Origin: Myxococcus stipitatus
GTDB taxonomy: Bacteria; Myxococcota; Myxococcia; Myxococcales; Myxococcaceae
DNA length: 64,000 bases
NCBI RefSeq assembly: GCF_021412625.1
Contig: NZ_JAKCFI010000003.1
Location: 434,001 to 498,000 of the forward strand
Direction of reading: 5' to 3'
Shown: positions 1 through 64,000 of the stretch, in pieces
How the letters are laid out: every line of letters begins with the position of its first letter
Numbering within the stretch: position 1 is the first letter of the stretch
Position numbers and translations under genes: made by a program
Notes under the pieces: model-generated
The model's database searches: none
What the model was told of the DNA's origin: nothing
Seen by the model: only the letters and a program-made list of their open reading frames with translations

Positions 1-912
1 GGCGAAGGCGCCGTCTCTCCCCGTGCGCGCGGACTGTCCGGTCTCGGTGATGACGACCTCCGCGTCGGCGACGGGCTGCTCCTTGTCGAAGACCTGGCCG
101 GCGAGGCGCCGAGGCTTGAGGAGCTTCACCTCCTCGCTCTCGTCCTCGGCCTTCAGCGAGGGGAGCGTCTCGAAGAGGAGCGGCAGGCCGGGGTGGCGGA
201 TGACGCGTCCGTAGTCTCCCTCCGGCAGGGGGCCGAGCGAGAAGCGGCCCTGGGCGTCCGTGGTGGTCTCGAAGAAGCGCGAGTGCCGGGCGAAGTAGAG
301 CGTCACGCGGGTGCCGCGAAGCGGGCGCCCGTCCTCGTCGACGACCTGGCCGGAGTGCATCACGGTGGGGCCGAGCGTGAGCGTCACCGAGGAGGCGCTC
401 GTCGAGACCGAGGGCTCGACGTGGGCGCCTTCGTGGCTCAGGGCCCAGAGCGTGACGGAGCCTTCGGGCAGGTCGTCCAGGATGAAGGTGCCGTCCGCGT
501 TGGAGGTCGTCCTGGCCACCACGCGCGCGGCGCCCAACCCACCCTCGATACGCCCCAGGAGCAGTTGCCGCGGCTCACCCTCGCAGGACAGCGAGGACAA
601 GGAGAGGTCCGGCCTCCTGTCACTGCACGGAATGGAGGACAGGGTGTCGTCCGGGATGCTCACCGACGCGGTGACCTCGACGCCCCCGACGCGAGCCCCC
701 TCGGAGCTGACGACGGTGCCCCGCAGGCTACGGGCGCCGGATGGAGGCGGTGAGAACAGCGAGGCCATGGCCCGCGCGCCGAGAGACAGCCGTGATGATG
801 CGGAGCCTCGAGCCGAGGTCTCGCGAAGGCACAGGAAGGCCACGGCAATCCCCACGCCCACCGCGACCAGCACGGAGGCCGCCAGGAATTGCTTGTGCAA
901 TGCTGTTGCCAT
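1..912 (-). CDS. Carboxypeptidase-regulatory-like domain protein, N-terminal part (runs off the left edge)
   Basis: The gene starts at the ATG at 912-910 and is open through base 1, so only the first 304 codons are present. A short cytoplasmic stretch (MATALHKQF) is followed by a hydrophobic helix at about residues 9-27 with no lipobox, so it is probably a signal anchor exposing the rest to the periplasm. After it come at least three beta-sandwich units of the carboxypeptidase-regulatory type, recognisable by repeated G-x-V-V-D-E-x-G-x-P-L and T-D-A-x-G-R-F motifs. It shares with its downstream paralogues a TLSS-x-x-C motif about 90 residues in. Such domains usually bind or scaffold; no enzymatic residues were seen. 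The 10-bp palindrome TGTCCGGACA at 915-924 lies directly upstream and could be an operator. Confidence 0.85.
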   Translation of the reverse strand, partial: MATALHKQFLAASVLVAVGVGIAVAFLCLRETSARGSASSRLSLGARAMASLFSPPPSGARSLRGTVVSSEGARVGGVEVTASVSIPDDTLSSIPCSDRRPDLSLSSLSCEGEPRQLLLGRIEGGLGAARVVARTTSNADGTFILDDLPEGSVTLWALSHEGAHVEPSVSTSASSVTLTLGPTVMHSGQVVDEDGRPLRGTRVTLYFARHSRFFETTTDAQGRFSLGPLPEGDYGRVIRHPGLPLLFETLPSLKAEDESEEVKLLKPRRLAGQVFDKEQPVADAEVVITETGQSARTGRDGAFA

Positions 913-957
913 ATTGTCCGGACAGTATCAGGGCCCCCGGACACAGATACAAACGGC

Positions 958-1713
958 TCAGGCGGTGGCGGTGGCTTCCAGCCGGGCCTTCTCCGCGGCG
1001 ATGAGGTCGCGCACGTGCTCGCGCAGGGCGGCGACGTCCGCGAAGCCGCTGGGGTCCACGGGCGGCAGGACCTGCACGTGGCAGTGGGCGGAGGTCTCCA
1101 GCACCAGGCCGTGCTTGGGCAGCGTCTTCGCGGTGCCGGTGAGGACGATGGGGATGACGGGGCACTTCATCTTCAGGGAGAGGACGAAGGCGCCATCCTT
1201 GAAGGGCTTGAGCTGACCGTCCGCGGAGCGGGTGCCCTCGGGGAACATGAGCACGGGGACGCCGCGTGACAGCCAGCGCTCGCACTGCGCCATCATCCGG
1301 CCGATGCTCTCCTTGTCACCCCGGACGAGCGGCACGTAGCGGTTGAGCCGCATGTTCCAGCCGATGAGCGGCAGGTTGAAGTTGGCGGCCTTGGAGACCC
1401 ACTTGTACGGGCGGTACAGGCCGAAGAGGACGAGGATGTCCCCGAGCGACTCGTGGTTGGACACCAGGACGGCGGCGCCTTTCCACGGCAGGTGTTCACG
1501 GCCGTCGACCTTCAGGTGCCACAGCGGGTTGACGTAGAAGTACAGCTGCGCCCAGAAGCTCGAATACAGGTGCAGCACGAGCCCGTTGCGGTCGAACGGC
1601 GTGGTGACGGCCCACACGACCACCGCGCCCAGGAAGAGCACCAGGCTGGAGAGCGCGAGGAAGGTCCAGAAGACGATGGAGAATAGGAGTCGGATGGCGC
1701 GGCAGTGTGCCAC
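958..1713 (-). CDS. 1-acyl-sn-glycerol-3-phosphate acyltransferase (PlsC family)
   Basis: A 251-residue acyltransferase predicted to transfer an acyl chain to lysophosphatidic acid at the inner membrane, making phosphatidic acid for phospholipid synthesis. A membrane segment spans about residues 9-34. The catalytic HX4D motif is NHESLGD (His87, Asp92) and the glycerol-phosphate binding motif is FPEGTRS (157-163), followed by the PVIPIVLTG strand typical of PlsC. Length matches the family. It sits on the same strand between two large carboxypeptidase-regulatory-like genes, with gaps of 45 and 48 bp, but has no evident functional link to them. Myxobacteria carry several PlsC paralogues, so the exact acceptor cannot be assigned from sequence. 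Confidence 0.9.
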   Translation of the reverse strand: MAHCRAIRLLFSIVFWTFLALSSLVLFLGAVVVWAVTTPFDRNGLVLHLYSSFWAQLYFYVNPLWHLKVDGREHLPWKGAAVLVSNHESLGDILVLFGLYRPYKWVSKAANFNLPLIGWNMRLNRYVPLVRGDKESIGRMMAQCERWLSRGVPVLMFPEGTRSADGQLKPFKDGAFVLSLKMKCPVIPIVLTGTAKTLPKHGLVLETSAHCHVQVLPPVDPSGFADVAALREHVRDLIAAEKARLEATATA

Positions 1714-1761
1714 AGGGCTCCTGGCGTTGCCGCGTGGATTCGGGGTGTCGCGCGCTGGGCG

Positions 1762-4700
1762 TCACTGGGGAAACACGCGCGGTCGCCAGACGGCCGTCAC
1801 CGTGCGTTTCACCGTGCCCCTCGCGGGGATGTCCAGCTCCTCCACGTGATAGCCGCGTCCCTGGTCCTCGACGACGAGCAGCGTGAGCTTGCCGGGAGGC
1901 AGCGATTGGAAGGTCTGCATGGTCGTCCCCGCCGCGCGAGGGCTCTCGGGCAGGGCGCGCGAGCGCAGGGAGAAGTCCTCGTCGAGCATGCTCGGTGAGA
2001 AGGGCCTGCCGAGCGGGAGCAGATAGGTCGACCGGGGGTAGCCGTTCTTCACGGTCAGCTCCAGCGTCGCGCCCTCGCGCAGCGCGCGCAGGGTGAGCCG
2101 GGCACCGCCTCCCCGAGGGACGTTCAGCCGCTGGGGGGCGAAGCGGTCGGGGGCGTCGCCGGTCCCCACGGCTTGCACCCGGTAGGTGCCCGGCTCGAGG
2201 TCGACCCGGACGCCCGCTCGCGCGTCGGCCATGCGCACCGGAGCGCGGTGGAGGTCGAGTGTGTCGCCCTCGCGGTCGAAGAAGAGGTTCGCGACGCCGG
2301 GCTGTCCCTTCGAGTCGATGACGTCGACCTGGACGCTCGCGAGCTTCTCCAGCCGCACCGTGAGGTCCTTCTCCTGGCGTGGGCCCAGCACCTGTCGGTG
2401 GCGCGGATAGCCATCCGCCTCGACGTGGAGGAGGAGCGGCAGGTCGTCCGGGCGCACGAACTCGAAAGCGCCATCCGAGTCCGTCTCCGTCGCGCCGGGG
2501 CGGTGGTGCTGGGTATCGAGGCGCTCGCGGATGGGCTCCCTGGAGGGGATGACCACGGCGTCGCGGATGGGCTCGGAGGTCTTCGCGTCGAGCACGCGTC
2601 CCCGCACGCGGCGCCCGCCGGACATCCGGAGGTCGCCCAGGTCCACGACGTCCGTCTCCCGACGGAAGTCGGCGCGGCGGGTGAGCGTCGTCAGCCCGGA
2701 CGCGGCGATGTCGAGCGTGCCCTGGCTCACGGCCTCCCTGGGGACGATGAACGTCCCCTGGGGAGACACGACCTCCTCCCCGAGGACCTGGAAGCGCGGG
2801 AGCGGCGCCCCGTCCGGCCCCAGGACACGTCCCTTGACGACGCCGCTGGCCGCGAGGACGAGTCGCACGTCCGTGGCGCCGACCGGGACGCGCAGTCCCT
2901 GGCCCGCGGGCTCGCCGCCAGAGGAGCGCGGCGGAACCAGGCGGAAGCCTGGCTTGTCCACGTCCAGCTCCACTTCTCCCGAAGGGAGGTGGGACCACGC
3001 GAACCGTCCTTGCGCGTCGCTGCTCAGGCAGGAGGCGTCGGTGGGGGAGGCCGCGTCCCGCCGCCAGGAGGGACGCGCCTCGGGGGGCGTGCGAGCGCAG
3101 ACCTCCGCGCCCGGAAGAGGTGTGCCCTGGGCATCCACGACGAGGCCGGAGAGCGAGGGGCCCGCCTCCAACTGCAGCTCGACCTCCGCCTGCTCGCGCT
3201 CACCCAGCACCACGGCGCGCGAGGCCGTGCGCTCCATGCCGTCGGACCTGTCGATGACCTCGATGACGTGGCGGCCCGCGTTCAGGCCCGTGAGCTGGAA
3301 CAGGCCCAGCGAGTTGGTCAGCGTCGACTGGATGGGACTCCGGGTGTCGCCCTCCCTCCAGACGCGCACGCTCAACCTGTAGAGATTCTGGCCCTTCTCG
3401 CCGAGGACCCGGCCACGCACGCGGGCTCCCTGTCTCAACACCCAGCGAAGCTCGGAGGCGGGGGCCTGGACGGTGAGCGTCTGTCCCGCGGAGACGGTGC
3501 CCTCGGTGCCGGCGGTCAGGACGACGCTGCCCGCGGTGGGCACGGTCGCCGTGAATCGCCCTTGTGCGTCCGTGGTGACCGTCTCCCCCGTGGAGGAGAC
3601 GTGGATGGGGACTGCTTCCAGGGGGACGTCCTGCGCGTCCACGAGCCACCCGCTGATTCGGAGGTCCGTGGCCTTCGCGAGGGTGACGTCGAGGGGTCTC
3701 TGTCCGAGCGCCAGCTTCCGCGCGGGGTACTCGGCGGAGCGGTAGCCCGGGGCGCTCACCGTGAGGTGCCAGGTCCCTGGCTTCACGGGGCCGACGCGGT
3801 AGTGGCCTCGGGAGACGAGCAGCGAGGGAGGCCTCGCGGCCTTCGGGTCGTGGCTTCGCAGGGTGGCCGTGGCGGTGGCGAGCAGTGTGCCTTCCTCGTT
3901 GCGGACGTCTCCCTCCAGCATGAGGGCCGTGCCCAGCTTCAGGGCCACCTCGGGGACCGGGCGCGGGCCGCCGAGGTCGACGTCACCGAGCGCATGCCGA
4001 CCCCCGTGGCTGACGCTCAGCTGGAACCGATGGGGCGTGAGGTCCTCGAAGGTGAAGCGCCCCTGGTCGTCGGTGAGCTGTTTCTGGTCGGGGCTGGCTG
4101 TCTCCCACCCGGCCTCGTCGTGGGCCGGGTCGTGCCTCAGCTGGACCGTGGCGTTCGCGACGGGCTCGCCGCCGTCCGTCACGCGGCCCTGGACGCGGCG
4201 AGGCGTCGCGAGCACCACCGGGCGCCGACCGGCCTGCTCCGGGTGGCGCAGCGTGGGCGGCCGGCCCTCCATCGCGAAGGCGAGGAGGTACTCCGCCTTG
4301 GGGAGCGGACCGAGCCGGTAGCGTCCTCCTTCCTGGGTCCGCGTGTCGAAGAAGCGGGTGGTCCCCAGGTGCATCGCCGTCACGCGGGCGCCGACCTGGG
4401 GCGCGCCGGTCTCGTCGACGACCTGTCCCTCCAGGTACTGGCCCGGCTCGAGTGGGAGCTGGAGCGCCGAGGTCCCACGCACGACGCCCGGTCGCATGGC
4501 GGCGCCGTGGGGACCGATGACCCAGAGTGTGACGGGGCCCGTGGAGACATGCGGGAGCGTGAAGGTCCCGTCCTCGGCGCTCTCCGTCTCCGACTGGGCC
4601 TCGGCGGCTCCTTCGTGCGCGAGGATGCGCTCCAGCACGACGCTGGCCACGTCGCTCGGGCACTGGGTGAAGGGCAGGCTGTCCATGCGGCTCTTGGACA

Positions 4701-5001
4701 GGTTCCCGCAGGTCAGCGTGGACAGCGTCTGCGAGGGCACGGTGTAGGTCGCGGTGATGCGCGCGTTCGGGACGGGGCCCATGGGGCCGATGACGACGCC
4801 CTGGATGGAGGTGGAGGGCTCCTTCGGCTCGGGCACGGCCTCCGCGATGATGGGCGCGGGAGTCGCTGGCGCGGTGGCCTGGGGTGTTGCGCTCTGCTCG
4901 ACGGAGGGGGGCGCGCCATGGCATCCGACGAGCAGGCTGCCCAGTCCGGCCGCGACGAGCAGCACTCCGACACCGACGGACGCCCCGAGCGCCTTGCGCA
5001 T
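1762..5001 (-). CDS. Large lipoprotein of carboxypeptidase-regulatory-like domains
   Basis: A 1,079-residue protein. I chose the ATG at 5001 because it opens a clear signal peptide (MRKALGASVGVG...) ending in a lipobox-like LVGC; the frame is open further upstream but that part is Arg-rich and not signal-like. The mature part begins with a Pro/Ala/Thr-rich linker and then has about ten beta-sandwich repeats of the CarboxypepD_reg type, each with a G-x-V-x-D-x-x-G-x-P core and D-x-x-G-R-F turn. A TLSTLTC motif at the start of the first repeat recurs in the neighbours. No peptidase zinc ligands were found, so this is probably a structural or adhesive surface protein. It belongs to a minus-strand cluster of five such genes. 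Confidence 0.85.
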   Translation of the reverse strand: MRKALGASVGVGVLLVAAGLGSLLVGCHGAPPSVEQSATPQATAPATPAPIIAEAVPEPKEPSTSIQGVVIGPMGPVPNARITATYTVPSQTLSTLTCGNLSKSRMDSLPFTQCPSDVASVVLERILAHEGAAEAQSETESAEDGTFTLPHVSTGPVTLWVIGPHGAAMRPGVVRGTSALQLPLEPGQYLEGQVVDETGAPQVGARVTAMHLGTTRFFDTRTQEGGRYRLGPLPKAEYLLAFAMEGRPPTLRHPEQAGRRPVVLATPRRVQGRVTDGGEPVANATVQLRHDPAHDEAGWETASPDQKQLTDDQGRFTFEDLTPHRFQLSVSHGGRHALGDVDLGGPRPVPEVALKLGTALMLEGDVRNEEGTLLATATATLRSHDPKAARPPSLLVSRGHYRVGPVKPGTWHLTVSAPGYRSAEYPARKLALGQRPLDVTLAKATDLRISGWLVDAQDVPLEAVPIHVSSTGETVTTDAQGRFTATVPTAGSVVLTAGTEGTVSAGQTLTVQAPASELRWVLRQGARVRGRVLGEKGQNLYRLSVRVWREGDTRSPIQSTLTNSLGLFQLTGLNAGRHVIEVIDRSDGMERTASRAVVLGEREQAEVELQLEAGPSLSGLVVDAQGTPLPGAEVCARTPPEARPSWRRDAASPTDASCLSSDAQGRFAWSHLPSGEVELDVDKPGFRLVPPRSSGGEPAGQGLRVPVGATDVRLVLAASGVVKGRVLGPDGAPLPRFQVLGEEVVSPQGTFIVPREAVSQGTLDIAASGLTTLTRRADFRRETDVVDLGDLRMSGGRRVRGRVLDAKTSEPIRDAVVIPSREPIRERLDTQHHRPGATETDSDGAFEFVRPDDLPLLLHVEADGYPRHRQVLGPRQEKDLTVRLEKLASVQVDVIDSKGQPGVANLFFDREGDTLDLHRAPVRMADARAGVRVDLEPGTYRVQAVGTGDAPDRFAPQRLNVPRGGGARLTLRALREGATLELTVKNGYPRSTYLLPLGRPFSPSMLDEDFSLRSRALPESPRAAGTTMQTFQSLPPGKLTLLVVEDQGRGYHVEELDIPARGTVKRTVTAVWRPRVFPQ

Positions 5002-5160
5002 GGCTTCTCCCGCGCGGCCCTGCCTGTCACGGGAAGGCCGGACGAATCGTTGTGGTCCCCTCCCAGTCCCGCCCCGACGACGCACTCGGACAATCCTACC
5101 GGGGGAAGGGTTCCACTCCACCAGCCCGTTCGCTCCGGGGTGGCGCGCGTTCGTGGCTCC

Positions 5161-5275
5161 TCAGGGGTGGGCTTGCATCACGATGGAGACCTTGCCGCTC
5201 GCGGGAATCTCGACGCGCTGGATTGGGAAGGTGTCTCGAGAAGGGCTGGCCTCGCGATTCAAATGGCCCGTGCGC
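5161..5275 (-). pseudogene. C-terminal remnant of another carboxypeptidase-regulatory-like gene
   Basis: Between two intact paralogues, the minus strand encodes a short reading frame ending at a TGA (5163-5161) whose last part reads FPIQRVEIPASGKVSIV. It aligns with YPLQRIEVPASGTVKVRV in the gene ending at 5282 and with similar lines near the ends of the other paralogues. There is no start codon or upstream body: the frame begins right after the stop of the 5282 gene. I infer it is the tail of a deleted sixth paralogue, left after recombination between tandem copies. The rest of the 5002-5281 gap shows nothing else. Confidence 0.6.
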
Positions 5276-5281
5276 CGCGCG

Positions 5282-8200
5282 TCACTTCACGCGCTTCCAC
5301 GTGGGCACCACGTCGTGCTCCACCGTGCCCGTGGCCGGCAGGTCGAGCGACTCCTCGTGGACCTCCTGGTGGCTCTCCTGGTCCTCCTGTGAGAACCAGC
5401 TCCGGGTGACGAGCACGTGCGCCTTGCCAGGGGGCAGGTTGCGGTAGGTGAGCGCGCCGGGGGTGCTCTCGTCGGGCTGGACCGACCGCCGCTCCTGCCA
5501 GAGATAGCGGTCCTCGGTCGCGGGAAGCGGCAGGTCGCAGCACACCACGAAGGCGCTGACCTTCTCCGTCGTCTTCACGCGCAGGACCAGCGTGGGCCCG
5601 CGCGCGGGTGACACCCTGACCTTGACCGTGCCCGACGCGGGGACCTCGATGCGCTGGAGTGGGTAGTAGAGCGGCGGTCTGCCCCGGCCGAAGGTCTGGA
5701 GCAGATACGTGCCCGCCTCCATTCCCTGGAGCATGTACGTCCCGTCGAACAGCAGGTGCCTGGGGAGGGCCTCGGGGCCGCCCGTCAGGGGCTCGAGGAC
5801 CACGCCCGCGCTGACGGGTTGTCCCGTGGGCCCCACGACGGTCAGCTCCACCCGCCCGCCTCCATCGAGCCGCACCACGAGGTCCTCCTGCTCGCCCGCG
5901 CCCAGGGCCATCGTCTTGGGGAGGTAGCCCGGCGCGACGATGTGCAGGGTGACGGGCGAGTCGTCCCGGACGCGGAAGGAGAAGGCTCCATCCTGGCCCT
6001 GCCACAGGATGCTCGCGCGCTCCAACGGCGCCGAGGCGTCCTCGAGCGCGAAGACGCGGGCCAGCGTCTGGACCGGCTTGGAGTTCTGGTCGTCCATGAG
6101 GCGCCCCGTGACGAGGCGTCCCGGCGTCATCCTCACCTCGCCCAGGTCCACCACGTCCGTGGGGTGCCGGTGTTCGATGGTGCGCACGAGGGACGCCATG
6201 CCCTCGGCGTTGAGGTTCAGGGTCCAGCCATGCTCGTTGCGGACGTACTGGACGAAGGCGCCACCCGGGTCCACCACGGGGGTGGAGCCGAGCCGGAAGT
6301 GGGTGAGGGGCTTGCCATCCGGCCCCACGACCTTGCCCTGGATGCGGCCCAGCGGCTCCAGGACCAGCTTGACGTCCGTGTTCCCCACCTCGACGCGCAC
6401 GGCCTCATCCGTCGGAGTCCCTCCTCGCGAGAGGTGGGGGGCGAACTCGAAGCCCGCCCTGCGCGCGAAGAGCATCACCTCGCGGGCCTGGAGGTCGCGC
6501 AGCGAGAAGCGCCCGTCCGCGCGAGTCAGGAGGGGCGTCTGGTTCTGGGGGCGCAGGCGCTGGTTCGGCCCCGGGGCCATCGCCGCCACGTCGAGGGTGT
6601 AGAGCTCCACGTCCGAGAGAGGCTCTCCCGTGGGCGTCACAGCGATGCCGGACACCGTGCCGCCCTTGCCGGCGCGGAAGTCGACGACCTTCACGTCCCG
6701 CTCGGCCAGCTCCACCTGTTGGCTCGCGGAGCGCTCCGCGCCCTCGTCTTCCCACGTGGCCGAGAGGGTGAACCGGCCCGCCCGCAACCCCGCCAGCTCA
6801 TAGCGACCGCGTTCGTCCGTCCACGTGAGCGCGGAGAGGTCCTCCTTCGTCTCCTCGCTCTTCTGTCGGACCAGGGCCTTCAGCACGGGCATGCCTTGCT
6901 CGTCGAGGACGCTGCCCATGACGCGCGCGCCCCGCTCGAGGACCCAGACGAGGTCCGTCGAGGGAGCCTGGACCTGTCGCTGGTCCTTCAGGAAGCGCCC
7001 GAAGGGGTCGACCTCCAGGTCGATGGTCCCCGGACTGGCGAAGTCGAGCTGGAACCGCCCCTGGTCATCTGAAATCGCGAGGCTGGGGTTCTTCAGCAAG
7101 TCATCCTTCTCGAAGGTGGGTCCCCGGACGAACACGGTGATGTGGGGCACCGGGCGTTCCTCTTCGTCCACGAACGTTCCTCGCACGGAGTGCGCGTGCT
7201 CGAGCCGGTGGTCGAGCGGGGCCATGCCGCGCCTCACCGGGTACTTCTTCCCGAAGTCGCGGACGAAGCCCGGAGGCGACGCGGTGACGTAGACCGCGCC
7301 CTCGGCCATGGGACCGAGCAGGAAGCGGCCCGCCTCGTCCGTGGTGGTCTCCAGGTTCTCGAGCGTCTCGTGTGGCGCGGAGCCGCTCACGGGCGCGCCC
7401 GCGATGGGGTCGCCAGCCTCGTCGCGGAGGAACCCCTCCACGAGGAACTTGTTGCCCAGCTTCAGGACGATGTCGGCGCTGGCTTCGTTGCCGGACAGGT
7501 CCACCTGACGGGTGTCGTGTCCCGCCTCGTGACTGGCGACGAGCCGGTAGCCCGCGGGCGCGAGCGCGTCGAAGTGGAAGCGTCCCTGGGCGTCCGTGAC
7601 GCGTCGTTGCTCGCTGCCCGCATGGTTCCAGCCGCCGCGCGTCTGGAAGTTGTCTCCGGCCTCCAGGACCACGGGGACGTCGCCGACGGGAGCCCCGTCG
7701 CGCACGACCTGGCCGGTGAGGGTCCGGAGCTTGCGGAGCCAGACGGGTTCGGTGGGCGGCTCGTCTCCGAGGCCGGGGCTCCAGCCTTCCTTCACGTAGA
7801 CCATCATGTACTCCGCTGGGGGCAGCGGCCCGATGGCGAAGCGCCCCGCTGAGTCCGTCTCCGTGTCGAAGAAGAGGGTCTGTCGTGGATGCACCGCGGT
7901 GACCCGGACGCCCGCGAGGGGCACGTTCCCGTCGCCGATGACCTGCCCCTCGATGACGACGCCCTCCGCCAGATGGAGGCGCACGCCCTGCTCGCCCGCG
8001 AGCACGCCGGCGCGCATGAAGGCGCCCCGCGTGTCCAGCGCCCACAGCGCATAGCTGCCTTCGGCCAGCGCCTCGAACGTGAAGCCTCCGTCCGCTCCGG
8101 AGACGGTCTGCGCGACCACCGTGGACTCGCCCTCGCGGGCCGTGAGCCCTTCGAGCAGGAGGCCCGCCCTCTCGCGCAGGCACAGCGCGAGCTCCTTGTC

Positions 8201-8530
8201 GGGCGCGTAGGCGTAGTCCTCCGGCACCAGGTCCACGCACCGCTTCGTGGAGAGCGTCCGCCCTGGCTCCGCGCGGGTGAGGGTGACCTGCACGCCCGCG
8301 ACCGGTCCCGAACCGCGCAGGACGAACCCCTGGATGGACAGCGCGCCGCTCGTGGGAGCGCTGGGGATGGTGGCTCGCGAAGCGGCGGAGGACGGCGCGC
8401 GAGGCGCCGCGATACGGGGGACGTCCGGAGACTTCCTCAGGAGGACCACGCCCGCGCTGACCGCGATGAGCAGCACGCCGATTCCCGACACCACGACGAG
8501 GCGCTTGCGCACGTGGGTTCGTGACTTCAT
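5282..8530 (-). CDS. Large membrane-anchored protein of carboxypeptidase-regulatory-like domains
   Basis: A 1,082-residue member of the tandem family. The start is the ATG at 8530, which overlaps the stop of the upstream paralogue (ATGA), implying translational coupling. Residues 1-31 have basic residues (MKSRTHVRKR) then a hydrophobic helix without a lipobox, so it is probably an N-terminal anchor. The remainder is repeated beta-sandwich domains with G-x-V-x-D-x-x-G-x-P and T-D-x-x-G-R-F motifs. A Cys follows TLSTKR near residue 80, like the conserved Cys in the other copies. The C-terminus carries the family's recurring RIEVPASGTVKV and LPATGTVEHDV strands. No catalytic motif is seen; role unknown, probably periplasmic or surface structural. 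Confidence 0.85.
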   Translation of the reverse strand: MKSRTHVRKRLVVVSGIGVLLIAVSAGVVLLRKSPDVPRIAAPRAPSSAASRATIPSAPTSGALSIQGFVLRGSGPVAGVQVTLTRAEPGRTLSTKRCVDLVPEDYAYAPDKELALCLRERAGLLLEGLTAREGESTVVAQTVSGADGGFTFEALAEGSYALWALDTRGAFMRAGVLAGEQGVRLHLAEGVVIEGQVIGDGNVPLAGVRVTAVHPRQTLFFDTETDSAGRFAIGPLPPAEYMMVYVKEGWSPGLGDEPPTEPVWLRKLRTLTGQVVRDGAPVGDVPVVLEAGDNFQTRGGWNHAGSEQRRVTDAQGRFHFDALAPAGYRLVASHEAGHDTRQVDLSGNEASADIVLKLGNKFLVEGFLRDEAGDPIAGAPVSGSAPHETLENLETTTDEAGRFLLGPMAEGAVYVTASPPGFVRDFGKKYPVRRGMAPLDHRLEHAHSVRGTFVDEEERPVPHITVFVRGPTFEKDDLLKNPSLAISDDQGRFQLDFASPGTIDLEVDPFGRFLKDQRQVQAPSTDLVWVLERGARVMGSVLDEQGMPVLKALVRQKSEETKEDLSALTWTDERGRYELAGLRAGRFTLSATWEDEGAERSASQQVELAERDVKVVDFRAGKGGTVSGIAVTPTGEPLSDVELYTLDVAAMAPGPNQRLRPQNQTPLLTRADGRFSLRDLQAREVMLFARRAGFEFAPHLSRGGTPTDEAVRVEVGNTDVKLVLEPLGRIQGKVVGPDGKPLTHFRLGSTPVVDPGGAFVQYVRNEHGWTLNLNAEGMASLVRTIEHRHPTDVVDLGEVRMTPGRLVTGRLMDDQNSKPVQTLARVFALEDASAPLERASILWQGQDGAFSFRVRDDSPVTLHIVAPGYLPKTMALGAGEQEDLVVRLDGGGRVELTVVGPTGQPVSAGVVLEPLTGGPEALPRHLLFDGTYMLQGMEAGTYLLQTFGRGRPPLYYPLQRIEVPASGTVKVRVSPARGPTLVLRVKTTEKVSAFVVCCDLPLPATEDRYLWQERRSVQPDESTPGALTYRNLPPGKAHVLVTRSWFSQEDQESHQEVHEESLDLPATGTVEHDVVPTWKRVK

Positions 8531-11500
8531 GGCTTCACGTCGTCGAGGGGCTTCCACGCGGGCGTGACTGCCCGGAACACGGGCCCCTCCGCGGGGATGT
8601 CGAACGTCTCCAACGAGAAGGCGCGTCGCTCCTCGTCCACCAGGATGAGCGTCACCGGGCCCGTGGGGACCTTCTCGAACGTCAGCGTCCCATCGGGTGA
8701 CTCGATGGCGGACCGCGCCTGTCTCTGCAACCCGAGCGACATGGGCAGCCAACGCCGGGGGGACGCGAGCAGCGGCCCGTGGAACAGGTACGGCCGGGCG
8801 CGCTGGGGGCCCGCCACCCGGAGGTGGAGCGTGGCGGCGGATGGGATGGCTCGCAGCGTGAGGGACACCTCTCCGCTTGCGGGGACCTCGAGGTACTGGG
8901 CGCCCAGCGTGCCGGCGTAGGAGGAGTGGCCCTGGACGCGATACCGCCCGGGCGCCAGCCCACGCACGATGACCGGGTCGCCTGCGTTCACCTGGATGGG
9001 GTCCACGTCGGGGGTGTTCGCCCCCGAGGGATCGGCGTCGAGGAGGAGCAGCGCGTCCGTGGGCTGGCCCCGCGCATTCAGCGCGGACACCGCGACGTGG
9101 GCCCCCTTCGTGATGCGCGCGACCAACTCCTGCTGGCGGCCCTGCTTCAGGGGGAAGGCGCGAGGGGCATAGCCCGGGGCCGTGACGTGGAACTGGTCCA
9201 GGGCGTCATCGACGGACTCGAGCAGGAAGGCGCCATTCTCCCGCGTCGTGGCCCGGTTGGCGGGCGTGGTGTCGTCGCGGGAGAAGGCGGCGTGGACGAC
9301 GGCGCCCGCCACGGGCGCGGAGGTCTCCGCGTCCAGCACGAAGCCGGTGACCTGGCGTCGCTGTCCCAGCCGTATCTCGCCCAGGTCCACCACCTCGCCG
9401 ACGCGTCGCACCGTCGCCCTGCGCACCGTGGACCCGAGCCCGTCCGCGCTGATGCGCACGACGTGCTCGCCGACGTGCTCCACGGTCTGGACGAAGGCGC
9501 CCTTCGGGTCCGTCGTGTTGCTCGTGCCGACGATGAAGCGGGTGACGGGCCGGCCGTCGGCGCTCACCACGCGCCCGCGAATCGTCGCCTTGGGCTCCAG
9601 GACGAGCCGCACCCGGGGCTGGCTGGCGCTGACGCGCACGCGTTGGATGTCGGGTTGGACGCCACGTGAGAGCCGGGGCGAGAGTCGCAGCGTGGGGTGG
9701 AGGACGTTCAGCTCCAGGTGCTGGCCCTGGACGTGGGGGACCTCGAAGCGCCCCTCGCGGTCCGCGAGCACGGGGATGGTGGCCTCGTGGAGGCTCTGGT
9801 CCTCCGCGAGGTCGAGGTCCGCCACGGACAGGCTCACCTCGCCGACCGGTCGACCCCGGGTGTCCACGATGTCGCCCGACAGCGTCCAGCCCGCCTCCAG
9901 CCGCAGGTCCACGGTGGCGCGCTCCGCGCTCCGCACCTCCACGGAGCGCGAGGCCGCTCGCAGTCCGCTGCGTGGGGCGCGGAAGAGGGCCTGGACGTCG
10001 TAGTGGCCCGGCTGAAGTCCATGGAGGACGTAGGTGCCCGAGGCGTCCGTCGAGGCGCGGGGCCAGTCATCGGTGGTGATGGGATTGGGGCGCGCGCGGA
10101 TTTCGACGCCCGCGAGGGGCTGGCCCTGCTCGTCGTGGACATGTCCGGTGATGGTGGCTCGGGTCGTCGGCTTCGCGACCCAGCGGACCTGGGACGCCGG
10201 CGCGGTGACCGGCAGGGGCGCGGCTTCGTAGGGGCTGTCCTCGCGGAGGACCAGCTCGAAGTGGACCTGGGCGGGAAGCTCCAGGGAGAAGCGGCCCTCG
10301 CTGTCGGTCCGGAAGCGGTCCCGGGCGGTGAGGGCCGGGCCCTCGTCGAGCAGAAAGACGTGGTCGGTCTGCCGCAGGTAGAAGGGCTGGTTCGCGAGCG
10401 CGGCGCCGTTCGAGTCCACGAGGAGGCCCTCGACCCGGGGCTTGCGCCGGAGGGTGACGTCGAGCGCGTCGACGTCGCGTGTCGCCGGGACTGGAATCCC
10501 AGGCGTGTCGAGGTGGTGAGGCGCGGAGCCCTGGAGGACGTAGTTCTTCGACGGCGGCACGGGCTCGAACTGGAACCGCCCCGAGTCGTCGCTCCGGGCA
10601 TGGAAGAGCAGGCGGTCGCCGGGGTTCGACAAGGTCAGTCGGGCGTTCGCGAAGGCGGCTCCATCCTGGGCCTTCACCGTGCCCCGCACGACGACGAACT
10701 CTCCGCTCAGCGTCAGCTCGATGGGCTGCGCCGCCCTCTCCGGGGGCACGTTGGTGACGGCATGCCGGTTCCCATGGCTCGCCCAGAGCTTGTAGGCGGT
10801 GGGGGGCAGGGGCTCGAAGGTGAAGCGGCCCTGTTCATCCGTGGTGGCATGGCGTTGGGTGGTGTCTTGGGGGATGTCGCGCGTGCCGACATGGACCTGG
10901 ACACCGGACACCGGCTTGCCCTGGTCCATCACCCGTCCCGTCAGGAGGAGCGGGCGCCGGAGCACGACCGCCTCGCTCCAACCGTAGAGGAGCTCGGTCC
11001 GCACCTGGACCTCGGGGCTCCAGCCCTCCTTCTCGAAGAGGATGAGGTAGCGCTCGGCCTCGGGCACCGGGCCCACGTGGAAGCGGCCCTCGAGGTTCGT
11101 GACCGTGTCGAAGGCGAGGGCCTCCGGGAGGGGCGTCAGCCTCACGCGAACACCCGAGAGTGGCTCGCCGGACTCGTCCACCACGGTGGCGGAGGCGACG
11201 CGTGGAGCGTCGAGCTCCAGCTCGACGGACTCCGTGCCCGCGGGGACGCCCTGCTTCTGCACCGCGCCCTGGGGGCTCCGCGCGTCGAGCACGAAGTCAC
11301 CGGCGGGCAGGCCCTCGAGGGTGAAGCGGCCCTCTGGAGACGCATGGACCCAGGCGTACACGGTGGCCTCTCCGTCACGGGTCTGCATCTTCTCGACGAG
11401 GGAGAGCGAGGAGTGCTGGCTGCACTGCCCCAGCAGGTCGTTCGCCCTCACGAGGAGGGGCCTCGCGCCGGGCGGAGGGCACTCCAGCTTGTCGACGAGA

Positions 11501-11751
11501 CGCCAGCCCGGCTTGGAGCGGATGGCGCTGACCAGGGCGCCCGCGATGGGGCCGTTCTCTCCCACGACGGTCCCCTGGATGCGGAGCGTGCCCTTCTCCG
11601 GCGCGGGGCGCGGGATGCGCTCCTTCAGCTCGCGAGCGGTGGGCTTGGGGACGAACGTGTCGCGCTCGGGGAGCAGGGAGTAGAGGAGGAACAGTCCCAG
11701 GGTGACGAGCAGCCCCGTGATGCCCAACACCTTCCATGGTCGTGTCGTCAT
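8527..11751 (-). CDS. Large membrane-anchored protein of carboxypeptidase-regulatory-like domains
   Basis: A 1,074-residue paralogue, first gene of a coupled pair with the gene starting at 8530. After a short basic start (MTTRPWK) a hydrophobic helix covers about residues 8-26, with no lipobox. A Pro/Lys-rich linker precedes the repeated beta-sandwich units. Their motifs match the neighbours (for example GTVVGENGPIAGALV and DREGRFEVP), as does an early Cys (DKLECPPPG). The upstream 319-bp intergenic region (11752-12070) carries short direct repeats and any promoter. Function beyond a structural or binding envelope role cannot be read from sequence. Confidence 0.85.
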   Translation of the reverse strand: MTTRPWKVLGITGLLVTLGLFLLYSLLPERDTFVPKPTARELKERIPRPAPEKGTLRIQGTVVGENGPIAGALVSAIRSKPGWRLVDKLECPPPGARPLLVRANDLLGQCSQHSSLSLVEKMQTRDGEATVYAWVHASPEGRFTLEGLPAGDFVLDARSPQGAVQKQGVPAGTESVELELDAPRVASATVVDESGEPLSGVRVRLTPLPEALAFDTVTNLEGRFHVGPVPEAERYLILFEKEGWSPEVQVRTELLYGWSEAVVLRRPLLLTGRVMDQGKPVSGVQVHVGTRDIPQDTTQRHATTDEQGRFTFEPLPPTAYKLWASHGNRHAVTNVPPERAAQPIELTLSGEFVVVRGTVKAQDGAAFANARLTLSNPGDRLLFHARSDDSGRFQFEPVPPSKNYVLQGSAPHHLDTPGIPVPATRDVDALDVTLRRKPRVEGLLVDSNGAALANQPFYLRQTDHVFLLDEGPALTARDRFRTDSEGRFSLELPAQVHFELVLREDSPYEAAPLPVTAPASQVRWVAKPTTRATITGHVHDEQGQPLAGVEIRARPNPITTDDWPRASTDASGTYVLHGLQPGHYDVQALFRAPRSGLRAASRSVEVRSAERATVDLRLEAGWTLSGDIVDTRGRPVGEVSLSVADLDLAEDQSLHEATIPVLADREGRFEVPHVQGQHLELNVLHPTLRLSPRLSRGVQPDIQRVRVSASQPRVRLVLEPKATIRGRVVSADGRPVTRFIVGTSNTTDPKGAFVQTVEHVGEHVVRISADGLGSTVRRATVRRVGEVVDLGEIRLGQRRQVTGFVLDAETSAPVAGAVVHAAFSRDDTTPANRATTRENGAFLLESVDDALDQFHVTAPGYAPRAFPLKQGRQQELVARITKGAHVAVSALNARGQPTDALLLLDADPSGANTPDVDPIQVNAGDPVIVRGLAPGRYRVQGHSSYAGTLGAQYLEVPASGEVSLTLRAIPSAATLHLRVAGPQRARPYLFHGPLLASPRRWLPMSLGLQRQARSAIESPDGTLTFEKVPTGPVTLILVDEERRAFSLETFDIPAEGPVFRAVTPAWKPLDDVKP

Positions 11752-11824
11752 GTCGCCTCGCCGGGGCCCGACCTCGTGGTGTCATCGGGTTGCGGTGTCA
11801 CGTACCACTTCCGCGATGGCCTTC

Positions 11825-11996
11825 CATGCGTCAACGGGGGGATGCGCTCCGTGGGCGCGCGGCGGCATGCGTCAACGGGAGGATGGAGCGCACGCCGAGG
11901 TCACCTCGCGCATGGTCGTGGCATGCGTCAACGGGAGGATGGAGCGCATGCTCCGGCCTCGTGCGTGTCACGGCGTGCGCCAGCGGGTGGAGGACT
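11825..11996. repeat. Cluster of interspersed short direct repeats in a 319-bp intergenic region
   Basis: The unit CATGCGTCAACGGGAGGATG, extended by GAGCGCA, occurs twice exactly (from 11866 and 11922). A close copy starts at 11825 (CATGCGTCAACGGGGGGATG), and a weaker one at about 11974 (CGTGCGCCAGCGGGTGGAGG). Intervals are 41, 56 and 52 bp, so unit and spacer lengths vary and this is not a CRISPR. The rest of 11752-12070 holds no gene. It separates the start of the 8527-11751 gene from the end of the YhaN-like gene, both on the minus strand, so the repeats lie in the probable promoter or leader of the former. Confidence 0.65.
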
Positions 11997-12070
11997 CGCT
12001 CACTGGGCTCGGCAGCTGCGCCGGGAGTCGCGTCAATGGCTGGAGCATGTGGCCCCGTGCGTGGGGGCTC

Positions 12071-15000
12071 TCAGCCCGCCTGTCGCGTGCTCGTCGGCGC
12101 CGCGCCGCTCGTCGGTTCGGTCCGGGGGGCCAGGAGGTGGACCTGCGCGCCTGCCTCGATGAAGGACTCCCGCAGCCAGGGGTGGCAGGTGAAGGCAATC
12201 ACCTGCTGTTGCTCGGCCAGCCGCGCGAGCAGCTGGATGGTGCTGCGGGCCCGTCCGGGATCGAAGTTCACCAGCACGTCATCCACGATGAGCGGCAGCG
12301 CCCCTCGCGTCTCCCCGAAGTCGCGCACCACCGCGAGGCGGAAGGACAGGAAGAGCTGCTCGCGCGTGCCGCGTGACAGCTGCGCCGCGCTCCAGTCCCG
12401 CTGGCCATCGCTCACGCGCAGCTCACGGTCGTCGCTGGCGGGGATGAACACGCGGCGGTAGCGGCCATCCGTCAGCTGGGCGAAGTGCTCCGACGCGAGC
12501 TGCACCACGCGCGGCTGCTGCTCCTCCTCGAAGCGGCGCCGCGCCCGGTTCAACAGCGCGAGCGCCAGCCGGTCCGTCGCGTAGCGCGTGGCCAGCTCCG
12601 CCACCTTCGCGCGCAACGCCTCCTCCTGGATGCGCAGGCGGACCAGCAGGTCGTCGTTCTCCCACTGCTCGAGCTGGTTGCGCGTGGCGCCCCGCTCGGT
12701 GAGCACGTCCTTGAGCTGGCGCTGGGCATCCGCGTGGCGCACGCGCAGTCGAGCCAGCTCCGCGCGCAGGCCCTCCTCGCCACCGAGCGCGCGCAGCACC
12801 TCCCGCGTCTGGGTGTCCTCCAGGCCCGTGCGCGCCTCGATGCGCAGCGACAGCTCCCGCGCCCGGGCGCTCAGCTCCGCGTAGCGGCGGGCCTGCACCG
12901 CGCGGCGACGGAAGGTCTCCTCGTCGCCGCCACCGCCCTCGGAGAGCAGCGCGGCGAGCGCCTCGTCCTCCGAACGACAGAGCGTGTCCAGCCGCGCCTT
13001 CTCCTCGCGCAGCTCGCGGCGACGCTCCTCCAGGGCGCGGCGCTCCGCCTCCCGCTCCCGCGCCGCCTCCAGCTCCGCCGTCACCTTCGCCGCCAGCGCC
13101 TCCGGGGGCAGGGTGGCCGCCGCCGCGAGGCTCTCCGCCGCCTCGCGAAGCCGTGTAATCACGCTCGCGCAGGTCTCCTCGTCCACGGACAGGGCGGCCT
13201 CGTCCGCGCCCACGTCCAGCAGGCGCTGACGGAGCGCGGCGGCGTCCCGCCAGAGGGCGAGCGCCGCCGGGGCGGGCAGGGCGATGGGGAAGTGTCGCGC
13301 CGACAGGTGCGCCGCCAGCTCCTCGACGAGCACCGCGTGTCGGGCGAAGAGCTCGCGCGAGACCTCCTCCGCCTGTCGCTCCTCGCGCGTCGCCACGTCG
13401 AGCGTCGCGGTCAGGGTGTCCCGCTCCCGCTCCAACGTTTCGCGCCGCCCGGCCTTCTCCAGCGCCTCCGCCAGGGCGTTCTCCCGGGCCGTCATGTCCG
13501 CGAAGGTCGCCGCGGGGCTGATGCCGGCCTCGGAGGCGCTGACCAGCAGCTCGCGGTGCATCATCTCCTCGCGCGCGGACAGGGCCAGCAGCGTCGAGCG
13601 GAGCCGCTCCTCCTCCTGCTGTCGTCCCTGCTGCCGCGCCAGGTGCGCCGCGCGCTCCCGCGCGTGCGCCGTCTCCACCCGGCGCCGCGCCAGCTCCAGC
13701 ACGCCGGTGAGCAGCAGGCCGCCCGCGAGCGCGAGCAGGCCCACCGCCGTGCCACCCAGCAGCCACGCCGCCACCGCGAGCGCCACCGCCACCAGGGCGG
13801 CCACGGGCACCCACCACACCGGAATCACCTCGCCCACCGGCGGCGGCTCGGCGGGGGCGCGCAGCACCTCGACCTGACGGTGCACGTCCTCGCGCTGCTC
13901 GCCCAGCCGCTCCAGCTCCACCCGCACCGCGCGCATCCGCGTCAGGGCGGACTGCTGCTGGCGGACCTGCGCGGGCCGCGTCTCCGGCAGGGCCGACAGC
14001 TCCGAGTCCGTCCGCCCCAGCGCGCCGTCCAGGCGCTCGCGCTCCATTCGCGCGCGCGTCAGCGAGGCGCTCGCCTCGCGCCGGCCCGTCTCCACCGAGT
14101 CCAGTCGCGCGGAGAGGGCCTCCAGGCTCGCGCGGGCTCCCGCGCTCAGGTCCAGGGCGAGCAGCGCCGGGCCGTCCACGCCGAGCCCCAGCTCCTCCAG
14201 CGCGACCTCCACTTGACGCCGCTTCGTCAGCAGCGCCGCGCGCCGCGCGGGCAGGGTCCGCAGCAGCTCCGAGCGCTCCGAGTACGCGGCCACCACCAGC
14301 CGCAGCGCCTCCTCCCGTCCCCGCACCGGAGAGGGCCGGGACAGCCGCTCCAGCTCCGCCTCGGTGGACGCGAGCCGCTCCGCCAGGCGCGCGGCCTCCG
14401 CGCGATAGTCGCGGCCGCGCAGCAGCGTGTCGTCCAGCCGCGCCTCGCCTCCCTCGGGGAAGGTCTCCAGCACGGGCAGGGTCTCCAGCTCCGCGCGCGC
14501 CTCCGCCAGGGCGGACACGTCCGCGAGCGCCGCCTCCAGCCGGGCCAGCCGGGCCACCTCGCGGCTCGCCTCGAGGACCTCCGCCTCCAGCCGCAGGTGC
14601 TCGACGTCGAGCGCCTCCAGGCGCTCCTTCCGGGCGAAGTACAGCGCGGGCCGGTCTCCCTCCTGGCGCAGCCGCTCCTGCACCTCCTCCAGCTCGCGCA
14701 GCTTCACGTTCAGCTCGGGGTTCGTCCCGGTGGGCTTGTAGAGCTGCTCGGCGCTCTTGCGGAACTGCGCCATGGCCTCCGGCAGCCTGCGCGCGCCGCG
14801 CATGCTCGCGGCCACCAGCGCCTCGGACGCGCCCTGCTCCTCGGTGAGCTGCTCGAAGCCCGCCAGCTCCTCCAGCCGGAAGGCGAAGACGTCGAAGTAC
14901 AGCTCGCGCGACACGTGGCCCCGCGCGTCCTTCAGCCGCTCCTCCGACACCTGCTCGCCGTGGGCGTCCAGCACGGAGAGGCTCTCCGACTTGCGCCCGC

Positions 15001-15277
15001 GCGGCGTCGCCGTGCGGCGGATGCACAAGGGCCCGGTGCTGGTGGACACGTGCAGCTCCCCGCCGAAGGGGATGTCCTCCGCCGGCTCGTAGCGCTCCGG
15101 GTGTCCGCGCCGCTCGAAGCCGAACAGCATGCCGCGCAGGAAGGCGAGCAGCGTGCTCTTGCCCGCCTCGTTGGGGCCGTACAGCAGGTGCAGCCCGGGG
15201 CCGAGCTGGAGCGAGAACTCCGAGAAGTGTCCGAAGCGCCGCACCCGCAACGCGTCGATGCGCAAGCCGGGCTTCAT
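12071..15277 (-). CDS. YhaN/SbcC-like SMC-family ATPase with a central membrane-like segment
   Basis: A 1,068-residue ABC/SMC-type ATPase, partner of the upstream YhaO-like nuclease in DNA end processing. The start is the ATG at 15277, overlapping the stop of the nuclease gene (ATGA). The Walker A motif GPNEAGKST is near residue 35, long coiled-coil arms follow, and the signature LSRGTREQLFLSFR and Walker B LPLIVDDVLVNFD lie near the C-terminus. At about residues 480-530 two hydrophobic stretches (VPVAALVAVALAVAAWLL and GLLALAGGLLLTGVLEL) interrupt the coiled coil where SbcC/Rad50 would have a zinc hook, and no CxxC is seen. This is the layout of Bacillus YhaN rather than SbcC. It probably acts in double-strand-break repair. 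Confidence 0.85.
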   Translation of the reverse strand: MKPGLRIDALRVRRFGHFSEFSLQLGPGLHLLYGPNEAGKSTLLAFLRGMLFGFERRGHPERYEPAEDIPFGGELHVSTSTGPLCIRRTATPRGRKSESLSVLDAHGEQVSEERLKDARGHVSRELYFDVFAFRLEELAGFEQLTEEQGASEALVAASMRGARRLPEAMAQFRKSAEQLYKPTGTNPELNVKLRELEEVQERLRQEGDRPALYFARKERLEALDVEHLRLEAEVLEASREVARLARLEAALADVSALAEARAELETLPVLETFPEGGEARLDDTLLRGRDYRAEAARLAERLASTEAELERLSRPSPVRGREEALRLVVAAYSERSELLRTLPARRAALLTKRRQVEVALEELGLGVDGPALLALDLSAGARASLEALSARLDSVETGRREASASLTRARMERERLDGALGRTDSELSALPETRPAQVRQQQSALTRMRAVRVELERLGEQREDVHRQVEVLRAPAEPPPVGEVIPVWWVPVAALVAVALAVAAWLLGGTAVGLLALAGGLLLTGVLELARRRVETAHARERAAHLARQQGRQQEEERLRSTLLALSAREEMMHRELLVSASEAGISPAATFADMTARENALAEALEKAGRRETLERERDTLTATLDVATREERQAEEVSRELFARHAVLVEELAAHLSARHFPIALPAPAALALWRDAAALRQRLLDVGADEAALSVDEETCASVITRLREAAESLAAAATLPPEALAAKVTAELEAAREREAERRALEERRRELREEKARLDTLCRSEDEALAALLSEGGGGDEETFRRRAVQARRYAELSARARELSLRIEARTGLEDTQTREVLRALGGEEGLRAELARLRVRHADAQRQLKDVLTERGATRNQLEQWENDDLLVRLRIQEEALRAKVAELATRYATDRLALALLNRARRRFEEEQQPRVVQLASEHFAQLTDGRYRRVFIPASDDRELRVSDGQRDWSAAQLSRGTREQLFLSFRLAVVRDFGETRGALPLIVDDVLVNFDPGRARSTIQLLARLAEQQQVIAFTCHPWLRESFIEAGAQVHLLAPRTEPTSGAAPTSTRQAG

Positions 15278-16527
15278 GTGCCCTCCTCGTCGTGCAGCGC
15301 TTCCAGGCCCATCAGCCCCGCGCGAGACACCCAGTCCACGCGGGGCGTCTCCAGCACGTCCACGCCCAGCCGCTTCAACCGCTGCCCCAGGCTGCCCAGC
15401 GCCTCCTGCTCCCACAGCCGCGCCAGCGCATGCGGGTCCTCGGCCAGCGCGTGCGATTCGTCCAGCAGCGTGTGCGCGAAGCCCCCGTCGGCGTGCAGCG
15501 CGTCCCAGTCCAGCTCCGGGCGGCTGCCGTCCCGCAGCGACTCCAGCAGCACGGGCGGGTGGCCCCGCGTCAGCCGGTCGCGCAGCTCCGTCTCCAACTG
15601 GCCGAGCGCGCCGGGGCGGGCCAGCTCGCGGTGCAGCGGGCCCCGGCCGGTGAGGATGACGCGCGCCGCGTGGCCGTCCAGCTCCTCCGCGCACGCGGCC
15701 TCCACGGCCTCCCGGGTCGTCGCCAGCAGGCCGTCCAGCGTGCCCACGCCGGTCAGCGGCACCTCCAGCCGGTGCCACCGCACGGTGTCCACCGGCACGA
15801 AGCGCCGCCGCGTGGCGCCGTCGTGCACCTCCACCAGCACGCAGCCGCGCGGGCCCGTCTCCAGGACATGGCGGCCCTGGGGGTTGCCCGGGTACACCGC
15901 GAGCCCTCCGCCCGGCAGCAGGTGCTCGCCGCGCGTGTGCACGTGGCCCAGCGCCCAGTAGTCCAGGCCGCGCGCGCCCAGGCCCGCGGGCGTGCAGGGG
16001 GCGTAGTTGGCGTGGCCCTCCGCGCCGCCCAGGTTGGCGTGCAGGAGGCCCACGGTGAAGTCGTCGCTCGTGCGGTGGAAGCGCGCGGACAGGTCCTCGC
16101 GCACCTCCACGTCCGGATAGGAGATGCCCTGCACACGGCACAGCCTCCGCCCCTCGCGGCGGACCTCCGCGTCCTCCCAGTCCGGGCCGAACACCTTCAC
16201 CGACGGGGGTAGCCCCAGCGCGCCCGAGTCGCCGCTCAGCGGATCATGATTGCCGTGGACGATGAAGGTCTCGATGCCCGCCTCGTGCAGCCGGCCCAGC
16301 TCGCGCCGCAGCGCCAGCCGCGCGCGCACCGAGCGGTCCTTCACGTCGAACAGGTCCCCGGCCAGCAGCAGGAAGACGACGCGCTCGCGCAGGCACAGGT
16401 CGACGATGCGCGACAACGCGCGGAAGGTGGACTCCTGGAAGCGTCCGAGCAGCGGCCCCTGCGTGGCCACGCCACGGAACGGGGTATCCAGGTGGAGATC
16501 CGCGGCGTGGACGAACTTGAAGTGCAT
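15274..16527 (-). CDS. YhaO/SbcD-like metallophosphoesterase (DNA repair exonuclease)
   Basis: A 417-residue calcineurin-like nuclease, the catalytic partner of the YhaN-like ATPase. The start at 16527 opens directly with the first metal-binding block HAADLHLDTPF. It is followed by GDLFDVKD, GNHDPLSGDSG, HANLGG and the C-terminal ligand pair in LGHVHTR. These are the five phosphoesterase motifs of Mre11/SbcD. The C-terminal third is a divergent capping region. It is coupled by overlap to the ATPase gene downstream, so the two are probably made in equal amounts as a complex. The gap upstream (16528-16668) is the only room for their promoter. Confidence 0.88.
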   Translation of the reverse strand: MHFKFVHAADLHLDTPFRGVATQGPLLGRFQESTFRALSRIVDLCLRERVVFLLLAGDLFDVKDRSVRARLALRRELGRLHEAGIETFIVHGNHDPLSGDSGALGLPPSVKVFGPDWEDAEVRREGRRLCRVQGISYPDVEVREDLSARFHRTSDDFTVGLLHANLGGAEGHANYAPCTPAGLGARGLDYWALGHVHTRGEHLLPGGGLAVYPGNPQGRHVLETGPRGCVLVEVHDGATRRRFVPVDTVRWHRLEVPLTGVGTLDGLLATTREAVEAACAEELDGHAARVILTGRGPLHRELARPGALGQLETELRDRLTRGHPPVLLESLRDGSRPELDWDALHADGGFAHTLLDESHALAEDPHALARLWEQEALGSLGQRLKRLGVDVLETPRVDWVSRAGLMGLEALHDEEGT

Positions 16528-16668
16528 GGCCGCCCCGCACGGTACCCGATGCGGGGGGCGCCCCCGACTTTCCGTCCGCCCTCGAACGCGCGCTGCCGGA
16601 CACACGCGGACACGCCGCGCGCCACACCGGATGTACGGTGGGTGACAGCGCGCTCCACCTCCAGGGCA

Positions 16669-19600
16669 TCAGCGCGAGGCCACGTCGAGGGTCCGCCACG
16701 TGGCCGGGATGGCCCGGGACACCTCGCCCGTCGCCGGGACCTCCAGCTCCTCGCGCAGGAACGTGCCCTCGCCGAAGACCAGCTTCCAGCCGAAGACGGT
16801 GTAGCGGCCGGGCGGGACGTCCTTGTAGACGACCTCCTCGCCCAGGGGCGAGGACTGGGGTTCGAGCGCCATGGTCGTCATCTGCCTCAAGCCCTCGGCG
16901 TCACGGGGCGCCCCCACCTCGCCGGAGACCAGCGCGAGGTAGACGCCCTTCATGGGCGCGCGCAGCTTCACGGTGGCGCCCCGCTGCGCCTCCTGGAAGG
17001 CGACGACCAAGACGCCCGTGGCGGGGACCTCGATGGTCTGGTCGTGGAAGACCGGAGTGTCCTCGTCGCCGTCCGGGGGCGAGGGGAGGAACGTCGCCCG
17101 GTAGCGCCCCGCGGGCATCCCGCGCACCTCGCCGCGCCCCTCGTCGAACTCCTCGTAGCGCTGCTCATGGCCCTGCGTGTCCAGGGCCGTGAGCCGGAGG
17201 GTGCCCGCCACCGGACGCCTGGCCCGGCTCGTCGCGCTGAACTGGAGCGTCGCTCCCGCGTCGAGCAGCACCCGCACCTTCGTCGTGCCAGGCGCGACCT
17301 CCAGCCGGGCCGGCAGGTAGCGGTCCTCCTGCGTCACCCGCAACGTGACCGGCCCCTCCTCCGAGGCGCTGATGGAGAACTGGCCCTGGGCATCCGTCTC
17401 CGAGGCGGACAGGAGCAGGGGGTCCTCGTCTGGCAACCCGAGGCGCGACTCGACGACGGCGACGAACGCGGAAGGAATGGGCGCGCCCGTGCGCAGGTCG
17501 AGGACGTGGCCGGTGATGACGCGGCTGGGGCTCAGGCGAATCACCCCCAGGTCGATGTCCGCGCGCGACGGGTCCGCCTGCGCCGCGCGCGCGACCGACG
17601 GGAAGCCGTCGACCTCGAACACCAGCGGCATGGGCGCGTCCATCGCGAGGACGGGATGGGAGAAGGTGCCGTCACTGGACGTCTGCTCCTGGCCGTTGAT
17701 GGAGAACGCGCGAGCAGGGGACCCATCCGGTAGCACCAGCGTCCCCTTCGCGTGGGAGCGGCGCTCCATCACCAGGGTCACCTCCTTCGCCTCGTCGAGG
17801 ACGACCTGGGGCCTCGAAATCGACTCGCTCGCCCCGTTGATGACAATCCGGGGCCGCTCCTCCAGGACCAGGATGCCGGTGGAGCGCTCCGGCAGGAACC
17901 AGTAGCCCTCCTTCTCGACGTCGAGGCGATACCGGCCCCGAGGCACCTTCCGGAGGTCGAAGCGCCCCGCCGTGTCGGTGTGGACGCCGCGCGGCGGGGA
18001 GTTGCCGCACGTCCTCACGTTTCGCGGCGCCCAGGGCTCCGGGGTGTCATGCATGAGGGTGGCCTGGACGGCGGCGTCCCTCACGGGCCTGCCCGAGTCG
18101 TCCACGACGGTGCCCTTCAAGGAGAGCTCCTGCTCCAGGCGCAGCTCGACCTTCGCCGTGGCCGTCCGCTCGACCGTCACCTCGTGCGTGGACTGCCGGT
18201 CCACTCCGTCCGTGTACTGGGTGGCCACCGCCATGTACCGCCCCGGCTTGATGCCCTGGCGGGTGACCTGTCCGCGCGCGTCGCTCCTGCCCAGGCGCAA
18301 CGCCTCGCCACGCTCGCCGCCCGGCGCGTCGGGGAGCGGCCAGAGGTCCACGAGGAAGCCGTCTCGCGGCAACCCGCGCTCGTCCACCACCGAGGCCACC
18401 ACGGTCGCCCCCATGTCGAGCCGCAGCTCCACGTCCCTCGAGGGCGCCGTGACGTCCTGGGACACCCCGACGAAGCGCTCGTCGTCGACGTGGACGGTGT
18501 AGCGGCCGGAGCGGGTCGCATCCAGGACGAAGGTGCCATCCGCCTTCGAGTACGTGTCCTCCTGAGGCTCGTACGCGTCGGTGTCCGTGTCCTCCTCCAT
18601 CTCCAGGCGGAGGTGGATGCCCTCCAGGGGCTGGCCCTGGGTGTCCATGACGCGACCGACGACGGAGCTGGCGCGGCGGAGCACGAAGTCCTGCGGCGGC
18701 ATGCCCCGCGTGAGCTTCCGCTCGTCACTCATCGCCTTGTCGAGATAGCCGGTCGCCTCCACGGTGAAGTCCCAGGTGCTGCCGTCCTCCACGGGGCCCA
18801 TCCGGTAGCGGCCATCCGCCGTGGTGCGCGCCTCCAGCTTCAGGTGGTACCGCTCGGAGCCGTGCGCCTGCACGAGCGCGCCGCCAATGGGGGCCCGCGC
18901 CGTGTCCAGCACGGTGCCCTCGACGAACAGGGCCGAGCCCAGCTCCAGGATGACGTCATCGGCGGGCGCGGAGCCCAGCTCCACGCGGGTGAGGGCGTAC
19001 TCGCCGTCCCGCTCCGCGCGCAGGGTGTAGGTCCCCTCGGCCAGCTCGAAGGAGAAGCGGCCCTGCTCATCCGTCGCGCGGCTGAACACGCGGGGCTGGT
19101 GCTGCGCGTCCTGTCTCGCGGTCACCTCCAGCCCGGCCACGGGCACTCCCTGGGAGAGCACCCGCCCGGCGAGCCGGTGGGGACGCTCCAGCTTGAACTC
19201 CTGTTCGCGCCCGCTGCGCGACGCGGACGTGAGCAGCGGCAGCCAGCCGTCGTGGGTGATGAAGACCAGGGTGTCGCTGGAGGGCAGTGGCCCCAGCTCG
19301 AACCGCCCCTGGGCGTCGGTGCTCGTGTCGAAGAAGCGGGTGTGGAGGACGGGCACGTACGTCACCCGCGCGTCGGGCAGGGGAGCGCCGTCTCCCAGGA
19401 CCACGCCGCGCATGGAGGGTGCCTCGGACATCGTCACCTCCACGTCCTGGCTGCCCGCGGGGACTCCCAGGCGCGTGCCCGCGTGGCGCTCGCCCAGCGC
19501 CCAGAGGGTATGCGGCCCCTCGGGCAGGCCCTCCAGCGTGAACGTGCCATCCGCCGCGGACGTCGTCTCCGCGTGCACCGGCGCCTCGCCCTGGCGCGCG

Positions 19601-19995
19601 GCGAGCATCTCCACGACGATGTCCTCGCCGCGGGGCAGACAGGCCAGCAGCGTGAGGTCCGGCTTCGGCGCGCTCGACAAGCGCTCGGACGCGGACCACA
19701 GCTCGGGGGGGCACGGCAGCTCCGACAGCGTCTCACCGACGATGGGCCAGGAGGCGGAGATGCGCGCGCCCGCGACGGGGCGGCCCCGCTCGTCCACCGC
19801 GACGCCCCGGATGGAGCGCCCTCCGCCGGGCACGTCCGCGCGAAGAGGGGGCGTGGTCCTCGTCATCCAGGCGACAGGCGCCCGCGCCGCCGCGCCGTGC
19901 GTGTCGGCCTCCGAGGAGCCCAGCTCCCGGAGCAACCCCATCCCCAGGAGCGCGACCGCTCCCACGACGACGCACACTCCGAGGGTCTTGCGCAT
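16669..19995 (-). CDS. Large envelope protein of carboxypeptidase-regulatory-like domains
   Basis: A 1,108-residue member of the same family, separated from the other four copies by the yhaON-like pair. The start (MRKTLGVCVVVG) closely resembles that of the copy at 5001 (MRKALGASVGVG), suggesting these two are the closest pair. The hydrophobic helix spans about residues 5-22. Repeated beta-sandwich units follow, with the first containing GVAVDERGRPVAGARI and then TLSELPCP, the conserved Cys motif. Asp/Glu-rich turns such as DTDTDAYEPQEDTYS are specific to this copy. No enzyme active site is visible. Probably exported and structural. Confidence 0.85.
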   Translation of the reverse strand: MRKTLGVCVVVGAVALLGMGLLRELGSSEADTHGAAARAPVAWMTRTTPPLRADVPGGGRSIRGVAVDERGRPVAGARISASWPIVGETLSELPCPPELWSASERLSSAPKPDLTLLACLPRGEDIVVEMLAARQGEAPVHAETTSAADGTFTLEGLPEGPHTLWALGERHAGTRLGVPAGSQDVEVTMSEAPSMRGVVLGDGAPLPDARVTYVPVLHTRFFDTSTDAQGRFELGPLPSSDTLVFITHDGWLPLLTSASRSGREQEFKLERPHRLAGRVLSQGVPVAGLEVTARQDAQHQPRVFSRATDEQGRFSFELAEGTYTLRAERDGEYALTRVELGSAPADDVILELGSALFVEGTVLDTARAPIGGALVQAHGSERYHLKLEARTTADGRYRMGPVEDGSTWDFTVEATGYLDKAMSDERKLTRGMPPQDFVLRRASSVVGRVMDTQGQPLEGIHLRLEMEEDTDTDAYEPQEDTYSKADGTFVLDATRSGRYTVHVDDERFVGVSQDVTAPSRDVELRLDMGATVVASVVDERGLPRDGFLVDLWPLPDAPGGERGEALRLGRSDARGQVTRQGIKPGRYMAVATQYTDGVDRQSTHEVTVERTATAKVELRLEQELSLKGTVVDDSGRPVRDAAVQATLMHDTPEPWAPRNVRTCGNSPPRGVHTDTAGRFDLRKVPRGRYRLDVEKEGYWFLPERSTGILVLEERPRIVINGASESISRPQVVLDEAKEVTLVMERRSHAKGTLVLPDGSPARAFSINGQEQTSSDGTFSHPVLAMDAPMPLVFEVDGFPSVARAAQADPSRADIDLGVIRLSPSRVITGHVLDLRTGAPIPSAFVAVVESRLGLPDEDPLLLSASETDAQGQFSISASEEGPVTLRVTQEDRYLPARLEVAPGTTKVRVLLDAGATLQFSATSRARRPVAGTLRLTALDTQGHEQRYEEFDEGRGEVRGMPAGRYRATFLPSPPDGDEDTPVFHDQTIEVPATGVLVVAFQEAQRGATVKLRAPMKGVYLALVSGEVGAPRDAEGLRQMTTMALEPQSSPLGEEVVYKDVPPGRYTVFGWKLVFGEGTFLREELEVPATGEVSRAIPATWRTLDVASR

Positions 19996-20073
19996 GAATG
20001 GGCTCCGGCTGTCCCGAACGGAGCGCCCAGGATAGCAGCCGGAGCCCTCCCCGCGTGACGCGGGGCCACGCGG

Positions 20074-20277
20074 TCAGTGCGCGGTGCCGGCGTCACCCCC
20101 CTGCATCGAGCCGCTGCCGCCCGTGCCTTCCTGGGTGCCCATGGAGCCGCCGGAGCCCGAGCCGCCCGTGGCGCCCTGGTTGTGCTGCCCCGACTCCCGG
20201 CTCCTGTCCCGGCAGCCCGACAGCATCAGCGCCGCCGCCACCAGCCCCATCCCCATCCATCGCGTGAAGGTACTCAT
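20074..20277 (-). CDS. Small Gly/Ser-rich lipoprotein
   Basis: A 67-residue protein with a signal peptide (MSTFTRWMGMGLVAAALM) and a canonical lipobox LSGC, so the mature lipoprotein is about 46 residues. The mature part is basic at first (RDRSRES), then low-complexity Gly/Ser/Gln with repeated GGSGS units, probably disordered. The start at 20277 has an AAAGGGAGGA-type ribosome site just upstream. Genes of this kind are common and poorly conserved in myxobacteria; no function can be assigned. Confidence 0.7.
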   Translation of the reverse strand: MSTFTRWMGMGLVAAALMLSGCRDRSRESGQHNQGATGGSGSGGSMGTQEGTGGSGSMQGGDAGTAH

Positions 20278-20416
20278 CGCGCACTCCTCCCTTTCAAGGT
20301 TGCGCCAAGGCTGGGGGCGCCGTGGCGGGTGGGCACCCCCCCCGCGAGGCTCCCTCCCTCGTCCGCCCCCGACCCGGGTGGGGGCGGGATGTCGCTCCAC
20401 GTCCGCGCGCTCGCGC

Positions 20417-21277
20417 TCACGTCTCACGGCGCAGCACGAGCAGGCCGTACTCCAGGCCCCCATCCATCAGCGCCTGCTGGAGGCGCAGGTGCTCGCGGCT
20501 CGACTCGCCCCGCACGTGGCCGGGTGGGCCCATGCCGCCTGTCCGCTCGTGCGACATCAGCTCCAGCGTGAGCGACCAGAAGCCCACCACCCGCGAGGAC
20601 AGGTCGTCGCGCGACTCCAGCTCCAGGCCCGCGGCCTGCGCGGTGGACAGGTATTCGTGCAGCGTGCCGACGCGCGTGCGCCAGTACCGGTCGAACGGCG
20701 CGGCCAGCTCCGGACGCCTGACGAAGCAGTCGGCCACGAGCGCCACGCCCCCGGGCCGCAAGAGCGCGCGCACCCGGCGGAACCACTCCGCGCGGGGCAG
20801 GTAGCTGCTGCTCTCCAGCGCCACCACCGCGTCGAAGCACGCGCGGCCCGGCACCGCGAGCGCGTCGCAGCGCAGCACCTTCACCCGCGCGCCCACGCCC
20901 TCGATTTCGGCGAAGGTGCGCACCAGCTCCACATGTGACGCGACGTTGGTCACCGCCGTCACGTGGGCCCGGTGCTCGGAGGCCCAGTACAGGCTGCCGC
21001 CGCCCAGGCCACAGCCCACGTCGAGCACGTCGCCCCCGTCCGGGAAGCGCCCCGCCGCGCGCGCCAGCTCCGCCAGGAGGGCCTCCTGCGCGGCGTGGAT
21101 GTGCTCGCGCAGCAGCGGCTCCGACGCCCCGGGCGGAGGCAGGCCGTCCACCAGGCCGACGTGGAAGTGCACCCGGGGCCCCGGGCCGTAGCGGCGCAGG
21201 ATGCGCTCCGTCTTCTCCTCGTAATAGGCGACGACGTCGTCCTGACGGACCTCGCGTCGCGACAGCTCCCCCCTCAT
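20417..21277 (-). CDS. Class I SAM-dependent methyltransferase, last gene of a terpenoid-like operon
   Basis: A 286-residue methyltransferase. Motif I is VLDVGCGLGGGS, followed by the acidic loop and post-motif FDAVVALESSSYL and LRPGGVALVAD. The N-terminus contains YYEEKTERILRRYGPGPRVH, which resembles small-molecule C-/O-methyltransferases of the sterol/tocopherol/prenyl type. Its start overlaps the stop of the polyprenyl-synthase-like gene (ATGA), so the two are coupled. From that context I infer that the substrate is an isoprenoid diphosphate or its product, but this is inference; residues alone do not define the acceptor. Confidence 0.8.
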   Translation of the reverse strand: MRGELSRREVRQDDVVAYYEEKTERILRRYGPGPRVHFHVGLVDGLPPPGASEPLLREHIHAAQEALLAELARAAGRFPDGGDVLDVGCGLGGGSLYWASEHRAHVTAVTNVASHVELVRTFAEIEGVGARVKVLRCDALAVPGRACFDAVVALESSSYLPRAEWFRRVRALLRPGGVALVADCFVRRPELAAPFDRYWRTRVGTLHEYLSTAQAAGLELESRDDLSSRVVGFWSLTLELMSHERTGGMGPPGHVRGESSREHLRLQQALMDGGLEYGLLVLRRET

Positions 21278-22011
21278 GACGGCACCTCCGGCAATATCGG
21301 CTCGATGCGGCGCAGGGCCGCGTCCAGGCAGCGCAGGTCCCACGCGCGCAGCGCGTCCGCGGCCGAGCGCGCCCAGGCCACCACCGCGTCCTGGTCTCCG
21401 GGTGGCAACGTGGTGAAGCGCGCGTCCCGGGTGCGGATGTCCTCCGCGACGTGCGCGGCCACGCCCAGCGCCTGCCCCACCGCCACCGCGCGCCCCTCCA
21501 GCCGCGTGTCCGCCCACAGCACGCGCAGGTACGCGGCCCACTGGAGCCCGGCGATGCCCTCCGCCACGCGGCGGTACACCGGCGCCGTCCACTCGCGCAC
21601 GCGCACCTCCTGCGCCTGGGGGCCGGCGGCCACGGACAACAGGCGCGCGCCCTCGGCCAGCGCGACCATGGGCACGCGCGCCGCGGGCTCGGCCAGCGTG
21701 GCGTAGGCCAGGTTCTGCAGGAGGAACTGCACGCACGGCCCGTCGCGCCGCGGGGAGGCGTAGTACGTGCAGTCGCCATCGATGAGGTCGTCGGCGAGGT
21801 TGCCCGCGCAGAAGCTGAAGAACAGGCCCACGCCGCGCGCCACCAGCACGCCGCGCTCCAGGCCCGCCTCCGCCCCCGCCTCGTAGAACAGCGGCAGGGG
21901 GCCGGGCTGGGCCTCCTCCATCGCGGTGAGCACGTCCCGCTCCGACACGTCCGGCAGCTCCAGCCGCCGCAGCGCGCGCAGCGCTTCCTGGTACAGGGCT
22001 CCGCCGCTCAT
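21274..22011 (-). CDS. Polyprenyl-synthase-like (trans-isoprenyl diphosphate synthase fold) protein
   Basis: A short 245-residue all-alpha protein. It has a DDLID motif (Asp74, Asp75, Asp78) at the position of the first Asp-rich motif. A second acidic site, AEDIRTRD (190-196), is preceded by ALGVAAHV, like the G-x-A-F-Q-x-x-D-D region of prenyltransferases. The usual length is nearer 300, and the conserved Lys/Arg residues that bind isopentenyl diphosphate are not clear. It may therefore be a terpene cyclase-like or degenerate synthase. It overlaps both neighbours by 4 bp (ATGA), between a histidine kinase and a methyltransferase. Confidence 0.65.
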   Translation of the reverse strand: MSGGALYQEALRALRRLELPDVSERDVLTAMEEAQPGPLPLFYEAGAEAGLERGVLVARGVGLFFSFCAGNLADDLIDGDCTYYASPRRDGPCVQFLLQNLAYATLAEPAARVPMVALAEGARLLSVAAGPQAQEVRVREWTAPVYRRVAEGIAGLQWAAYLRVLWADTRLEGRAVAVGQALGVAAHVAEDIRTRDARFTTLPPGDQDAVVAWARSAADALRAWDLRCLDAALRRIEPILPEVPS

Positions 22012-23372
22012 GGGTACTCCCGTGGCAGGACCAGCCGCAGCAGGGCCCCGCCGTCCGTCATGTTCTCGCGCTGGAGCACGCCGCCGCTGGCGCGCAGCAG
22101 GCACTCGCTCGTGTACAGGCCCAGGCCCATGCCGTCCGACTTGGACGAGGCCAGCGCCTGGGCGGAGCCGTCGAGCAGCGCGGGCGGGAAGCCCGGGCCG
22201 TCGTCGGTGATGACCACCTCCAACCGCCCGCTGAGCGGCTCCACGCGGGCCACCACGGACACGCGCGTGGCGCCCCGCGCCCCGTCCCCCTCGCACGCGT
22301 TGAGCACCAGGTTCTCCAGCACCCGGCGCAGCGTGGTGGGGCCGCCGCGCATGCGCGCGCGCAGGGGCGAAGGGCTCGTCTCCAGCTCCACGCGGATGTC
22401 CACGTCCGGGTAGCGCAGGCCCACGCTGGCGCGCACCGTCTCCAGGAGCGGCCCCACCTCCACCGCCTCCGGCTCCGTGCCCACGTGGCGCCGGCCCTTC
22501 GCGTGGATCTCCGCCACCCCGTCGCGGATGCGGCGCAGGCTCTCCTGGAGCGTCTTGAGCAGCGCCTCCAGCTCCTGCCCCCCGGGCCCCAGCCTTCGCG
22601 AGCCCACGCCCAGCACGGTGAGCATGTCCGCCGCGCCGCCAGCGGTCATCAGCGCGCTGTCCAGCTCGTGCTGGGAGCCGAGGATTTCGCCGAGCGCCCG
22701 CGACAGCCGGCCCACGTCCTGCTCCTGCTGGTCCAGCAGCTGGGCCTGCACGGCGGCGCGCAGCCGCGCGGCCTCCGCCCGGGCGCGGTCGTGCTGCACC
22801 GCGAAGGTGCCCAGGTACAGCTCCGCGGTGAGGGCCGCCGGGCCGATGACGCCGAAGAGGACGAGGTGGTCCTCGCTCTCGCGCAGGGGCAGCGCGGCCA
22901 GCAGCGCCGCGGCCGTGCCCACCGCGAGGAAGGGCGTGCGCGGCGTCACCCGGTGCAGCCGGCCATGGAAGGCGGTGGTGAACAGGAGCAGGGACGCGAT
23001 GAGGGTGGCGCCCTGCAACTCCGACAGCGCCATCAGCGAGGCGAGGAAGAAGTGCAGGGCCGTCACGCCCAGCACCAGCCACACCCAGCCCCACGTCTCC
23101 AGGTGGCGGCGCCCCCGGTGGAGCAGCGAGAAGGCCAGCCCGCTGCCCAGCATGGGGGCCGCGCACGCCAGGCCCAGGCCGAAGGGCACGCCGAACACGA
23201 CGCGCGCGCCCGGGGCCCACGCGGCGGCGGCGAGCAGGCACACCACCAGCAGCGTGAGCACGCACCAGGGCCCCACGCCCGCGGCGGCGAGCACCTCCGC
23301 GGTGTCCTGGGCCCGCGTCCAGCGCCGGAAGGACGCCGTCAGGGCCGCGCGTCCTCCCCCCGCGCCGCTCAT
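22008..23372 (-). CDS. Six-TM sensor histidine kinase within the terpenoid-like operon
   Basis: A 454-residue membrane histidine kinase. Six hydrophobic segments occupy about residues 35-190 and there is no periplasmic domain, so it may sense a lipophilic ligand or membrane state. The dimerisation region contains LGSQHELDS with candidate phospho-acceptor His235, although the usual H-E-L-R-x-P-L is altered to HELDSAL. The ATPase domain is complete: N-box LENLVLNACEG, G1 DDGPGF and G2 DGMGLGLYTSE. No response regulator is adjacent. The start at 23372 overlaps the preceding gene and the stop overlaps the next, so it is co-translated with the biosynthetic-looking genes. Confidence 0.85.
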   Translation of the reverse strand: MSGAGGGRAALTASFRRWTRAQDTAEVLAAAGVGPWCVLTLLVVCLLAAAAWAPGARVVFGVPFGLGLACAAPMLGSGLAFSLLHRGRRHLETWGWVWLVLGVTALHFFLASLMALSELQGATLIASLLLFTTAFHGRLHRVTPRTPFLAVGTAAALLAALPLRESEDHLVLFGVIGPAALTAELYLGTFAVQHDRARAEAARLRAAVQAQLLDQQEQDVGRLSRALGEILGSQHELDSALMTAGGAADMLTVLGVGSRRLGPGGQELEALLKTLQESLRRIRDGVAEIHAKGRRHVGTEPEAVEVGPLLETVRASVGLRYPDVDIRVELETSPSPLRARMRGGPTTLRRVLENLVLNACEGDGARGATRVSVVARVEPLSGRLEVVITDDGPGFPPALLDGSAQALASSKSDGMGLGLYTSECLLRASGGVLQRENMTDGGALLRLVLPREYP

Positions 23373-23710
23373 ACGGTGGTGGTCAGCGTGAAGGTCGCGA
23401 GCGCCTGCAGCTGGTTGACCTCCCGCGTGGCCTCCTCGACGCGCGCGCCCAGCTCCTGGACGACGGCGGGCAGGCCGCGGCGTGTCACGCGCACCTCCAC
23501 CTCGCCGCCCGCCAGCAGGTGGTGCAGCGCCTCGAGGACCGGCGCCAGCGCGGGGTTGAGGCCCACCGCGCCGCCGGGCCCCTCCACCGCGCCCAGCTCC
23601 TGGAGCCTGCGCAGGTAGCCCTCCACGGCGCGGGCCAGGGGGACGTCGACGAGGTGGGGGACGCGGAGGTCCTGCTCGGTGTCGGTGGGGGCGTTGACGG
23701 ACCCGCTCAT
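23369..23710 (-). CDS. Hypothetical protein, first gene of the four-gene operon
   Basis: A 113-residue soluble protein beginning at 23710 (MSGSVNAPTDTEQD); longer upstream frame is Arg/Pro-rich and unlikely to be coding. A predicted helical middle (RAVEGYLRRLQELGAV) is followed by a Leu-rich helix and a beta-strand segment (EVEVRVTRR), then a helix ending ATFTLTTTV. I do not recognise the family. Its stop overlaps the kinase start (ATGA), so it may modulate or partner the kinase, but this is inference from position only. Confidence 0.65.
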   Translation of the reverse strand: MSGSVNAPTDTEQDLRVPHLVDVPLARAVEGYLRRLQELGAVEGPGGAVGLNPALAPVLEALHHLLAGGEVEVRVTRRGLPAVVQELGARVEEATREVNQLQALATFTLTTTV

Positions 23711-24056
23711 GAGGGGTGCTCCACTTCTGGGAGGGAGGGAATGGGAGGGCGTGCGAGGCGCGGGGCGGGGGCACGTCCGGTGGACTGCCTGGGCGCGAGC
23801 GACCGGGGTGGACGACACGTCGTGTCTCGAAGACCCATGCTGGCTGCCCCCGGTCACCAGGCACGCGCACCTTCGCGCGCGGCAGAGCAAAGCGAGCCGT
23901 CCGGGAGCGAGTCAAACGGTGGCCGGGCCGAGTGTTCTCCAGTCCCCGGGGCGGTGGTCCCCCGGGGCATGGCGTCCATGGGCGTCCGGGCGTCCGGGCG
24001 CGCTCGGGGGCGATGCAGGCGGAGCGCGTCCGGCCCACCGTTGCCGGGGGTGGTGC
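23711..24056. other. Divergent intergenic region with an inverted repeat
   Basis: This 346-bp stretch separates the minus-strand kinase/terpenoid operon from the plus-strand dehalogenase-like pair and must hold both promoters. No gene is convincing in it. The inverted repeat GACACGTCGTGTC (23814-23826, 6-bp arms, 1-nt centre) is a candidate operator. No clear sigma-70 boxes were found in this GC-rich sequence. Confidence 0.4.
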
Positions 24057-24956
24057 ATGGCCAGGGTCAGACAGGTGAGCGAGCGCGAGGCGACCGGCGC
24101 GGTCGAGCGCGTCTACCACGAGGTGCGGCGGACGATGCGCGTGACGGGGGTGGACGTGTCCCTGCGCACGTGGGCCGCCTTCCCGCGCTTCTTCGTCGCG
24201 ATGTGGGAGGCGATGGGTCCCAACGTGGAGACGCGGGCCTTCGAGGAGTCCGGGCAGGCGCTGTGGGGAGAGACGCTGGAGTCGACGGTGGGCTGGGAGG
24301 TGCTGGGCGCGTGGGAGACGGCGGACCTGGGACCCAGCCAGCGCTTCCACGCGCGCGGCATCCTGGAGCTGTACGAGGCGATGCAGCCCCGGGTGGCGTT
24401 GATGGTGGCGGCGGTGCGGCTGGCGTTGCGCGGCGAGCCGGTGGGGCGCGGCGGACCGCCGGGGACGGTGGAGCGGTTGGAGCGCGGCGCGCTGCCGCGC
24501 ATGGCGGCGATGGAGTGGGCGCCGGAGCGTCCGCCGGACGCGCGGCTGCGCGCGCTGTTCTCGGACATCGTGAAGCGGGTGGGGCCTCCGGGGGTGCCTG
24601 GGGAGTACCGCGCGCTGGCGTGCTGGCCGGAGTACCTGGAGTCGGTGTGGAGCCGGCTGGGGCCGGTGATGCGGGACCCCGGGTACGCGCGGGCCGTGGA
24701 GGGCGTGCGCGAGTCGATGCGGCGGCGCGCGCGGTCGCTGCCGTACGTCGTGGGGCTGAGCCGGGCGCGGGTGGCGTCGCTGGGCGAGGACGCGGACGCG
24801 GTGCTGCGGTTGACGGACGCGCTGGAGGCGCGGCTGCCGGGGCTGCTGTTGAACCTGGCGCTGATGGTGCAGGACGTGCCGGACATCCTGAGGCAGCCCA
24901 TCCCGGGGGCATCCCGGCTGGTGCCGGACTGGGTGGCCGCCAAGGAGCTGCGATGA
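24057..24956 (+). CDS. DehI-family (2-haloacid dehalogenase-like) protein
   Basis: A 299-residue protein that resembles DehI, the cofactor-free dehalogenase that uses an activated water on both enantiomers of 2-haloacids. The length is right, and the two-fold internal repeat of that family shows in the blocks FPRFFVAMWEAMGPNVETR (43-61) and WPEYLESVWSRLGPVMRDP (190-208). From memory, the catalytic Asp of DehI lies in a short S-D-Y segment before the second block; here that segment reads PGEY, with Glu183. If my alignment is right, activity may be altered or lost. The stop overlaps the start of the next gene (ATGA). Confidence 0.65.
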   Translation: MARVRQVSEREATGAVERVYHEVRRTMRVTGVDVSLRTWAAFPRFFVAMWEAMGPNVETRAFEESGQALWGETLESTVGWEVLGAWETADLGPSQRFHARGILELYEAMQPRVALMVAAVRLALRGEPVGRGGPPGTVERLERGALPRMAAMEWAPERPPDARLRALFSDIVKRVGPPGVPGEYRALACWPEYLESVWSRLGPVMRDPGYARAVEGVRESMRRRARSLPYVVGLSRARVASLGEDADAVLRLTDALEARLPGLLLNLALMVQDVPDILRQPIPGASRLVPDWVAAKELR

Positions 24957-25882
24957 ACTGGCGAGAGTGGCAGCGCGAGCAGCAGGTGGCGGAGCTGGGG
25001 GACCGGTTCCTGAGCTACGTGGACCTGGGCAACGGGCCGCCGGTGGTGCTGCTGCACGGCATCCCCACGTGGGGCTACGTGTGGAGCGGACTGGCGGCGG
25101 GGTTGGCGGTGAGGAACCGGGTGCTGGTGCCGGACCTGCTGGGGTACGGGTTCTCGGACCGGCGGGACGTCTTCGACCGCTCGGTGGGGCGGCAGGCGGA
25201 GGCGCTGGACGCGTGGATGGATCGGCTGGGCATCGTCGACGCGCTGGTGGTGGGGCACGACGTGGGGGGCGGCGTGGCGCAGCACCTGGCGGTGCGGTTC
25301 CCCCAGCGGGTGGGGCGGCTGTGCCTGGTGGACAGCATCTGTTACGACGCGTGGCCGCTGAGCCTGATGTCGCTCCTGGGGACGCCGGCGGTGACGCGGC
25401 GGCTGTCGACGGAGCGGGTGGGGCGGCTGTTGCGGCTGGCGCTGCGGTGGAAGGGCTTCGAGACGGCGCCGCCGGACGGGCTGTTGGAGGGGCTGCTCGC
25501 GCCGTATGCGACGGAGGTGGGGTTGGTGTCGCTGGTGCGCGACGCGGTGGCGCTGAACACCAACCAGACGCGGGAGCTGGCGCCCAGGCTGGGACACGTG
25601 AGCGTGCCGACGCTGCTGTTGTGGGGCGAGGAGGACGGGTTGTTGCCGACGCGGTATGGCGAGCGGCTGGCGTGGGACATCCCCGGGGCGCGGCTGGTGC
25701 AGGTGCCGGACGCGCGGCACTTCGTGATGTGGGACGCGCCGCACGCGGTGGCGATGGAGTTGTTCCGGTTCCTGGAGCAGGAGGTGCCGGTGGTGGGCGG
25801 ACAGGGGACGCGGACCTCTGTGCGGGTCGAGCGGGCGCGGACGGAGGTGCTGTTCGACAGCGACGCGCCCGTGCCCGCGTGA
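24953..25882 (+). CDS. Alpha/beta hydrolase with Asp nucleophile (haloalkane dehalogenase/epoxide hydrolase-like)
   Basis: A 309-residue alpha/beta-hydrolase-fold enzyme. The oxyanion segment is LLHGIPTWGYVW (33-44). The nucleophile elbow is VVGHDVGGG with Asp103 instead of Ser, which marks the haloalkane dehalogenase/epoxide hydrolase branch. The Trp that normally follows the Asp and helps bind halide is Val104. An acidic residue lies in WGEEDGLLP, and the catalytic His is in DARHFVMWD. The C-terminal 30 residues are an extra charged tail. It is coupled by an ATGA overlap to the DehI-like gene, so the two may act in one pathway on a halogenated or epoxide substrate. Confidence 0.8.
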   Translation: MNWREWQREQQVAELGDRFLSYVDLGNGPPVVLLHGIPTWGYVWSGLAAGLAVRNRVLVPDLLGYGFSDRRDVFDRSVGRQAEALDAWMDRLGIVDALVVGHDVGGGVAQHLAVRFPQRVGRLCLVDSICYDAWPLSLMSLLGTPAVTRRLSTERVGRLLRLALRWKGFETAPPDGLLEGLLAPYATEVGLVSLVRDAVALNTNQTRELAPRLGHVSVPTLLLWGEEDGLLPTRYGERLAWDIPGARLVQVPDARHFVMWDAPHAVAMELFRFLEQEVPVVGGQGTRTSVRVERARTEVLFDSDAPVPA

Positions 25883-26042
25883 GTGCGGGCTCCGGGAGGG
25901 GGGCGTTGGGGGCGTGAGTCATTGCGCTACGCGACATCGAGGTGAGACCCGGTGGCGATGTCCGTGAGGTCACGGGGTCGGGAAGAGTCGGTCGTGTTCC
26001 GGGCCGGACAGGTCGGGAACCTGGACCGTGGAGGACCGACTC

Positions 26043-26576
26043 ATGCTGCGTGCGCGTGCTCTCGTCACTTGTCTGGCTGTCTGGCTGTTCCTCGGGGTGG
26101 TGTCGCCAGGGCGGGCGTCGGCGCAGGGGGGACCCCTGGTGACGTGCTCGGGGGAGGCGGCCTCCCGCTACACGCCGGGGCTGGTGTTGCTCCAGCCGCG
26201 GGACGTGTACTTCACGGGGTTCGGGGACCTCTCGACGTGTGCCGTGTCGGACGGCGCCGTGTCCTCGGCGACGTACTTCGAGGGGCTGGCGCTGCAGGGG
26301 GCCACGTGCCTGGTGAACGTGAGCCCGACGGTGGCGACGGTGTCCTGGTCGAACGGGGAGACGTCGACGCTCACGGTGACGGGCGTGGAGGTCAACGTCG
26401 TGGGGGCGCTGCAGGTCTACACGTCCGTGGGCTTCGTCGCGACGGGGCGGTACCAGGGGCACGTGGTGAACGTGGTGCGGACGTTCGTCGCGCTCGACAG
26501 GCTGCTGGCGTGTCTGTCGCCGCAGGGGCTGACGGGGATGAGCGGCGGGGCCACGCTGACGGTGCTGGGGTTGTAG
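26043..26576 (+). CDS. Secreted hypothetical protein
   Basis: A 177-residue protein with a signal peptide (MLRARALVTCLAVWLFLGVV) and a likely cleavage after ASA. I chose the ATG at 26043 because GGAGG lies 8-9 bases before it; an in-frame ATG at 26028 is possible. The mature part is rich in Val, Thr and Ser with an alternating beta pattern and four Cys, including CSGEAASRY and STCAV, which may form disulphides. No family is recognised. It stands alone between the hydrolase pair and the ferritin-like gene. Confidence 0.7.
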   Translation: MLRARALVTCLAVWLFLGVVSPGRASAQGGPLVTCSGEAASRYTPGLVLLQPRDVYFTGFGDLSTCAVSDGAVSSATYFEGLALQGATCLVNVSPTVATVSWSNGETSTLTVTGVEVNVVGALQVYTSVGFVATGRYQGHVVNVVRTFVALDRLLACLSPQGLTGMSGGATLTVLGL

Positions 26577-26644
26577 GGCGCTTCGTCGGACGAGTCGTCA
26601 TTGGGGCTCGCGCCCGGGCGGCCGACGCGCTAGAGGGCGGCGGC

Positions 26645-27310
26645 ATGCGTGACCGAATCCAGGCGGTGCTTCGTCAGCTGGCCCAGTCGCCGGCGCTCGA
26701 GGCCCGCTGGCTGCACACCCTGTCGTTCATGGAGTTCATCGGGGCGCGGAAGATTTCGCGCACCGTGGCGGACCGTCACCCGACGCTCGCGGTGCTGGAG
26801 CACCTGGCGGACGAGACGCGCCACGCCTTCGCCTTCAAGCGCCTGGCCGCCGAGCTCTCCGGCGCCGAGCCCTCCGGCTTCCTCTGCCCCGAGGCCGCGG
26901 GCCGCTACTTCCAGGCGCTCGACCACGAGCTGGCCACCTGGGCCACCGCGCGCACCGGCGCTCCGGACGTCTTCCTCCACTACCTGCTCACCACCACCGC
27001 CATCGAGCGCCGCGCCATGGTGCTCTACCCGCTCTACAAGGCCGCCTCCCGCCATGCGTCCGTCCGCGAGGAGCTGGGCCGCGTCGTCACCGAGGAGCAG
27101 GGCCACCGCCGCTCCATCGAGGACGCCTGCGTCGCGCGCCTCTCCGCCGTGGGCGCCTCGCTCGACGACGCGCTCGCGCTGGAGGAGCGCCTCTTCGGCG
27201 CCTTCATCCAGGAGCTGGAGGTCGTCGTGACGAAGGAGCTGGCCTCGGCCGCGCTCGTCGCCACGGAGGCCACCGCGTCCGTCGCGCGCGTCGCGTCTCC
27301 CGCGACGTAG
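26645..27310 (+). CDS. Ferritin-like di-iron protein
   Basis: A 221-residue all-helical protein. It shows the complete carboxylate-bridged di-iron pattern on four helices: Glu30 (FMEFIG), Glu57 and His60 (ADETRH, an ExxH), Glu121 (TAIERRA), and Glu151 with His154 (EEQGH, the second ExxH). This is the arrangement of ferritin-like oxidases and oxygenases. The length exceeds that of bacterioferritin, and the helix spacing resembles stand-alone di-iron oxidoreductases. No electron-transfer partner is adjacent. The start at 26645 is the first Met of the conserved helix; the frame is open far upstream, but that part is non-coding in character. Confidence 0.7.
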   Translation: MRDRIQAVLRQLAQSPALEARWLHTLSFMEFIGARKISRTVADRHPTLAVLEHLADETRHAFAFKRLAAELSGAEPSGFLCPEAAGRYFQALDHELATWATARTGAPDVFLHYLLTTTAIERRAMVLYPLYKAASRHASVREELGRVVTEEQGHRRSIEDACVARLSAVGASLDDALALEERLFGAFIQELEVVVTKELASAALVATEATASVARVASPAT

Positions 27311-27326
27311 TCCCTTGTCACTCCGG

Positions 27327-27348
27327 GGCACGGCCAGCGCGCCGTGCC
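27327..27348. terminator. Hairpin between convergent genes
   Basis: The arms GGCACGGC (27327-27334) and GCCGTGCC (27341-27348) form a perfect 8-bp stem with a 6-nt loop. It lies in the 69-bp gap between the ends of two convergent genes. There is no U-tract, so it is at best a partial or bidirectional terminator. Confidence 0.4.
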
Positions 27349-27379
27349 TCGTGACGGCGCTTGGGTTCCGTGCGCGGGA

Positions 27380-28105
27380 CTACTCCGGTGTGGGCGCGCC
27401 GGTGTCCGTGGGCAGCAGCACCAGCTTCCCCTCGCGCCACTCCGCGCGCAGGTTGCGCGCCTTGCGTGCCCGCTTGCGGCTCAGCTCCACGCCCACGGCG
27501 TCCAGCCCGAGCGCGTTGGCCACCGCCAGCACCGTGCCGTGGCCACAGAACGGGTCCACCACCGTGCGCGTCGTCGTCTGCTCCAGGATGAAGCGACACG
27601 CGACGAGGCACGCCTCCACGCCCATGCCGCGCGTCCACGTCACCTCGCCCGCCTCCGGCAGCACGTCCGCCGTGGACTTCGCCATGTCCGCGCGCACGCC
27701 CTTCGAGAAGCACAGCATGTGCGAGTACGCGGGCCGCCCGAACGTCACCGTCCCCGGCGCCCGCCGGCACACCACCTTGTGCCACAGCAGCCCGAACCCC
27801 GCCTCCTCCGCCGCGCGTGACACGAGGTAGCCCTTGTCGACCCAGAGCCCCTCCTCCTTCACGTCCGTCTGGTAGAAGAGGGCCACGCCGTCGTCCGGCA
27901 CGCGCGACATCACCAGCGCCGCGGCGCGGATGAACCACGCCTTCCACTCCGCCAGCGACAGCGTGGGGAACTCCGACGCGTCCGGCAGCGACGCCACCGC
28001 CGAGCACCCCGCGAGCACCGGCTGCGCCGTCAGCCACGTCAGCGCGTCCTCGCAGTGCACCTCGCGCCGCGCCTCGCGTCCCGACCCGTCCCGTTCGTCC
28101 GCCAT
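27380..28105 (-). CDS. SAM-dependent methyltransferase (DNA-methylase-like fold)
   Basis: A 241-residue protein. The C-terminal motif VVDPFCGHGTVLAVANALGL followed by GVELSRKRA is motif I of N4/N6 DNA methylases, with the circularly permuted order seen in beta-class enzymes. The catalytic site that would read DPPY or NPPY is replaced by SLPDASEFP near residue 40, so it may methylate something other than DNA. The start at 28105 (MADERDGSG) precedes the conserved HCEDALTWL strand. It diverges from the SPFH gene, with a repeat-bearing gap between. No restriction endonuclease is adjacent, so it is not an obvious restriction-modification component. Confidence 0.7.
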   Translation of the reverse strand: MADERDGSGREARREVHCEDALTWLTAQPVLAGCSAVASLPDASEFPTLSLAEWKAWFIRAAALVMSRVPDDGVALFYQTDVKEEGLWVDKGYLVSRAAEEAGFGLLWHKVVCRRAPGTVTFGRPAYSHMLCFSKGVRADMAKSTADVLPEAGEVTWTRGMGVEACLVACRFILEQTTTRTVVDPFCGHGTVLAVANALGLDAVGVELSRKRARKARNLRAEWREGKLVLLPTDTGAPTPE

Positions 28106-28127
28106 GAGGCCGCGGACTCTGCCAGAG

Positions 28128-28199
28128 CCCGGCGCCCTCGTGCGAGCACCGCAGAGTCGTCGCGGGTCACCCGACCCGGCGCCCTCACGCGAGCACCGC
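28128..28199. repeat. 25-bp direct repeat in a divergent promoter region
   Basis: CCCGGCGCCCTC followed by two variable bases and GCGAGCACCGC occurs at 28128-28152 and again at 28175-28199, 47 bp apart, with only the two variable bases differing. A weaker trace (CCCCGTGCCCTCCATCGCGG) follows at about 28222. The repeats sit between the methyltransferase start and the SPFH start and could be regulator sites or a local duplication. Confidence 0.6.
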
Positions 28200-28316
28200 C
28201 GAGGCGTCTCGGGCCGCCGGACCCCGTGCCCTCCATCGCGGGGCGCGGAGGCGACCGAGAAGTCGCGCGCCCCACCACCCAGGGCGATGCTGCGGGCCTC
28301 ACCGGGGGTGACAGCG

Positions 28317-29318
28317 ATGGACTCGGAGCAGCTCAGGCAGGTGAAGGAGTTCAAGGACTTCGCGCAGGCGACCCTGGAGGCGCGGCAGCGCAAGCTGGCG
28401 AGCCCCACCTCGTCTCACGTGTCGCTGGGCAAGCCGCTGCGCGCCGTGGTGTTCCTGGTCGTCTGGCTGCTCTGCGCGGGCCTGGGCGCCGCGCTGGGGG
28501 GCGTGTTCGGCGGTGGAATCGGCGCGGGCGTGGTGATGCCGGTGGCCATCGTCGTGGGCATCATCCCCGCGCTGTGGGTGAGCCGCGTCTTCCGCGTGGC
28601 CGCGCAGTGGGAGCGCGCCGTCATCCTCCGGCTGGGGCGCTTCCACGGCATCAAGGGGCCCGGCGTCCTCTTCGTCTTCCCCGTCGTGGACCACGCCTTC
28701 TTCGTGGACACCCGCCTGCTCACGCTGGACATCCCCCACCAGCAGGTCATCACCCGCGACAACGTCCCCGTCGCCGTGGACGGCGCCATCTTCTTCATGG
28801 TGAAGGACTCCGAGCGCGCCGTCGTCACCGTGCAGGACTACCGCTACGCCATCAGCCAGTACGCCCAGGCCTCGCTGCGCGACGTCATCGGCAGCATGAC
28901 CCTGGACGAACTGCTCAGCGAGCGGGACCAGATCCAATCGCGCATCGCCCAGGCGGTGGAGGAGCGCAGCGTCGCGTGGGGCATCCACGTGGACTCCATC
29001 CGCCTGCTCGACATCGACATGCCGGAGGACCTCAAGCGGATGATGTCCCGCCAGGCCAGCGCCGAACGCGAGAAGCGCGCCACCATCACCAAGGCCGAGG
29101 GCGACAAGGAGGCCGCCATCAACCTCGCCGCCGCCGCCAGCACCATGGCGCGCAGCCCCGGCGCCATGCAGCTGCGCACCCTCCAGTCACTCGACGGCCT
29201 CGGCTCCTCCCCCTCCAACACCGTCGTCCTCGCCGTGCCCACCAACGTCCTCGAGCTGGTCCAGGGCCTGGCCGACCGCGTCCGCCGCGACGACCCGACC
29301 CCTCCTCCCACGTCCTGA
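28317..29318 (+). CDS. SPFH/stomatin-family (slipin) membrane protein
   Basis: A 333-residue membrane scaffold protein. Two hydrophobic segments at about residues 35-82 are followed by the SPFH core. That core begins QWERAVILRLGRFHGIKGPG, includes VDTRLLTLDIPHQQVITRD, and ends in the coiled coil AEREKRATITKAEGDKEAA. These are the hallmarks of bacterial slipins, which form membrane-microdomain oligomers. Unlike many slipins it has no adjacent NfeD gene. I chose the ATG at 28317 after GGGGGTG; an upstream in-frame ATG at 28287 is possible. Confidence 0.88.
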   Translation: MDSEQLRQVKEFKDFAQATLEARQRKLASPTSSHVSLGKPLRAVVFLVVWLLCAGLGAALGGVFGGGIGAGVVMPVAIVVGIIPALWVSRVFRVAAQWERAVILRLGRFHGIKGPGVLFVFPVVDHAFFVDTRLLTLDIPHQQVITRDNVPVAVDGAIFFMVKDSERAVVTVQDYRYAISQYAQASLRDVIGSMTLDELLSERDQIQSRIAQAVEERSVAWGIHVDSIRLLDIDMPEDLKRMMSRQASAEREKRATITKAEGDKEAAINLAAAASTMARSPGAMQLRTLQSLDGLGSSPSNTVVLAVPTNVLELVQGLADRVRRDDPTPPPTS

Positions 29319-29461
29319 CCGGACCCCGCTCCCAACCAGACCCCGCCAGGACTCCAAGCGAACGCCTACATCCATTCCGAGTGCGCCCCGGCGACGCGGC
29401 TTGCATTCGCTTCCATAGATTTATTCAATGCGGCTCTATCCAATTCGTCTGGAGAGCCTGC

Positions 29462-30247
29462 ATGCCCACGATTTCCGCCGCTGACGGGACTTCACTCCAC
29501 TACCGCGTCGCCGGGGATGGGCCGCGCACGGTGGTGTTGGTGCACGGCTGGATGGTGTCGGGGGCGGTGTGGACGCAGCTCTTGGAGCGGCTGGACCTGA
29601 CCGGGCTGCGGGTCATCATCCCGGACGCGCGTGGGACGGGGCAGTCGGCCCGCGCGACGGAGGGCTTCACGCTGGAGGGGCTGGCCAGGGACGTGCTGAC
29701 GGTCGTGGACGCGGTGGGCGCGAAGCGCTTCACGGTGGTGGGCCACAGCATGGGTGGCCAGCTGGCGCAGTGGATTGCCTCGGAGGTTCCGGACCGGGTG
29801 GAGGGGCTGGTGCTGCTCAACTCGGTGCCCGCGTCGGGCCTGCCGCTGCCCCCGGACGCGGCGGGGCTGTTCCGCACCTCCGCGGGGGACGCCGGGAAGC
29901 AGAAGACCATCCTCGGGCTGGCGTGCAAGAAGCTGACGGAGGAGTCGCTGGCGGCGGTGCTGGCGGATTCGGCGACGGTGTCCCAGGACTCCATCGAGAA
30001 GACCTTCGACGCGTGGACGGCGGGCGGCTTCGCCAACCGCCTAGCGTCCATCACCGCGCCGACGCTGGTGGTGGCCACGGACGACGCCTTCCTGCCCCCG
30101 GCCTTCCTGCGTGAGGCGGTGGTGGCGCCCATCCGGCGCGCGCGCCTCACCTACATCCCGGGCCCCGGTCACTATCCCCAGGTGGAGTCCCCCCACGAGA
30201 CGGCGGCGGTGCTGTCCGCGTTCCTGGCGGGCTCCGCTCCAGCCTGA
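29462..30247 (+). CDS. Alpha/beta hydrolase (serine nucleophile)
   Basis: A 261-residue alpha/beta-fold hydrolase. Visible motifs are the oxyanion segment VLVHGWMVSG, nucleophile elbow VVGHSMGGQ, and the catalytic His in PGPGHYPQVESP. The acid is probably the Asp of VATDDAF. No lid domain beyond a short helical cap is evident; the substrate is unknown, with esterase or C-C hydrolase activity possible. The 143-bp upstream gap is unusually AT-rich for this window (around 29400-29450). It holds a possible weak promoter with TTGCAT at 29401 and TATTCA at 29422. Confidence 0.85.
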   Translation: MPTISAADGTSLHYRVAGDGPRTVVLVHGWMVSGAVWTQLLERLDLTGLRVIIPDARGTGQSARATEGFTLEGLARDVLTVVDAVGAKRFTVVGHSMGGQLAQWIASEVPDRVEGLVLLNSVPASGLPLPPDAAGLFRTSAGDAGKQKTILGLACKKLTEESLAAVLADSATVSQDSIEKTFDAWTAGGFANRLASITAPTLVVATDDAFLPPAFLREAVVAPIRRARLTYIPGPGHYPQVESPHETAAVLSAFLAGSAPA

Positions 30248-30270
30248 CGCCTCCGTAGGAGCCTCTCGCG

Positions 30271-30705
30271 ATGGCCTGGAACATGACCTTCGACTACGAC
30301 GCGCAGAACGACGTCGTCACCGCGAACTTCACGGACTGCGTGCTGGTGAGCGAGGCAGACGTCCTGCGCTGGAGGCGGGAGGTGGAGGGCCACCTCTCGA
30401 AGTACCCGGGCAAGGTCGACCTGCTCATCAACCTGGACGGGCTGGTGGTGAAGTTCACCGCCGGCCGTGTCTTCGGCAAGGAGCGGCGCGAGGTGCTGGA
30501 GCGCTACACGCACCGCTCGTACCGCTTCGGCGGTGACGAGATGACGCAGATGTTCGTGCTCACCAGTGGCGCCATCAACGGCGCGGCGGTGAACCACTAC
30601 ACCTCGCGCGACGAGGCGCTGGCGGCGCTCAAGGCCGAGCGCGAGGCGCTGCGCAAGCGAGGCTTCTCGCCCTTCGGCGGCGGCTTCGCCGGCAGCAAGG
30701 CCTGA
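30271..30705 (+). CDS. Hypothetical protein, SpoIIAA/STAS-like
   Basis: A 144-residue cytosolic protein 23 bp downstream of the hydrolase gene and probably co-transcribed. The alternating strand/helix pattern fits a SpoIIAA-like (STAS) fold: strand DVVTANFTD, helix around VLRWRREVEGHLS, strand DLLINLDGLVV, and a final helix with TSRDEALAALKAERE. Similarity is structural by eye rather than by motif, and no phosphorylatable Ser is obvious. A CRAL-TRIO/SEC14-type reading is an alternative. The function is not known. Confidence 0.55.
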   Translation: MAWNMTFDYDAQNDVVTANFTDCVLVSEADVLRWRREVEGHLSKYPGKVDLLINLDGLVVKFTAGRVFGKERREVLERYTHRSYRFGGDEMTQMFVLTSGAINGAAVNHYTSRDEALAALKAEREALRKRGFSPFGGGFAGSKA

Positions 30706-30720
30706 CGTGGCGCTCTCGGG

Positions 30721-31446
30721 CTAAACGCCCGCGTACCACTCGTAGCCCTGGTCCTCCCAGTAGCCGCCGGTCGGCTCCGGGAGGAAGTTCACCTCGGTGA
30801 GGTACTTCACCATCTTGTAGCCGAGCTTCACGGCCGCGTAGAGGCGCAGCGGCGCGCCGTGTTCGGGAGGCAGGGGCGCGCCGTTCATGCCGTACGCCAG
30901 CAGCGTCTGCGCGTGCAGCGCGCTGGGGCGGTCCCACGAGGACCAGTAGCCGGAGTCGAACGAGCGGAACTCGACGAAGCGCGCGTCGGGCGAGGCGCCC
31001 ACGGCCTGTGCCAGGTCCCGCACGCGCACGCCGTGCCAGGAGGCCACCGCGCTCCATCCCTCGACGCAGTGGTGGCGCAGGCGGTAGCCGCTGCGTGGCA
31101 GGCGCTGGAGGTCCTCCAGCGTGAGCAGGACGGGGCGCGTCACCAGTCCGCCGACGCGCAACGTCCAGTTCGCGGGCGCGACGGGCACCATCTCCGAGAT
31201 GAAGTACTGGGGATAGGCGCCTGGGGGCGTCAGCTCCTCGGCGGGTGGTTCCGGGGCGAGCTGGTCCTCGTCGAAGAGGGCGGCCTCGAGGCGCGCGTTG
31301 AAGCGCTCCATGGCGCCCAGGAAGCCCGCGCGTGGGCGGGCGCTGTCGCACGCGGGGAGGCAGAGCGCGGCGGCGCCGAGCAGCAGGTCGCGGCGGGTCG
31401 CGCCCAGGAGGCGCGGCGGCCGGGGGACGAGCAGGCGTCTAGGCAT
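30721..31446 (-). CDS. Periplasmic molybdopterin-dependent oxidoreductase (sulfite oxidase/MsrP-like)
   Basis: A 241-residue molybdenum enzyme of the YedY/MsrP and sulfite-oxidase fold. A Tat-type signal is visible (TRRDLLLGAAALCLPAC), with LPAC also readable as a lipobox. Motifs include NWTLRVGGLV, the molybdenum-ligating Cys127 in RHHCVEGWSA, and the C-terminal LGYKMVKYLTEV typical of the family. The start overlaps the end of the cytochrome b gene by 8 bp, so the two make one electron-transfer unit: membrane heme b feeding or draining a periplasmic molybdenum site. Methionine sulfoxide or a small S/N oxide is a plausible substrate, but this is inference. Confidence 0.85.
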   Translation of the reverse strand: MPRRLLVPRPPRLLGATRRDLLLGAAALCLPACDSARPRAGFLGAMERFNARLEAALFDEDQLAPEPPAEELTPPGAYPQYFISEMVPVAPANWTLRVGGLVTRPVLLTLEDLQRLPRSGYRLRHHCVEGWSAVASWHGVRVRDLAQAVGASPDARFVEFRSFDSGYWSSWDRPSALHAQTLLAYGMNGAPLPPEHGAPLRLYAAVKLGYKMVKYLTEVNFLPEPTGGYWEDQGYEWYAGV

Positions 31447-32158
31447 CGGGCTTCCTCCCGCCGGTCACCATCTCCGCGAGGGAGCGGGGGTGGAGGAGCA
31501 CCATGACGACGTGGCCCAGGGTGAAGAGCGCGAGGCACGCGAGCACGCCCAGGTGGAGCGCCCGCGCGGTGTCGTAGCCGCCGAGCGCGGCGGTGAGGGC
31601 GCCGAGCTGCACGGGCTTGTAGAGCACGAGGCCGGAGAGCACCGCGAGGAGGCCGAGCACGAGCGCGCCGGTGTACGCGAGGCGTTGCAGCCCGTTGTAG
31701 AGCCCCTGGCTGGGGGGGTGCTTGCGCAAGCGCAGGTAGAAGGCGAGCGTCCGCGCGGCGTCGCGCGCGTCCCGGCGTGGCAGGAACAGGCGCCGGCGCC
31801 ACTCTCCGCTGAGCGCGAGGTAGAGCACGTACACGGCGCCGTTGAGGACGAGGAGGCTGGCGAAGGCGAAGTGCCAGTGTCGAGCGCCGGCGAGCCAGTC
31901 TCCGAGCCGCGCCCATTCCGGTGGCGGGACGCCCTGAAGGGGATACCAGTCGGCGGGCCGGCCCTGGGGGCCGAGCATGGGGTAGGCGACGAGAATCTGG
32001 AGGCCGCTCATCGCCATGATGACGAGCAGCGGCACGTTGACCCAGTGGGCCACGCGGATGGGCCAGGGCTGCGGGCGGCGCGAGTCGGGTGCGGACACGA
32101 GGCGGCGGAGCAGAGCACCGGGGACACGGGGCGTGTCGCCAGGATGCGGAGTGCGCAC
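31439..32158 (-). CDS. Cytochrome b561-like membrane subunit for the molybdopterin enzyme
   Basis: A 239-residue membrane protein starting with GTG at 32158. Four hydrophobic helices carry His residues suited to two b hemes: RVAHWVNVPL, WHFAFASLL, LHLGVLACLAL and FTLGHVVMVL. This is the Ni/Fe-hydrogenase-type cytochrome b arrangement often paired with sulfite-oxidase-like enzymes. It overlaps the next gene by 8 bp. It diverges from the CBASS operon, with 123 bp between starts. Confidence 0.85.
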   Translation of the reverse strand: MRTPHPGDTPRVPGALLRRLVSAPDSRRPQPWPIRVAHWVNVPLLVIMAMSGLQILVAYPMLGPQGRPADWYPLQGVPPPEWARLGDWLAGARHWHFAFASLLVLNGAVYVLYLALSGEWRRRLFLPRRDARDAARTLAFYLRLRKHPPSQGLYNGLQRLAYTGALVLGLLAVLSGLVLYKPVQLGALTAALGGYDTARALHLGVLACLALFTLGHVVMVLLHPRSLAEMVTGGRKPDA

Positions 32159-32281
32159 GGTGGCGGACGGTGTGCGGAAGAGGGCGTCGTTTCACGGACG
32201 CTCGGGTCCTGCTCCGGGGCGATGCGCGCGAGGTAACAGGCGCGGCCGTTCGCGTCTCACGGGGCAACAAGGGAGGAGCCC

Positions 32282-33178
32282 GTGTCGACCGTGGCCCAGT
32301 GTTTCGATGCGTTCGTGAAGTCGGTGGAGCTGAGCTCCCACGAGAGAGAGCTCGCGCGGCGCCTGGAACAGAAGGTCTTCGAGGCCTTGCGCCAGCGGCT
32401 GCGGCCCAAGGAAGCCATCCTCAGTGGCTCGTATGGTCGGGGGACGGTCATCCGGCCGCTCCACGACATCGACATGTTCCTCGTCTTCGCGGCGGGCGAC
32501 GTGGACCGGAAGAGCCCGGGTTCACCGAGGCGCCTCTTGAACGAGCTGGAGCAGACCCTGCGCGAGGCGTTCCCCGGGACGGCGATTCGAGTCCAGAACC
32601 GCTCGGTCAACATCCTGTTCAAGGCGGAGGGCATCGGCATCGACGTCGTGCCGGCCTTCGAGGACGAGGGCCGCAAGGAGGTCTACGGCATCCCCGGCTT
32701 CCAGCGGGACGAGTGGATTCACAGCAATCCTCGCCGGCACAAGGAGGCGTGCGACGAAGCGAACCGCCAGGCGAAGGGGCGACTCATCCCGCTCATCAAG
32801 GCGCTCAAGTGGTGGAGCCGCTCGAGGGGCAAGCCGCTGTCGTCCTTCTGGCTGGAGACGCTCACCTATGAAGGCATCCGTTCGTTCCAGGAGAAGGGCG
32901 GCCTGTGTGTCTATTCCCAGGTCGCCGCGCACCTGTTCTCGTTCATGAGCGAGCAGGTGCTGAAGGACTGGCCGGAGCCCGCGCGGCTGGGGCCCCCGGT
33001 CAACGCGGGGGCGGACTCCGTCAGGCGGCTGAAGGCGCGAGACCATCTGCTGGATGGGGCGCGCAAGGCCCAGGTCGCGTTGGAGACGGAGCGGAAGGGG
33101 AACCACCGGACGGCGAACGAGTACTGGCGCGAGCTGTTCGGCGAGGGCTTCCCCCTGGAGGTCCACGCCCATGGCTGA
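32282..33178 (+). CDS. CBASS CD-NTase (cGAS/DncV-like nucleotidyltransferase)
   Basis: A 298-residue nucleotidyltransferase predicted to make a cyclic di- or trinucleotide alarm signal on phage infection. The active-site signature is GSYGRGT (49-55), then the metal-binding pair Asp62 and Asp64 in HDIDMFLV, and the third carboxylate Asp121 in GIDVVP. The KALKWWSR helix (173-180) matches the core of the SMODS domain. The C-terminal half is helical, as in CD-NTases. The GTG at 32282 follows GGAGG (32272-32276) by 5 bases; a GTG at 32291 is possible. It overlaps the effector by 8 bp. The product nucleotide and clade cannot be decided by eye. Confidence 0.88.
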   Translation: MSTVAQCFDAFVKSVELSSHERELARRLEQKVFEALRQRLRPKEAILSGSYGRGTVIRPLHDIDMFLVFAAGDVDRKSPGSPRRLLNELEQTLREAFPGTAIRVQNRSVNILFKAEGIGIDVVPAFEDEGRKEVYGIPGFQRDEWIHSNPRRHKEACDEANRQAKGRLIPLIKALKWWSRSRGKPLSSFWLETLTYEGIRSFQEKGGLCVYSQVAAHLFSFMSEQVLKDWPEPARLGPPVNAGADSVRRLKARDHLLDGARKAQVALETERKGNHRTANEYWRELFGEGFPLEVHAHG

Positions 33179-35126
33179 GCCCAAGGTGCTGACCATCGAG
33201 CTGGGGCGGGTGGAGAAGCTGGACCAGCCGACCGCGTTCGAGGAGAAGCGGCAGTCGTATTTCGCGCGGGGGCCCTATGGAAAGCTGAGCGCGGCGCCGT
33301 TCCCGTGGGACGAGGTGGCCGAGCTGCGAGACGCGTTCCGCGAGGAGGAGCCACCGGCGGCCGCGCGGAGGAAGATGGGGGCGCTGCTGCTCCGCTTCCT
33401 GCGGGACGTGCTCAAGGGGACCACGGGGTGGGGCGCGTATGAGTCCGCGTTGCTCGCCTCGGACGGGACGTCCGCGCCCTGCCTGCTGCGCTTCCGGTTC
33501 AGCGCGAGCGAGCTGTTCAGCCTGCCGTGGGCGGTGCTGGAGCTCGACCGCAACCGGAGCCTGGGCTCCATCCGGCCATATCCCGTCCAGTTCGAGTGGG
33601 CCAGCAACCACCCCGCGCCCGCGATGGCGGCGCGCTCGGGGCGCGTGTTGTTCGCCTGGGCAGAACCGGTGGGGACAGACCCCGTCGACGTGGATGCGCA
33701 CCTGGAGGCGCTGGAGGAGGCGGGCTTCGGCTTCGACCGGGAGCGGGACGTCCTGGAAGACGTCGACGTGGAGTCCCTGCGCGAGACCCTCCAGCGGGCT
33801 CGCGACGAAGGACGACCCTTCCAGGTCCTCCACCTCCTGTGTCACGGGAGCGAGGAGTCCGGGATGTTCGGACTGGTGTGGAACGCGTCCCGCGGGTCGA
33901 GCGCGCCCGAGGTCGTCGTGGGGGACCGGATCCGCGATGTCCTGGCTCCTTTCAAGGAAGACCTCCAGGTCGTCGTCCTCAGCGCTTGTCATGGAGGAGA
34001 CCCAGGACGCCCGGGGACCACGTTCGGTGGCGTGGCGCATGACATCCACAAGATGGGGTTCCCGGGTGTCATCGCCTCGCTGATGCCGCTGTCCGTGGAT
34101 GGTTCGGTCCTGATGACCCGCGCGTTCCATGAAGCCTTCGGCGCGCGAGGGGCCTCCATCCGCGAGGCCTATCAGGCCGCTCACGCGGCGCTGCCGCTCG
34201 ACACGTCGGACTGGGCCTCCCTCCAGCTCTTCATGCCCGCGCCTTCCGAGGACGTGCCCGCCCGGGGGGAGCGCATCGTGTTCGACCCCGACCGGCCTCC
34301 CAGGCTGCCGGACGAGATCGCCGTCGCCTACGAGGTGAACTTCAACGTGCCGGAGGGGCAGGTCGCGGAGGCGTTGAAGGGACACGCGCCTCCGGCCATT
34401 CCCACCGTGGTCCTCCATCCGCTCCGCGAGGCCGCCGTGGGACTGCCGCGCACGCAGAGCGAGTGGCGACGCGCGCTCGGACAGGCGGAGCGGCTCGTGG
34501 CCGCGATGGGGCCTCAGGTCAGTCGCGTGCATCTGCTGGGACGCGCGCCCCTGCCTCTCATGTTCCATCTGGGGTGGTTGCTCAAGCGCGTGCGCGTCTT
34601 CACGTACCAGTTCTCCAAGTCGGGACGTGACGGCATGTGGCCCTGCTTCCACGACTCCAACGAGGTCGTCGACGCTGACGAGCCCTTCTTCGCGCCCTAT
34701 GTCCTGCCCGACGCGCGAGCGTGTGTCGCCGCGGGGAATCGCATGGTGATGACGATCGAGGTCCAACCGTTCATCGCGGATTCGGACCTGTCGCGCTGGT
34801 TGGGGGCGGACCCGCCGATTCCGGTGATGCGTCTGCAGATGGCGCGGCCGCCCTCCGAGACAGCGCTCCGGCGGGAGAGGGATTCGGCCCGGGCCCTGGC
34901 GGAGTTTTCCAAGGTCCTGGAACGCATCCATGTCGACCTCCGGACGGAGGTGCGGGAGATCTCCCTGCTCCTGGCCTGTCCCGCCAGCCTCGCGGCGGTG
35001 CTCGGCGGTGCCTACAGCCCGATGGCGCGCGCCACCATCAAGCTCTTCAACTTCAGCCCTGGCGAGGGTTACACCGAGGTCCCGTGGTCAGGAGGTGTCC
35101 CTCCCCGAGCCACGAGCGGCAGCTGA
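33171..35126 (+). CDS. CBASS effector: CHAT protease fused to a SAVED sensor domain
   Basis: A 651-residue two-domain effector. The CHAT (caspase-like) protease spans about 105-355: FRFSASELFSLPWAVLELD marks its start. The His is 225 in LHLLCHGSEE and the Cys is 273 in VVLSACHGGD, both in the expected strands. The C-terminal SAVED domain (about 385-630) shows the usual blocks HLLGRAPLPLMFHLGWLL and SLLLACPASLAAVLGG followed by IKLFNF. SAVED binds cyclic oligonucleotides made by the CD-NTase; binding should oligomerise or unlock the protease to cut host proteins. The ATG at 33171 has GGAGG 9 bases upstream. No transmembrane helix, nuclease or TIR domain is present. The protein substrate is unknown. 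Confidence 0.85.
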   Translation: MAEPKVLTIELGRVEKLDQPTAFEEKRQSYFARGPYGKLSAAPFPWDEVAELRDAFREEEPPAAARRKMGALLLRFLRDVLKGTTGWGAYESALLASDGTSAPCLLRFRFSASELFSLPWAVLELDRNRSLGSIRPYPVQFEWASNHPAPAMAARSGRVLFAWAEPVGTDPVDVDAHLEALEEAGFGFDRERDVLEDVDVESLRETLQRARDEGRPFQVLHLLCHGSEESGMFGLVWNASRGSSAPEVVVGDRIRDVLAPFKEDLQVVVLSACHGGDPGRPGTTFGGVAHDIHKMGFPGVIASLMPLSVDGSVLMTRAFHEAFGARGASIREAYQAAHAALPLDTSDWASLQLFMPAPSEDVPARGERIVFDPDRPPRLPDEIAVAYEVNFNVPEGQVAEALKGHAPPAIPTVVLHPLREAAVGLPRTQSEWRRALGQAERLVAAMGPQVSRVHLLGRAPLPLMFHLGWLLKRVRVFTYQFSKSGRDGMWPCFHDSNEVVDADEPFFAPYVLPDARACVAAGNRMVMTIEVQPFIADSDLSRWLGADPPIPVMRLQMARPPSETALRRERDSARALAEFSKVLERIHVDLRTEVREISLLLACPASLAAVLGGAYSPMARATIKLFNFSPGEGYTEVPWSGGVPPRATSGS

Positions 35127-35343
35127 CCCGCATGCCGCCGCGCGGCGAGACAGGGCCGGACCCTTGAGGGTGAGTCTCCGAAGGAGTGTGGGTGTCATCC
35201 GCTCGACGCGCGGCTGCCTCGGGGGACATGAGGTGCGCGTGCGCGATGCAGGCGAGCATGCGGGAAGGCGTGGCCCGTTGTTTTGGGGCGCGGACGCTTG
35301 CCTGTATCGTGGGCGTCCGAACCATCGCCAGGAGAACCTCCCC

Positions 35344-37956
35344 ATGACTCGAGCGGACACGCTGCGTCTGGCCTTGCTCACCGGAGCGCTGGCGGTGGTT
35401 GCCGGATGTCATCTCGATGACTCGCTCCCCGCGGGCGCGGACCCCTCGGGGTCGCTGCGGGTGGTGGCGGTGCTTCCCCGCTCGTTGCCTCCGGAGTCGA
35501 CGGTGGCCGTGGAGGGCAGCTTCACGGCGACGGGCGGCGAGGCCCATCCCTTGTCCCTGACGGAGTCCACTGTCGCCGGTGAGTCGTGGCAGCTGCTCGC
35601 GCGGGGCCTCTCCGCGGGAGAGGGCGGGACGCTGCGCGTGCGCGCGGCCGGCGAGGGCGGTGGGACGCTGGGGGAGGTGGTGGTATCGGACGTGGTGCTC
35701 CTGGACCACCACCCCGCGCTCGTCGTGGTCGTGCCCCATCCCGCGCCGCCGACCGAGGGCCCCGCGTCGCCCTTCATCGACGCGGTCGTGGCGCCCCGCG
35801 CCGCCGTGCCACCGGGCGAGTCGATGAAGCTGCGCGTGCAGGCGCGCGCGCCGGAGGCGGGCGTGACGCTGAGCTACGCCTGGAGCGCCTCGGCCGGTAC
35901 GTTCGAGGAGGCCACCTCCGCCGCTCCGGAGTGGACCGCGCCCCAGAAGCGGGGCCCGGTGACGTTCACGGTGCGGGTCTCGGACCCGGGTGGCGCGACG
36001 AGCACGCTGGAGTTCGGCGTGAACGTGGAGGTGGGCGGAGGCTGGGGATTGGACTTGCCCGCGACGCTCAACCGCGCGCCGCTCGTGCCCGAGGTCGGCG
36101 CGGGCCCCACCGAGCAGGCCCGCCCCGGCGAACCCCTGGCCATCCAGGCGGTGGGCCTCGACGAGGACTCCGATTCGCTCACCTTCGCGTGGTCCGCCAC
36201 GTGTGAAGGCACCTTCGCGGACGCGAACGCCGCGCAGACCACCTTCACGCCGACCTCGCTCCCCACCGGGGCGTGCGACAACTGCCGCCTGTCCGTGGTC
36301 GTGCGCGACAGCCAGGGCGCGCACATGGAGCGCTCGGTGGACGTGTGCGTGCGCACCGTCCTCCCGCCCGAAATCACCGCCACGTCGCAGTCCGCCACGA
36401 GCGCGTCGTCGGCGGAGCTGGTGAAGCTGTCGGTCTCCGCGAAGGACCCCTACGGCGAGCCGCTCACCTTCGCCTGGACGACGAACCTGGGCCTGCTGAG
36501 CCGCGGCTCCCGCGAAGGGGACACCAGCCTCGTGGAATGGACCGAGCTGTCCTGCATCCCCGCCGACGCGGAGCCCACCATCACCGTGACGGTGCGCAAC
36601 GCCTCCGGGTTGACGGCGACGCACGCCTTCCCCGTGACGTGGGCGAGCACACGGTGTGGCGAGCACCCGCCCTGCTCGATGTCGCTGGCGTCAGAGCGGG
36701 TGACGTTGACGGCGGACTGCACGACGGAGCAGACGGTGCGCATCCCGGATGGGTTCACGTTCGATGGAGATGGGCACACGCTCACGGCGGTGGACCCACG
36801 CGAGGGCCACTTCACCGGCGCGGTGCTGACGAACCAGGGGCTGACGGCGCACGTCGTCGACGTGAAGGTGACGGCGCGCGGCCTCGCGGAGCAGGTCTGT
36901 GACGCGGGCGCCGCGCGGCTGCGTGGAATCCTCTTCGAGGGCGCGACGGGCTCCATCGTCGACAGCGAGGTGGTGGACATCCACCAGAAGGAGGGCCAGG
37001 GCGCTTGTCAGGAGGGCGTGGCCATCGACGTGCGCGCGGCGGCTGGCGCCACCCTGACCCCGAGCGTCGACATCCGGAACAACCGCGTGACCGGCTTCCA
37101 GAAGGCGGGCATCACGGCCGTCGGACAGGTGCTGGTGAACGTCGAGGGCAACCTCGTCGATGGCGGCGGCCAGGTCGCCACCGTCGCGCGCAATGGCATC
37201 CAGTTCAGCTCCGGCGCCACCGGGCGCGTCGTGGGGAACGAGGTGCGGGGGCACGCGTACACCGGGCCGGACTGGACGTCCGCGGGCATCCTGGTCGCGG
37301 GCGGACCGCTCTACGGCACCCCGCTGTGCGAGGACATCGTCATCCGGGGCAACACCCTGGCGGACAACGACGTGGGCATCGACCTGGCCCAGTCGGACGC
37401 GGACGGGAGCCCGCTGGACGCCTCCACGAACATCGAGGTGGTGGACAACACGCTGACGCACGCGAGGGCGGTGAAGCTGGGGCATCCGTATCAGGCGGGC
37501 ATCTCCGACCTGGGCGGCGCCAACCGCATCAGCCAGAACCGGTTCGACGGGCCGGGGTACTCGCGGGCGACGCAGCCGGGCGTGACCTTCGACGTGGACG
37601 TCGAGGCGGCGTCCGCGTCGCGGCTGGCCTTCCTCTCACCGAAGCTCGACGCGCGGGTGGGGGAGTGCTCGGCGGCGCTCGTGGTGCAGAGCCAGGACGG
37701 CGTGGGCAACCTGTCCGCGCTGGCCTCTCCCGCGCTGCGCGTCGAGGCGATGGGCTCCGCCACCGCGGACCTGACCCTGTATCGGGATGCGACGTGCGGT
37801 GACGCGATACCGCGAGACGCGGCGGGCTGGTCGCTCGCCCTGACGGCGCCCCAGCACGAGGCCGTGTTCTATTTCCGCGCGAGCCAGCCTGGGGCGGTGA
37901 TGCTCACCGTGACGGGCGACGGCGTGTCCACGAACCAGGAGCACACCGTCCGCTGA
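35344..37956 (+). CDS. Lipoprotein with Ig-like domains and a C-terminal right-handed beta-helix
   Basis: An 870-residue lipoprotein: signal peptide then lipobox VAGC at about residue 22. The start at 35344 has CAGGAGAA upstream. Residues 130-460 contain three PKD/Ig-like sandwiches (for example VTLSYAWSASAGTFEEA and PLTFAWTTNLGLLSR). Residues 480-800 are repeated N-x-x-x-G strands such as IRNNRVTGFQKAGITAVG, typical of parallel beta-helix (pectate-lyase-like) folds. Catalytic residues of a lyase are not evident, so adhesion or polysaccharide binding is equally likely. It lies 217 bp after the CBASS pair, with its own likely promoter, and seems unrelated to it. Confidence 0.8.
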   Translation: MTRADTLRLALLTGALAVVAGCHLDDSLPAGADPSGSLRVVAVLPRSLPPESTVAVEGSFTATGGEAHPLSLTESTVAGESWQLLARGLSAGEGGTLRVRAAGEGGGTLGEVVVSDVVLLDHHPALVVVVPHPAPPTEGPASPFIDAVVAPRAAVPPGESMKLRVQARAPEAGVTLSYAWSASAGTFEEATSAAPEWTAPQKRGPVTFTVRVSDPGGATSTLEFGVNVEVGGGWGLDLPATLNRAPLVPEVGAGPTEQARPGEPLAIQAVGLDEDSDSLTFAWSATCEGTFADANAAQTTFTPTSLPTGACDNCRLSVVVRDSQGAHMERSVDVCVRTVLPPEITATSQSATSASSAELVKLSVSAKDPYGEPLTFAWTTNLGLLSRGSREGDTSLVEWTELSCIPADAEPTITVTVRNASGLTATHAFPVTWASTRCGEHPPCSMSLASERVTLTADCTTEQTVRIPDGFTFDGDGHTLTAVDPREGHFTGAVLTNQGLTAHVVDVKVTARGLAEQVCDAGAARLRGILFEGATGSIVDSEVVDIHQKEGQGACQEGVAIDVRAAAGATLTPSVDIRNNRVTGFQKAGITAVGQVLVNVEGNLVDGGGQVATVARNGIQFSSGATGRVVGNEVRGHAYTGPDWTSAGILVAGGPLYGTPLCEDIVIRGNTLADNDVGIDLAQSDADGSPLDASTNIEVVDNTLTHARAVKLGHPYQAGISDLGGANRISQNRFDGPGYSRATQPGVTFDVDVEAASASRLAFLSPKLDARVGECSAALVVQSQDGVGNLSALASPALRVEAMGSATADLTLYRDATCGDAIPRDAAGWSLALTAPQHEAVFYFRASQPGAVMLTVTGDGVSTNQEHTVR

Positions 37957-37965
37957 CGGCCCGCC

Positions 37966-38862
37966 TCAGTTGGCGGCCCGCCGCGCCGTCAGGTGCGCCT
38001 CGAGCCGGTCGAAGTTCTGCTGGTTCGCCTCCTCGACGAACCCGCGCACCTTCCCGAACTCCTCCTCCGATTCGAAGCGCATGCTCCACGTCACGCGCGT
38101 CCGCTCCCCCACCGCCGCGAAGTCGATGCGCATCTCGAACTGGTGTGACTGCTGGTGGTGGCGGAGGACGAGCCGCTCGCCGGGGACGACCTCGACGAAC
38201 TCCTTGTCCATCGCGTAGCGCGTGCCGTCGGGCGCGACCATGTCGAAGCGCCACGCGCCCCCGGGCCGCGGGTCGAAGACGTGGAACGTGTTGATGGAGC
38301 CCTTCGGCCCCCACCAGTGCGCCAGCTGCACGGGGTCGATGAAGGCGCGGTACACCCCGTCGAGAGGCGCGTCGACGACCCGCTCGGAGAGCACCTCGCG
38401 CGGTCGCTCCAGCACCCCCGCCATCCGGTCGAAGTGCGCCGCCGTCCCGCCCTCCCGCGAGCGCGTGCCGTCCTGCCCGTCCAGGAACGCCGCCTGCTCC
38501 GTGAAGCGCATGCGCGTGCCCGTGCGCGTGGCGATGAACTCCACCGTGGCCAGCGACACCGACAGGTGTGTACCGCCCACGTGCATGTCATAGGCATACA
38601 CGAGCCGCTCGTCGGGCTGGATGTCGTGGTAGCGCGCGGTGAAGACGGTGGAAGGACCGCCCGTGAGCTGACCGTGGAGCAGCTCCCGGCCGCCCACGCG
38701 GAAGTCCAGCTCGCGGGCCACCAGCGTCCACCGCTCCGGCGGACCGATGAACCACCGCGCCTTCATCTCCGCGTCCGCCCACGCGGCGAAGACGCGCGAT
38801 GGCGGCACGCGGTACTCGCGGTCGAGGGTGAATGAGCCGTGGATGACGGGGTGACGCTTCAT
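37966..38862 (-). CDS. Tandem SRPBCC (AHSA1-like) protein
   Basis: A 298-residue protein with two START-like ligand-binding domains of the Activator-of-Hsp90 type. The first begins GSFTLDREYRVPPSRVFAAW, and the second around VVDAPLDGVYRAFIDPVQLA, followed by HWWGPKGS. Single-domain versions are common; the fused double is less so. The start at 38862 overlaps the stop of the ArsR regulator (ATGA), the standard pairing in which ArsR controls an SRPBCC gene. The ligand is probably a hydrophobic small molecule, unknown here. Confidence 0.88.
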   Translation of the reverse strand: MKRHPVIHGSFTLDREYRVPPSRVFAAWADAEMKARWFIGPPERWTLVARELDFRVGGRELLHGQLTGGPSTVFTARYHDIQPDERLVYAYDMHVGGTHLSVSLATVEFIATRTGTRMRFTEQAAFLDGQDGTRSREGGTAAHFDRMAGVLERPREVLSERVVDAPLDGVYRAFIDPVQLAHWWGPKGSINTFHVFDPRPGGAWRFDMVAPDGTRYAMDKEFVEVVPGERLVLRHHQQSHQFEMRIDFAAVGERTRVTWSMRFESEEEFGKVRGFVEEANQQNFDRLEAHLTARRAAN

Positions 38863-39221
38863 GGTCTGTCCTTCCTTCGTCGCGAGGGACCCGGCGGCGC
38901 CTCCGCCTCCTCGAGGAGCTGTCCCAGCCGGTCGAAGCTCCGCTCCCACAGGCCGCGGCGGTCCGAAAGCCACGCCTCGGCCACGCGCAGCCCCTCCGAC
39001 TGGAGCTGGCACGAGCGCACCCGGCCCACCTTCTCCGTGCGCACCAGCCCGCTCTCCTCCAACACCTGGAGGTGCTGCACCACCGCCGCCAACGTGATGT
39101 CGAGCGGCTTCGCCAGCTCACTGACCGACAGCGCACCCCGACTCAGCCGCTCGATGATGGCTCGCCGGTTGGCGTCCCCCAGCGCATGGAAGACGCGGTC
39201 CACCGAGTCACTGTTCAGCAT
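38859..39221 (-). CDS. ArsR-family winged-helix repressor
   Basis: A 120-residue DNA-binding protein. The winged HTH reads RVFHALGDANRRAIIERLS, then LSVSELAKPLDITLAAVVQH and LEESGLVRTEKVGR. No Cys metal site is present, so it is not a metal sensor; it belongs to the metal-free group linked to AHSA1 genes. It is first in a two-gene operon with the SRPBCC gene (4-bp overlap) and probably represses it and itself. A short inverted repeat just upstream (39253-39268) is a fitting operator. Confidence 0.88.
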   Translation of the reverse strand: MLNSDSVDRVFHALGDANRRAIIERLSRGALSVSELAKPLDITLAAVVQHLQVLEESGLVRTEKVGRVRSCQLQSEGLRVAEAWLSDRRGLWERSFDRLGQLLEEAEAPPGPSRRRKDRP

Positions 39222-39252
39222 GGCCTCGAGTATGGGAATGGCGTCGCAATTG

Positions 39253-39268
39253 TCAAGTCGTGGCTTGA
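39253..39268. promoter_or_regulatory. Candidate ArsR operator (inverted repeat)
   Basis: TCAAG-TCGTGG-CTTGA (39253-39268) has 5-bp perfect arms and lies in an AT-richer stretch 31 bp upstream of the arsR start, between it and the divergent gene at 39338. The position and symmetry suit autoregulation; the length is short, so this is a suggestion. Confidence 0.4.
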
Positions 39269-39337
39269 GTGTTGGCGGACGATGGAGAGAGGGGGCGTCT
39301 TCGTGGGGTGAAGGTGAATCCCCTACGCTTGCGGGCC

Positions 39338-40831
39338 GTGAACGAAATCCTGGACGAGCTGCTGGGGCGCGCGGCGGACTCCTTCGCGCGTCATGAGGAG
39401 GACGCGGCGCTCGAGCACCTGCTCGAGGCCTGGCGCGAGGCCCGCGCGGAGCCCGTCATCGCGCTCGTCCAGCGGCTGTCGGACCGGTTGGGCCAGAGCC
39501 TCACGCCGCTCGATATCGGCTCGTCCTGGGAGACGCAGCTCGAGCGGCGCCATCCCATGGACCTGCCGAGGATGCTGGTGTCGCTGCTGGAGTTCGCGTC
39601 GCGCTCCAACTGGCGGGAGACGAGCAAGCGACTGGAGAAGCTGCGGCAGTGGCCCGCGGACCCGCGCTTCGTGCCGGTGTTGGCGTCCATCTCGCGGATG
39701 CCGGTGGTGGACGACTTCCGCGTGCTGGCGGCGTTCTGCGACGTGTTCATGCACGTGGGGCCGCCGTACGACGTGCAACCGCTGCGGGCGCTGAAGGTCC
39801 GGTTGCCGCCGGTGTTGTCCTTCGTGACGCGGCAGCTCGACCGGGTCATCCGGCTGGGCGCGGCCTGGGTGCCGCCGGTGCTCGGCGCGGAGTCCGTGGC
39901 GCTGTGCGAGGCGCTGCGCGACGCCATCGAGGCGCGGGCCGGACAGGAGCGCCAGGACGCGGGCACGCGAGAGGGCTTGCTGGCCCGCGTCTACGCCGCG
40001 CCGGAGGACGACAGCGCGCGGATGGTGCTGGCGGACCAGCTGCTCGGGCTGGGAGACCCACTGGGTGAGTTCATCATGCTCCAGTACGCGTCGGAGCCGG
40101 ACACGCCGCGCATCGCGCGGCTGCTCGCGATGCACCGGGTGAAGTGGGAGGCGCCGCTGGGGCGGGTCATCGAGCGGGGCCGCACGCGCTTCGAGCGGGG
40201 GTTCCCCGTGGCGGTGAGGATGACGGCGGATGACCCGGGCTCGCGGCCGCCGGAGCCGGGGCCCGCCTGGGGCACGGTGCGGGAGGTGGACTGGAACCCG
40301 CTCATCGGCACCTGGGACGACCTGGTCGAGCGGTGGAGCGTGTGGCTGCGGCATCCGAACCTGCGCTACGTGACGCGGCTGCGCCACGTGCCGGCCGTGC
40401 TGGCCAGCCGGCTGGGCGGACTGGCGCTCCCCGTCCAGCGGCTGGAGATGGGTGGGGACCTGCTGCGCACCGCGCCCGGGGTGTTCGACACGCTCGCGGT
40501 GCTGCCTCACCTGAAGTGGGTGGAGCTGCCGGAGGCGGTGCCCAGCGACGTGGCGCTGTGCGCGAGCTCCCCGCTGGCCGCGCGGCTGGAGCGCTTCGAG
40601 GCGGCGAGGGACGGCGCGTGGAAGGTGGAGGTGTCCCGCACGGCGGAGGTGCCCGTGAGGGCCACGCTGATGAGCGAGCGCCACGTGGACGCGCTCGCCA
40701 CCGTCCTGCGCGCGGCCGCGCGGTTCAACACGTATGGACTCCGGCTGAGCTGTGCCCGGAAGCTCGACGCGGAGGCGGAGGGGCGGCTGCGGAGCGCGGC
40801 GGAGGAGTACGCGCGCGTGGATTGGGAGTGA
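39338..40831 (+). CDS. TIGR02996-type myxobacterial paralogue 1
   Basis: A 497-residue cytosolic protein. The central motif AAPEDDSARMVLADQLLGLG followed by DPLGEFIMLQ is the TIGR02996 domain, found in large families in myxobacteria and planctomycetes. The N-terminus is helical; the C-terminus contains strand and helix repeats with LALPVQRLEMGGDLL and LPHLKWVELPE, resembling Leu-rich repeats. I chose the GTG at 39338 because the downstream paralogue begins at an aligned GTG and both have CTACGCT just upstream. Function is unknown; these genes often lie in tandem. Confidence 0.75.
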   Translation: MNEILDELLGRAADSFARHEEDAALEHLLEAWREARAEPVIALVQRLSDRLGQSLTPLDIGSSWETQLERRHPMDLPRMLVSLLEFASRSNWRETSKRLEKLRQWPADPRFVPVLASISRMPVVDDFRVLAAFCDVFMHVGPPYDVQPLRALKVRLPPVLSFVTRQLDRVIRLGAAWVPPVLGAESVALCEALRDAIEARAGQERQDAGTREGLLARVYAAPEDDSARMVLADQLLGLGDPLGEFIMLQYASEPDTPRIARLLAMHRVKWEAPLGRVIERGRTRFERGFPVAVRMTADDPGSRPPEPGPAWGTVREVDWNPLIGTWDDLVERWSVWLRHPNLRYVTRLRHVPAVLASRLGGLALPVQRLEMGGDLLRTAPGVFDTLAVLPHLKWVELPEAVPSDVALCASSPLAARLERFEAARDGAWKVEVSRTAEVPVRATLMSERHVDALATVLRAAARFNTYGLRLSCARKLDAEAEGRLRSAAEEYARVDWE

Positions 40832-40870
40832 GGCCGCGTCGGGGGGCGTGAACTCCGCTACGCTCGAGGG

Positions 40871-42409
40871 GTGAGCCAGGTCCTGAGCGGGCTGTTGGAG
40901 CGTGTCGAGGATGCCTTCGCGCGGCGGCGCGAGGAGGCCGCCCTGGAGGGGCTGCTGGACGCGTGGCGCGAGACCCACGCCCGGGAGCTCGTCGCGCTCG
41001 TCGAGAAGCTCACCGCGCGGCTCGTCGAGGGGCTCTCGCCGCTCATGATGGCGGCCGTTTCCCAGTACCGCTTCCGCCCCCATCCCCTGGACACCCCGCG
41101 GTTGCTCGCGGGGTTCGTCGAGGAGGCGCGGGTGCTCTCGCCGGAGTACCTGGCGCGACACCTGGGGACGCTCCAGCAATGGCCCCGCGACCCGCGTGTC
41201 CTCCCCGTGCTGCTCGAGGTGGCCCGCCTGCCCACGGCCCGGCAGGCGCGGGTCGCGAAGGGCCTGTGTGACGCGGTGGCGAGCATCGGCGTGCTCTACG
41301 ACGCGACACCGCTGCGGAGCCTGCGCGAGGAGCTCCTCCCGTCCCAGCCGCTCCTGGCCGAACGCCTCGAGGAGGTCATCCACCTGGGCCTCTCCCGGGT
41401 GCCTCCCGCGCTGGCGCCGGAGGTCCAGGCGCGCTGCGCCGCGCTGGGCGCGGCCATCGACTCGCGCATCGCCGACGAACGGAGGGGCGCGGCCCTGCGC
41501 GAGGAGTTGCTGGCGCGCGTCCGCGAAGCGCCGGAGGACGACGAGGCGCGGAGGGTCCTGGCGGATCAACTCCTCACGCTGGAGGACCCGCTCGGGGAGT
41601 TCATCTCCCTCCAGTGCGCGGAGCAGCCCGACGAGGCGCGCCTCTCCGAGCTGCTCGCGGCGCACCAGGTCCGTTGGGAGGCGCCCCTGGGGTTCCTCGT
41701 CGCGCGAGGGGGCACGCGCTTCGAGCGGGGCTTTCCCGTGGCCGTGCAGATGCAGGGCAACCCCTCGCGGCTGCCCCTGCCCGAGCCCGGGCCCGCCTGG
41801 AAGACGGTGGAGGAGGTCGACTGGAGCGCGGGCTTCCTCTGGGATGATTGGGAGGAACCCCTGCACCAGGATTGGGGGCAGTGGCTCTCCCATCCCCACC
41901 TGCGGCGGGTGACGTCGCTGCGCCGCGTGTCCGCGCAGCTCGTGAGGGCGCTGGAGGGTTGGTCGCTGCCGGTGCGGCACCTGGAGCTGACCGGCGGGGT
42001 GCACACCGAGCGGGCGGAGGTGGTGCGGGCCCTGTCGACCTTGCCGTCGCTGTCGTCCCTCCGCCTGGAGAGCGGCGCTCCCGCGGACCTCGAGCTGTTC
42101 GCGCGGTCACCGCTCGCGCCCCGGTTGGAGCGCTTCGAGATGACCCATTTCACGGAGGGCTCGTTCGGGTTCTTCAAGTCGTCGGCGCGCCCGGATTGGA
42201 CCCTCGCGGTGAGTCCCCTGGCGCGCGGCCCCGTCGAGTTCGTCCTGACGCCCCGGCTCCGGACCGAACCCCTCGTGGAGGCCATCCGCGCGGCGACGGG
42301 TTTCGGTTGTCCGGAGCTGCGCCTGGGAGGCGCGAGCGCGCTCTCCGCCCGCGCCAACGAGCGCCTGCGCGAGGCCGTCTCCGGCTACGAGCGGGTCCGC
42401 TGGGAGTAG
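40871..42409 (+). CDS. TIGR02996-type myxobacterial paralogue 2
   Basis: A 512-residue paralogue of the preceding gene, 39 bp downstream, same strand. The domain reads REAPEDDEARRVLADQLLTL followed by DPLGEFISLQ. The starts align (LSGLLERVEDAFARRREEAA against LDELLGRAADSFARHEEDAA), indicating a tandem duplication with strong divergence. It also starts with GTG. The C-terminal repeats LEGWSLPVRHLELTG and LSTLPSLSSLRLE are Leu-rich-repeat-like. No enzyme motif. The two probably share a transcript. Confidence 0.75.
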   Translation: MSQVLSGLLERVEDAFARRREEAALEGLLDAWRETHARELVALVEKLTARLVEGLSPLMMAAVSQYRFRPHPLDTPRLLAGFVEEARVLSPEYLARHLGTLQQWPRDPRVLPVLLEVARLPTARQARVAKGLCDAVASIGVLYDATPLRSLREELLPSQPLLAERLEEVIHLGLSRVPPALAPEVQARCAALGAAIDSRIADERRGAALREELLARVREAPEDDEARRVLADQLLTLEDPLGEFISLQCAEQPDEARLSELLAAHQVRWEAPLGFLVARGGTRFERGFPVAVQMQGNPSRLPLPEPGPAWKTVEEVDWSAGFLWDDWEEPLHQDWGQWLSHPHLRRVTSLRRVSAQLVRALEGWSLPVRHLELTGGVHTERAEVVRALSTLPSLSSLRLESGAPADLELFARSPLAPRLERFEMTHFTEGSFGFFKSSARPDWTLAVSPLARGPVEFVLTPRLRTEPLVEAIRAATGFGCPELRLGGASALSARANERLREAVSGYERVRWE

Positions 42410-42417
42410 GAGGACGC

Positions 42418-42431
42418 CTCATTCAGGACGC
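42418..42431. repeat. 14-bp direct repeat CTCATTCAGGACGC, left copy
   Basis: CTCATTCAGGACGC occurs here, again exactly at 43423-43436, and inverted in shortened form (GCGTCCTGAATCA) at 43608-43620 over the nhaA stop. The two direct copies bracket the propeller-like gene. They might mark an insertion or be shared transcription-end sequences. Confidence 0.5.
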
Positions 42432-42476
42432 TTGGTGTTCACGTGGAGCGGTGGGATATTCACCCGCCGAGAATTC

Positions 42477-43361
42477 ATGAAAAATCCCGTCATCGCGACA
42501 CGAGAGCTCGTACGAGGCGCAGCACGGTTCCATGACCTCATCTACGTCATCAGCAAGGGCAAGACGCTGGTCAGGGACGAGATAGCCCACACCAGCGTGG
42601 TCAGCGTCGATGGAGGAGATTGGGCCGACGGCGTCGACACCCATTGGAACTCGACGGCCATCGCGGTGGCGAGGCGGCCTTCCGAGAAGATGGTCCTGAT
42701 TGGGGAGGATGGAGAGGTCGCGACCTATGTCGGGGGGAAGAGCACGAAGGAGTCGCTGAAGCCCGCGCCGGTGATGATTCGCAATGCGCGCGAAATCGGA
42801 GGCTTTGTGTTTGCCTGCGGGATGAAGCGGCAGGTCTACAAGCGCGTCGGCGAGGCGAAGTGGGTGGCGATGAACGCGCCGGCCGCGGCGGCCACGGAGA
42901 AGGCCGGCTTCGAGGCCATCGACGGCTATTCCGAGACCGACATCTATGCCGCTGGATGGGGCGGAGAGGTGTGGCGCTTCGACGGGAAGGGCTGGGCGCC
43001 GTGTGACAGTCCCACGCGCGTCATCCTCAGTGCCGTGTGTTGCGCGCCGGATGGCTCGGTCTATGTGGCGGGGCAACAGGGGGTGTTGCTGAAGGGGCGT
43101 GGAAGCGCCTTCGCCGCGGTCGCCTGGGAGGAGGAGGTGACGAGTGACTTGTGGGACCTGTGCTGGTTCCGCGACAAACTCTACGTCGCCACCACGACGG
43201 CGCTGTACACGCTGGAGGGCAACCGGCTCGTCGAGGTCGACTTCGGTGAGGTGGGGACTCCCACGTGCCAGAGCTTGACGACGGCGGAGGATGTCCTGTG
43301 GTCGATCGGTCGCGATGACGTGGCCTCCTTCGACGGGACCGCGTGGCGGCGCTACGAGTGA
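42477..43361 (+). CDS. Beta-propeller-like hypothetical protein
   Basis: A 294-residue protein read from the ATG at 42477 (MKNPVIATRE); a GTG at 42432 in the same frame would add 15 residues. There is no signal peptide. Repeats of about 40-50 residues such as GYSETDIYAAGWGGEVWRFD, then APDGSVYVAGQQGVLLKG, and DKLYVATTTALYTLEGNRLV look like blades of a WD40/BNR-type propeller. Codon use is a little less GC-biased than its neighbours at the start. It is flanked by 14-bp direct repeats. I do not recognise a function; binding or immunity-like roles are possible but unsupported. Confidence 0.65.
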   Translation: MKNPVIATRELVRGAARFHDLIYVISKGKTLVRDEIAHTSVVSVDGGDWADGVDTHWNSTAIAVARRPSEKMVLIGEDGEVATYVGGKSTKESLKPAPVMIRNAREIGGFVFACGMKRQVYKRVGEAKWVAMNAPAAAATEKAGFEAIDGYSETDIYAAGWGGEVWRFDGKGWAPCDSPTRVILSAVCCAPDGSVYVAGQQGVLLKGRGSAFAAVAWEEEVTSDLWDLCWFRDKLYVATTTALYTLEGNRLVEVDFGEVGTPTCQSLTTAEDVLWSIGRDDVASFDGTAWRRYE

Positions 43362-43379
43362 GGCGTCGGCGCCCCGGGG

Positions 43380-43406
43380 CGCGCGGGGAAGACGGCTCCC
43401 CGCGCG
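43380..43406 (+). terminator. Strong GC hairpin after the propeller-like gene
   Basis: The arms CGCGCGGGGA and TCCCCGCGCG pair perfectly over 10 bp around a 7-nt loop, 18 bp after the stop at 43361. No U-tract follows. It sits between convergent genes (the nhaA end is at 43618) and is the best terminator candidate in this 256-bp gap. The gap otherwise holds only the second copy of the CTCATTCAGGACGC repeat. Confidence 0.5.
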
Positions 43407-43422
43407 GCGAGGGGCACCGCGA

Positions 43423-43436
43423 CTCATTCAGGACGC
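43423..43436. repeat. 14-bp direct repeat CTCATTCAGGACGC, right copy
   Basis: Exact second copy of the sequence at 42418-42431, 1,005 bp downstream, bracketing the propeller-like gene. It lies after the GC hairpin and before the nhaA stop. Confidence 0.5.
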
Positions 43437-43617
43437 AAAAGGGGCTCATCCCGGCCAGTTCATCGTTCTGAGCCAGGATGAGGGGCGCTTCGCGCTGGTG
43501 CCCACGTTCACCACACGCCGGGCATCAAAGGCGAGCGGCCTCGTGTGGGCAGCGGGGACTGCGAGGACGTCTTCGGGCGAGCACTCGGACTCCCGCGAGA
43601 ACTTCACGCGTCCTGAA

Positions 43618-45039
43618 TCAGAGCGTCGTCGAGCCCTCCGCCTCGTCCGCGCTCCGCGCGATGGTTCCCAAGGAGGGCTCGCGCAGGAGCCACCACCCCA
43701 GCACCAACCCCAGGACGGCGGCGCCGCCGCTCGCGGCGAGGACCCCGAGCTTCGCCGCCGCGAGCAGCCCCGCGTCCGTGAAGGCGAGCTGCGCGACGAA
43801 CAGGGCCATCGTGAAGCCCACGCCCGCGACGACGCCCAGGACGACCAGGTGGCGGGCCGTCAACCCCGCGGGGAGCGTCCCGATGCGCAGCCGCAGCGTG
43901 AGCCAGATGGCGAGCAGCACGCCGAGGGGTTTGCCGACGACGAGCCCGACCGCCACGGCGCCCGCGACGCCCCACGAGGACGCGCCCAGGTTGCTTCCCC
44001 CGATGGCGACGCCGGCGTTGGCGAGCGCGAACAGGGGCATGATGCCGAACGCGACCCACGGATGCAGGGTCTCGATGAGGCTCTCCGAGGGCGAGAGCGC
44101 CTCGCGGCGCGCCAGGTCGACATGCCGGAGCGTCTCCGCCAGCTCGTGCGGCGACCTGGCTCCCGCGGGCGCCCGGGTGAGCTGCTCGAGCTCCTGGCGG
44201 ACTCCCTCGAGGAAGCCATCCGACCCCAGCCACGCGCGCACGGGCGTCATGAGGCCGACGAGGACACCGGCAATCGTCGGATGGATGCCCGCGGCGTAGA
44301 TGCCTCCCCAGGCCACGAGCGCGGGCGCGACGTAGGCGAGCTTCGCGCGCACGCCCAGCCGCTGCATCACGAACACCCCTCCCAGTCCGAGCATGGCGAC
44401 GAGGAGCCCCTGGAGCGCGACGCCCGAGGAGTAGAAGAGGGCGATGACCACGATGGCGCCCAGGTCATCGATGACGGCGAGGGCCAGCAGCAACACCCGG
44501 AGCGCGGGGGGCACGCGCTTGCCGAGCAGCGTCAGGATGCCCAGCGCGAACGCGATGTCCGTCGCCATGGGGACACCCCACCCCGACCGGGTCTCGGGCG
44601 CGCCCGCGAACAGCAGGTAGAGCGCCGCCGGCGCGAGCATCCCTCCCAGGGCCGCCGCGGCGGGGAGCGCGGCGCGCCTCCACTCGGACAGCTCGCCATG
44701 GTGCAGCTCGCGGCGAATCTCCATGCCCACCACGAAGAAGAAGATGACCATCAGGCCGTCGTTGACGAGCCACTCGAGCGAGCGCTCGAAGGTGAACGAC
44801 CCGACACGAACTCCGACGGGGGTGTGCCACAGGTGTGTGTAGCTCTCTGCCCACGGCGAGTTCGCCCAGGCGAGCGCGACGGCGGCCGAGACGAGGAGCA
44901 GGATGCCGCTGGCCGCCTCGATGCGGAGGAAGCGCTCGAGCGGCCGGGTCGCGAGCCGCGCGATGCGCAGCAGGGGCTCCCAGGCCTCGGGAGGAGATGA
45001 CGGGAGAGAGGGCGAGTTCAGGGGCGGGGTGCTGGACAT
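43618..45039 (-). CDS. nhaA: Na+/H+ antiporter NhaA
   Basis: A 473-residue inner-membrane antiporter that expels Na+ or Li+ in exchange for protons. Key residues are clear: the adjacent Asp191-Asp192 in VIDDLGAIVVIALFYSS (ion binding) and Asp161 in ATDIAFALG. Other family blocks are NDGLMVIFFFVVGMEIRREL and GIHPTIAGVLVGLMTP. The N-terminus adds about 40 residues before the conserved FLRIEAASGILLL, and the ATG at 45039 is used. It is a single-gene unit with a structured leader upstream and converges on the propeller-like gene. Confidence 0.95.
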   Translation of the reverse strand: MSSTPPLNSPSLPSSPPEAWEPLLRIARLATRPLERFLRIEAASGILLLVSAAVALAWANSPWAESYTHLWHTPVGVRVGSFTFERSLEWLVNDGLMVIFFFVVGMEIRRELHHGELSEWRRAALPAAAALGGMLAPAALYLLFAGAPETRSGWGVPMATDIAFALGILTLLGKRVPPALRVLLLALAVIDDLGAIVVIALFYSSGVALQGLLVAMLGLGGVFVMQRLGVRAKLAYVAPALVAWGGIYAAGIHPTIAGVLVGLMTPVRAWLGSDGFLEGVRQELEQLTRAPAGARSPHELAETLRHVDLARREALSPSESLIETLHPWVAFGIMPLFALANAGVAIGGSNLGASSWGVAGAVAVGLVVGKPLGVLLAIWLTLRLRIGTLPAGLTARHLVVLGVVAGVGFTMALFVAQLAFTDAGLLAAAKLGVLAASGGAAVLGLVLGWWLLREPSLGTIARSADEAEGSTTL

Positions 45040-45150
45040 GCGGAATCCGTGTCGGCTCTTCGCCGACGCGGATGGCGGCCCGACCACCCATCGTCCTGCG
45101 GCGGAAATCACCGCACCCTTGGCTGTGGGAAACGCGGGCACCATCTCATG
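45040..45150 (-). promoter_or_regulatory. Structured nhaA leader, possible cation riboswitch
   Basis: The 110 bases upstream of nhaA fold readily. The hairpin CCGCGTCGGC-GAAGA-GCCGACACGG (45047-45071, reading the minus strand) lies 7 bases from the start codon, where it would hide the ribosome site. Upstream are GCGGTGATTTCCGCCGC and GGTGGTCGGGCCGCC, both with self-complementary arms. Known nhaA-I and nhaA-II leader motifs respond to Li+ or Na+. I cannot confirm a match to either consensus, so this is a candidate only. Confidence 0.4.
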
Positions 45151-45286
45151 CCTTCCGGGGCGGGTCGACCAAATGCGTCGGGGGCGGAGCGCGACAGGGC
45201 CGGTTGCCCGAGCCGGATTCCTCCGCGTCCTGGGGGAGCGCCCGCTCGCCCGGCTGGATGCGGCCTTGCGACACCCGACGCTTCAC

Positions 45287-45327
45287 CCTGCACGGTGGCG
45301 GGGCGCCTGTCGTGCAGGTTGCAACCT
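45287..45327 (+). promoter_or_regulatory. Hairpin and palindrome upstream of the kdp operon
   Basis: CCTGCACG (45287-45294) and CGTGCAGG (45311-45318) form an 8-bp stem. The right arm runs into the perfect 12-bp palindrome AGGTTGCAACCT (45316-45327), 92 bp before the first gene of the kdp operon. Either could be a regulator site. The rest of the 380-bp gap 45040-45419 shows no gene. Confidence 0.35.
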
Positions 45328-45419
45328 CGCCCCGGAGGACGTCCTCGCAACCCCCCGCAACCCCTACCGTCCTCGCCAGGCTGGGTTGGTACGACGGGTG
45401 CTCATGCGGGGGGCATCAC

Positions 45420-46544
45420 ATGTCACTCCTTGAACCATCTCCCTTGCTCTTGTCGCTGCTGCTCCAGCAGGCCGAGCCCTCTCCGCCGCCAGCCGAAGCG
45501 TCATCCCAGCCCGAGTCCCCGAGCTTCTTCTCCCGTCTGCGGCCCGAGGGCGGCGTCGACGTGTACTACGGCCACAACTTCAACCGGCCCGCCAACGCGG
45601 CGAACTTCATCCCGGGCACGGGGACGTCCTTCAAGCGCGATGACGAGGTGGCCCTCAACCTGGTGTCGCTGGGCGTGAGCGTGAAGCCGGCGCCGGTGGG
45701 GATGAAGGTGCTGCTCGGCTTCGGCACGGGCGCGGAGGTCGTCCACGCGGCGGAGCCGGAGGGCATCGCCACCGGGCCGGACCTGTGGCGGTTCCTGCAG
45801 CAGGCGTCACTGTCCTACGCCACCGGGCCGCTGACGCTGGAGGCGGGCCTCTACCCGAGCCACATCGGCTTCGAGTCCTTCCAGTCGCAGCTCAACTGGA
45901 CCTACACGCGCTCGTGGATGGGCGAGCTGTCGCCCTACTACCAGACGGGCCTGAAGGGCACGTGGGCGTTCGACGACGCCTGGAGCGCGCAGCTCCACGT
46001 GCTCAATGGCTGGCAGACGATTGGTGACAACAACCACGGCCTCGCGCTGGGAACGCAGGTGGCGTACGCCGGTGAGCGGCTGTCCGCCTCCTTCAACACC
46101 TTCGTCGGCGAGGAGGGCACGGAGGGCGAGGACGGTCTGCGCCTGTTCGCGGACATCGTCGCCACCTACGCGGTGACGGAGTCCCTCCGGTTGGCCGCCA
46201 CGGCGGACGCGGGGACCCAGCGCATCCCCGGCGCCGAGCGGGCGTGGTGGTACGGCGCGGGCCTGAACGCGCGCGTCCAGCTGGCCGAGCCCGTGGCCCT
46301 GGCGGCGCGCGTGGAGGCATACCGCGACGCGGACGGCCTGATGACGGGCGTCACGCAGACGCTCACCGGGGGCACGCTCACCCTGGAGGCGCGCCCCTCA
46401 GACGTGCTCGTCCTCAAGCTGGAGGCGCGGCACGACCGCTCCACCGCGGACGTCTTCGCCACCCACGAAACCACGGCCGACGGCGCGCCCGTGCCGAAGG
46501 ACTCCGAGACGCTCGTCGTGCTCGGGGCCACCGCCTTCTTCTGA
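45420..46544 (+). CDS. Outer-membrane beta-barrel protein (kdp-linked)
   Basis: A 374-residue predicted outer-membrane barrel. The N-terminus is a poor signal peptide (MSLLEPSPLLLSLLLQQ), followed by a Pro-rich linker. The rest alternates amphipathic strands with aromatic ends, for example GGVDVYYGHNFNRPAN, TLEAGLYPSHIGFESF and SAQLHVLNGWQTIGDN, and closes with a terminal Phe. This is the BBP2-type barrel often found ahead of kdp genes. It is 15 bp upstream of the 26-residue peptide gene, so it belongs to the kdp operon and may let K+ cross the outer membrane under limitation (inference). Confidence 0.8.
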   Translation: MSLLEPSPLLLSLLLQQAEPSPPPAEASSQPESPSFFSRLRPEGGVDVYYGHNFNRPANAANFIPGTGTSFKRDDEVALNLVSLGVSVKPAPVGMKVLLGFGTGAEVVHAAEPEGIATGPDLWRFLQQASLSYATGPLTLEAGLYPSHIGFESFQSQLNWTYTRSWMGELSPYYQTGLKGTWAFDDAWSAQLHVLNGWQTIGDNNHGLALGTQVAYAGERLSASFNTFVGEEGTEGEDGLRLFADIVATYAVTESLRLAATADAGTQRIPGAERAWWYGAGLNARVQLAEPVALAARVEAYRDADGLMTGVTQTLTGGTLTLEARPSDVLVLKLEARHDRSTADVFATHETTADGAPVPKDSETLVVLGATAFF

Positions 46545-46559
46545 ACCCGGAGTCCCCAC

Positions 46560-46640
46560 ATGGACATCATCCTCATCCTCGTCACCGTCGGCTTCTTCGC
46601 GCTCGCCTGGGGCTACACCCTCGGCTGCGAGCGGCTGTGA
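46560..46640 (+). CDS. 26-residue single-helix peptide ahead of kdpF
   Basis: A tiny reading frame encodes MDIILILVTVGFFALAWGYT then LGCERL and stop. It is one membrane helix with a short charged end. Similar peptides ending in C-E/D-R-L recur just before kdpF in many proteobacteria, so I regard it as a real gene. It lies 15 bp after the barrel gene and 10 bp before kdpF. It may be a Kdp accessory peptide; no experiment is known to me. Confidence 0.65.
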   Translation: MDIILILVTVGFFALAWGYTLGCERL

Positions 46641-46650
46641 GGTCCACGCC

Positions 46651-46740
46651 ATGACCTTCGAATACGCCGCGGGCGCCGCGCTGGCCGTCGCGCTCACCGT
46701 CTACCTCGTCTACGCCCTGCTCCGTCCGGAGCGCTTCTAG
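46651..46740 (+). CDS. kdpF: KdpF, small subunit of the K+-transporting ATPase
   Basis: A 29-residue single-TM peptide, [20 protein letters not shown] followed by YALLRPERF. The ending Y-A-L-L-R-P-E-R-F is diagnostic of KdpF, which stabilises the KdpABC complex in the membrane. It is 14 bp upstream of kdpA. Confidence 0.9.
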
Positions 46741-46754
46741 GGCCGCCCTCCGCC

Positions 46755-48473
46755 ATGACCCTCATCGGCTGGTCACAGATATTGTTGTTCTTCGCGCTCC
46801 TGGTCGTGCTGACGAAGCCGCTGGGCGCCTACCTCTTCCGCGTCCTCGAGGGCGACACCCAGCCCCTGCCGCGGGTGCTCGGCCCGGTGGAGCGCGTGCT
46901 GTTGCGCCTGACGGGCGCCGCGGACCGCCGCGAGCAGACCTGGGTGGAGTACTGCGGCGCGCTGCTCGCCTTCAGCCTCGTGAGCCTGCTCATCCTCTAC
47001 GGGCTCCAGCGCGCGCAGCACGTGCTGCCCCTCAACCCCCAGGGACTGGGCGCGGTGGGGCCGGAGCAGGCGTTCAACACGGCGGCGAGCTTCGTGGCGA
47101 ACACCAACTGGCAGTCGTACGCCGGCGAGTCCACCATGAGCTACCTCACGCAGATGGCGGGGCTGGCCTGGCAGAACTTCGTCTCCGCCGCCGCGGGGCT
47201 GGGCGTGGCGCTGGCGCTGGCGCGCGGCTTCACCCGTCGCCCGGGGCCGGAGGGCGCGAAGACGCTGGGCAACTTCTGGGTCGACGTCACGCGGGCCACG
47301 CTCTACGTGCTGCTGCCCATCAGCTTCGTCGTGGCCCTGTTCTTCGTGTCGCAGGGCGTGCTCCAGAACTTCTCGCCGTATCACGAGCTGACGACGCTGG
47401 AGGGCGTGAAGCAGACGCTCGCCATGGGTCCGGTGGCCTCGCAGGAGGTCATCAAGATGCTGGGCACCAACGGCGGCGGCTTCTTCAACGCCAACAGCGC
47501 CCACCCCTTCGAGAACCCGACGCCGCTCACCAACCTGGTGCAGCTGCTGCTCATCTTCGTCATCCCCGCGGCGCTCACGTACACGTACGGGAAGATGGCG
47601 GGTGACACCAAGCAGGGCTGGGCCCTGTTCGCGGCCATGTCCGTCCTCTTCTTCGCGGGCGTGTCCGCCGCCTACGCCGCCGAGTCCCAGCCCAACGCCG
47701 CGGTGGCCACCGCGTCCGTGGCGCGGGACGGGAACATGGAGGGCAAGGAGGTGCGCTACGGCGTCCCCGCCTCCGCCCTCTTCGCCACCGTCACCACCGA
47801 CGCGTCGTGCGGCGCGGTGAACGCCATGCACGACAGCTTCAACCCGCTGGGCGGCCTGGTGCCGTTGGTGAACATGCAGCTGGGCGAGGTCATCTTCGGC
47901 GGCGTGGGCGCGGGGCTCTACGGCATCCTCATCATGGTGGTGCTCGCCGTCTTCATCGCCGGGCTCATGGTGGGGCGCACGCCGGAGTACCTGGGCAAGA
48001 AGATCGAATCCCGGGAGATGAAGCTCGCGATGCTCTACGTGCTCATCTTCCCGCTGTTCATCCTCGGGCTGTCGGCGGTGGCCTCCGTGATTCCCCAGGG
48101 CGTGTCCTCGCTCAACAACGCCGGGCCGCACGGCCTGACGGAGATGCTCTACGCGTTCACCAGCGGCACGGCGAACAACGGCAGCGCCTTCGCGGGGCTC
48201 AACGCCAACACACCCTTCTGGAACGTCTCGCTGGGGGTGGCCATGCTCGGCGGGCGCTTCCTGATGATCGTCCCCGCGCTGGCCATCGCCGGCTCCATGG
48301 TGGGCAAGAAGGTGGTGCCGGTGGGACCGGGCACCTTCCCCACCAACGGCCTGCTCTTCACCGGCCTGTTGGTGAGCGTCGTCATCATCGTGGGCGCGCT
48401 CACGTTCTTCCCCGCGCTCTCCCTGGGCCCCATCGTCGAGCACTTCCTCGCCGGGGCTGGAAAGGTCTACTGA
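46755..48473 (+). CDS. kdpA: KdpA, K+ channel-like subunit of the Kdp ATPase
   Basis: A 572-residue membrane subunit that selects and channels K+. The four pore loops are present: [57 protein letters not shown] and [14 protein letters not shown]. Hydrophobic segments span the full length. Slightly longer than the E. coli protein (557). It is followed after 3 bp by kdpB. Confidence 0.96.
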
Positions 48474-48476
48474 GCC

Positions 48477-50537
<2,061 letters not shown>

Positions 50538-50550
50538 AAGGACCTCCGTC

Positions 50551-51186
50551 ATGATTTCCACCCTCGTCGTCGCCCTGCGCGCCTGTGTCGTCACCCTGGT
50601 GCTCACGGGCGTGCTGTATCCGCTCGCCGTCACCGGCGTGGCCCGGGTGCTCTTCCCCCACGAAGCCCAGGGCTCGCTGGTGAAGGACGAGCAGGGCCGC
50701 GTGGTGGGCAGCGCGCTCATCGGGCAGGGCTTCACGCAGGCCGGCTACTTCCAGCCACGCCCCTCCGCCGCTGGCGCGGGGTATGACGCGGCGGCGTCCT
50801 CCGGTAGCAACCTGGGGCCCACGTCCCAGAAGCTGAAGGACCGCGTCGCCGCGGAGACGAAGCGCCTCCTCGAGGAGAACCCGGACGCCCGGGCCCCCGT
50901 GCCAGCGGAGCTGGTCACCACGTCCGCGTCGGGCCTGGACCCGCACCTGTCTCCAGACGCGGCGCGGTGGCAGGTGCCCCGCGTGGCGCGCGCGCGTGGC
51001 GTGGCACCCGAGCGCGTGCTCGCGGTGGTGGACGCCTACGTGGAGGGCCGCACCCTGGGCGTGCTGGGTGAGCCGCGCGTCAACGTGCTGCTCCTGAACC
51101 TCGCGCTGGACCGGCAGTTCGGCCGTGTCGCGCGTCCGCCGTCCCCGCCCATGGGCGCCACCGTGGAGGGCACGGGAGCGCCGTGA
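50551..51186 (+). CDS. kdpC: KdpC, K+-transporting ATPase subunit
   Basis: A 211-residue subunit with one N-terminal helix ([19 protein letters not shown]) and a periplasmic domain. Family blocks include [20 protein letters not shown], the [16 protein letters not shown] loop and [10 protein letters not shown]. The ending [18 protein letters not shown] is typical. About 20 residues longer than E. coli KdpC through a C-terminal tail. It ends the kdpFABC cluster; the sensor genes are not adjacent. Confidence 0.96.
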
Positions 51187-51394
51187 GGGGCGCGCGAATC
51201 ATCCCCGGGTCACGTGTCGCGCGTGGCTCCACCCCGGGAAGGTGCTCCTTCGGCTGTACCCGTCCAATTGCAGGGAGACGAGAGCGAATCCCAGGTCGGG
51301 CGCCATGGCGGATAATGCGTGAATGGCTTGATATTCTAGTTTGAGCCTCGGCCTGGGTGACGGGCGGGGGTCCCTTCTGGAACAGGAGCTGCTC

Positions 51395-52444
51395 GTGAAC
51401 CTTCCTTCGCAAAGACGCGCCATCAAGAACACGCTCGCGACCGCCGCGCTGTCGGTGGTCGTGGTGGCTTCGCTCAACTGCTCGAGCGAGGTCGAACCGC
51501 CAGCGGAGGCGGACCGCCCATCCCTGGAAGCGGTGCCCGCCGGAGGTCCTTCCACGCCGCCGACCTCCACCGTCACCCGGGAGCTCTCCGTGCCGCCGCT
51601 GACGAACTGGGACCTGGCCGCGGCGCCACAGCGCACGCCGAACACGGAGATGCCGTTCGGCTACGTCGAGAAGTTCGACACCGACAACTACACGGACATC
51701 ATCTTCGAGGAGAGCCTCAATCCCCGCGCGCAAATCCTCCGGCGTTCGCACACGACGGTGAATTGCTATAGCGGCGGCTGTGCCCGGTTCGACGTGCGTC
51801 CCGGCTACCGGACCCAGGGCGACACCGGCATCCTGCTCAATCACCAGAACGGGCAGCGCGCGAACCTCGGCTACATGATCTTCTACGGACGTGATTGGCC
51901 CGCGACGATGGCCGGCGCGGGACACAAGCACGTGCTGGTCTATGACGACGTCTCCAATGGCGGCAGGAACATCCGCCCGATGGTGACGGAGGGGGCCTTC
52001 GAGACTCCGGCCGGCGCCTATGCCTATCGCAGCTTCCGCGCGTGCAACAACGCCGCGGGCATCTGCGCCGACGAGTTCGGGGCGCACTGGCCGACGTCCT
52101 CGCCGACCACGCTGCACTCCTTCCAGATGGAGCAGTACCTGGAGCAGTGGCTCTACGTCGAATTCGAGGTCGTCATCGGCGGACTCAACACGCTCTACAT
52201 CTGGTCGCGCGACGGCCGCCTCCACCACCGCATCGGCTTCTGCAACGGCGTCACCACGGACGAGGGCTGGGACTGCCGCAACATCAACGTCCCCACGCAG
52301 CCGCTCGACCTCAGCCGAATCCTCGCGTACTTCGGGGATCGCCCCGACAACCCCATCACCACGCACAGCTACGTGTTGATCGACAACATCCGGGTCGGCA
52401 ACGCGTTCATGGGGCCACCGGCGGGCTTCATCCAGAGCCCCTGA
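51395..52444 (+). CDS. Secreted or lipid-anchored hypothetical protein
   Basis: A 349-residue exported protein. I chose GTG at 51395 since AGGAG (51384-51388) lies 6 bases upstream and the frame then opens with a signal (MNLPSQRRAIKNTL then ATAALSVVVVASLNC). The site SLNC is only a partial lipobox because Asn precedes the Cys. The mature part has paired Cys (NCYSGGC, ACNNAAGIC), Tyr/Trp-rich strands (YLEQWLYVEFEVVIGG) and IDNIRV, a pattern seen in beta-jellyroll carbohydrate-binding or polysaccharide-lyase proteins. No catalytic residues were identified. The upstream 208 bp include an AT-rich element (GCTTGATATTCTAG). Confidence 0.7.
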   Translation: MNLPSQRRAIKNTLATAALSVVVVASLNCSSEVEPPAEADRPSLEAVPAGGPSTPPTSTVTRELSVPPLTNWDLAAAPQRTPNTEMPFGYVEKFDTDNYTDIIFEESLNPRAQILRRSHTTVNCYSGGCARFDVRPGYRTQGDTGILLNHQNGQRANLGYMIFYGRDWPATMAGAGHKHVLVYDDVSNGGRNIRPMVTEGAFETPAGAYAYRSFRACNNAAGICADEFGAHWPTSSPTTLHSFQMEQYLEQWLYVEFEVVIGGLNTLYIWSRDGRLHHRIGFCNGVTTDEGWDCRNINVPTQPLDLSRILAYFGDRPDNPITTHSYVLIDNIRVGNAFMGPPAGFIQSP

Positions 52445-52546
52445 GGGACTCTCTGAAACGCGGCGTGCTCCGGGCCGGGGCCGCCACGGGGCACCCGTCC
52501 GGACCCGGAGGCGCGCGGCCGTGAGCCGTCCGCGGCGGCCTGGGGC

Positions 52547-53449
52547 TCACCACGTGGGGGCGGCGCGCAGCAGCAGCTCCACGGCGGCCTGGATGCGGGG
52601 GGCCTGGGTGCGGGCCTCCCGCGTGGCCAGGTGGATGCGATTGAGGACCGGCTTCGCGGGGCGCATCAGCTCGACGAGCGCGCCTCGCTGGAGCGGGTCT
52701 TCGCACAAGTAGCGGGGGAGGACCGTCACGCCCGCGCCCGCCTCCGCCAGGACCATCACCGCGCGCAGGTCGGGCACCACCGCCCGCGCGCTCCCCCGGA
52801 CGCGGGTGTCGAAGCACGCGCGGAAGTAGCGCCGGAGCAGGGGCAGGTCGTCCGCGTAGGCCAGCAGCGGCGCGCGGGCGAGCGCGGCCTCTCCTCCGGG
52901 GCCCTCCAGCAGCTCGCGCGGGAGCTTCTCCGCCCAGGCCGGCGCGGCCACCAGGACCAGCTCCTCGTCGTAGAGGGGCTGGTACTCGAGGCCGCGCGCG
53001 CCCACCTTGCGCGACGCCACCACGAGGTCCAGCTCATCCGCGCCGAGCGCCTCCAGCAGCGGCGTCACCACGTCCAGGCGGACCTCCAACGTGAGTCCCC
53101 GCGCGACCAGGGGCGCGAGCGCTGGCAGCACCCGCGTCGTCAGCATCTCCGCCGGCCCTCCCAGGTAGAGCGTGCCCTCCAACGCGGGGCCGCTCGCGCT
53201 CAGGGTGTCGACGAGCACGTCGAGCGCGTCGATGTGCGCGGCCGCGGCCTGGGCCAGCGCGTGCCCCGCCGGTGTGGGCTCCACGCCCCGGGCCTTCCGC
53301 GTGAAGAGCGCTCGCCCCAGCCGCGCCTCCAGCGCCTGGAGCTGCGCGGAGAGGGCCGGCTGCGTGAGGTGCACCGTCTGCGTCGCCCGCGAGATGGCGC
53401 CCGCGCGATAGATGGCGAGGAAGGAGCGGAGCAGGTCCAGGTCAGCCAT
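52547..53449 (-). CDS. LysR-family transcriptional regulator
   Basis: A 300-residue regulator. The winged-HTH head reads MADLDLLRSFLAIYRAGAIS then RATQTVHLTQPALSAQLQAL, followed by the linker helix and a type-2 periplasmic-binding-protein-like effector domain (VVPDLRAVMVLAEAGAGVTV). It diverges from the DJ-1-like gene with 71 bp between starts, the usual LysR arrangement. It therefore probably regulates that gene and itself. The inducer is unknown. Confidence 0.9.
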   Translation of the reverse strand: MADLDLLRSFLAIYRAGAISRATQTVHLTQPALSAQLQALEARLGRALFTRKARGVEPTPAGHALAQAAAAHIDALDVLVDTLSASGPALEGTLYLGGPAEMLTTRVLPALAPLVARGLTLEVRLDVVTPLLEALGADELDLVVASRKVGARGLEYQPLYDEELVLVAAPAWAEKLPRELLEGPGGEAALARAPLLAYADDLPLLRRYFRACFDTRVRGSARAVVPDLRAVMVLAEAGAGVTVLPRYLCEDPLQRGALVELMRPAKPVLNRIHLATREARTQAPRIQAAVELLLRAAPTW

Positions 53450-53520
53450 GGAAATTCCTATCGCTCGACGCAAGAAGCGTGATGGGTGCGCGACAGGCCC
53501 GCCTCTTACCTTGCCGCGTC

Positions 53521-54312
53521 ATGAACGGCATCTCTTCCCTTCCTCTCGTCGGTCTGCTCGCCACCCTGGTGCTCTCGGGGTGCGCAACGAACGGAGCGGC
53601 GCCGTCCGCCGCGAACCCTCGAACCCCTGGAGACGAACCCATGCGAGTCCTCATCGTCCTCACCAGCCACGACACCCTGGGCAACACCGGCAAGCCGACG
53701 GGGTACTACCTGTCGGAGCTGACCCATGCGTTGGACGTCTTCACGCGCGCGGGGCTGGAGGTGGACTTCGTCAGCCCCAAGGGCGGACGGCCGCCCATGG
53801 ACGGCGTCTCGCGGGACGACGCGCTGAACCGCGCGTTCCTCGATGACGCGCGGTGGACGGAGCGCCTGGGGAGCACGCTGCGTCCGGAGGAGGTCGACCC
53901 GACGCGCTACGCGGCGCTCTACGTCCCTGGCGGACATGGGACGATGTTCGACCTGCCCCAGGACACCCGCGTCAGCGGGCTCATCGGCACCGTCTACGCG
54001 CGGGGCGCGGTGGTGGCGGCGGTCTGCCACGGCCCGGCGGCGCTGGTGAACGTGACGCTGCCGGACGGCACGTACCTGGTCACCGGCCGGGAGGTCTCCG
54101 CCTTCACCAACGAGGAGGAGGCCGAGGTGAAGCTCACCGAAGTCGTGCCGTTCCTCCTGGAGTCGAAGCTCATCGAGCGGGGCGCCCGCGTCACCAAGGT
54201 CGCCAACTTCCAGAAGCACGTGGTGGTGAGCGAGCGGCTCGTCACCGGCCAGAACCCCGCCTCCGCGGCCGGCGTCGCCGAGGAGACGGTGCGGCTGCTC
54301 ACGTCCCGCTGA
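53521..54312 (+). CDS. DJ-1/PfpI-family lipoprotein (Hsp31-like)
   Basis: A 263-residue protein with a signal peptide and lipobox LSGC (Cys21), unusual for this mostly cytosolic family. The core begins MRVLIVLTSHDTLGNTGKPT; the acidic residue is Glu66 in GYYLSELTHA, and the nucleophile is Cys169 followed by His170 in VAAVCHGPAAL. This is the Hsp31/glyoxalase III arrangement. An internal ATG at 53641 would make a cytosolic form. It is transcribed away from the LysR gene, which likely controls it. Role: stress protection or methylglyoxal detoxification at the envelope (inference). Confidence 0.88.
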   Translation: MNGISSLPLVGLLATLVLSGCATNGAAPSAANPRTPGDEPMRVLIVLTSHDTLGNTGKPTGYYLSELTHALDVFTRAGLEVDFVSPKGGRPPMDGVSRDDALNRAFLDDARWTERLGSTLRPEEVDPTRYAALYVPGGHGTMFDLPQDTRVSGLIGTVYARGAVVAAVCHGPAALVNVTLPDGTYLVTGREVSAFTNEEEAEVKLTEVVPFLLESKLIERGARVTKVANFQKHVVVSERLVTGQNPASAAGVAEETVRLLTSR

Positions 54313-54369
54313 CCTCTCGCCTGGCGTGGTGGAGGCCCGCGCTCCTCGCCGCCGAGCGGGGCGCGCGGC

Positions 54370-55473
54370 TCACTCGGACAGGTGGAGGTCGATGGCGTTG
54401 GCCATGCGTTCGTAACCCAGGTCGTTGGGGTGCAGGCCGTCCACGGTCAGCTCCGGAGGCATCGCGTCGGGGGTGGCCGGGTCTCTCAGCGCGGCCTCGA
54501 AGTCGATCACCGCGTCGAACCCGCCCCCTCCGCGAATCCACTGGTTCACGGCCTCGCGCTTCGCCTCGTTCTCCGGCGTGAAGTACGCGTGAGGTGACAT
54601 GGGGGTCAGCGTGCCGCCATACACCTTCAGGCCCTTGGCCCTCGCGCGTTGGATGAGCTGTTGGTAGGCGCCGATGATTCGCGCGGCGTCGACCTGCTGG
54701 GACCCCTGGCCCGACCGGCCGATGTCGTTGATGCCCTCCAGGATGATGACGGCCACGACGCCCCGCTGGGCCAGCACGTCGCGCTCGAAGCGCTGGAGCC
54801 CCCTGGGTCCATAGTCGTCATTCAACAGCCGGTTGCCCGACAGGCCCGCGTTGAGCACGCCCACGGGCTTCCCGCCTCGCGCCGCCAGTCGCTGGGCGAG
54901 GCGAGCGGGCCAGGAGCGCTCCTGGTCCACCGTGGCGCCCGCGCCGTCGGTGATGGAGTCGCCGAACGCGGCGACCAGGGTCGCGTCCGCCGCCGCGTCG
55001 ACGTGCAGCGCGGTGAGGAAATAGAGGCTGCGCGTGGTGAGCGCGGGCTCGAAGGTCCGCGCCGCCGTCTGGTTGCCCGCCGCCGAGACGAAGGTGTGAT
55101 GGGCGCCCTGGAGGTGCCACGAGATGGCGCCCGAGCGTTCGAGGAAATAGAGCGAGACCGCCACCTCCCGCTGACCGTCGACCGCGAGCGCGACGGCATC
55201 ACTGGTGGCGGTCCGTTCCGGGGGGATGCTGACGGAGGCCACCCCGCCGAAGCGGACCTCCCGGTCGGTGGCGGGGTCGATGGCCACGGCGCCGGCTCGC
55301 AAGGCCACGTGGACCGACTCCAGCCGCAGCGGCTCCAGCCCATACTGGTTGCTCAGCACGAGCCTCACCCGAGGACCCGCGAGCGTGGGGCGCACGAACA
55401 TGCGGACCGTCTGGTTCCGGAAGCTCGGCCCCGCTGTCGCGTCGGGTGCGGCGCGGGTGGCGGAGGGGTGCAT
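54370..55473 (-). CDS. SGNH/GDSL hydrolase, 5' end frameshifted
   Basis: A 367-residue reading frame holding a complete SGNH esterase domain: block I AAFGDSITDGAGA (Ser173), the Gly block NAGLSGNRLLND, the Asn block LEGINDIG, and the Asp/His block DGLHPNDLG. The N-terminal third is the beta-domain usual for secreted members. The visible ATG at 55473 opens in the middle of the expected start; a signal peptide lies upstream in another frame (55474-55643). So the gene is intact in its body but broken or mis-sequenced near its start. Likely a secreted esterase acting on polysaccharide or lipid esters. Confidence 0.8.
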   Translation of the reverse strand: MHPSATRAAPDATAGPSFRNQTVRMFVRPTLAGPRVRLVLSNQYGLEPLRLESVHVALRAGAVAIDPATDREVRFGGVASVSIPPERTATSDAVALAVDGQREVAVSLYFLERSGAISWHLQGAHHTFVSAAGNQTAARTFEPALTTRSLYFLTALHVDAAADATLVAAFGDSITDGAGATVDQERSWPARLAQRLAARGGKPVGVLNAGLSGNRLLNDDYGPRGLQRFERDVLAQRGVVAVIILEGINDIGRSGQGSQQVDAARIIGAYQQLIQRARAKGLKVYGGTLTPMSPHAYFTPENEAKREAVNQWIRGGGGFDAVIDFEAALRDPATPDAMPPELTVDGLHPNDLGYERMANAIDLHLSE

Positions 55474-55643
55474 CGGCGCGGTGAAGGCGGGAAGCCAGTG
55501 CGGGGGGGCGTCGCCGGACGCGGCTGGGCGTCGGCGCAGGACGCCATCGTCGCGCCAGCCACGACGACGAGCACCAGGCGGAGCACGCCCCCCATCCGGA
55601 GACGCGTGGCCGCGCGGTCCTTCCTCGAGGCGCTGTCCGGCAT
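55474..55643 (-). pseudogene. Displaced signal peptide of the SGNH hydrolase (frameshift at a run of seven C)
   Basis: The ATG at 55643 has an excellent ribosome site (GGGAGGACGC) and encodes MPDSASRKDRAATRLRMGG followed by VLRLVLVVVAGATMASC, a lipoprotein signal. Its frame then runs into nonsense after a seven-base homopolymer (C on the coding strand, G at 55502-55508 as given). One extra C would join it to HWLPAFTAPMHPS in the hydrolase frame. Either a sequencing or assembly indel, or a real slip that removes export. Confidence 0.65.
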
Positions 55644-55676
55644 GCGTCCTCCCCGCTTCACGGCGTGCTCCGCCGG

Positions 55677-55707
55677 GCGGTCAGGCACAGGGAGCGTGCC
55701 TGACCGC
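55677..55707 (-). terminator. Hairpin downstream of the Cys-rich secreted gene
   Basis: The 12-base arms GCGGTCAGGCAC (55677-55688) and GTGCCTGACCGC (55696-55707) pair perfectly around a 7-nt loop. It lies between the end of the gene at 55774 and the start of the hydrolase at 55643, both minus strand, so it probably separates the two transcripts. There is no U-tract. Confidence 0.55.
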
Positions 55708-55773
55708 GCGCGGCGTTCCATCCGGCGTTCCGAGGGAGGACGCCGCCATGCGGGCGACGTCCTCCCGGAGCGC

Positions 55774-56073
55774 TCACTGCCTGCAGGCCGGGATGCTGGT
55801 GCAGGAGCCCGCGCCGCGAGCGAGACACTCCGCGGTGGAGGAGCAGCGCGAACAGTCGAACGTGCAGTAGCCCTGCGCGCCTTGTGGGTCGCTCGCGAAG
55901 CTCGGGGCGTCGGCGGCGCCCGTGCTCGACATCAGCGGCCCCTCGCTGTCCGAAGTGACGGACACGGGAGCCGCCTCGGCCGAGGGGGATTCCTCTCGCG
56001 GGGACGGGGCGAAGACCATTCCCACCATGACAGCCAAGGCCAACACGAATCCTGAGATGGACTGCGGCTTCAT
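55774..56073 (-). CDS. Small secreted Cys-rich protein
   Basis: A 99-residue protein. The signal sequence (MKPQSISGFVLALAVMVGMV) is followed by an acidic Ser/Ala linker and a C-terminal 35-residue domain with six Cys (YCTFDCSRCSS, AECL, SCTSIPACRQ), suited to three disulphides. The start at 56073 has CAGGAGCGC upstream. Such small disulphide-rich proteins are common in myxobacterial secretomes and usually lack known functions. It is followed by a strong hairpin. Confidence 0.75.
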   Translation of the reverse strand: MKPQSISGFVLALAVMVGMVFAPSPREESPSAEAAPVSVTSDSEGPLMSSTGAADAPSFASDPQGAQGYCTFDCSRCSSTAECLARGAGSCTSIPACRQ

Positions 56074-56192
56074 CTTGCGCTCCTGGGTTTGGGACCCCCG
56101 ATGATGGCCCTGTCGGCCCCCGTGCCTCGCGGTGTCATTTCCTCGCGGTGTGCACTTCCGGACGCTTCAAGTGACTGGAAGGACTGGGGGGC

Positions 56193-57074
56193 TCACTCCC
56201 GTTCCAGGGTCCGGAACACCGCGGGCAGCTCCTGGCCACCCAGCCCCGCTCCGACGGCCCGTCGGTAGTTCTCGAGCAGCTCCCGGGGGAAGCGCGTGCT
56301 GATGCGGGCATCCGCGCTCAGCCGGACGATGTGCTCGATGGCCGCGACATGGGTGTCGAGGCTGCACTGGTCTCCGGAGAAGGTGTCGCGCGAAATCATG
56401 TCCCCCGCCGCGTCCGCGGTGACGGAAATCAAGCCGAGGAAGGCGTTCTTCTGGGCGAAGAAGGCCTTCGGGTCGAGCCCCTCGGCCTTGCACATGGCCG
56501 CGGCGTGGAGGACCGCGAGCGAGCCTCCGTAATAGGCTTCCAGGATGGCGCAGTCGAGCGTGGCGGCGGAGCCGATCTTCTCGTCGACGAAGACGGAGTT
56601 CCTGGCGAGCGCCTGGAGGGTGTCGTGGTGCCGGTCGAAGACCGCGCGCGACCCGGCGTAGAAGACCGTGGCGTAGTCGGTGGCCACGAAGGCGGGATAG
56701 GCGAGTATCGCGGCGTCCAGGTAGTCCACGCCGTTCGCGCGCGCCCACTCCAGTCCTCCCCGCGCGTCCGCGGGCGAGCCGCTGGTGAGCTGGACGAGCG
56801 TCTTCCCGGAGAGCGCCGACGCGACGTCGCCAGAGGCGCACAGCTCCGCCCAGGCCGCGTAGTTGGACAGCGAGACGACCACCAGCTCGCGTCCGGCGAC
56901 GGCCTGGCGCAGGTCCTCGAACGCGACCGTGCCCCCACCCACGGCCCGGGCCTTGCCAGCCGTCCTGTTCCAGACGGCGACCTCGTGTCCCGCCGCCGCG
57001 AAGGCCCGCGCCAGCGCGCTCCCCATGAGTCCACATCCCACGACCGCGAGCTTCGTCGAACGGCTGGAGGCCAT
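56193..57074 (-). CDS. NAD(P)-dependent oxidoreductase, imine-reductase-like
   Basis: A 293-residue enzyme of the beta-hydroxyacid-dehydrogenase/imine reductase group. The Rossmann nucleotide site is KLAVVGCGLMGSALARAFAA, with VAVWNRT favouring NADP. The C-terminal helical domain begins DCAILEAYYGGSLAVLHAAA, resembling imine reductases more than hydroxyisobutyrate dehydrogenase, and the catalytic Lys of the latter is not seen. The start at 57074 is the ATG of MASSRSTK. It diverges from the KdpD-like gene with 193 bp between. Substrate unknown. Confidence 0.82.
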   Translation of the reverse strand: MASSRSTKLAVVGCGLMGSALARAFAAAGHEVAVWNRTAGKARAVGGGTVAFEDLRQAVAGRELVVVSLSNYAAWAELCASGDVASALSGKTLVQLTSGSPADARGGLEWARANGVDYLDAAILAYPAFVATDYATVFYAGSRAVFDRHHDTLQALARNSVFVDEKIGSAATLDCAILEAYYGGSLAVLHAAAMCKAEGLDPKAFFAQKNAFLGLISVTADAAGDMISRDTFSGDQCSLDTHVAAIEHIVRLSADARISTRFPRELLENYRRAVGAGLGGQELPAVFRTLERE

Positions 57075-57267
57075 CGTCCATCTCCTGTTGTGCCGAGCAC
57101 GGGCCGTGCCCGGGTCGGTGTGTGGGGATGAGAGCACAGGCCCGCGCGGAGAATCCCGGGGAAGTCGTTCCCGGGCCTGGGGACGAGGCGCTCCCATTCC
57201 GGGCATGCAATCCCGTGCGCGAGGGAGCATCCTCGCGCGTGCCTCCGCCCGGAGGTCGAGGGTGACG

Positions 57268-58431
57268 ATGACGCGACGTTCGCGCGCTGAGGACTTCCTG
57301 GAGATGGTGGAGCGGGGCCGTCGCGGCCGGCTCAAGCTCTACATCGGCTTCGCGGCCGGCGTGGGGAAGACGTACCGCATGCTGGAGGAGGCGCACGCGC
57401 TGAAGCGGCGCGGGGTGGACGTGGTGCTCGGCTTCATCGAGCCGCACGACCGCAAGGAGACGCAGGCCCTGGTGGCGGGCCTGGAGGTGGTGCCGCGCAA
57501 GGCGTACACGTACCGCGACGTCACCGTGGAGGAGATGGACCTGGACGCGGTGCTGGCGCGCAGGCCGCAGGTGGCGGTGGTGGACGAGCTGGCGCACACC
57601 AACCTGCCCGTGTGCCGGCACCGCAAGCGCTACCAGGACGTGCAGGAGCTGCTGGACGCGGGCATCAACGTGATTGGCGCCTTCAACGTCCAGCACCTGG
57701 AGTCGCTCAACGACCTGGTGGAGCGGACCACGGGCGTGGTGGTGCGCGAGACGCTCCCGGACAGCTTCCTCAAGAGCGCGGACCAGGTGGTGAACCTGGA
57801 CCTGGCGGTGGAGGACCTGCACGAGCGGCTGAAGGCGGGGAAGATCTACGCGGAGGACAAGGTGCCCCGCGCGCTGGAGCGCTTCTTCAAGGGCGAGAAC
57901 CTGTCCACGCTGCGGGAGCTGGCGCTGCGCGAGGTGGCGGAGAGCCTGGACCGCGCGACGGCGGGGCAGTCGTCGCGGGTGGGGGACGAGGCGCAGCAGA
58001 AGGGCGGGACCTCCGGCCGGGTGCTGGTGGCCATGTCGAGCTACCCGCCGCGCGCGGCCACGCTCTTGCGCCGGGGCTCGCGGATGGCGGGCCGGCTCAA
58101 CACGGACTGGTTCGTCGTCTACGTGGAGACGCCGAAGGAGGCGCCCCACCTCATCGACGCGGAGGCGCAGCGGCACCTGCTGGCCAACATCGAGAAGGCG
58201 AAGGAGCTGGGCGCGGAGGTGGTGCGGCTGCGCGCGACGGACCCGGTGGAGGCCATCCTCGACTTCGCGCGCTCCCACGGCGTGGGGCTCATCATGATTG
58301 GCCGCTCGCACCAGCCGTGGTGGAAGCGGCTGCTGGGGCGGGCGGCGGACGTGCGCATGTTGCGCGAGGGCGAGGGCTTCGACATCCACGTCGTGGCCTT
58401 CGACTCGCCGCACGAGGAGAAGCGCCCATGA
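57268..58431 (+). CDS. KdpD N-terminal sensor protein (KdpD and Usp domains, no kinase)
   Basis: A 387-residue protein equal to the cytoplasmic front half of KdpD. The ATP-binding Walker A is GFAAGVGKT (27-35) and the Walker B-like stretch VAVVDELAHTN (102-112). A universal-stress-protein domain occupies about 250-376 (RVLVAMSSYPPRAATLLRRG to GRSHQPWWKRLLG). The four-TM and kinase parts of ordinary KdpD are absent; a separate kinase gene follows, overlapped by ATGA. The start may be GTG at 57262, which is better spaced from GGAGG (57251). Probably senses K+ or turgor and feeds the kinase. Confidence 0.9.
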   Translation: MTRRSRAEDFLEMVERGRRGRLKLYIGFAAGVGKTYRMLEEAHALKRRGVDVVLGFIEPHDRKETQALVAGLEVVPRKAYTYRDVTVEEMDLDAVLARRPQVAVVDELAHTNLPVCRHRKRYQDVQELLDAGINVIGAFNVQHLESLNDLVERTTGVVVRETLPDSFLKSADQVVNLDLAVEDLHERLKAGKIYAEDKVPRALERFFKGENLSTLRELALREVAESLDRATAGQSSRVGDEAQQKGGTSGRVLVAMSSYPPRAATLLRRGSRMAGRLNTDWFVVYVETPKEAPHLIDAEAQRHLLANIEKAKELGAEVVRLRATDPVEAILDFARSHGVGLIMIGRSHQPWWKRLLGRAADVRMLREGEGFDIHVVAFDSPHEEKRP

Positions 58432-60272
58432 CGTTGAGGTGGCGGCTGTGGCTGGCGCAGGCCCCGCTGGCGCTCGCGCTGGTGCTGGTGGGCGTGGTGG
58501 CGGTGGTCACGCTGAACCGGCTGGGACATTCGGGGCAGCGCATCCTCCAGGACAACTACCGCAGCGTGCTGGCGACCCAGCGCATGACGGAGCAGCTGGA
58601 GCGCATGGACAGCGCCGCGCTCTTCATCGTCGCGGGAGAGCGGGAGCGGGGCGAGGCGCAGCAGGCCGCGCAACGCGCGGTGTTGGAGTCCGAGCTGGCG
58701 GTGCAGGAGGGCAACGTCACCGAGCCGGGCGAGGCGGAGGCCACGCGCGGGCTGCGCGCGGCGTGGGCGCGTTACCGGACGGTGTATGACGGCTTCCTCG
58801 AGGCGAGGACGCCGGAGGACCGGCGCACGGCGTACTTCGTGAGCGTGGAGCCCGCCTTCCGCGACGTGAAGGACGCGGCGTCCGCCATCCTGGCGCTGAA
58901 CCAGGACGCCATGGTGCACAAGAGCGAGGCGCTGCGCCGGCAGAGCGACCGGGTGAACACGCTCATGGTGCTCGCGGTGCTGGCGGCGTTCGCGGTGGGC
59001 CTGGTCTCGTCGACGTCCCTCACGCACCGCGCGCTGCGGCCCGTGTCCGTGTTGTCCCAGGCGGTGCGGCGGCTGGGGCGCGGCGACTACGAGGTGCGCG
59101 CGGTGGTGGAGGGCGCGGATGAAATCGCGCAGCTGGGCCAGGACTTCAACTCCATGGCGGAGGCGCTCCAGCAGTACCGGCGCAGCAGCCTGGGCGAGCT
59201 GCTCCAGGCCCAGGCCGCGTCCCAGGCGGCCATCGACAGCCTGCCGGACCCGGTGGTGGTGTTCGGGGCGGACGGCGCGCTGCTCAACGTGAACCGGTCG
59301 GCGGAGGGCGTGCTGAGGCTGTCGCTGGAGGCGGGCGGGGACGTGCTGGGCCGCGTGGTGCCGGAGGCGCGCGAGGTGCTGGAGCGGGTGCGCGGCCACG
59401 TGCTGGGGGGCAAGGGGGCCTACCAGCCCCGGGGCTACGAGGAGGCGGTGCGCGTGGCGCTCCCGGATGGGGACCGGTGGCTGCTGCCTCGAGGGAGCCC
59501 CGTGTATGGGGAGACGGGGGAGGTGGTGGGGGCCACCGTCATCCTGCAGGACGTGACGCGGCTGCGGCGCTTCGACGAGCTGAAGAACGACCTGGTGGCC
59601 ACGGTGGCGCACGAGTTCCGCACGCCGCTCACGTCGCTGCGGATGGCGGTGCACCTGGTGACGGAGGGCGTGGTGGGGCCGGTGACGGAGAAGCAGGCGG
59701 ACCTGCTCTTCGCGGCGCGCGAGGACTGCGAGCGGCTCCAGGGCATCGTGGACGACCTGTTGGACCTGTCGCGCATCCAGGCGGGGCAGCTCCAGCTCGA
59801 GGTGCGGAGCGTGTCCGCGGAGGAGCTGGTGGACGCGACGTTGGACGCGCAGCGGTCCCAGGCGGACGAGCGGGGCGTGCGGCTGACGAAGCGGGTGGGG
59901 CTGGAGGTGGAGTCGGTGGACGTGGACCCGGACCGGCTGGAGCTGGTGTTGGGCAACCTGGTGGGCAACGGGGTGAAGCACACGCCGGCGGGGGGCGAGG
60001 TGGAGGTGCGCGTGTCGCGAGAGGGGACGCGGGTGCGCTTCGAGGTGCGCGACACGGGGGAGGGGATTGCGCCCGAGCAGCAGGCGCGCATCTTCGAGAA
60101 GTTCTACCGGGCGCCGGGGGCGCCGGCGGGGGGAGCGGGGTTGGGGTTGTCCATCGCGCGGGACATCGTCCAGGCGCATGGGGGCGAGCTGGGGGTGGTG
60201 AGCGCGCCGGGGCAGGGGAGCACGTTCTGGTTCACCCTGCCCCAGCAGGCCGCGGCGGCGGAGCCGACGTGA
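58428..60272 (+). CDS. Sensor histidine kinase (HAMP-PAS-HisKA) paired with the KdpD-like protein
   Basis: A 614-residue membrane kinase. TM1 is at about 10-30 and TM2 at 178-198, enclosing a helical periplasmic domain; HAMP about 199-250; PAS about 265-380 (AAIDSLPDPVVVFGADGALL). His395 lies in VAHEFRTPLTSL, the N-box is LGNLVGNGVKHTP, and the G boxes are DTGEGI and GAGLGLSIA. It is coupled to the KdpD-like gene by 4 bp. No response regulator (KdpE) lies in the window, so its partner must be elsewhere. It probably completes a split KdpD. Confidence 0.92.
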   Translation: MTLRWRLWLAQAPLALALVLVGVVAVVTLNRLGHSGQRILQDNYRSVLATQRMTEQLERMDSAALFIVAGERERGEAQQAAQRAVLESELAVQEGNVTEPGEAEATRGLRAAWARYRTVYDGFLEARTPEDRRTAYFVSVEPAFRDVKDAASAILALNQDAMVHKSEALRRQSDRVNTLMVLAVLAAFAVGLVSSTSLTHRALRPVSVLSQAVRRLGRGDYEVRAVVEGADEIAQLGQDFNSMAEALQQYRRSSLGELLQAQAASQAAIDSLPDPVVVFGADGALLNVNRSAEGVLRLSLEAGGDVLGRVVPEAREVLERVRGHVLGGKGAYQPRGYEEAVRVALPDGDRWLLPRGSPVYGETGEVVGATVILQDVTRLRRFDELKNDLVATVAHEFRTPLTSLRMAVHLVTEGVVGPVTEKQADLLFAAREDCERLQGIVDDLLDLSRIQAGQLQLEVRSVSAEELVDATLDAQRSQADERGVRLTKRVGLEVESVDVDPDRLELVLGNLVGNGVKHTPAGGEVEVRVSREGTRVRFEVRDTGEGIAPEQQARIFEKFYRAPGAPAGGAGLGLSIARDIVQAHGGELGVVSAPGQGSTFWFTLPQQAAAAEPT

Positions 60273-60287
60273 GGGCCCGGGGCGGCG

Positions 60288-60752
60288 TCACGTCGACAGT
60301 TCGCCCCAGTCCCGCATCTCCTCGCGGCGGGCCTTGGAGGCCTCGCGGACGATGTCCTTGCAGGACATGCCGAGCTCCTTCTCGGTGACGTTCTTCGCCA
60401 CCTGGGGGAGGATGTTCTTCTCCTCGTCGGCCACGTGGCGCTTCACGACCTTCTCCAGGGCGTCGACGTTCATGCGCATCGCCTTCATGTCTTCGCGCTT
60501 GCGGACGAGCTCTCCGAGGATGCGCTTCATCTCCTGGTGTTCGCCCTCGGCGTGTTGAATCGTGTCGTCGCCCACCACGCGGGTCGCGGCGGGATAGACC
60601 CAGCGCTCCTCGATGGTGGTGTGCAGCATGAGGGCCTCCGCGAGCTGGACGCACAGCTCCTTGCGGCTGAGGTCATCCCCGGCATTGCGGAAGGCGGTGA
60701 AGAGGGCTTCGACCTCGCGGTGCTGTTGAATCAACAGGTCGACGACGTCCAT
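60288..60752 (-). CDS. Hemerythrin-domain protein
   Basis: A 154-residue helical-bundle di-iron protein. Ligands fit the hemerythrin pattern: His11 (IQQHREVE), His44 and Glu48 (LHTTIEE), His72 (GEHQEM), and His106 and Glu110 (KRHVADEE). A basic C-terminal helix (REASKARREEMRDWG) extends it. I chose the ATG at 60752 as the first residue of the domain. It converges on the kinase gene with a 15-bp gap. Likely binds O2 or NO, or buffers iron and oxidative stress. Confidence 0.9.
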   Translation of the reverse strand: MDVVDLLIQQHREVEALFTAFRNAGDDLSRKELCVQLAEALMLHTTIEERWVYPAATRVVGDDTIQHAEGEHQEMKRILGELVRKREDMKAMRMNVDALEKVVKRHVADEEKNILPQVAKNVTEKELGMSCKDIVREASKARREEMRDWGELST

Positions 60753-60928
60753 GGCTGGGCTCCTTGTGACGATGGACTGGCCCCGCAACGGTCCACACGC
60801 CTCCCGGGCCCGGCAATCACCCACGGGCCGTCGCAGGCCCTCTCGTCCTGCCCTGGTGGGTGAGGTGAACGAGAGATGGGTGACGGCAGACTGGCGAGAG
60901 GCCGCGCTTCGAGTGGCCTCGGCGTGGG

Positions 60929-61504
60929 TCAAACCTCCTCGAACGTCGCGCCGGTGACCTTGGCGCGCTCCATGGCGGACTTGAGCTCCTCGGAGACGAT
61001 GAGGGCGATGCTCCAGCCCCAGGTGCGGAAGACCTTGGCATCGCCGACCTTCGAGCGGTCGAGCTTCAGGTCGACCACGCTTCGATAGGTGCCCAGCTTC
61101 TCGGGCCGTCCGTCCTCGGGCTTCCAGTACCTCACCTCTTTCGAGGCTTCGTCATCGATGCAGCGCACCAGCTTCGTGGCGACGAGCAGGAGGTACTGGT
61201 CCGGGTGTCCTGGGAGGTCGACCGGGAGGAGTTGGACGTCGTCCCGAGCCAGCTCGGCGAAGAGCGTCGCCACACGGACGTGGAGGATGGGGGCGAGACT
61301 GATGCCCGCGACGCTGAAGTCCAGCTGTCTTCCGGGCTCGTCGATGGGAATCGTCAGCCGGCCTTCGTGCTGGAGGCGGCGGCCCGCGGAGAAGGACCAG
61401 ACGTCCTCGACTTCCTGACCCTGTTCATCCAAGGGGTCGCCCAGGGACCAGTTCCCGGCCTTCATCTCCGGCTTGAGCCTGAAGTATCGCGTCGAGGCAG
61501 GCAT
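60929..61504 (-). CDS. SitI-like immunity protein (Imm11/DUF1629-like)
   Basis: A 191-residue cytosolic protein. I chose the ATG at 61504 (MPASTRYFRLKPEM) because AAGGA lies 8 bases before it; ATGs at 61513 and 61534 are also in frame and the last overlaps the toxin gene. The opening YFRLKPEMKAGNWSLGDPLD and the later region PVDLPGHPDQYLLLVATKLV with CIDDEASKEV resemble the Imm11 (DUF1629) family. That family is abundant in myxobacteria beside AHH toxins. Placed directly downstream of the toxin, it probably binds and neutralises its C-terminal domain. Confidence 0.75.
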   Translation of the reverse strand: MPASTRYFRLKPEMKAGNWSLGDPLDEQGQEVEDVWSFSAGRRLQHEGRLTIPIDEPGRQLDFSVAGISLAPILHVRVATLFAELARDDVQLLPVDLPGHPDQYLLLVATKLVRCIDDEASKEVRYWKPEDGRPEKLGTYRSVVDLKLDRSKVGDAKVFRTWGWSIALIVSEELKSAMERAKVTGATFEEV

Positions 61505-61523
61505 CGTGGGCATCCTTGCTACG

Positions 61524-62861
61524 TCACTTGCCATGGGTCACGAGTCTGTGGAGTTCCGTCCCTCGCGTCGAGACTTCCTTGGCCAGCACCTGGAGCTCCG
61601 CTGTGAGGGCCTTCCGGCAGTCGGCGACCCTCCCGCACTCCGCCACCGCCTGTCGGAGTCTCTCGAAGACCAGTTCGTGATAGCGCTGGGGGTGGGGGCC
61701 CTGGTGCCCCGCGACCGGAACGACGTTCTCGGGGTCCTTCAGCTCCATCCCGGCCTTCTTGAAGAGTCGCCTGAACAAGGGCGTCCAGGGGCCGCCACGC
61801 GCGGTGGAACGTTCGTTCTTGTTCGTGGCGATGTGGTGCTTTCGGGTGCCGCTCTTCTCCTGGCTCGCCATGGCCAGGGCATTGGGGGCGAGCGCGACGG
61901 TGAAGCCTTCCGCCGTCATGGCGACTGACCGCACGCCGCCCACGGCGGAGTATTGAAAGCCCGCCTGCGACTCCACGGCGAGCGCGGCCTGGGCGGAGCC
62001 GGGAAGTCGCGCGGCCTTCGTGGCCAGCCCCGCCGTGTTTCCAATGGCGGCTGTCGCCAGCATCACGAAGATGCGTGCCGCATTCTCCCCGAGGACCTCG
62101 CCGTATCCTTCCCCCGCCGCGCTGAGCTGCTCGAAGGTCGTGGCCTGGTCCGCCCGCCGCACGAGGGTCAGCCACCCATCCAGCAGACGCCACACGGTGT
62201 CCACGCCCAGGTAGGCGATGGCCAGGGCCGTCAGTGTCGCGGCGGCGCCCTTGGAGAGCGGCTCCGGGAGCGACCACAACAGCAGGTACATCGTCGCGGA
62301 CGCAGTGATGGTGGCCATGACGCTGACAGGATCCGCCATGCCCGCCAAGGCCTCGGCGGTCTCGGCCCACACGGAGTCCATGGCGATGGCGAAGGCCAGC
62401 GTGTACTTGCCGTCGCTGGCCAGGAGGGGGCCCTCCGCCAGGAGCATCAAGCAGTCCCCGGGCTGACCCTTCCGCCGACACCAGCCGCCGTACTCTCGGG
62501 TCAGCTCGTCATCCGCGTAGTCCTCCAGCAGGTGCGGGCCGGTCAGGTCGTCCTGGTATTCGGGAAGGAGCCGAGGTGGGCGGCCTTCGTAGCGGTACAC
62601 ACCACTCCTGCGCGGAACGCCGAAGAACTCCCGGGCCTCTTGCATGGGAGTGCGAGACCCACGGACATCGTGGGCCAGCTCCGTGAGCGCCTCCGCGTAT
62701 TCGTCGCCCTCGAGTTCGGTCGGCGTCTCCTCCGTCCCGGCTTCGTCGCGGGGGACGACGACGAACGTGTCGTGGCCTGTTTCCAGCCGCACGACGCGGC
62801 TCGTACCGCAGCCCGCGAGGATTGCCAGCACGAGCAACGGCGCTGCCCATCGAAGCCACAT
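61524..62861 (-). CDS. SitA-like lipoprotein polymorphic toxin with a C-terminal AHH nuclease domain
   Basis: A 445-residue toxin. Signal peptide and lipobox LAGC (Cys18) direct it to the outer membrane; the mature start GTSRVVRLETGHDTFVVVPR is typical of SitA toxins. These pass between sibling cells by TraA-dependent outer-membrane exchange. A middle region has hydrophobic helices (TASATMYLLLWSL, ATLTALAIAYLGV). The C-terminus is an AHH-type HNH-like nuclease: KHHIATNKNE (His342, His343) and AGHQGPHPQRYH (His386, His390, His395). The start at 62861 is the ATG before WLRWAAPLLV. The cognate SitI-like gene follows at once. No SitB-type gene is present. Confidence 0.82.
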   Translation of the reverse strand: MWLRWAAPLLVLAILAGCGTSRVVRLETGHDTFVVVPRDEAGTEETPTELEGDEYAEALTELAHDVRGSRTPMQEAREFFGVPRRSGVYRYEGRPPRLLPEYQDDLTGPHLLEDYADDELTREYGGWCRRKGQPGDCLMLLAEGPLLASDGKYTLAFAIAMDSVWAETAEALAGMADPVSVMATITASATMYLLLWSLPEPLSKGAAATLTALAIAYLGVDTVWRLLDGWLTLVRRADQATTFEQLSAAGEGYGEVLGENAARIFVMLATAAIGNTAGLATKAARLPGSAQAALAVESQAGFQYSAVGGVRSVAMTAEGFTVALAPNALAMASQEKSGTRKHHIATNKNERSTARGGPWTPLFRRLFKKAGMELKDPENVVPVAGHQGPHPQRYHELVFERLRQAVAECGRVADCRKALTAELQVLAKEVSTRGTELHRLVTHGK

Positions 62862-62943
62862 GGCGAGTCCCCCCGTCGGGAGTCCCGCGAACGCGGACGT
62901 GTCCCGACGGGGCCGGAGGATATCGGGAATCCGACAAGGCTTG

Positions 62944-63011
62944 CCCATCATGGGCGCCACGCGGGATTCGTGCGCCCTTCCCTCGATGGGAAATCGCGTG
63001 CCCATCGTGGG
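62944..63011. promoter_or_regulatory. Three short palindromes upstream of the toxin
   Basis: CCCATCATGGG (62944-62954), CCCTCGATGGG (62980-62990) and CCCATCGTGGG (63001-63011) are near-identical dyads 36 and 21 bp apart, the second interval being two helical turns. They lie 83-150 bp upstream of the sitA-like start. This spacing suits regulator binding sites. The remaining sequence to 63137 shows no gene. Confidence 0.4.
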
Positions 63012-63137
63012 AAGCGCGCTTCCTCGAATCCAGACGTCAGGGTGAGGGTACAGCCCATCGATTGGGTGTCATGGGACAGGCCGGGGACTTGCTTGTGGTC
63101 GTCCTCGCTCACGGTGGGCACTCGGGGGGAGAGACGG

Positions 63138-64000
63138 ATGCGCGGATGGGCTGCATTGGCGATGGGACTCGCCACGGGACCGGCGCTGGCGCATGACCTC
63201 GTCGTCGACACGACAGTGAACGGCGAGAAGTTCCACGTGGTGACGCAATACCCGACGGTGCTCCGCTTCGAGGTGTCCGTCACCAACGTCCACCCCTCGG
63301 ACGTGTCCGTGCTCGACGCCATCTCCGCCGCCCTCATGGAGTCCCAGGGCTACCGCTTCGACCCGCCACCCCCCGTGGCCATCCCCGTGGGCGGCTCCAT
63401 CACCTACGTCCAGGACCTCTTCGTCCCCGACCGCGACTTCTGCGAGGCGCTCGCCGCCCTGAGCCACGCCACCTTCCCCGGACTGGGCCGCGGCGTCGTG
63501 GGCATCACCTTCCCCGACGGAACCTCCGGCAGCGAGGCCCGCTTCAGCTGCGCGGACCCCGCGCCCTACACCTGCTGGAACGCCTTCTTCCTCGGAGAAG
63601 GCGCCTCCACCCGCCTGCAGGTCCTCGACCTCTTCTCCGGCGAGCTCCACCCCGCGAGCCAGGCCTTCTCGCCTCCTCTCGACGCGCTCGCCTTCAGCTC
63701 CGACACCCGACAGTTGTTCGGCTTCACGCCGTCGGGCGAGCTGATGCGGGTGTCCGGCGACGGCGCCGCGCTCCCCGTGGGCTTCGTCCCCACCGAGGAG
63801 CCCTTCCACGCCGCCACCATCACCGACGAGGACATCTACGTCGGCGTCGCCGGAGACCGCCTCTTCCGCCTGTTCACCGACTTCGGCGGCGTGCTGTCCG
63901 ACGTGGCCATCCAGGCCCCCGAGGGCTTCGAGGTGGGCGACCTGGCCTTCAACCCGTTCGACCGCCTCCTCTACGCGTACAACCAGTCCTCGCACCGGCT
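63138..64000 (+). CDS. Secreted hypothetical protein (runs off the right edge)
   Basis: At least 287 residues are present and the frame is open to the edge. The ATG at 63138 follows GGGGGAGAG. The signal peptide MRGWAALAMGLATGPALAHD is followed by a beta-rich domain (DTTVNGEKFHVVTQYPTVLR) and then blade-like repeats of a propeller: LQVLDLFSGELHPASQAFSP, LAFSSDTRQLFGFTPSGELM, ITDEDIYVGVAGDRLFRLF. I do not recognise a specific family; surface or periplasmic binding is likely. It diverges from the toxin gene. Confidence 0.7.
   Translation, partial: MRGWAALAMGLATGPALAHDLVVDTTVNGEKFHVVTQYPTVLRFEVSVTNVHPSDVSVLDAISAALMESQGYRFDPPPPVAIPVGGSITYVQDLFVPDRDFCEALAALSHATFPGLGRGVVGITFPDGTSGSEARFSCADPAPYTCWNAFFLGEGASTRLQVLDLFSGELHPASQAFSPPLDALAFSSDTRQLFGFTPSGELMRVSGDGAALPVGFVPTEEPFHAATITDEDIYVGVAGDRLFRLFTDFGGVLSDVAIQAPEGFEVGDLAFNPFDRLLYAYNQSSHR

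Follow-up and report, generated by a model that had tools for sequence, protein, structure and literature searches.

A conserved Myxococcus operon with a probable role in making an unusual methylated terpene-like compound

The window analysed in this study is a stretch of 64,000 nt from Myxococcus stipitatus (contig NZ_JAKCFI010000003.1, positions 434,001 to 498,000); coordinates below are those of the window, and all features described lie on its minus strand. Four ORFs were located: gene A (23369..23710), which encodes a 113-aa protein without a family match; a gene for a membrane sensor histidine kinase of 454 aa (22008..23372); a gene for a 245-aa IPPS-fold protein (21274..22011), a candidate class-I diphosphate-ionising enzyme; and a gene for a SAM methyltransferase of 286 aa (20417..21277). 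As the original prediction had held, they form a four-gene operon in which all 3 junctions are ATGA overlaps. The kinase/IPPS overlap was conserved in 27/27 Myxococcus (g1) genomes and the A/kinase overlap in 23/27; among 39 homologous pairs, the IPPS and methyltransferase genes overlapped at ATGA in 37 and were fused in frame in 2. Because they are kept across Myxococcus genomes and homologous pairs, the overlaps are not due to chance.

Searches with the 245-aa protein gave nothing significant in Pfam, NCBIfam or PDB sequences, nor by profile; its fold was predicted with an AF2 model (pLDDT 89.7, pTM 0.88). This model has the predicted trans-isoprenyl-diphosphate-synthase fold, in agreement with the earlier assignment. 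In the VIA fold search, Z reached 23.6 (4wk5), and the best 16 matches, all with Z of at least 22.0, were nearly all FPP/GGPP synthases or their relatives. Foldseek matched the FPP synthase 4lls with an E value of 7.5e-5 and a TM score of 0.70 by query length.

The DDxxD noted earlier in this protein is the first Asp-rich motif, D74-D75-L-I-D78 (21778..21792). Each of D74, D75 and D78, as well as D191 and S/T194, was kept in 46/46 family members outside Citreicoccus; the 2 Citreicoccus copies have lost the DDxxD and carry Ala also at S/T194 and D196. In an alignment with 5 PF00348 proteins from the organism's own genome, the rows of the 245-aa family showed no IPP-binding KxxRP, no RRG after DDxxD and no [FY]QxxDD, motifs found in 3/4, 4/4 (N-terminal half aligned; L096 cut) and 5/5 of the PF00348 rows, respectively. 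The QxxDD segment of canonical synthases is replaced by a remodelled second motif, D191-I-R-[S/T]194-R-D196 (21424..21441). Class I terpene synthases carry the NSE triad (N/D)DxxSxxxE together with DDxxD. The second metal site of the 245-aa family, which reads EDI-R-[S/T]-x-D-x-R, matches the canonical form of neither the SARM nor the NSE triad, D191 and S/T194 only resembling the latter. With such a non-canonical second motif, catalysis by the 245-aa protein is not assured.

The methyltransferase gave its best PDB match with 9tb4, annotated as "C6-FPP methytransferase" (E 1.9e-53), followed by BezA 7fbh (E 3.6e-52); the next family was reached only at E 3.4e-16, and the methyltransferase domain of a fused homologue matched BezA at E 7.8e-62. 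The SAM-binding motif I, GCGLG (residues 88-92; 21002..21016), is intact. By hand count on the alignment, E155 (20813..20815) aligns with BezA E170, which we take to be the catalytic base, and Glu occupied this position in 55/55 methyltransferase rows, the decayed ones included. F195 (20693..20695), also placed by hand count, aligns with BezA W210 and is F in 37/37 intact homologues; a W210A change is described in a review as giving BezA activity on FPP. Judged from its sequence, the enzyme is a clear relative of the C6-methylating prenyl-diphosphate methyltransferases. The SAM methyltransferase originally predicted thus falls in the prenyl-diphosphate C-methyltransferase group, and this homology makes the methylated, non-canonical terpenoid route suggested at the time plausible.

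The 245-aa family was found in 48 of 145 genomes of the order, including 27/27 Myxococcus genomes. A scan of genome contigs, made with six short peptide patterns taken from a single protein, reached close relatives only, so that the family may also occur outside the Myxococcota. Homologues form a conserved set in relatives and are not scattered among unrelated neighbours, as had been posed as the alternative. In genome L039 the gene order is changed and the set is still clustered. A DyP peroxidase gene adjoins the set in some relatives. In two outlying lineages the IPPS and methyltransferase genes are joined in frame into one ORF of 522 and 523 aa, with catalytic motifs intact in both domains; these two fusions come from draft assemblies (910 and 260 contigs) and may be assembly errors. 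The A-kinase-IPPS set occurred with no detected methyltransferase in six Archangium genomes and one neighbour genome of 86% completeness, indicating that the system can do without methylation.

Motif loss in the two enzymes runs in parallel. The methyltransferase motifs were intact in 37/37 genomes that have both a DDxxD-keeping IPPS protein and a methyltransferase, and YYxxKT and the Tyr of ExxxY were lost in 18/18 genomes in which the IPPS gene is gone or DDxxD-less. These 18 genomes belong to Citreicoccus and genus g6, which formed one clade in an rpoB tree (bootstrap 100; 2/2 Citreicoccus and 4/16 g6 genomes sampled), so that one or two events are represented and not 18. Citreicoccus has both enzyme genes without the kinase, though in decayed form. 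In g6, the kinase and methyltransferase genes are free of internal stops in 16/16 genomes and keep their ATGA overlap, with catalytic motifs lost. A profile match in the g6 genome G061 (E 6e-4), considered as a relocated 245-aa copy, proved to be an ordinary polyprenyl synthase, and no relocated copy was found in g6 genomes at the sensitivity of the profile search.

In the kinase, eight overlapping hydropathy windows exceeding the cut-off lie N-terminal of the kinase core and merge into about six spans, consistent with the six-TM kinase first proposed. HATPase_c (residues 345-451) was matched by PF02518 at E 4e-14, with N and G boxes present; these motifs are partly degenerate in several g8 genomes. 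The candidate phospho-acceptor is H235 in SQHELDS (22668..22670), which aligns with the NHD/HHD His of relatives. An altered H-box had been claimed for this protein, and the claim stands in part: the motif does read SQHELDS, and 25 of 61 homologues have Gln, Glu or Asn in place of the His, but the kinase of the window keeps its His, as do 36 of the 61. The closest relative, M. dinghuensis, is among those without it. A receiver domain adjoins the set in 7 of 64 clusters, and the Asp at the phospho-acceptor place is absent from 7/7 (pseudo-receivers); no other receiver was seen next to the gene set in a non-systematic inspection of neighbours. Since the phospho-acceptor His is lost in so many homologues, a signalling role for the kinase, as read from sequence, is uncertain. 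The earlier suggestion that the kinase senses the product is not supported by the His losses or by the pseudo-receivers.

Taken together, the probable product of the gene set is a methylated terpene-like molecule of an unusual kind. We give a somewhat better than even chance to the reading that the operon encodes a small non-canonical isoprenoid pathway, consisting of a class-I enzyme and a prenyl-diphosphate C-methyltransferase, together with a membrane kinase that is co-transcribed. In this reading the methyltransferase would take a prenyl diphosphate (GPP or FPP) from central metabolism and C-methylate it, at C6 as judged from homology, and the 245-aa protein, devoid of the IPP-binding signatures, would ionise the (methylated) prenyl diphosphate through its DDxxD/Mg site, possibly with these two steps in the reverse order. 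The ionised species may then yield a released terpenoid or be transferred to an acceptor. The kinase would most likely couple the pathway, in its expression or its activity, to a cue from the membrane or from isoprenoids, with phosphotransfer confined to lineages that keep the His.

Transfer to an acceptor is the substance of one alternative, which we consider unlikely: the IPPS-fold protein may be a prenyltransferase that places a (methylated) prenyl group on an acceptor, possibly the gene A product or a small molecule, like ComQ/PalQ/Ord1 or MoeN5, the kinase sensing the prenylated product as in ComQXP. MoeN5 (6j8v, E 2.8e-3, TM 0.73/0.70) and Ord1 (9v4j) were among the Foldseek matches, and PMC13290415 describes trans-IDS-like prenyltransferases as retaining the FARM and repurposing the SARM. 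The same source gives the Trp-specific members (ComQ, PalQ, Ord1) a conserved Gln directly before the SARM; against this, the position is His187 here (His in 44/46, Tyr in 1, Gln in 1). Gene A, found in 45 of 64 related clusters, is missing from all 18 whose IPPS-like gene is gone or DDxxD-less. The g6 ancestors of A and IPPS would have flanked the kinase on opposite sides, which indicates at least two separate losses. However, the window's A protein contains 0 Trp and 0 Cys, for which reason its candidacy as a ComX-like prenyl acceptor was demoted to this rival. Gene A is also fast-varying in Myxococcus (median dN/dS 0.71), although the median was 0.12 in Archangium, both values being relative only, as computed by Nei-Gojobori at very high GC3. 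Its AF2 model (pLDDT 55.6) was too poor for fold searching.

There are two further readings. It is rather improbable that the IPPS-fold protein and the methyltransferase serve the kinase as sensing or regulatory subunits of enzymatic descent, which would bind prenyl diphosphates or SAM and carry out no biosynthesis. The stop-free g6 genes that keep their overlap despite lost catalytic motifs, the pseudo-receivers and the repeated loss of the kinase His are consistent with this, but a pure scaffold would not need the DDxxD and methyltransferase motifs that are invariant outside the decayed clade, and the in-frame fusion joins two domains whose catalytic motifs are intact. That the methyltransferase acts on a substrate other than a prenyl diphosphate, the gene set being a coincidental but stable operon, is very unlikely: homology sets the family and not the substrate, and Archangium lives without the methyltransferase, yet the similarity to C6-prenyl-diphosphate methyltransferases is specific and far above that to other SAM enzymes, and the gene is fused to, and decays with, the IPPS-like gene.

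A literature search, conducted mostly outside subscription journals and short of full text, found no description of this gene set or its like. A family with a predicted IPPS fold and no Pfam or NCBIfam match, found in all of the Myxococcus genomes examined, is paired with a prenyl-diphosphate C-methyltransferase. The genus counts among its members a social bacterium that has been studied intensively. Were the protein active, it would add to bacteria a terpene synthase or prenyltransferase that descends from the trans-IDS fold, and the operon would be a source of methylated terpenoids missed by the profile libraries used. Natural variants for testing are already at hand in the pattern of gene loss.

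Canonical trans-isoprenyl diphosphate synthases (PF00348) have in common with the 245-aa family the predicted fold, which extends along almost the entire chain, and the first Asp-rich motif, and differ from it in possessing KxxRP, RRG, [FY]QxxDD and a PF00348 match. ComQXP, CqsA/CqsS, RpfF/RpfC and PhcB/PhcS are autoinducer systems that combine a synthase with a membrane kinase. The present set resembles them in that genes for small-molecule enzymes adjoin that for a multi-TM kinase, a likeness of gene arrangement; unlike in ComQXP-type systems, no functional receiver was found adjoining the set, many of the kinases have lost the His and the ComQ-type Gln is absent. The fullest form of this analogy, an isoprenoid autoinducer system of Myxococcaceae, is speculative and improbable. 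In it, a terpene synthase of trans-IDS descent, acting with a coupled or fused C6-prenyl-diphosphate methyltransferase, would make a C11 or C16 homoterpenoid sensed by the co-transcribed six-TM kinase, with a methylated dialect in Myxococcus, an unmethylated one in Archangium and decay to pseudo-enzymes in g6.

In sodorifen-type gene arrangements a C-methyltransferase is paired with a terpene synthase, a pairing that the present set resembles. The same applies to the 2-methylisoborneol pathway, for which a prenyl-diphosphate methyltransferase and a terpene synthase are described in PMC10881772. Unlike in these pathways, the partner here is a protein of 245 aa with a predicted trans-IDS fold and without a terpene-synthase Pfam match. 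The closest likeness is to BezA, a geranyl-diphosphate C6-methyltransferase, and to 9tb4, with similarity over most of the chain at E about 1e-52; the Glu equivalent to E170 and the ESSxY segment are common to BezA and the window's enzyme, and the gate residue, by hand count, is W210 in BezA, F195 here and Ile in 9tb4. Unlike BezA and 9tb4, the methyltransferase described here shares its operon with a kinase gene, and in two lineages it forms one protein with an IPPS-fold domain.

Four genes lie on the minus strand of the window, encoding gene A (113 aa, 23710-23369), a membrane kinase (454 aa, 23372-22008), an isoprenoid-synthase-like protein (IPPS, 245 aa, 22011-21274) and a methyltransferase (MT, 286 aa, 21277-20417). 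Inspection of the ORFs and junctions confirmed the coordinates and the ATGA overlap at each junction, as described in the original prediction. M. dinghuensis was the nearest named relative, its 245-aa protein matching at 91%. Two genes divergent from gene A occupy 24057-25882 and share a 4-base overlap; one product belongs to the DehI family (PF10778, E = 4e-16) and the other is an alpha/beta hydrolase (E = 3e-33). Five of the six Archangium loci and one locus of genus g20 also have this pair beside the set, to which it may be linked. Downstream of the set, at 16669-19995, a 1108-aa protein with seven carboxypeptidase-regulatory-like stretches is encoded, and a homologue was similarly placed in 14 of the 19 Myxococcus loci compared (37-59% identity, best segment).

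Sequence searches of Pfam, NCBIfam and PDB gave no match for the 245-aa protein. An AlphaFold model built from this protein together with 15 relatives was confident (pLDDT 89.7, pTM 0.88), and Foldseek gave 30 matches with E no higher than 0.001, including 4lls (E = 7.5e-5, TM 0.70 by query length); VIA-align against 4wk5 gave Z 23.6 and an rmsd of 2.6 over 232 residues. Both structure comparisons thus assign a trans-isoprenyl diphosphate synthase fold, although a fold alone is no proof of function. In alignment with five PF00348 proteins from the same genome, the first Asp-rich motif (DDxxD) was retained. Absent from the 245-aa protein were KxxRP (found in three of the four PF00348 proteins alignable in the N-terminal half), the RRG following the first Asp-rich motif (4/4) and [FY]QxxDD (5/5), the last being replaced by HVxEDI-x-[S/T]-x-D. 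Since these three motifs are missing, the protein should not catalyze chain elongation with IPP. Residues D74, D75, D78, D191, W141, Q157, Y161, R198 and W213 were each conserved in all 46 relatives outside Citreicoccus, position 194 was S or T in all 46, and D196 was found in 45. The two Citreicoccus genomes have lost DDxxD and carry Ala at positions 194 and 196, with D191 still there. The simplest reading is a class-I ionising role, although the second metal site departs from the textbook form.

The closest solved relatives of the methyltransferase were 9tb4, which is a C6-FPP methyltransferase (E = 1.9e-53), and the GPP C6-methyltransferase BezA (7fbh, E = 3.6e-52), compared with E = 3.4e-16 for the next group and 2.3e-7 for GPP 2-C-methyltransferase. 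As counted by hand along the alignment, E155 and F195 align with BezA E170 and W210, respectively. A review (PMC10881772) states that W210A confers FPP activity on BezA; F195 is constant (F in 37/37 intact homologues), so either GPP or FPP may be the substrate. In the kinase, hydropathy marks about six hydrophobic spans; the protein also has a HATPase_c domain (E = 4e-14) and retains the H-box-aligned His (H235). This His was present in 36 of 61 homologues: 22/27 in Myxococcus, 6/6 in Archangium, 4/16 in genus g6 (by our guess, probably Corallococcus), 0/8 in g8 and g9 together, and 1/1 in each of g18, g20, g43 and g44.

Among 145 genomes of the order, the 245-aa family was detected in 48, including 27/27 Myxococcus, the kinase in 60 (E up to 1e-60) and MT in 56 (E up to 1e-20), 55 of these in the cluster and one a distant partial match (genome G004). 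A profile search for the 245-aa family in 195 genomes of the phylum yielded one extra, weak match, an ordinary polyprenyl synthase. A pattern scan of an 84,980-species collection, able to pick up only close relatives, found 15 loci, of which 14 come from records with myxobacterial names and the other from a record labelled Comamonas. The latter (BNCN01000009.1, Comamonas sp. KCTC 72670) carries the whole Myxococcus-type set with an IPPS-like protein 72% identical, and its 427,423-base contig is matched in size by one in a genome grouped with Myxococcus (G108); it is probably a mislabelled or contaminated assembly.

In the 64 genomes with a cluster, the order A-kinase-IPPS-MT was observed in 35 (27 Myxococcus, 7 g8 and 1 g9), and A-kinase-IPPS with MT not detected in seven (6 Archangium and one g20 genome, 86% complete). 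The two Citreicoccus genomes have IPPS-MT but neither A nor kinase, and the 16 g6 genomes have kinase-MT but neither A nor IPPS; in two more (G141 and G142) the contig ends beside the IPPS gene. The remaining two, with A and kinase, encode IPPS and MT fused in frame in a single ORF (g18, 522 aa; g43, 523 aa); both fusions come from draft genomes, and assembly error is possible. The g18 order is fusion, peroxidase, A, kinase, indicating that the set has been reordered yet is still clustered. The kinase/IPPS overlap was ATGA in 27/27 Myxococcus, the IPPS/MT overlap was ATGA in 37 of 39 pairs, the other two being the fusions, and the kinase stop overlapped the MT start as ATGA in 16/16 g6 genomes.

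MT motifs were intact in all 37 genomes having both MT and a DDxxD-bearing IPPS, with minor changes in two: in G139, YYxxKT has R for K and the R-Y next to F195 is G-H, and in G093 CDA has become DDA. Where IPPS was missing (16 g6) or DDxxD-less (2 Citreicoccus), MT had lost both YYxxKT and the ExxxY Tyr in 18/18 and motif I, GCGLG, was altered in 18/18, GxGxG still being fitted in 6 of the 16 g6 proteins. The converse fails, as seven genomes without detected MT retain the IPPS DDxxD. Since MT motifs decay with IPPS, yet DDxxD survives the absence of MT, MT appears to depend on IPPS and not vice versa. Citreicoccus and g6 were sisters with bootstrap 100 in an rpoB tree of 24 genomes (2/2 Citreicoccus, 4/16 g6), so the co-decay represents one event or two. 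In 16/16 g6 genomes, both MT and kinase were free of internal stops. Median dN/dS of MT was 0.58 in g6 vs 0.33 in Myxococcus, a measure limited at high GC and here lacking a control gene, suggesting that selection is relaxed with dN/dS still below 1; something non-catalytic may be retained. At these 16 loci (L085-L094, L102-L107), kinase and MT persist with catalytic residues lost (the kinase His is still present in four), possibly as a conserved pseudo-enzyme pair.

A DyP-type peroxidase homologue adjoins A or IPPS in 14 of 64 clusters, one being only a decayed remnant (Pyxidicoccus caerfyrddinensis); three tested matched PF20628 (E = 4.6e-23 to 2e-21). GxxDG and a candidate heme His, which we take to be DyP-type motifs, were present in 4 of 8 aligned copies, those of Archangium, g18 and g20, and were not seen in the four from Citreicoccus and Myxococcus. 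In seven clusters (6 Archangium, 1 g20) the peroxidase is followed by a 122-aa receiver domain (weak Pfam match, E = 0.012), whose phospho-acceptor Asp is replaced by Ala in 7/7 as read by hand from the alignment. In Archangium-type genomes (L041, L043, L037 and others) both genes lie upstream of gene A; neither accompanies the set in the window. A six-gene ancestral set is plausible.

The best-supported reading is that a prenyl-diphosphate C-methyltransferase would work together with a class-I enzyme of trans-isoprenyl diphosphate synthase fold, the membrane kinase being co-expressed with both. The fusion, overlaps and co-decay are observed; the substrate, order of steps and product of the pathway we infer. 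Sensing of the product by the kinase, as originally suggested, is possible but unsupported, because the phospho-acceptor has disappeared from several lineages. In the main rival reading, the IPPS-like protein is a prenyltransferase acting onto an acceptor. In its favour, gene A, for which no family was matched and no confident structure model obtained (pLDDT 55.6), tracks the IPPS gene: it was absent from 18/18 clusters without a DDxxD-bearing IPPS and present in 45 of the 46 others, the exception (G141) being a cluster cut by a contig end. Against such a prenyltransferase, the 245-aa protein lacks the Trp-prenyltransferase signature given in PMC13290415.

No description of this gene set or its like was found in the literature searched, coverage of which leaves out most subscription journals. 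For the preferred pairing of a C-methyltransferase with a class-I enzyme, precedents are described in two reports, in which a prenyl-diphosphate methyltransferase is paired with a terpene synthase: the 2-methylisoborneol pathway (PMC10881772) and that of FPP-derived C17 terpenes (PMC13022886). The Myxococcus-type set resembles the former, as described there, in combining a prenyl-diphosphate methyltransferase with a partner enzyme. The pairing of methyltransferase and terpene synthase is therefore already known, and the family of the partner enzyme, the fusion and the kinase set this case apart from both pathways.
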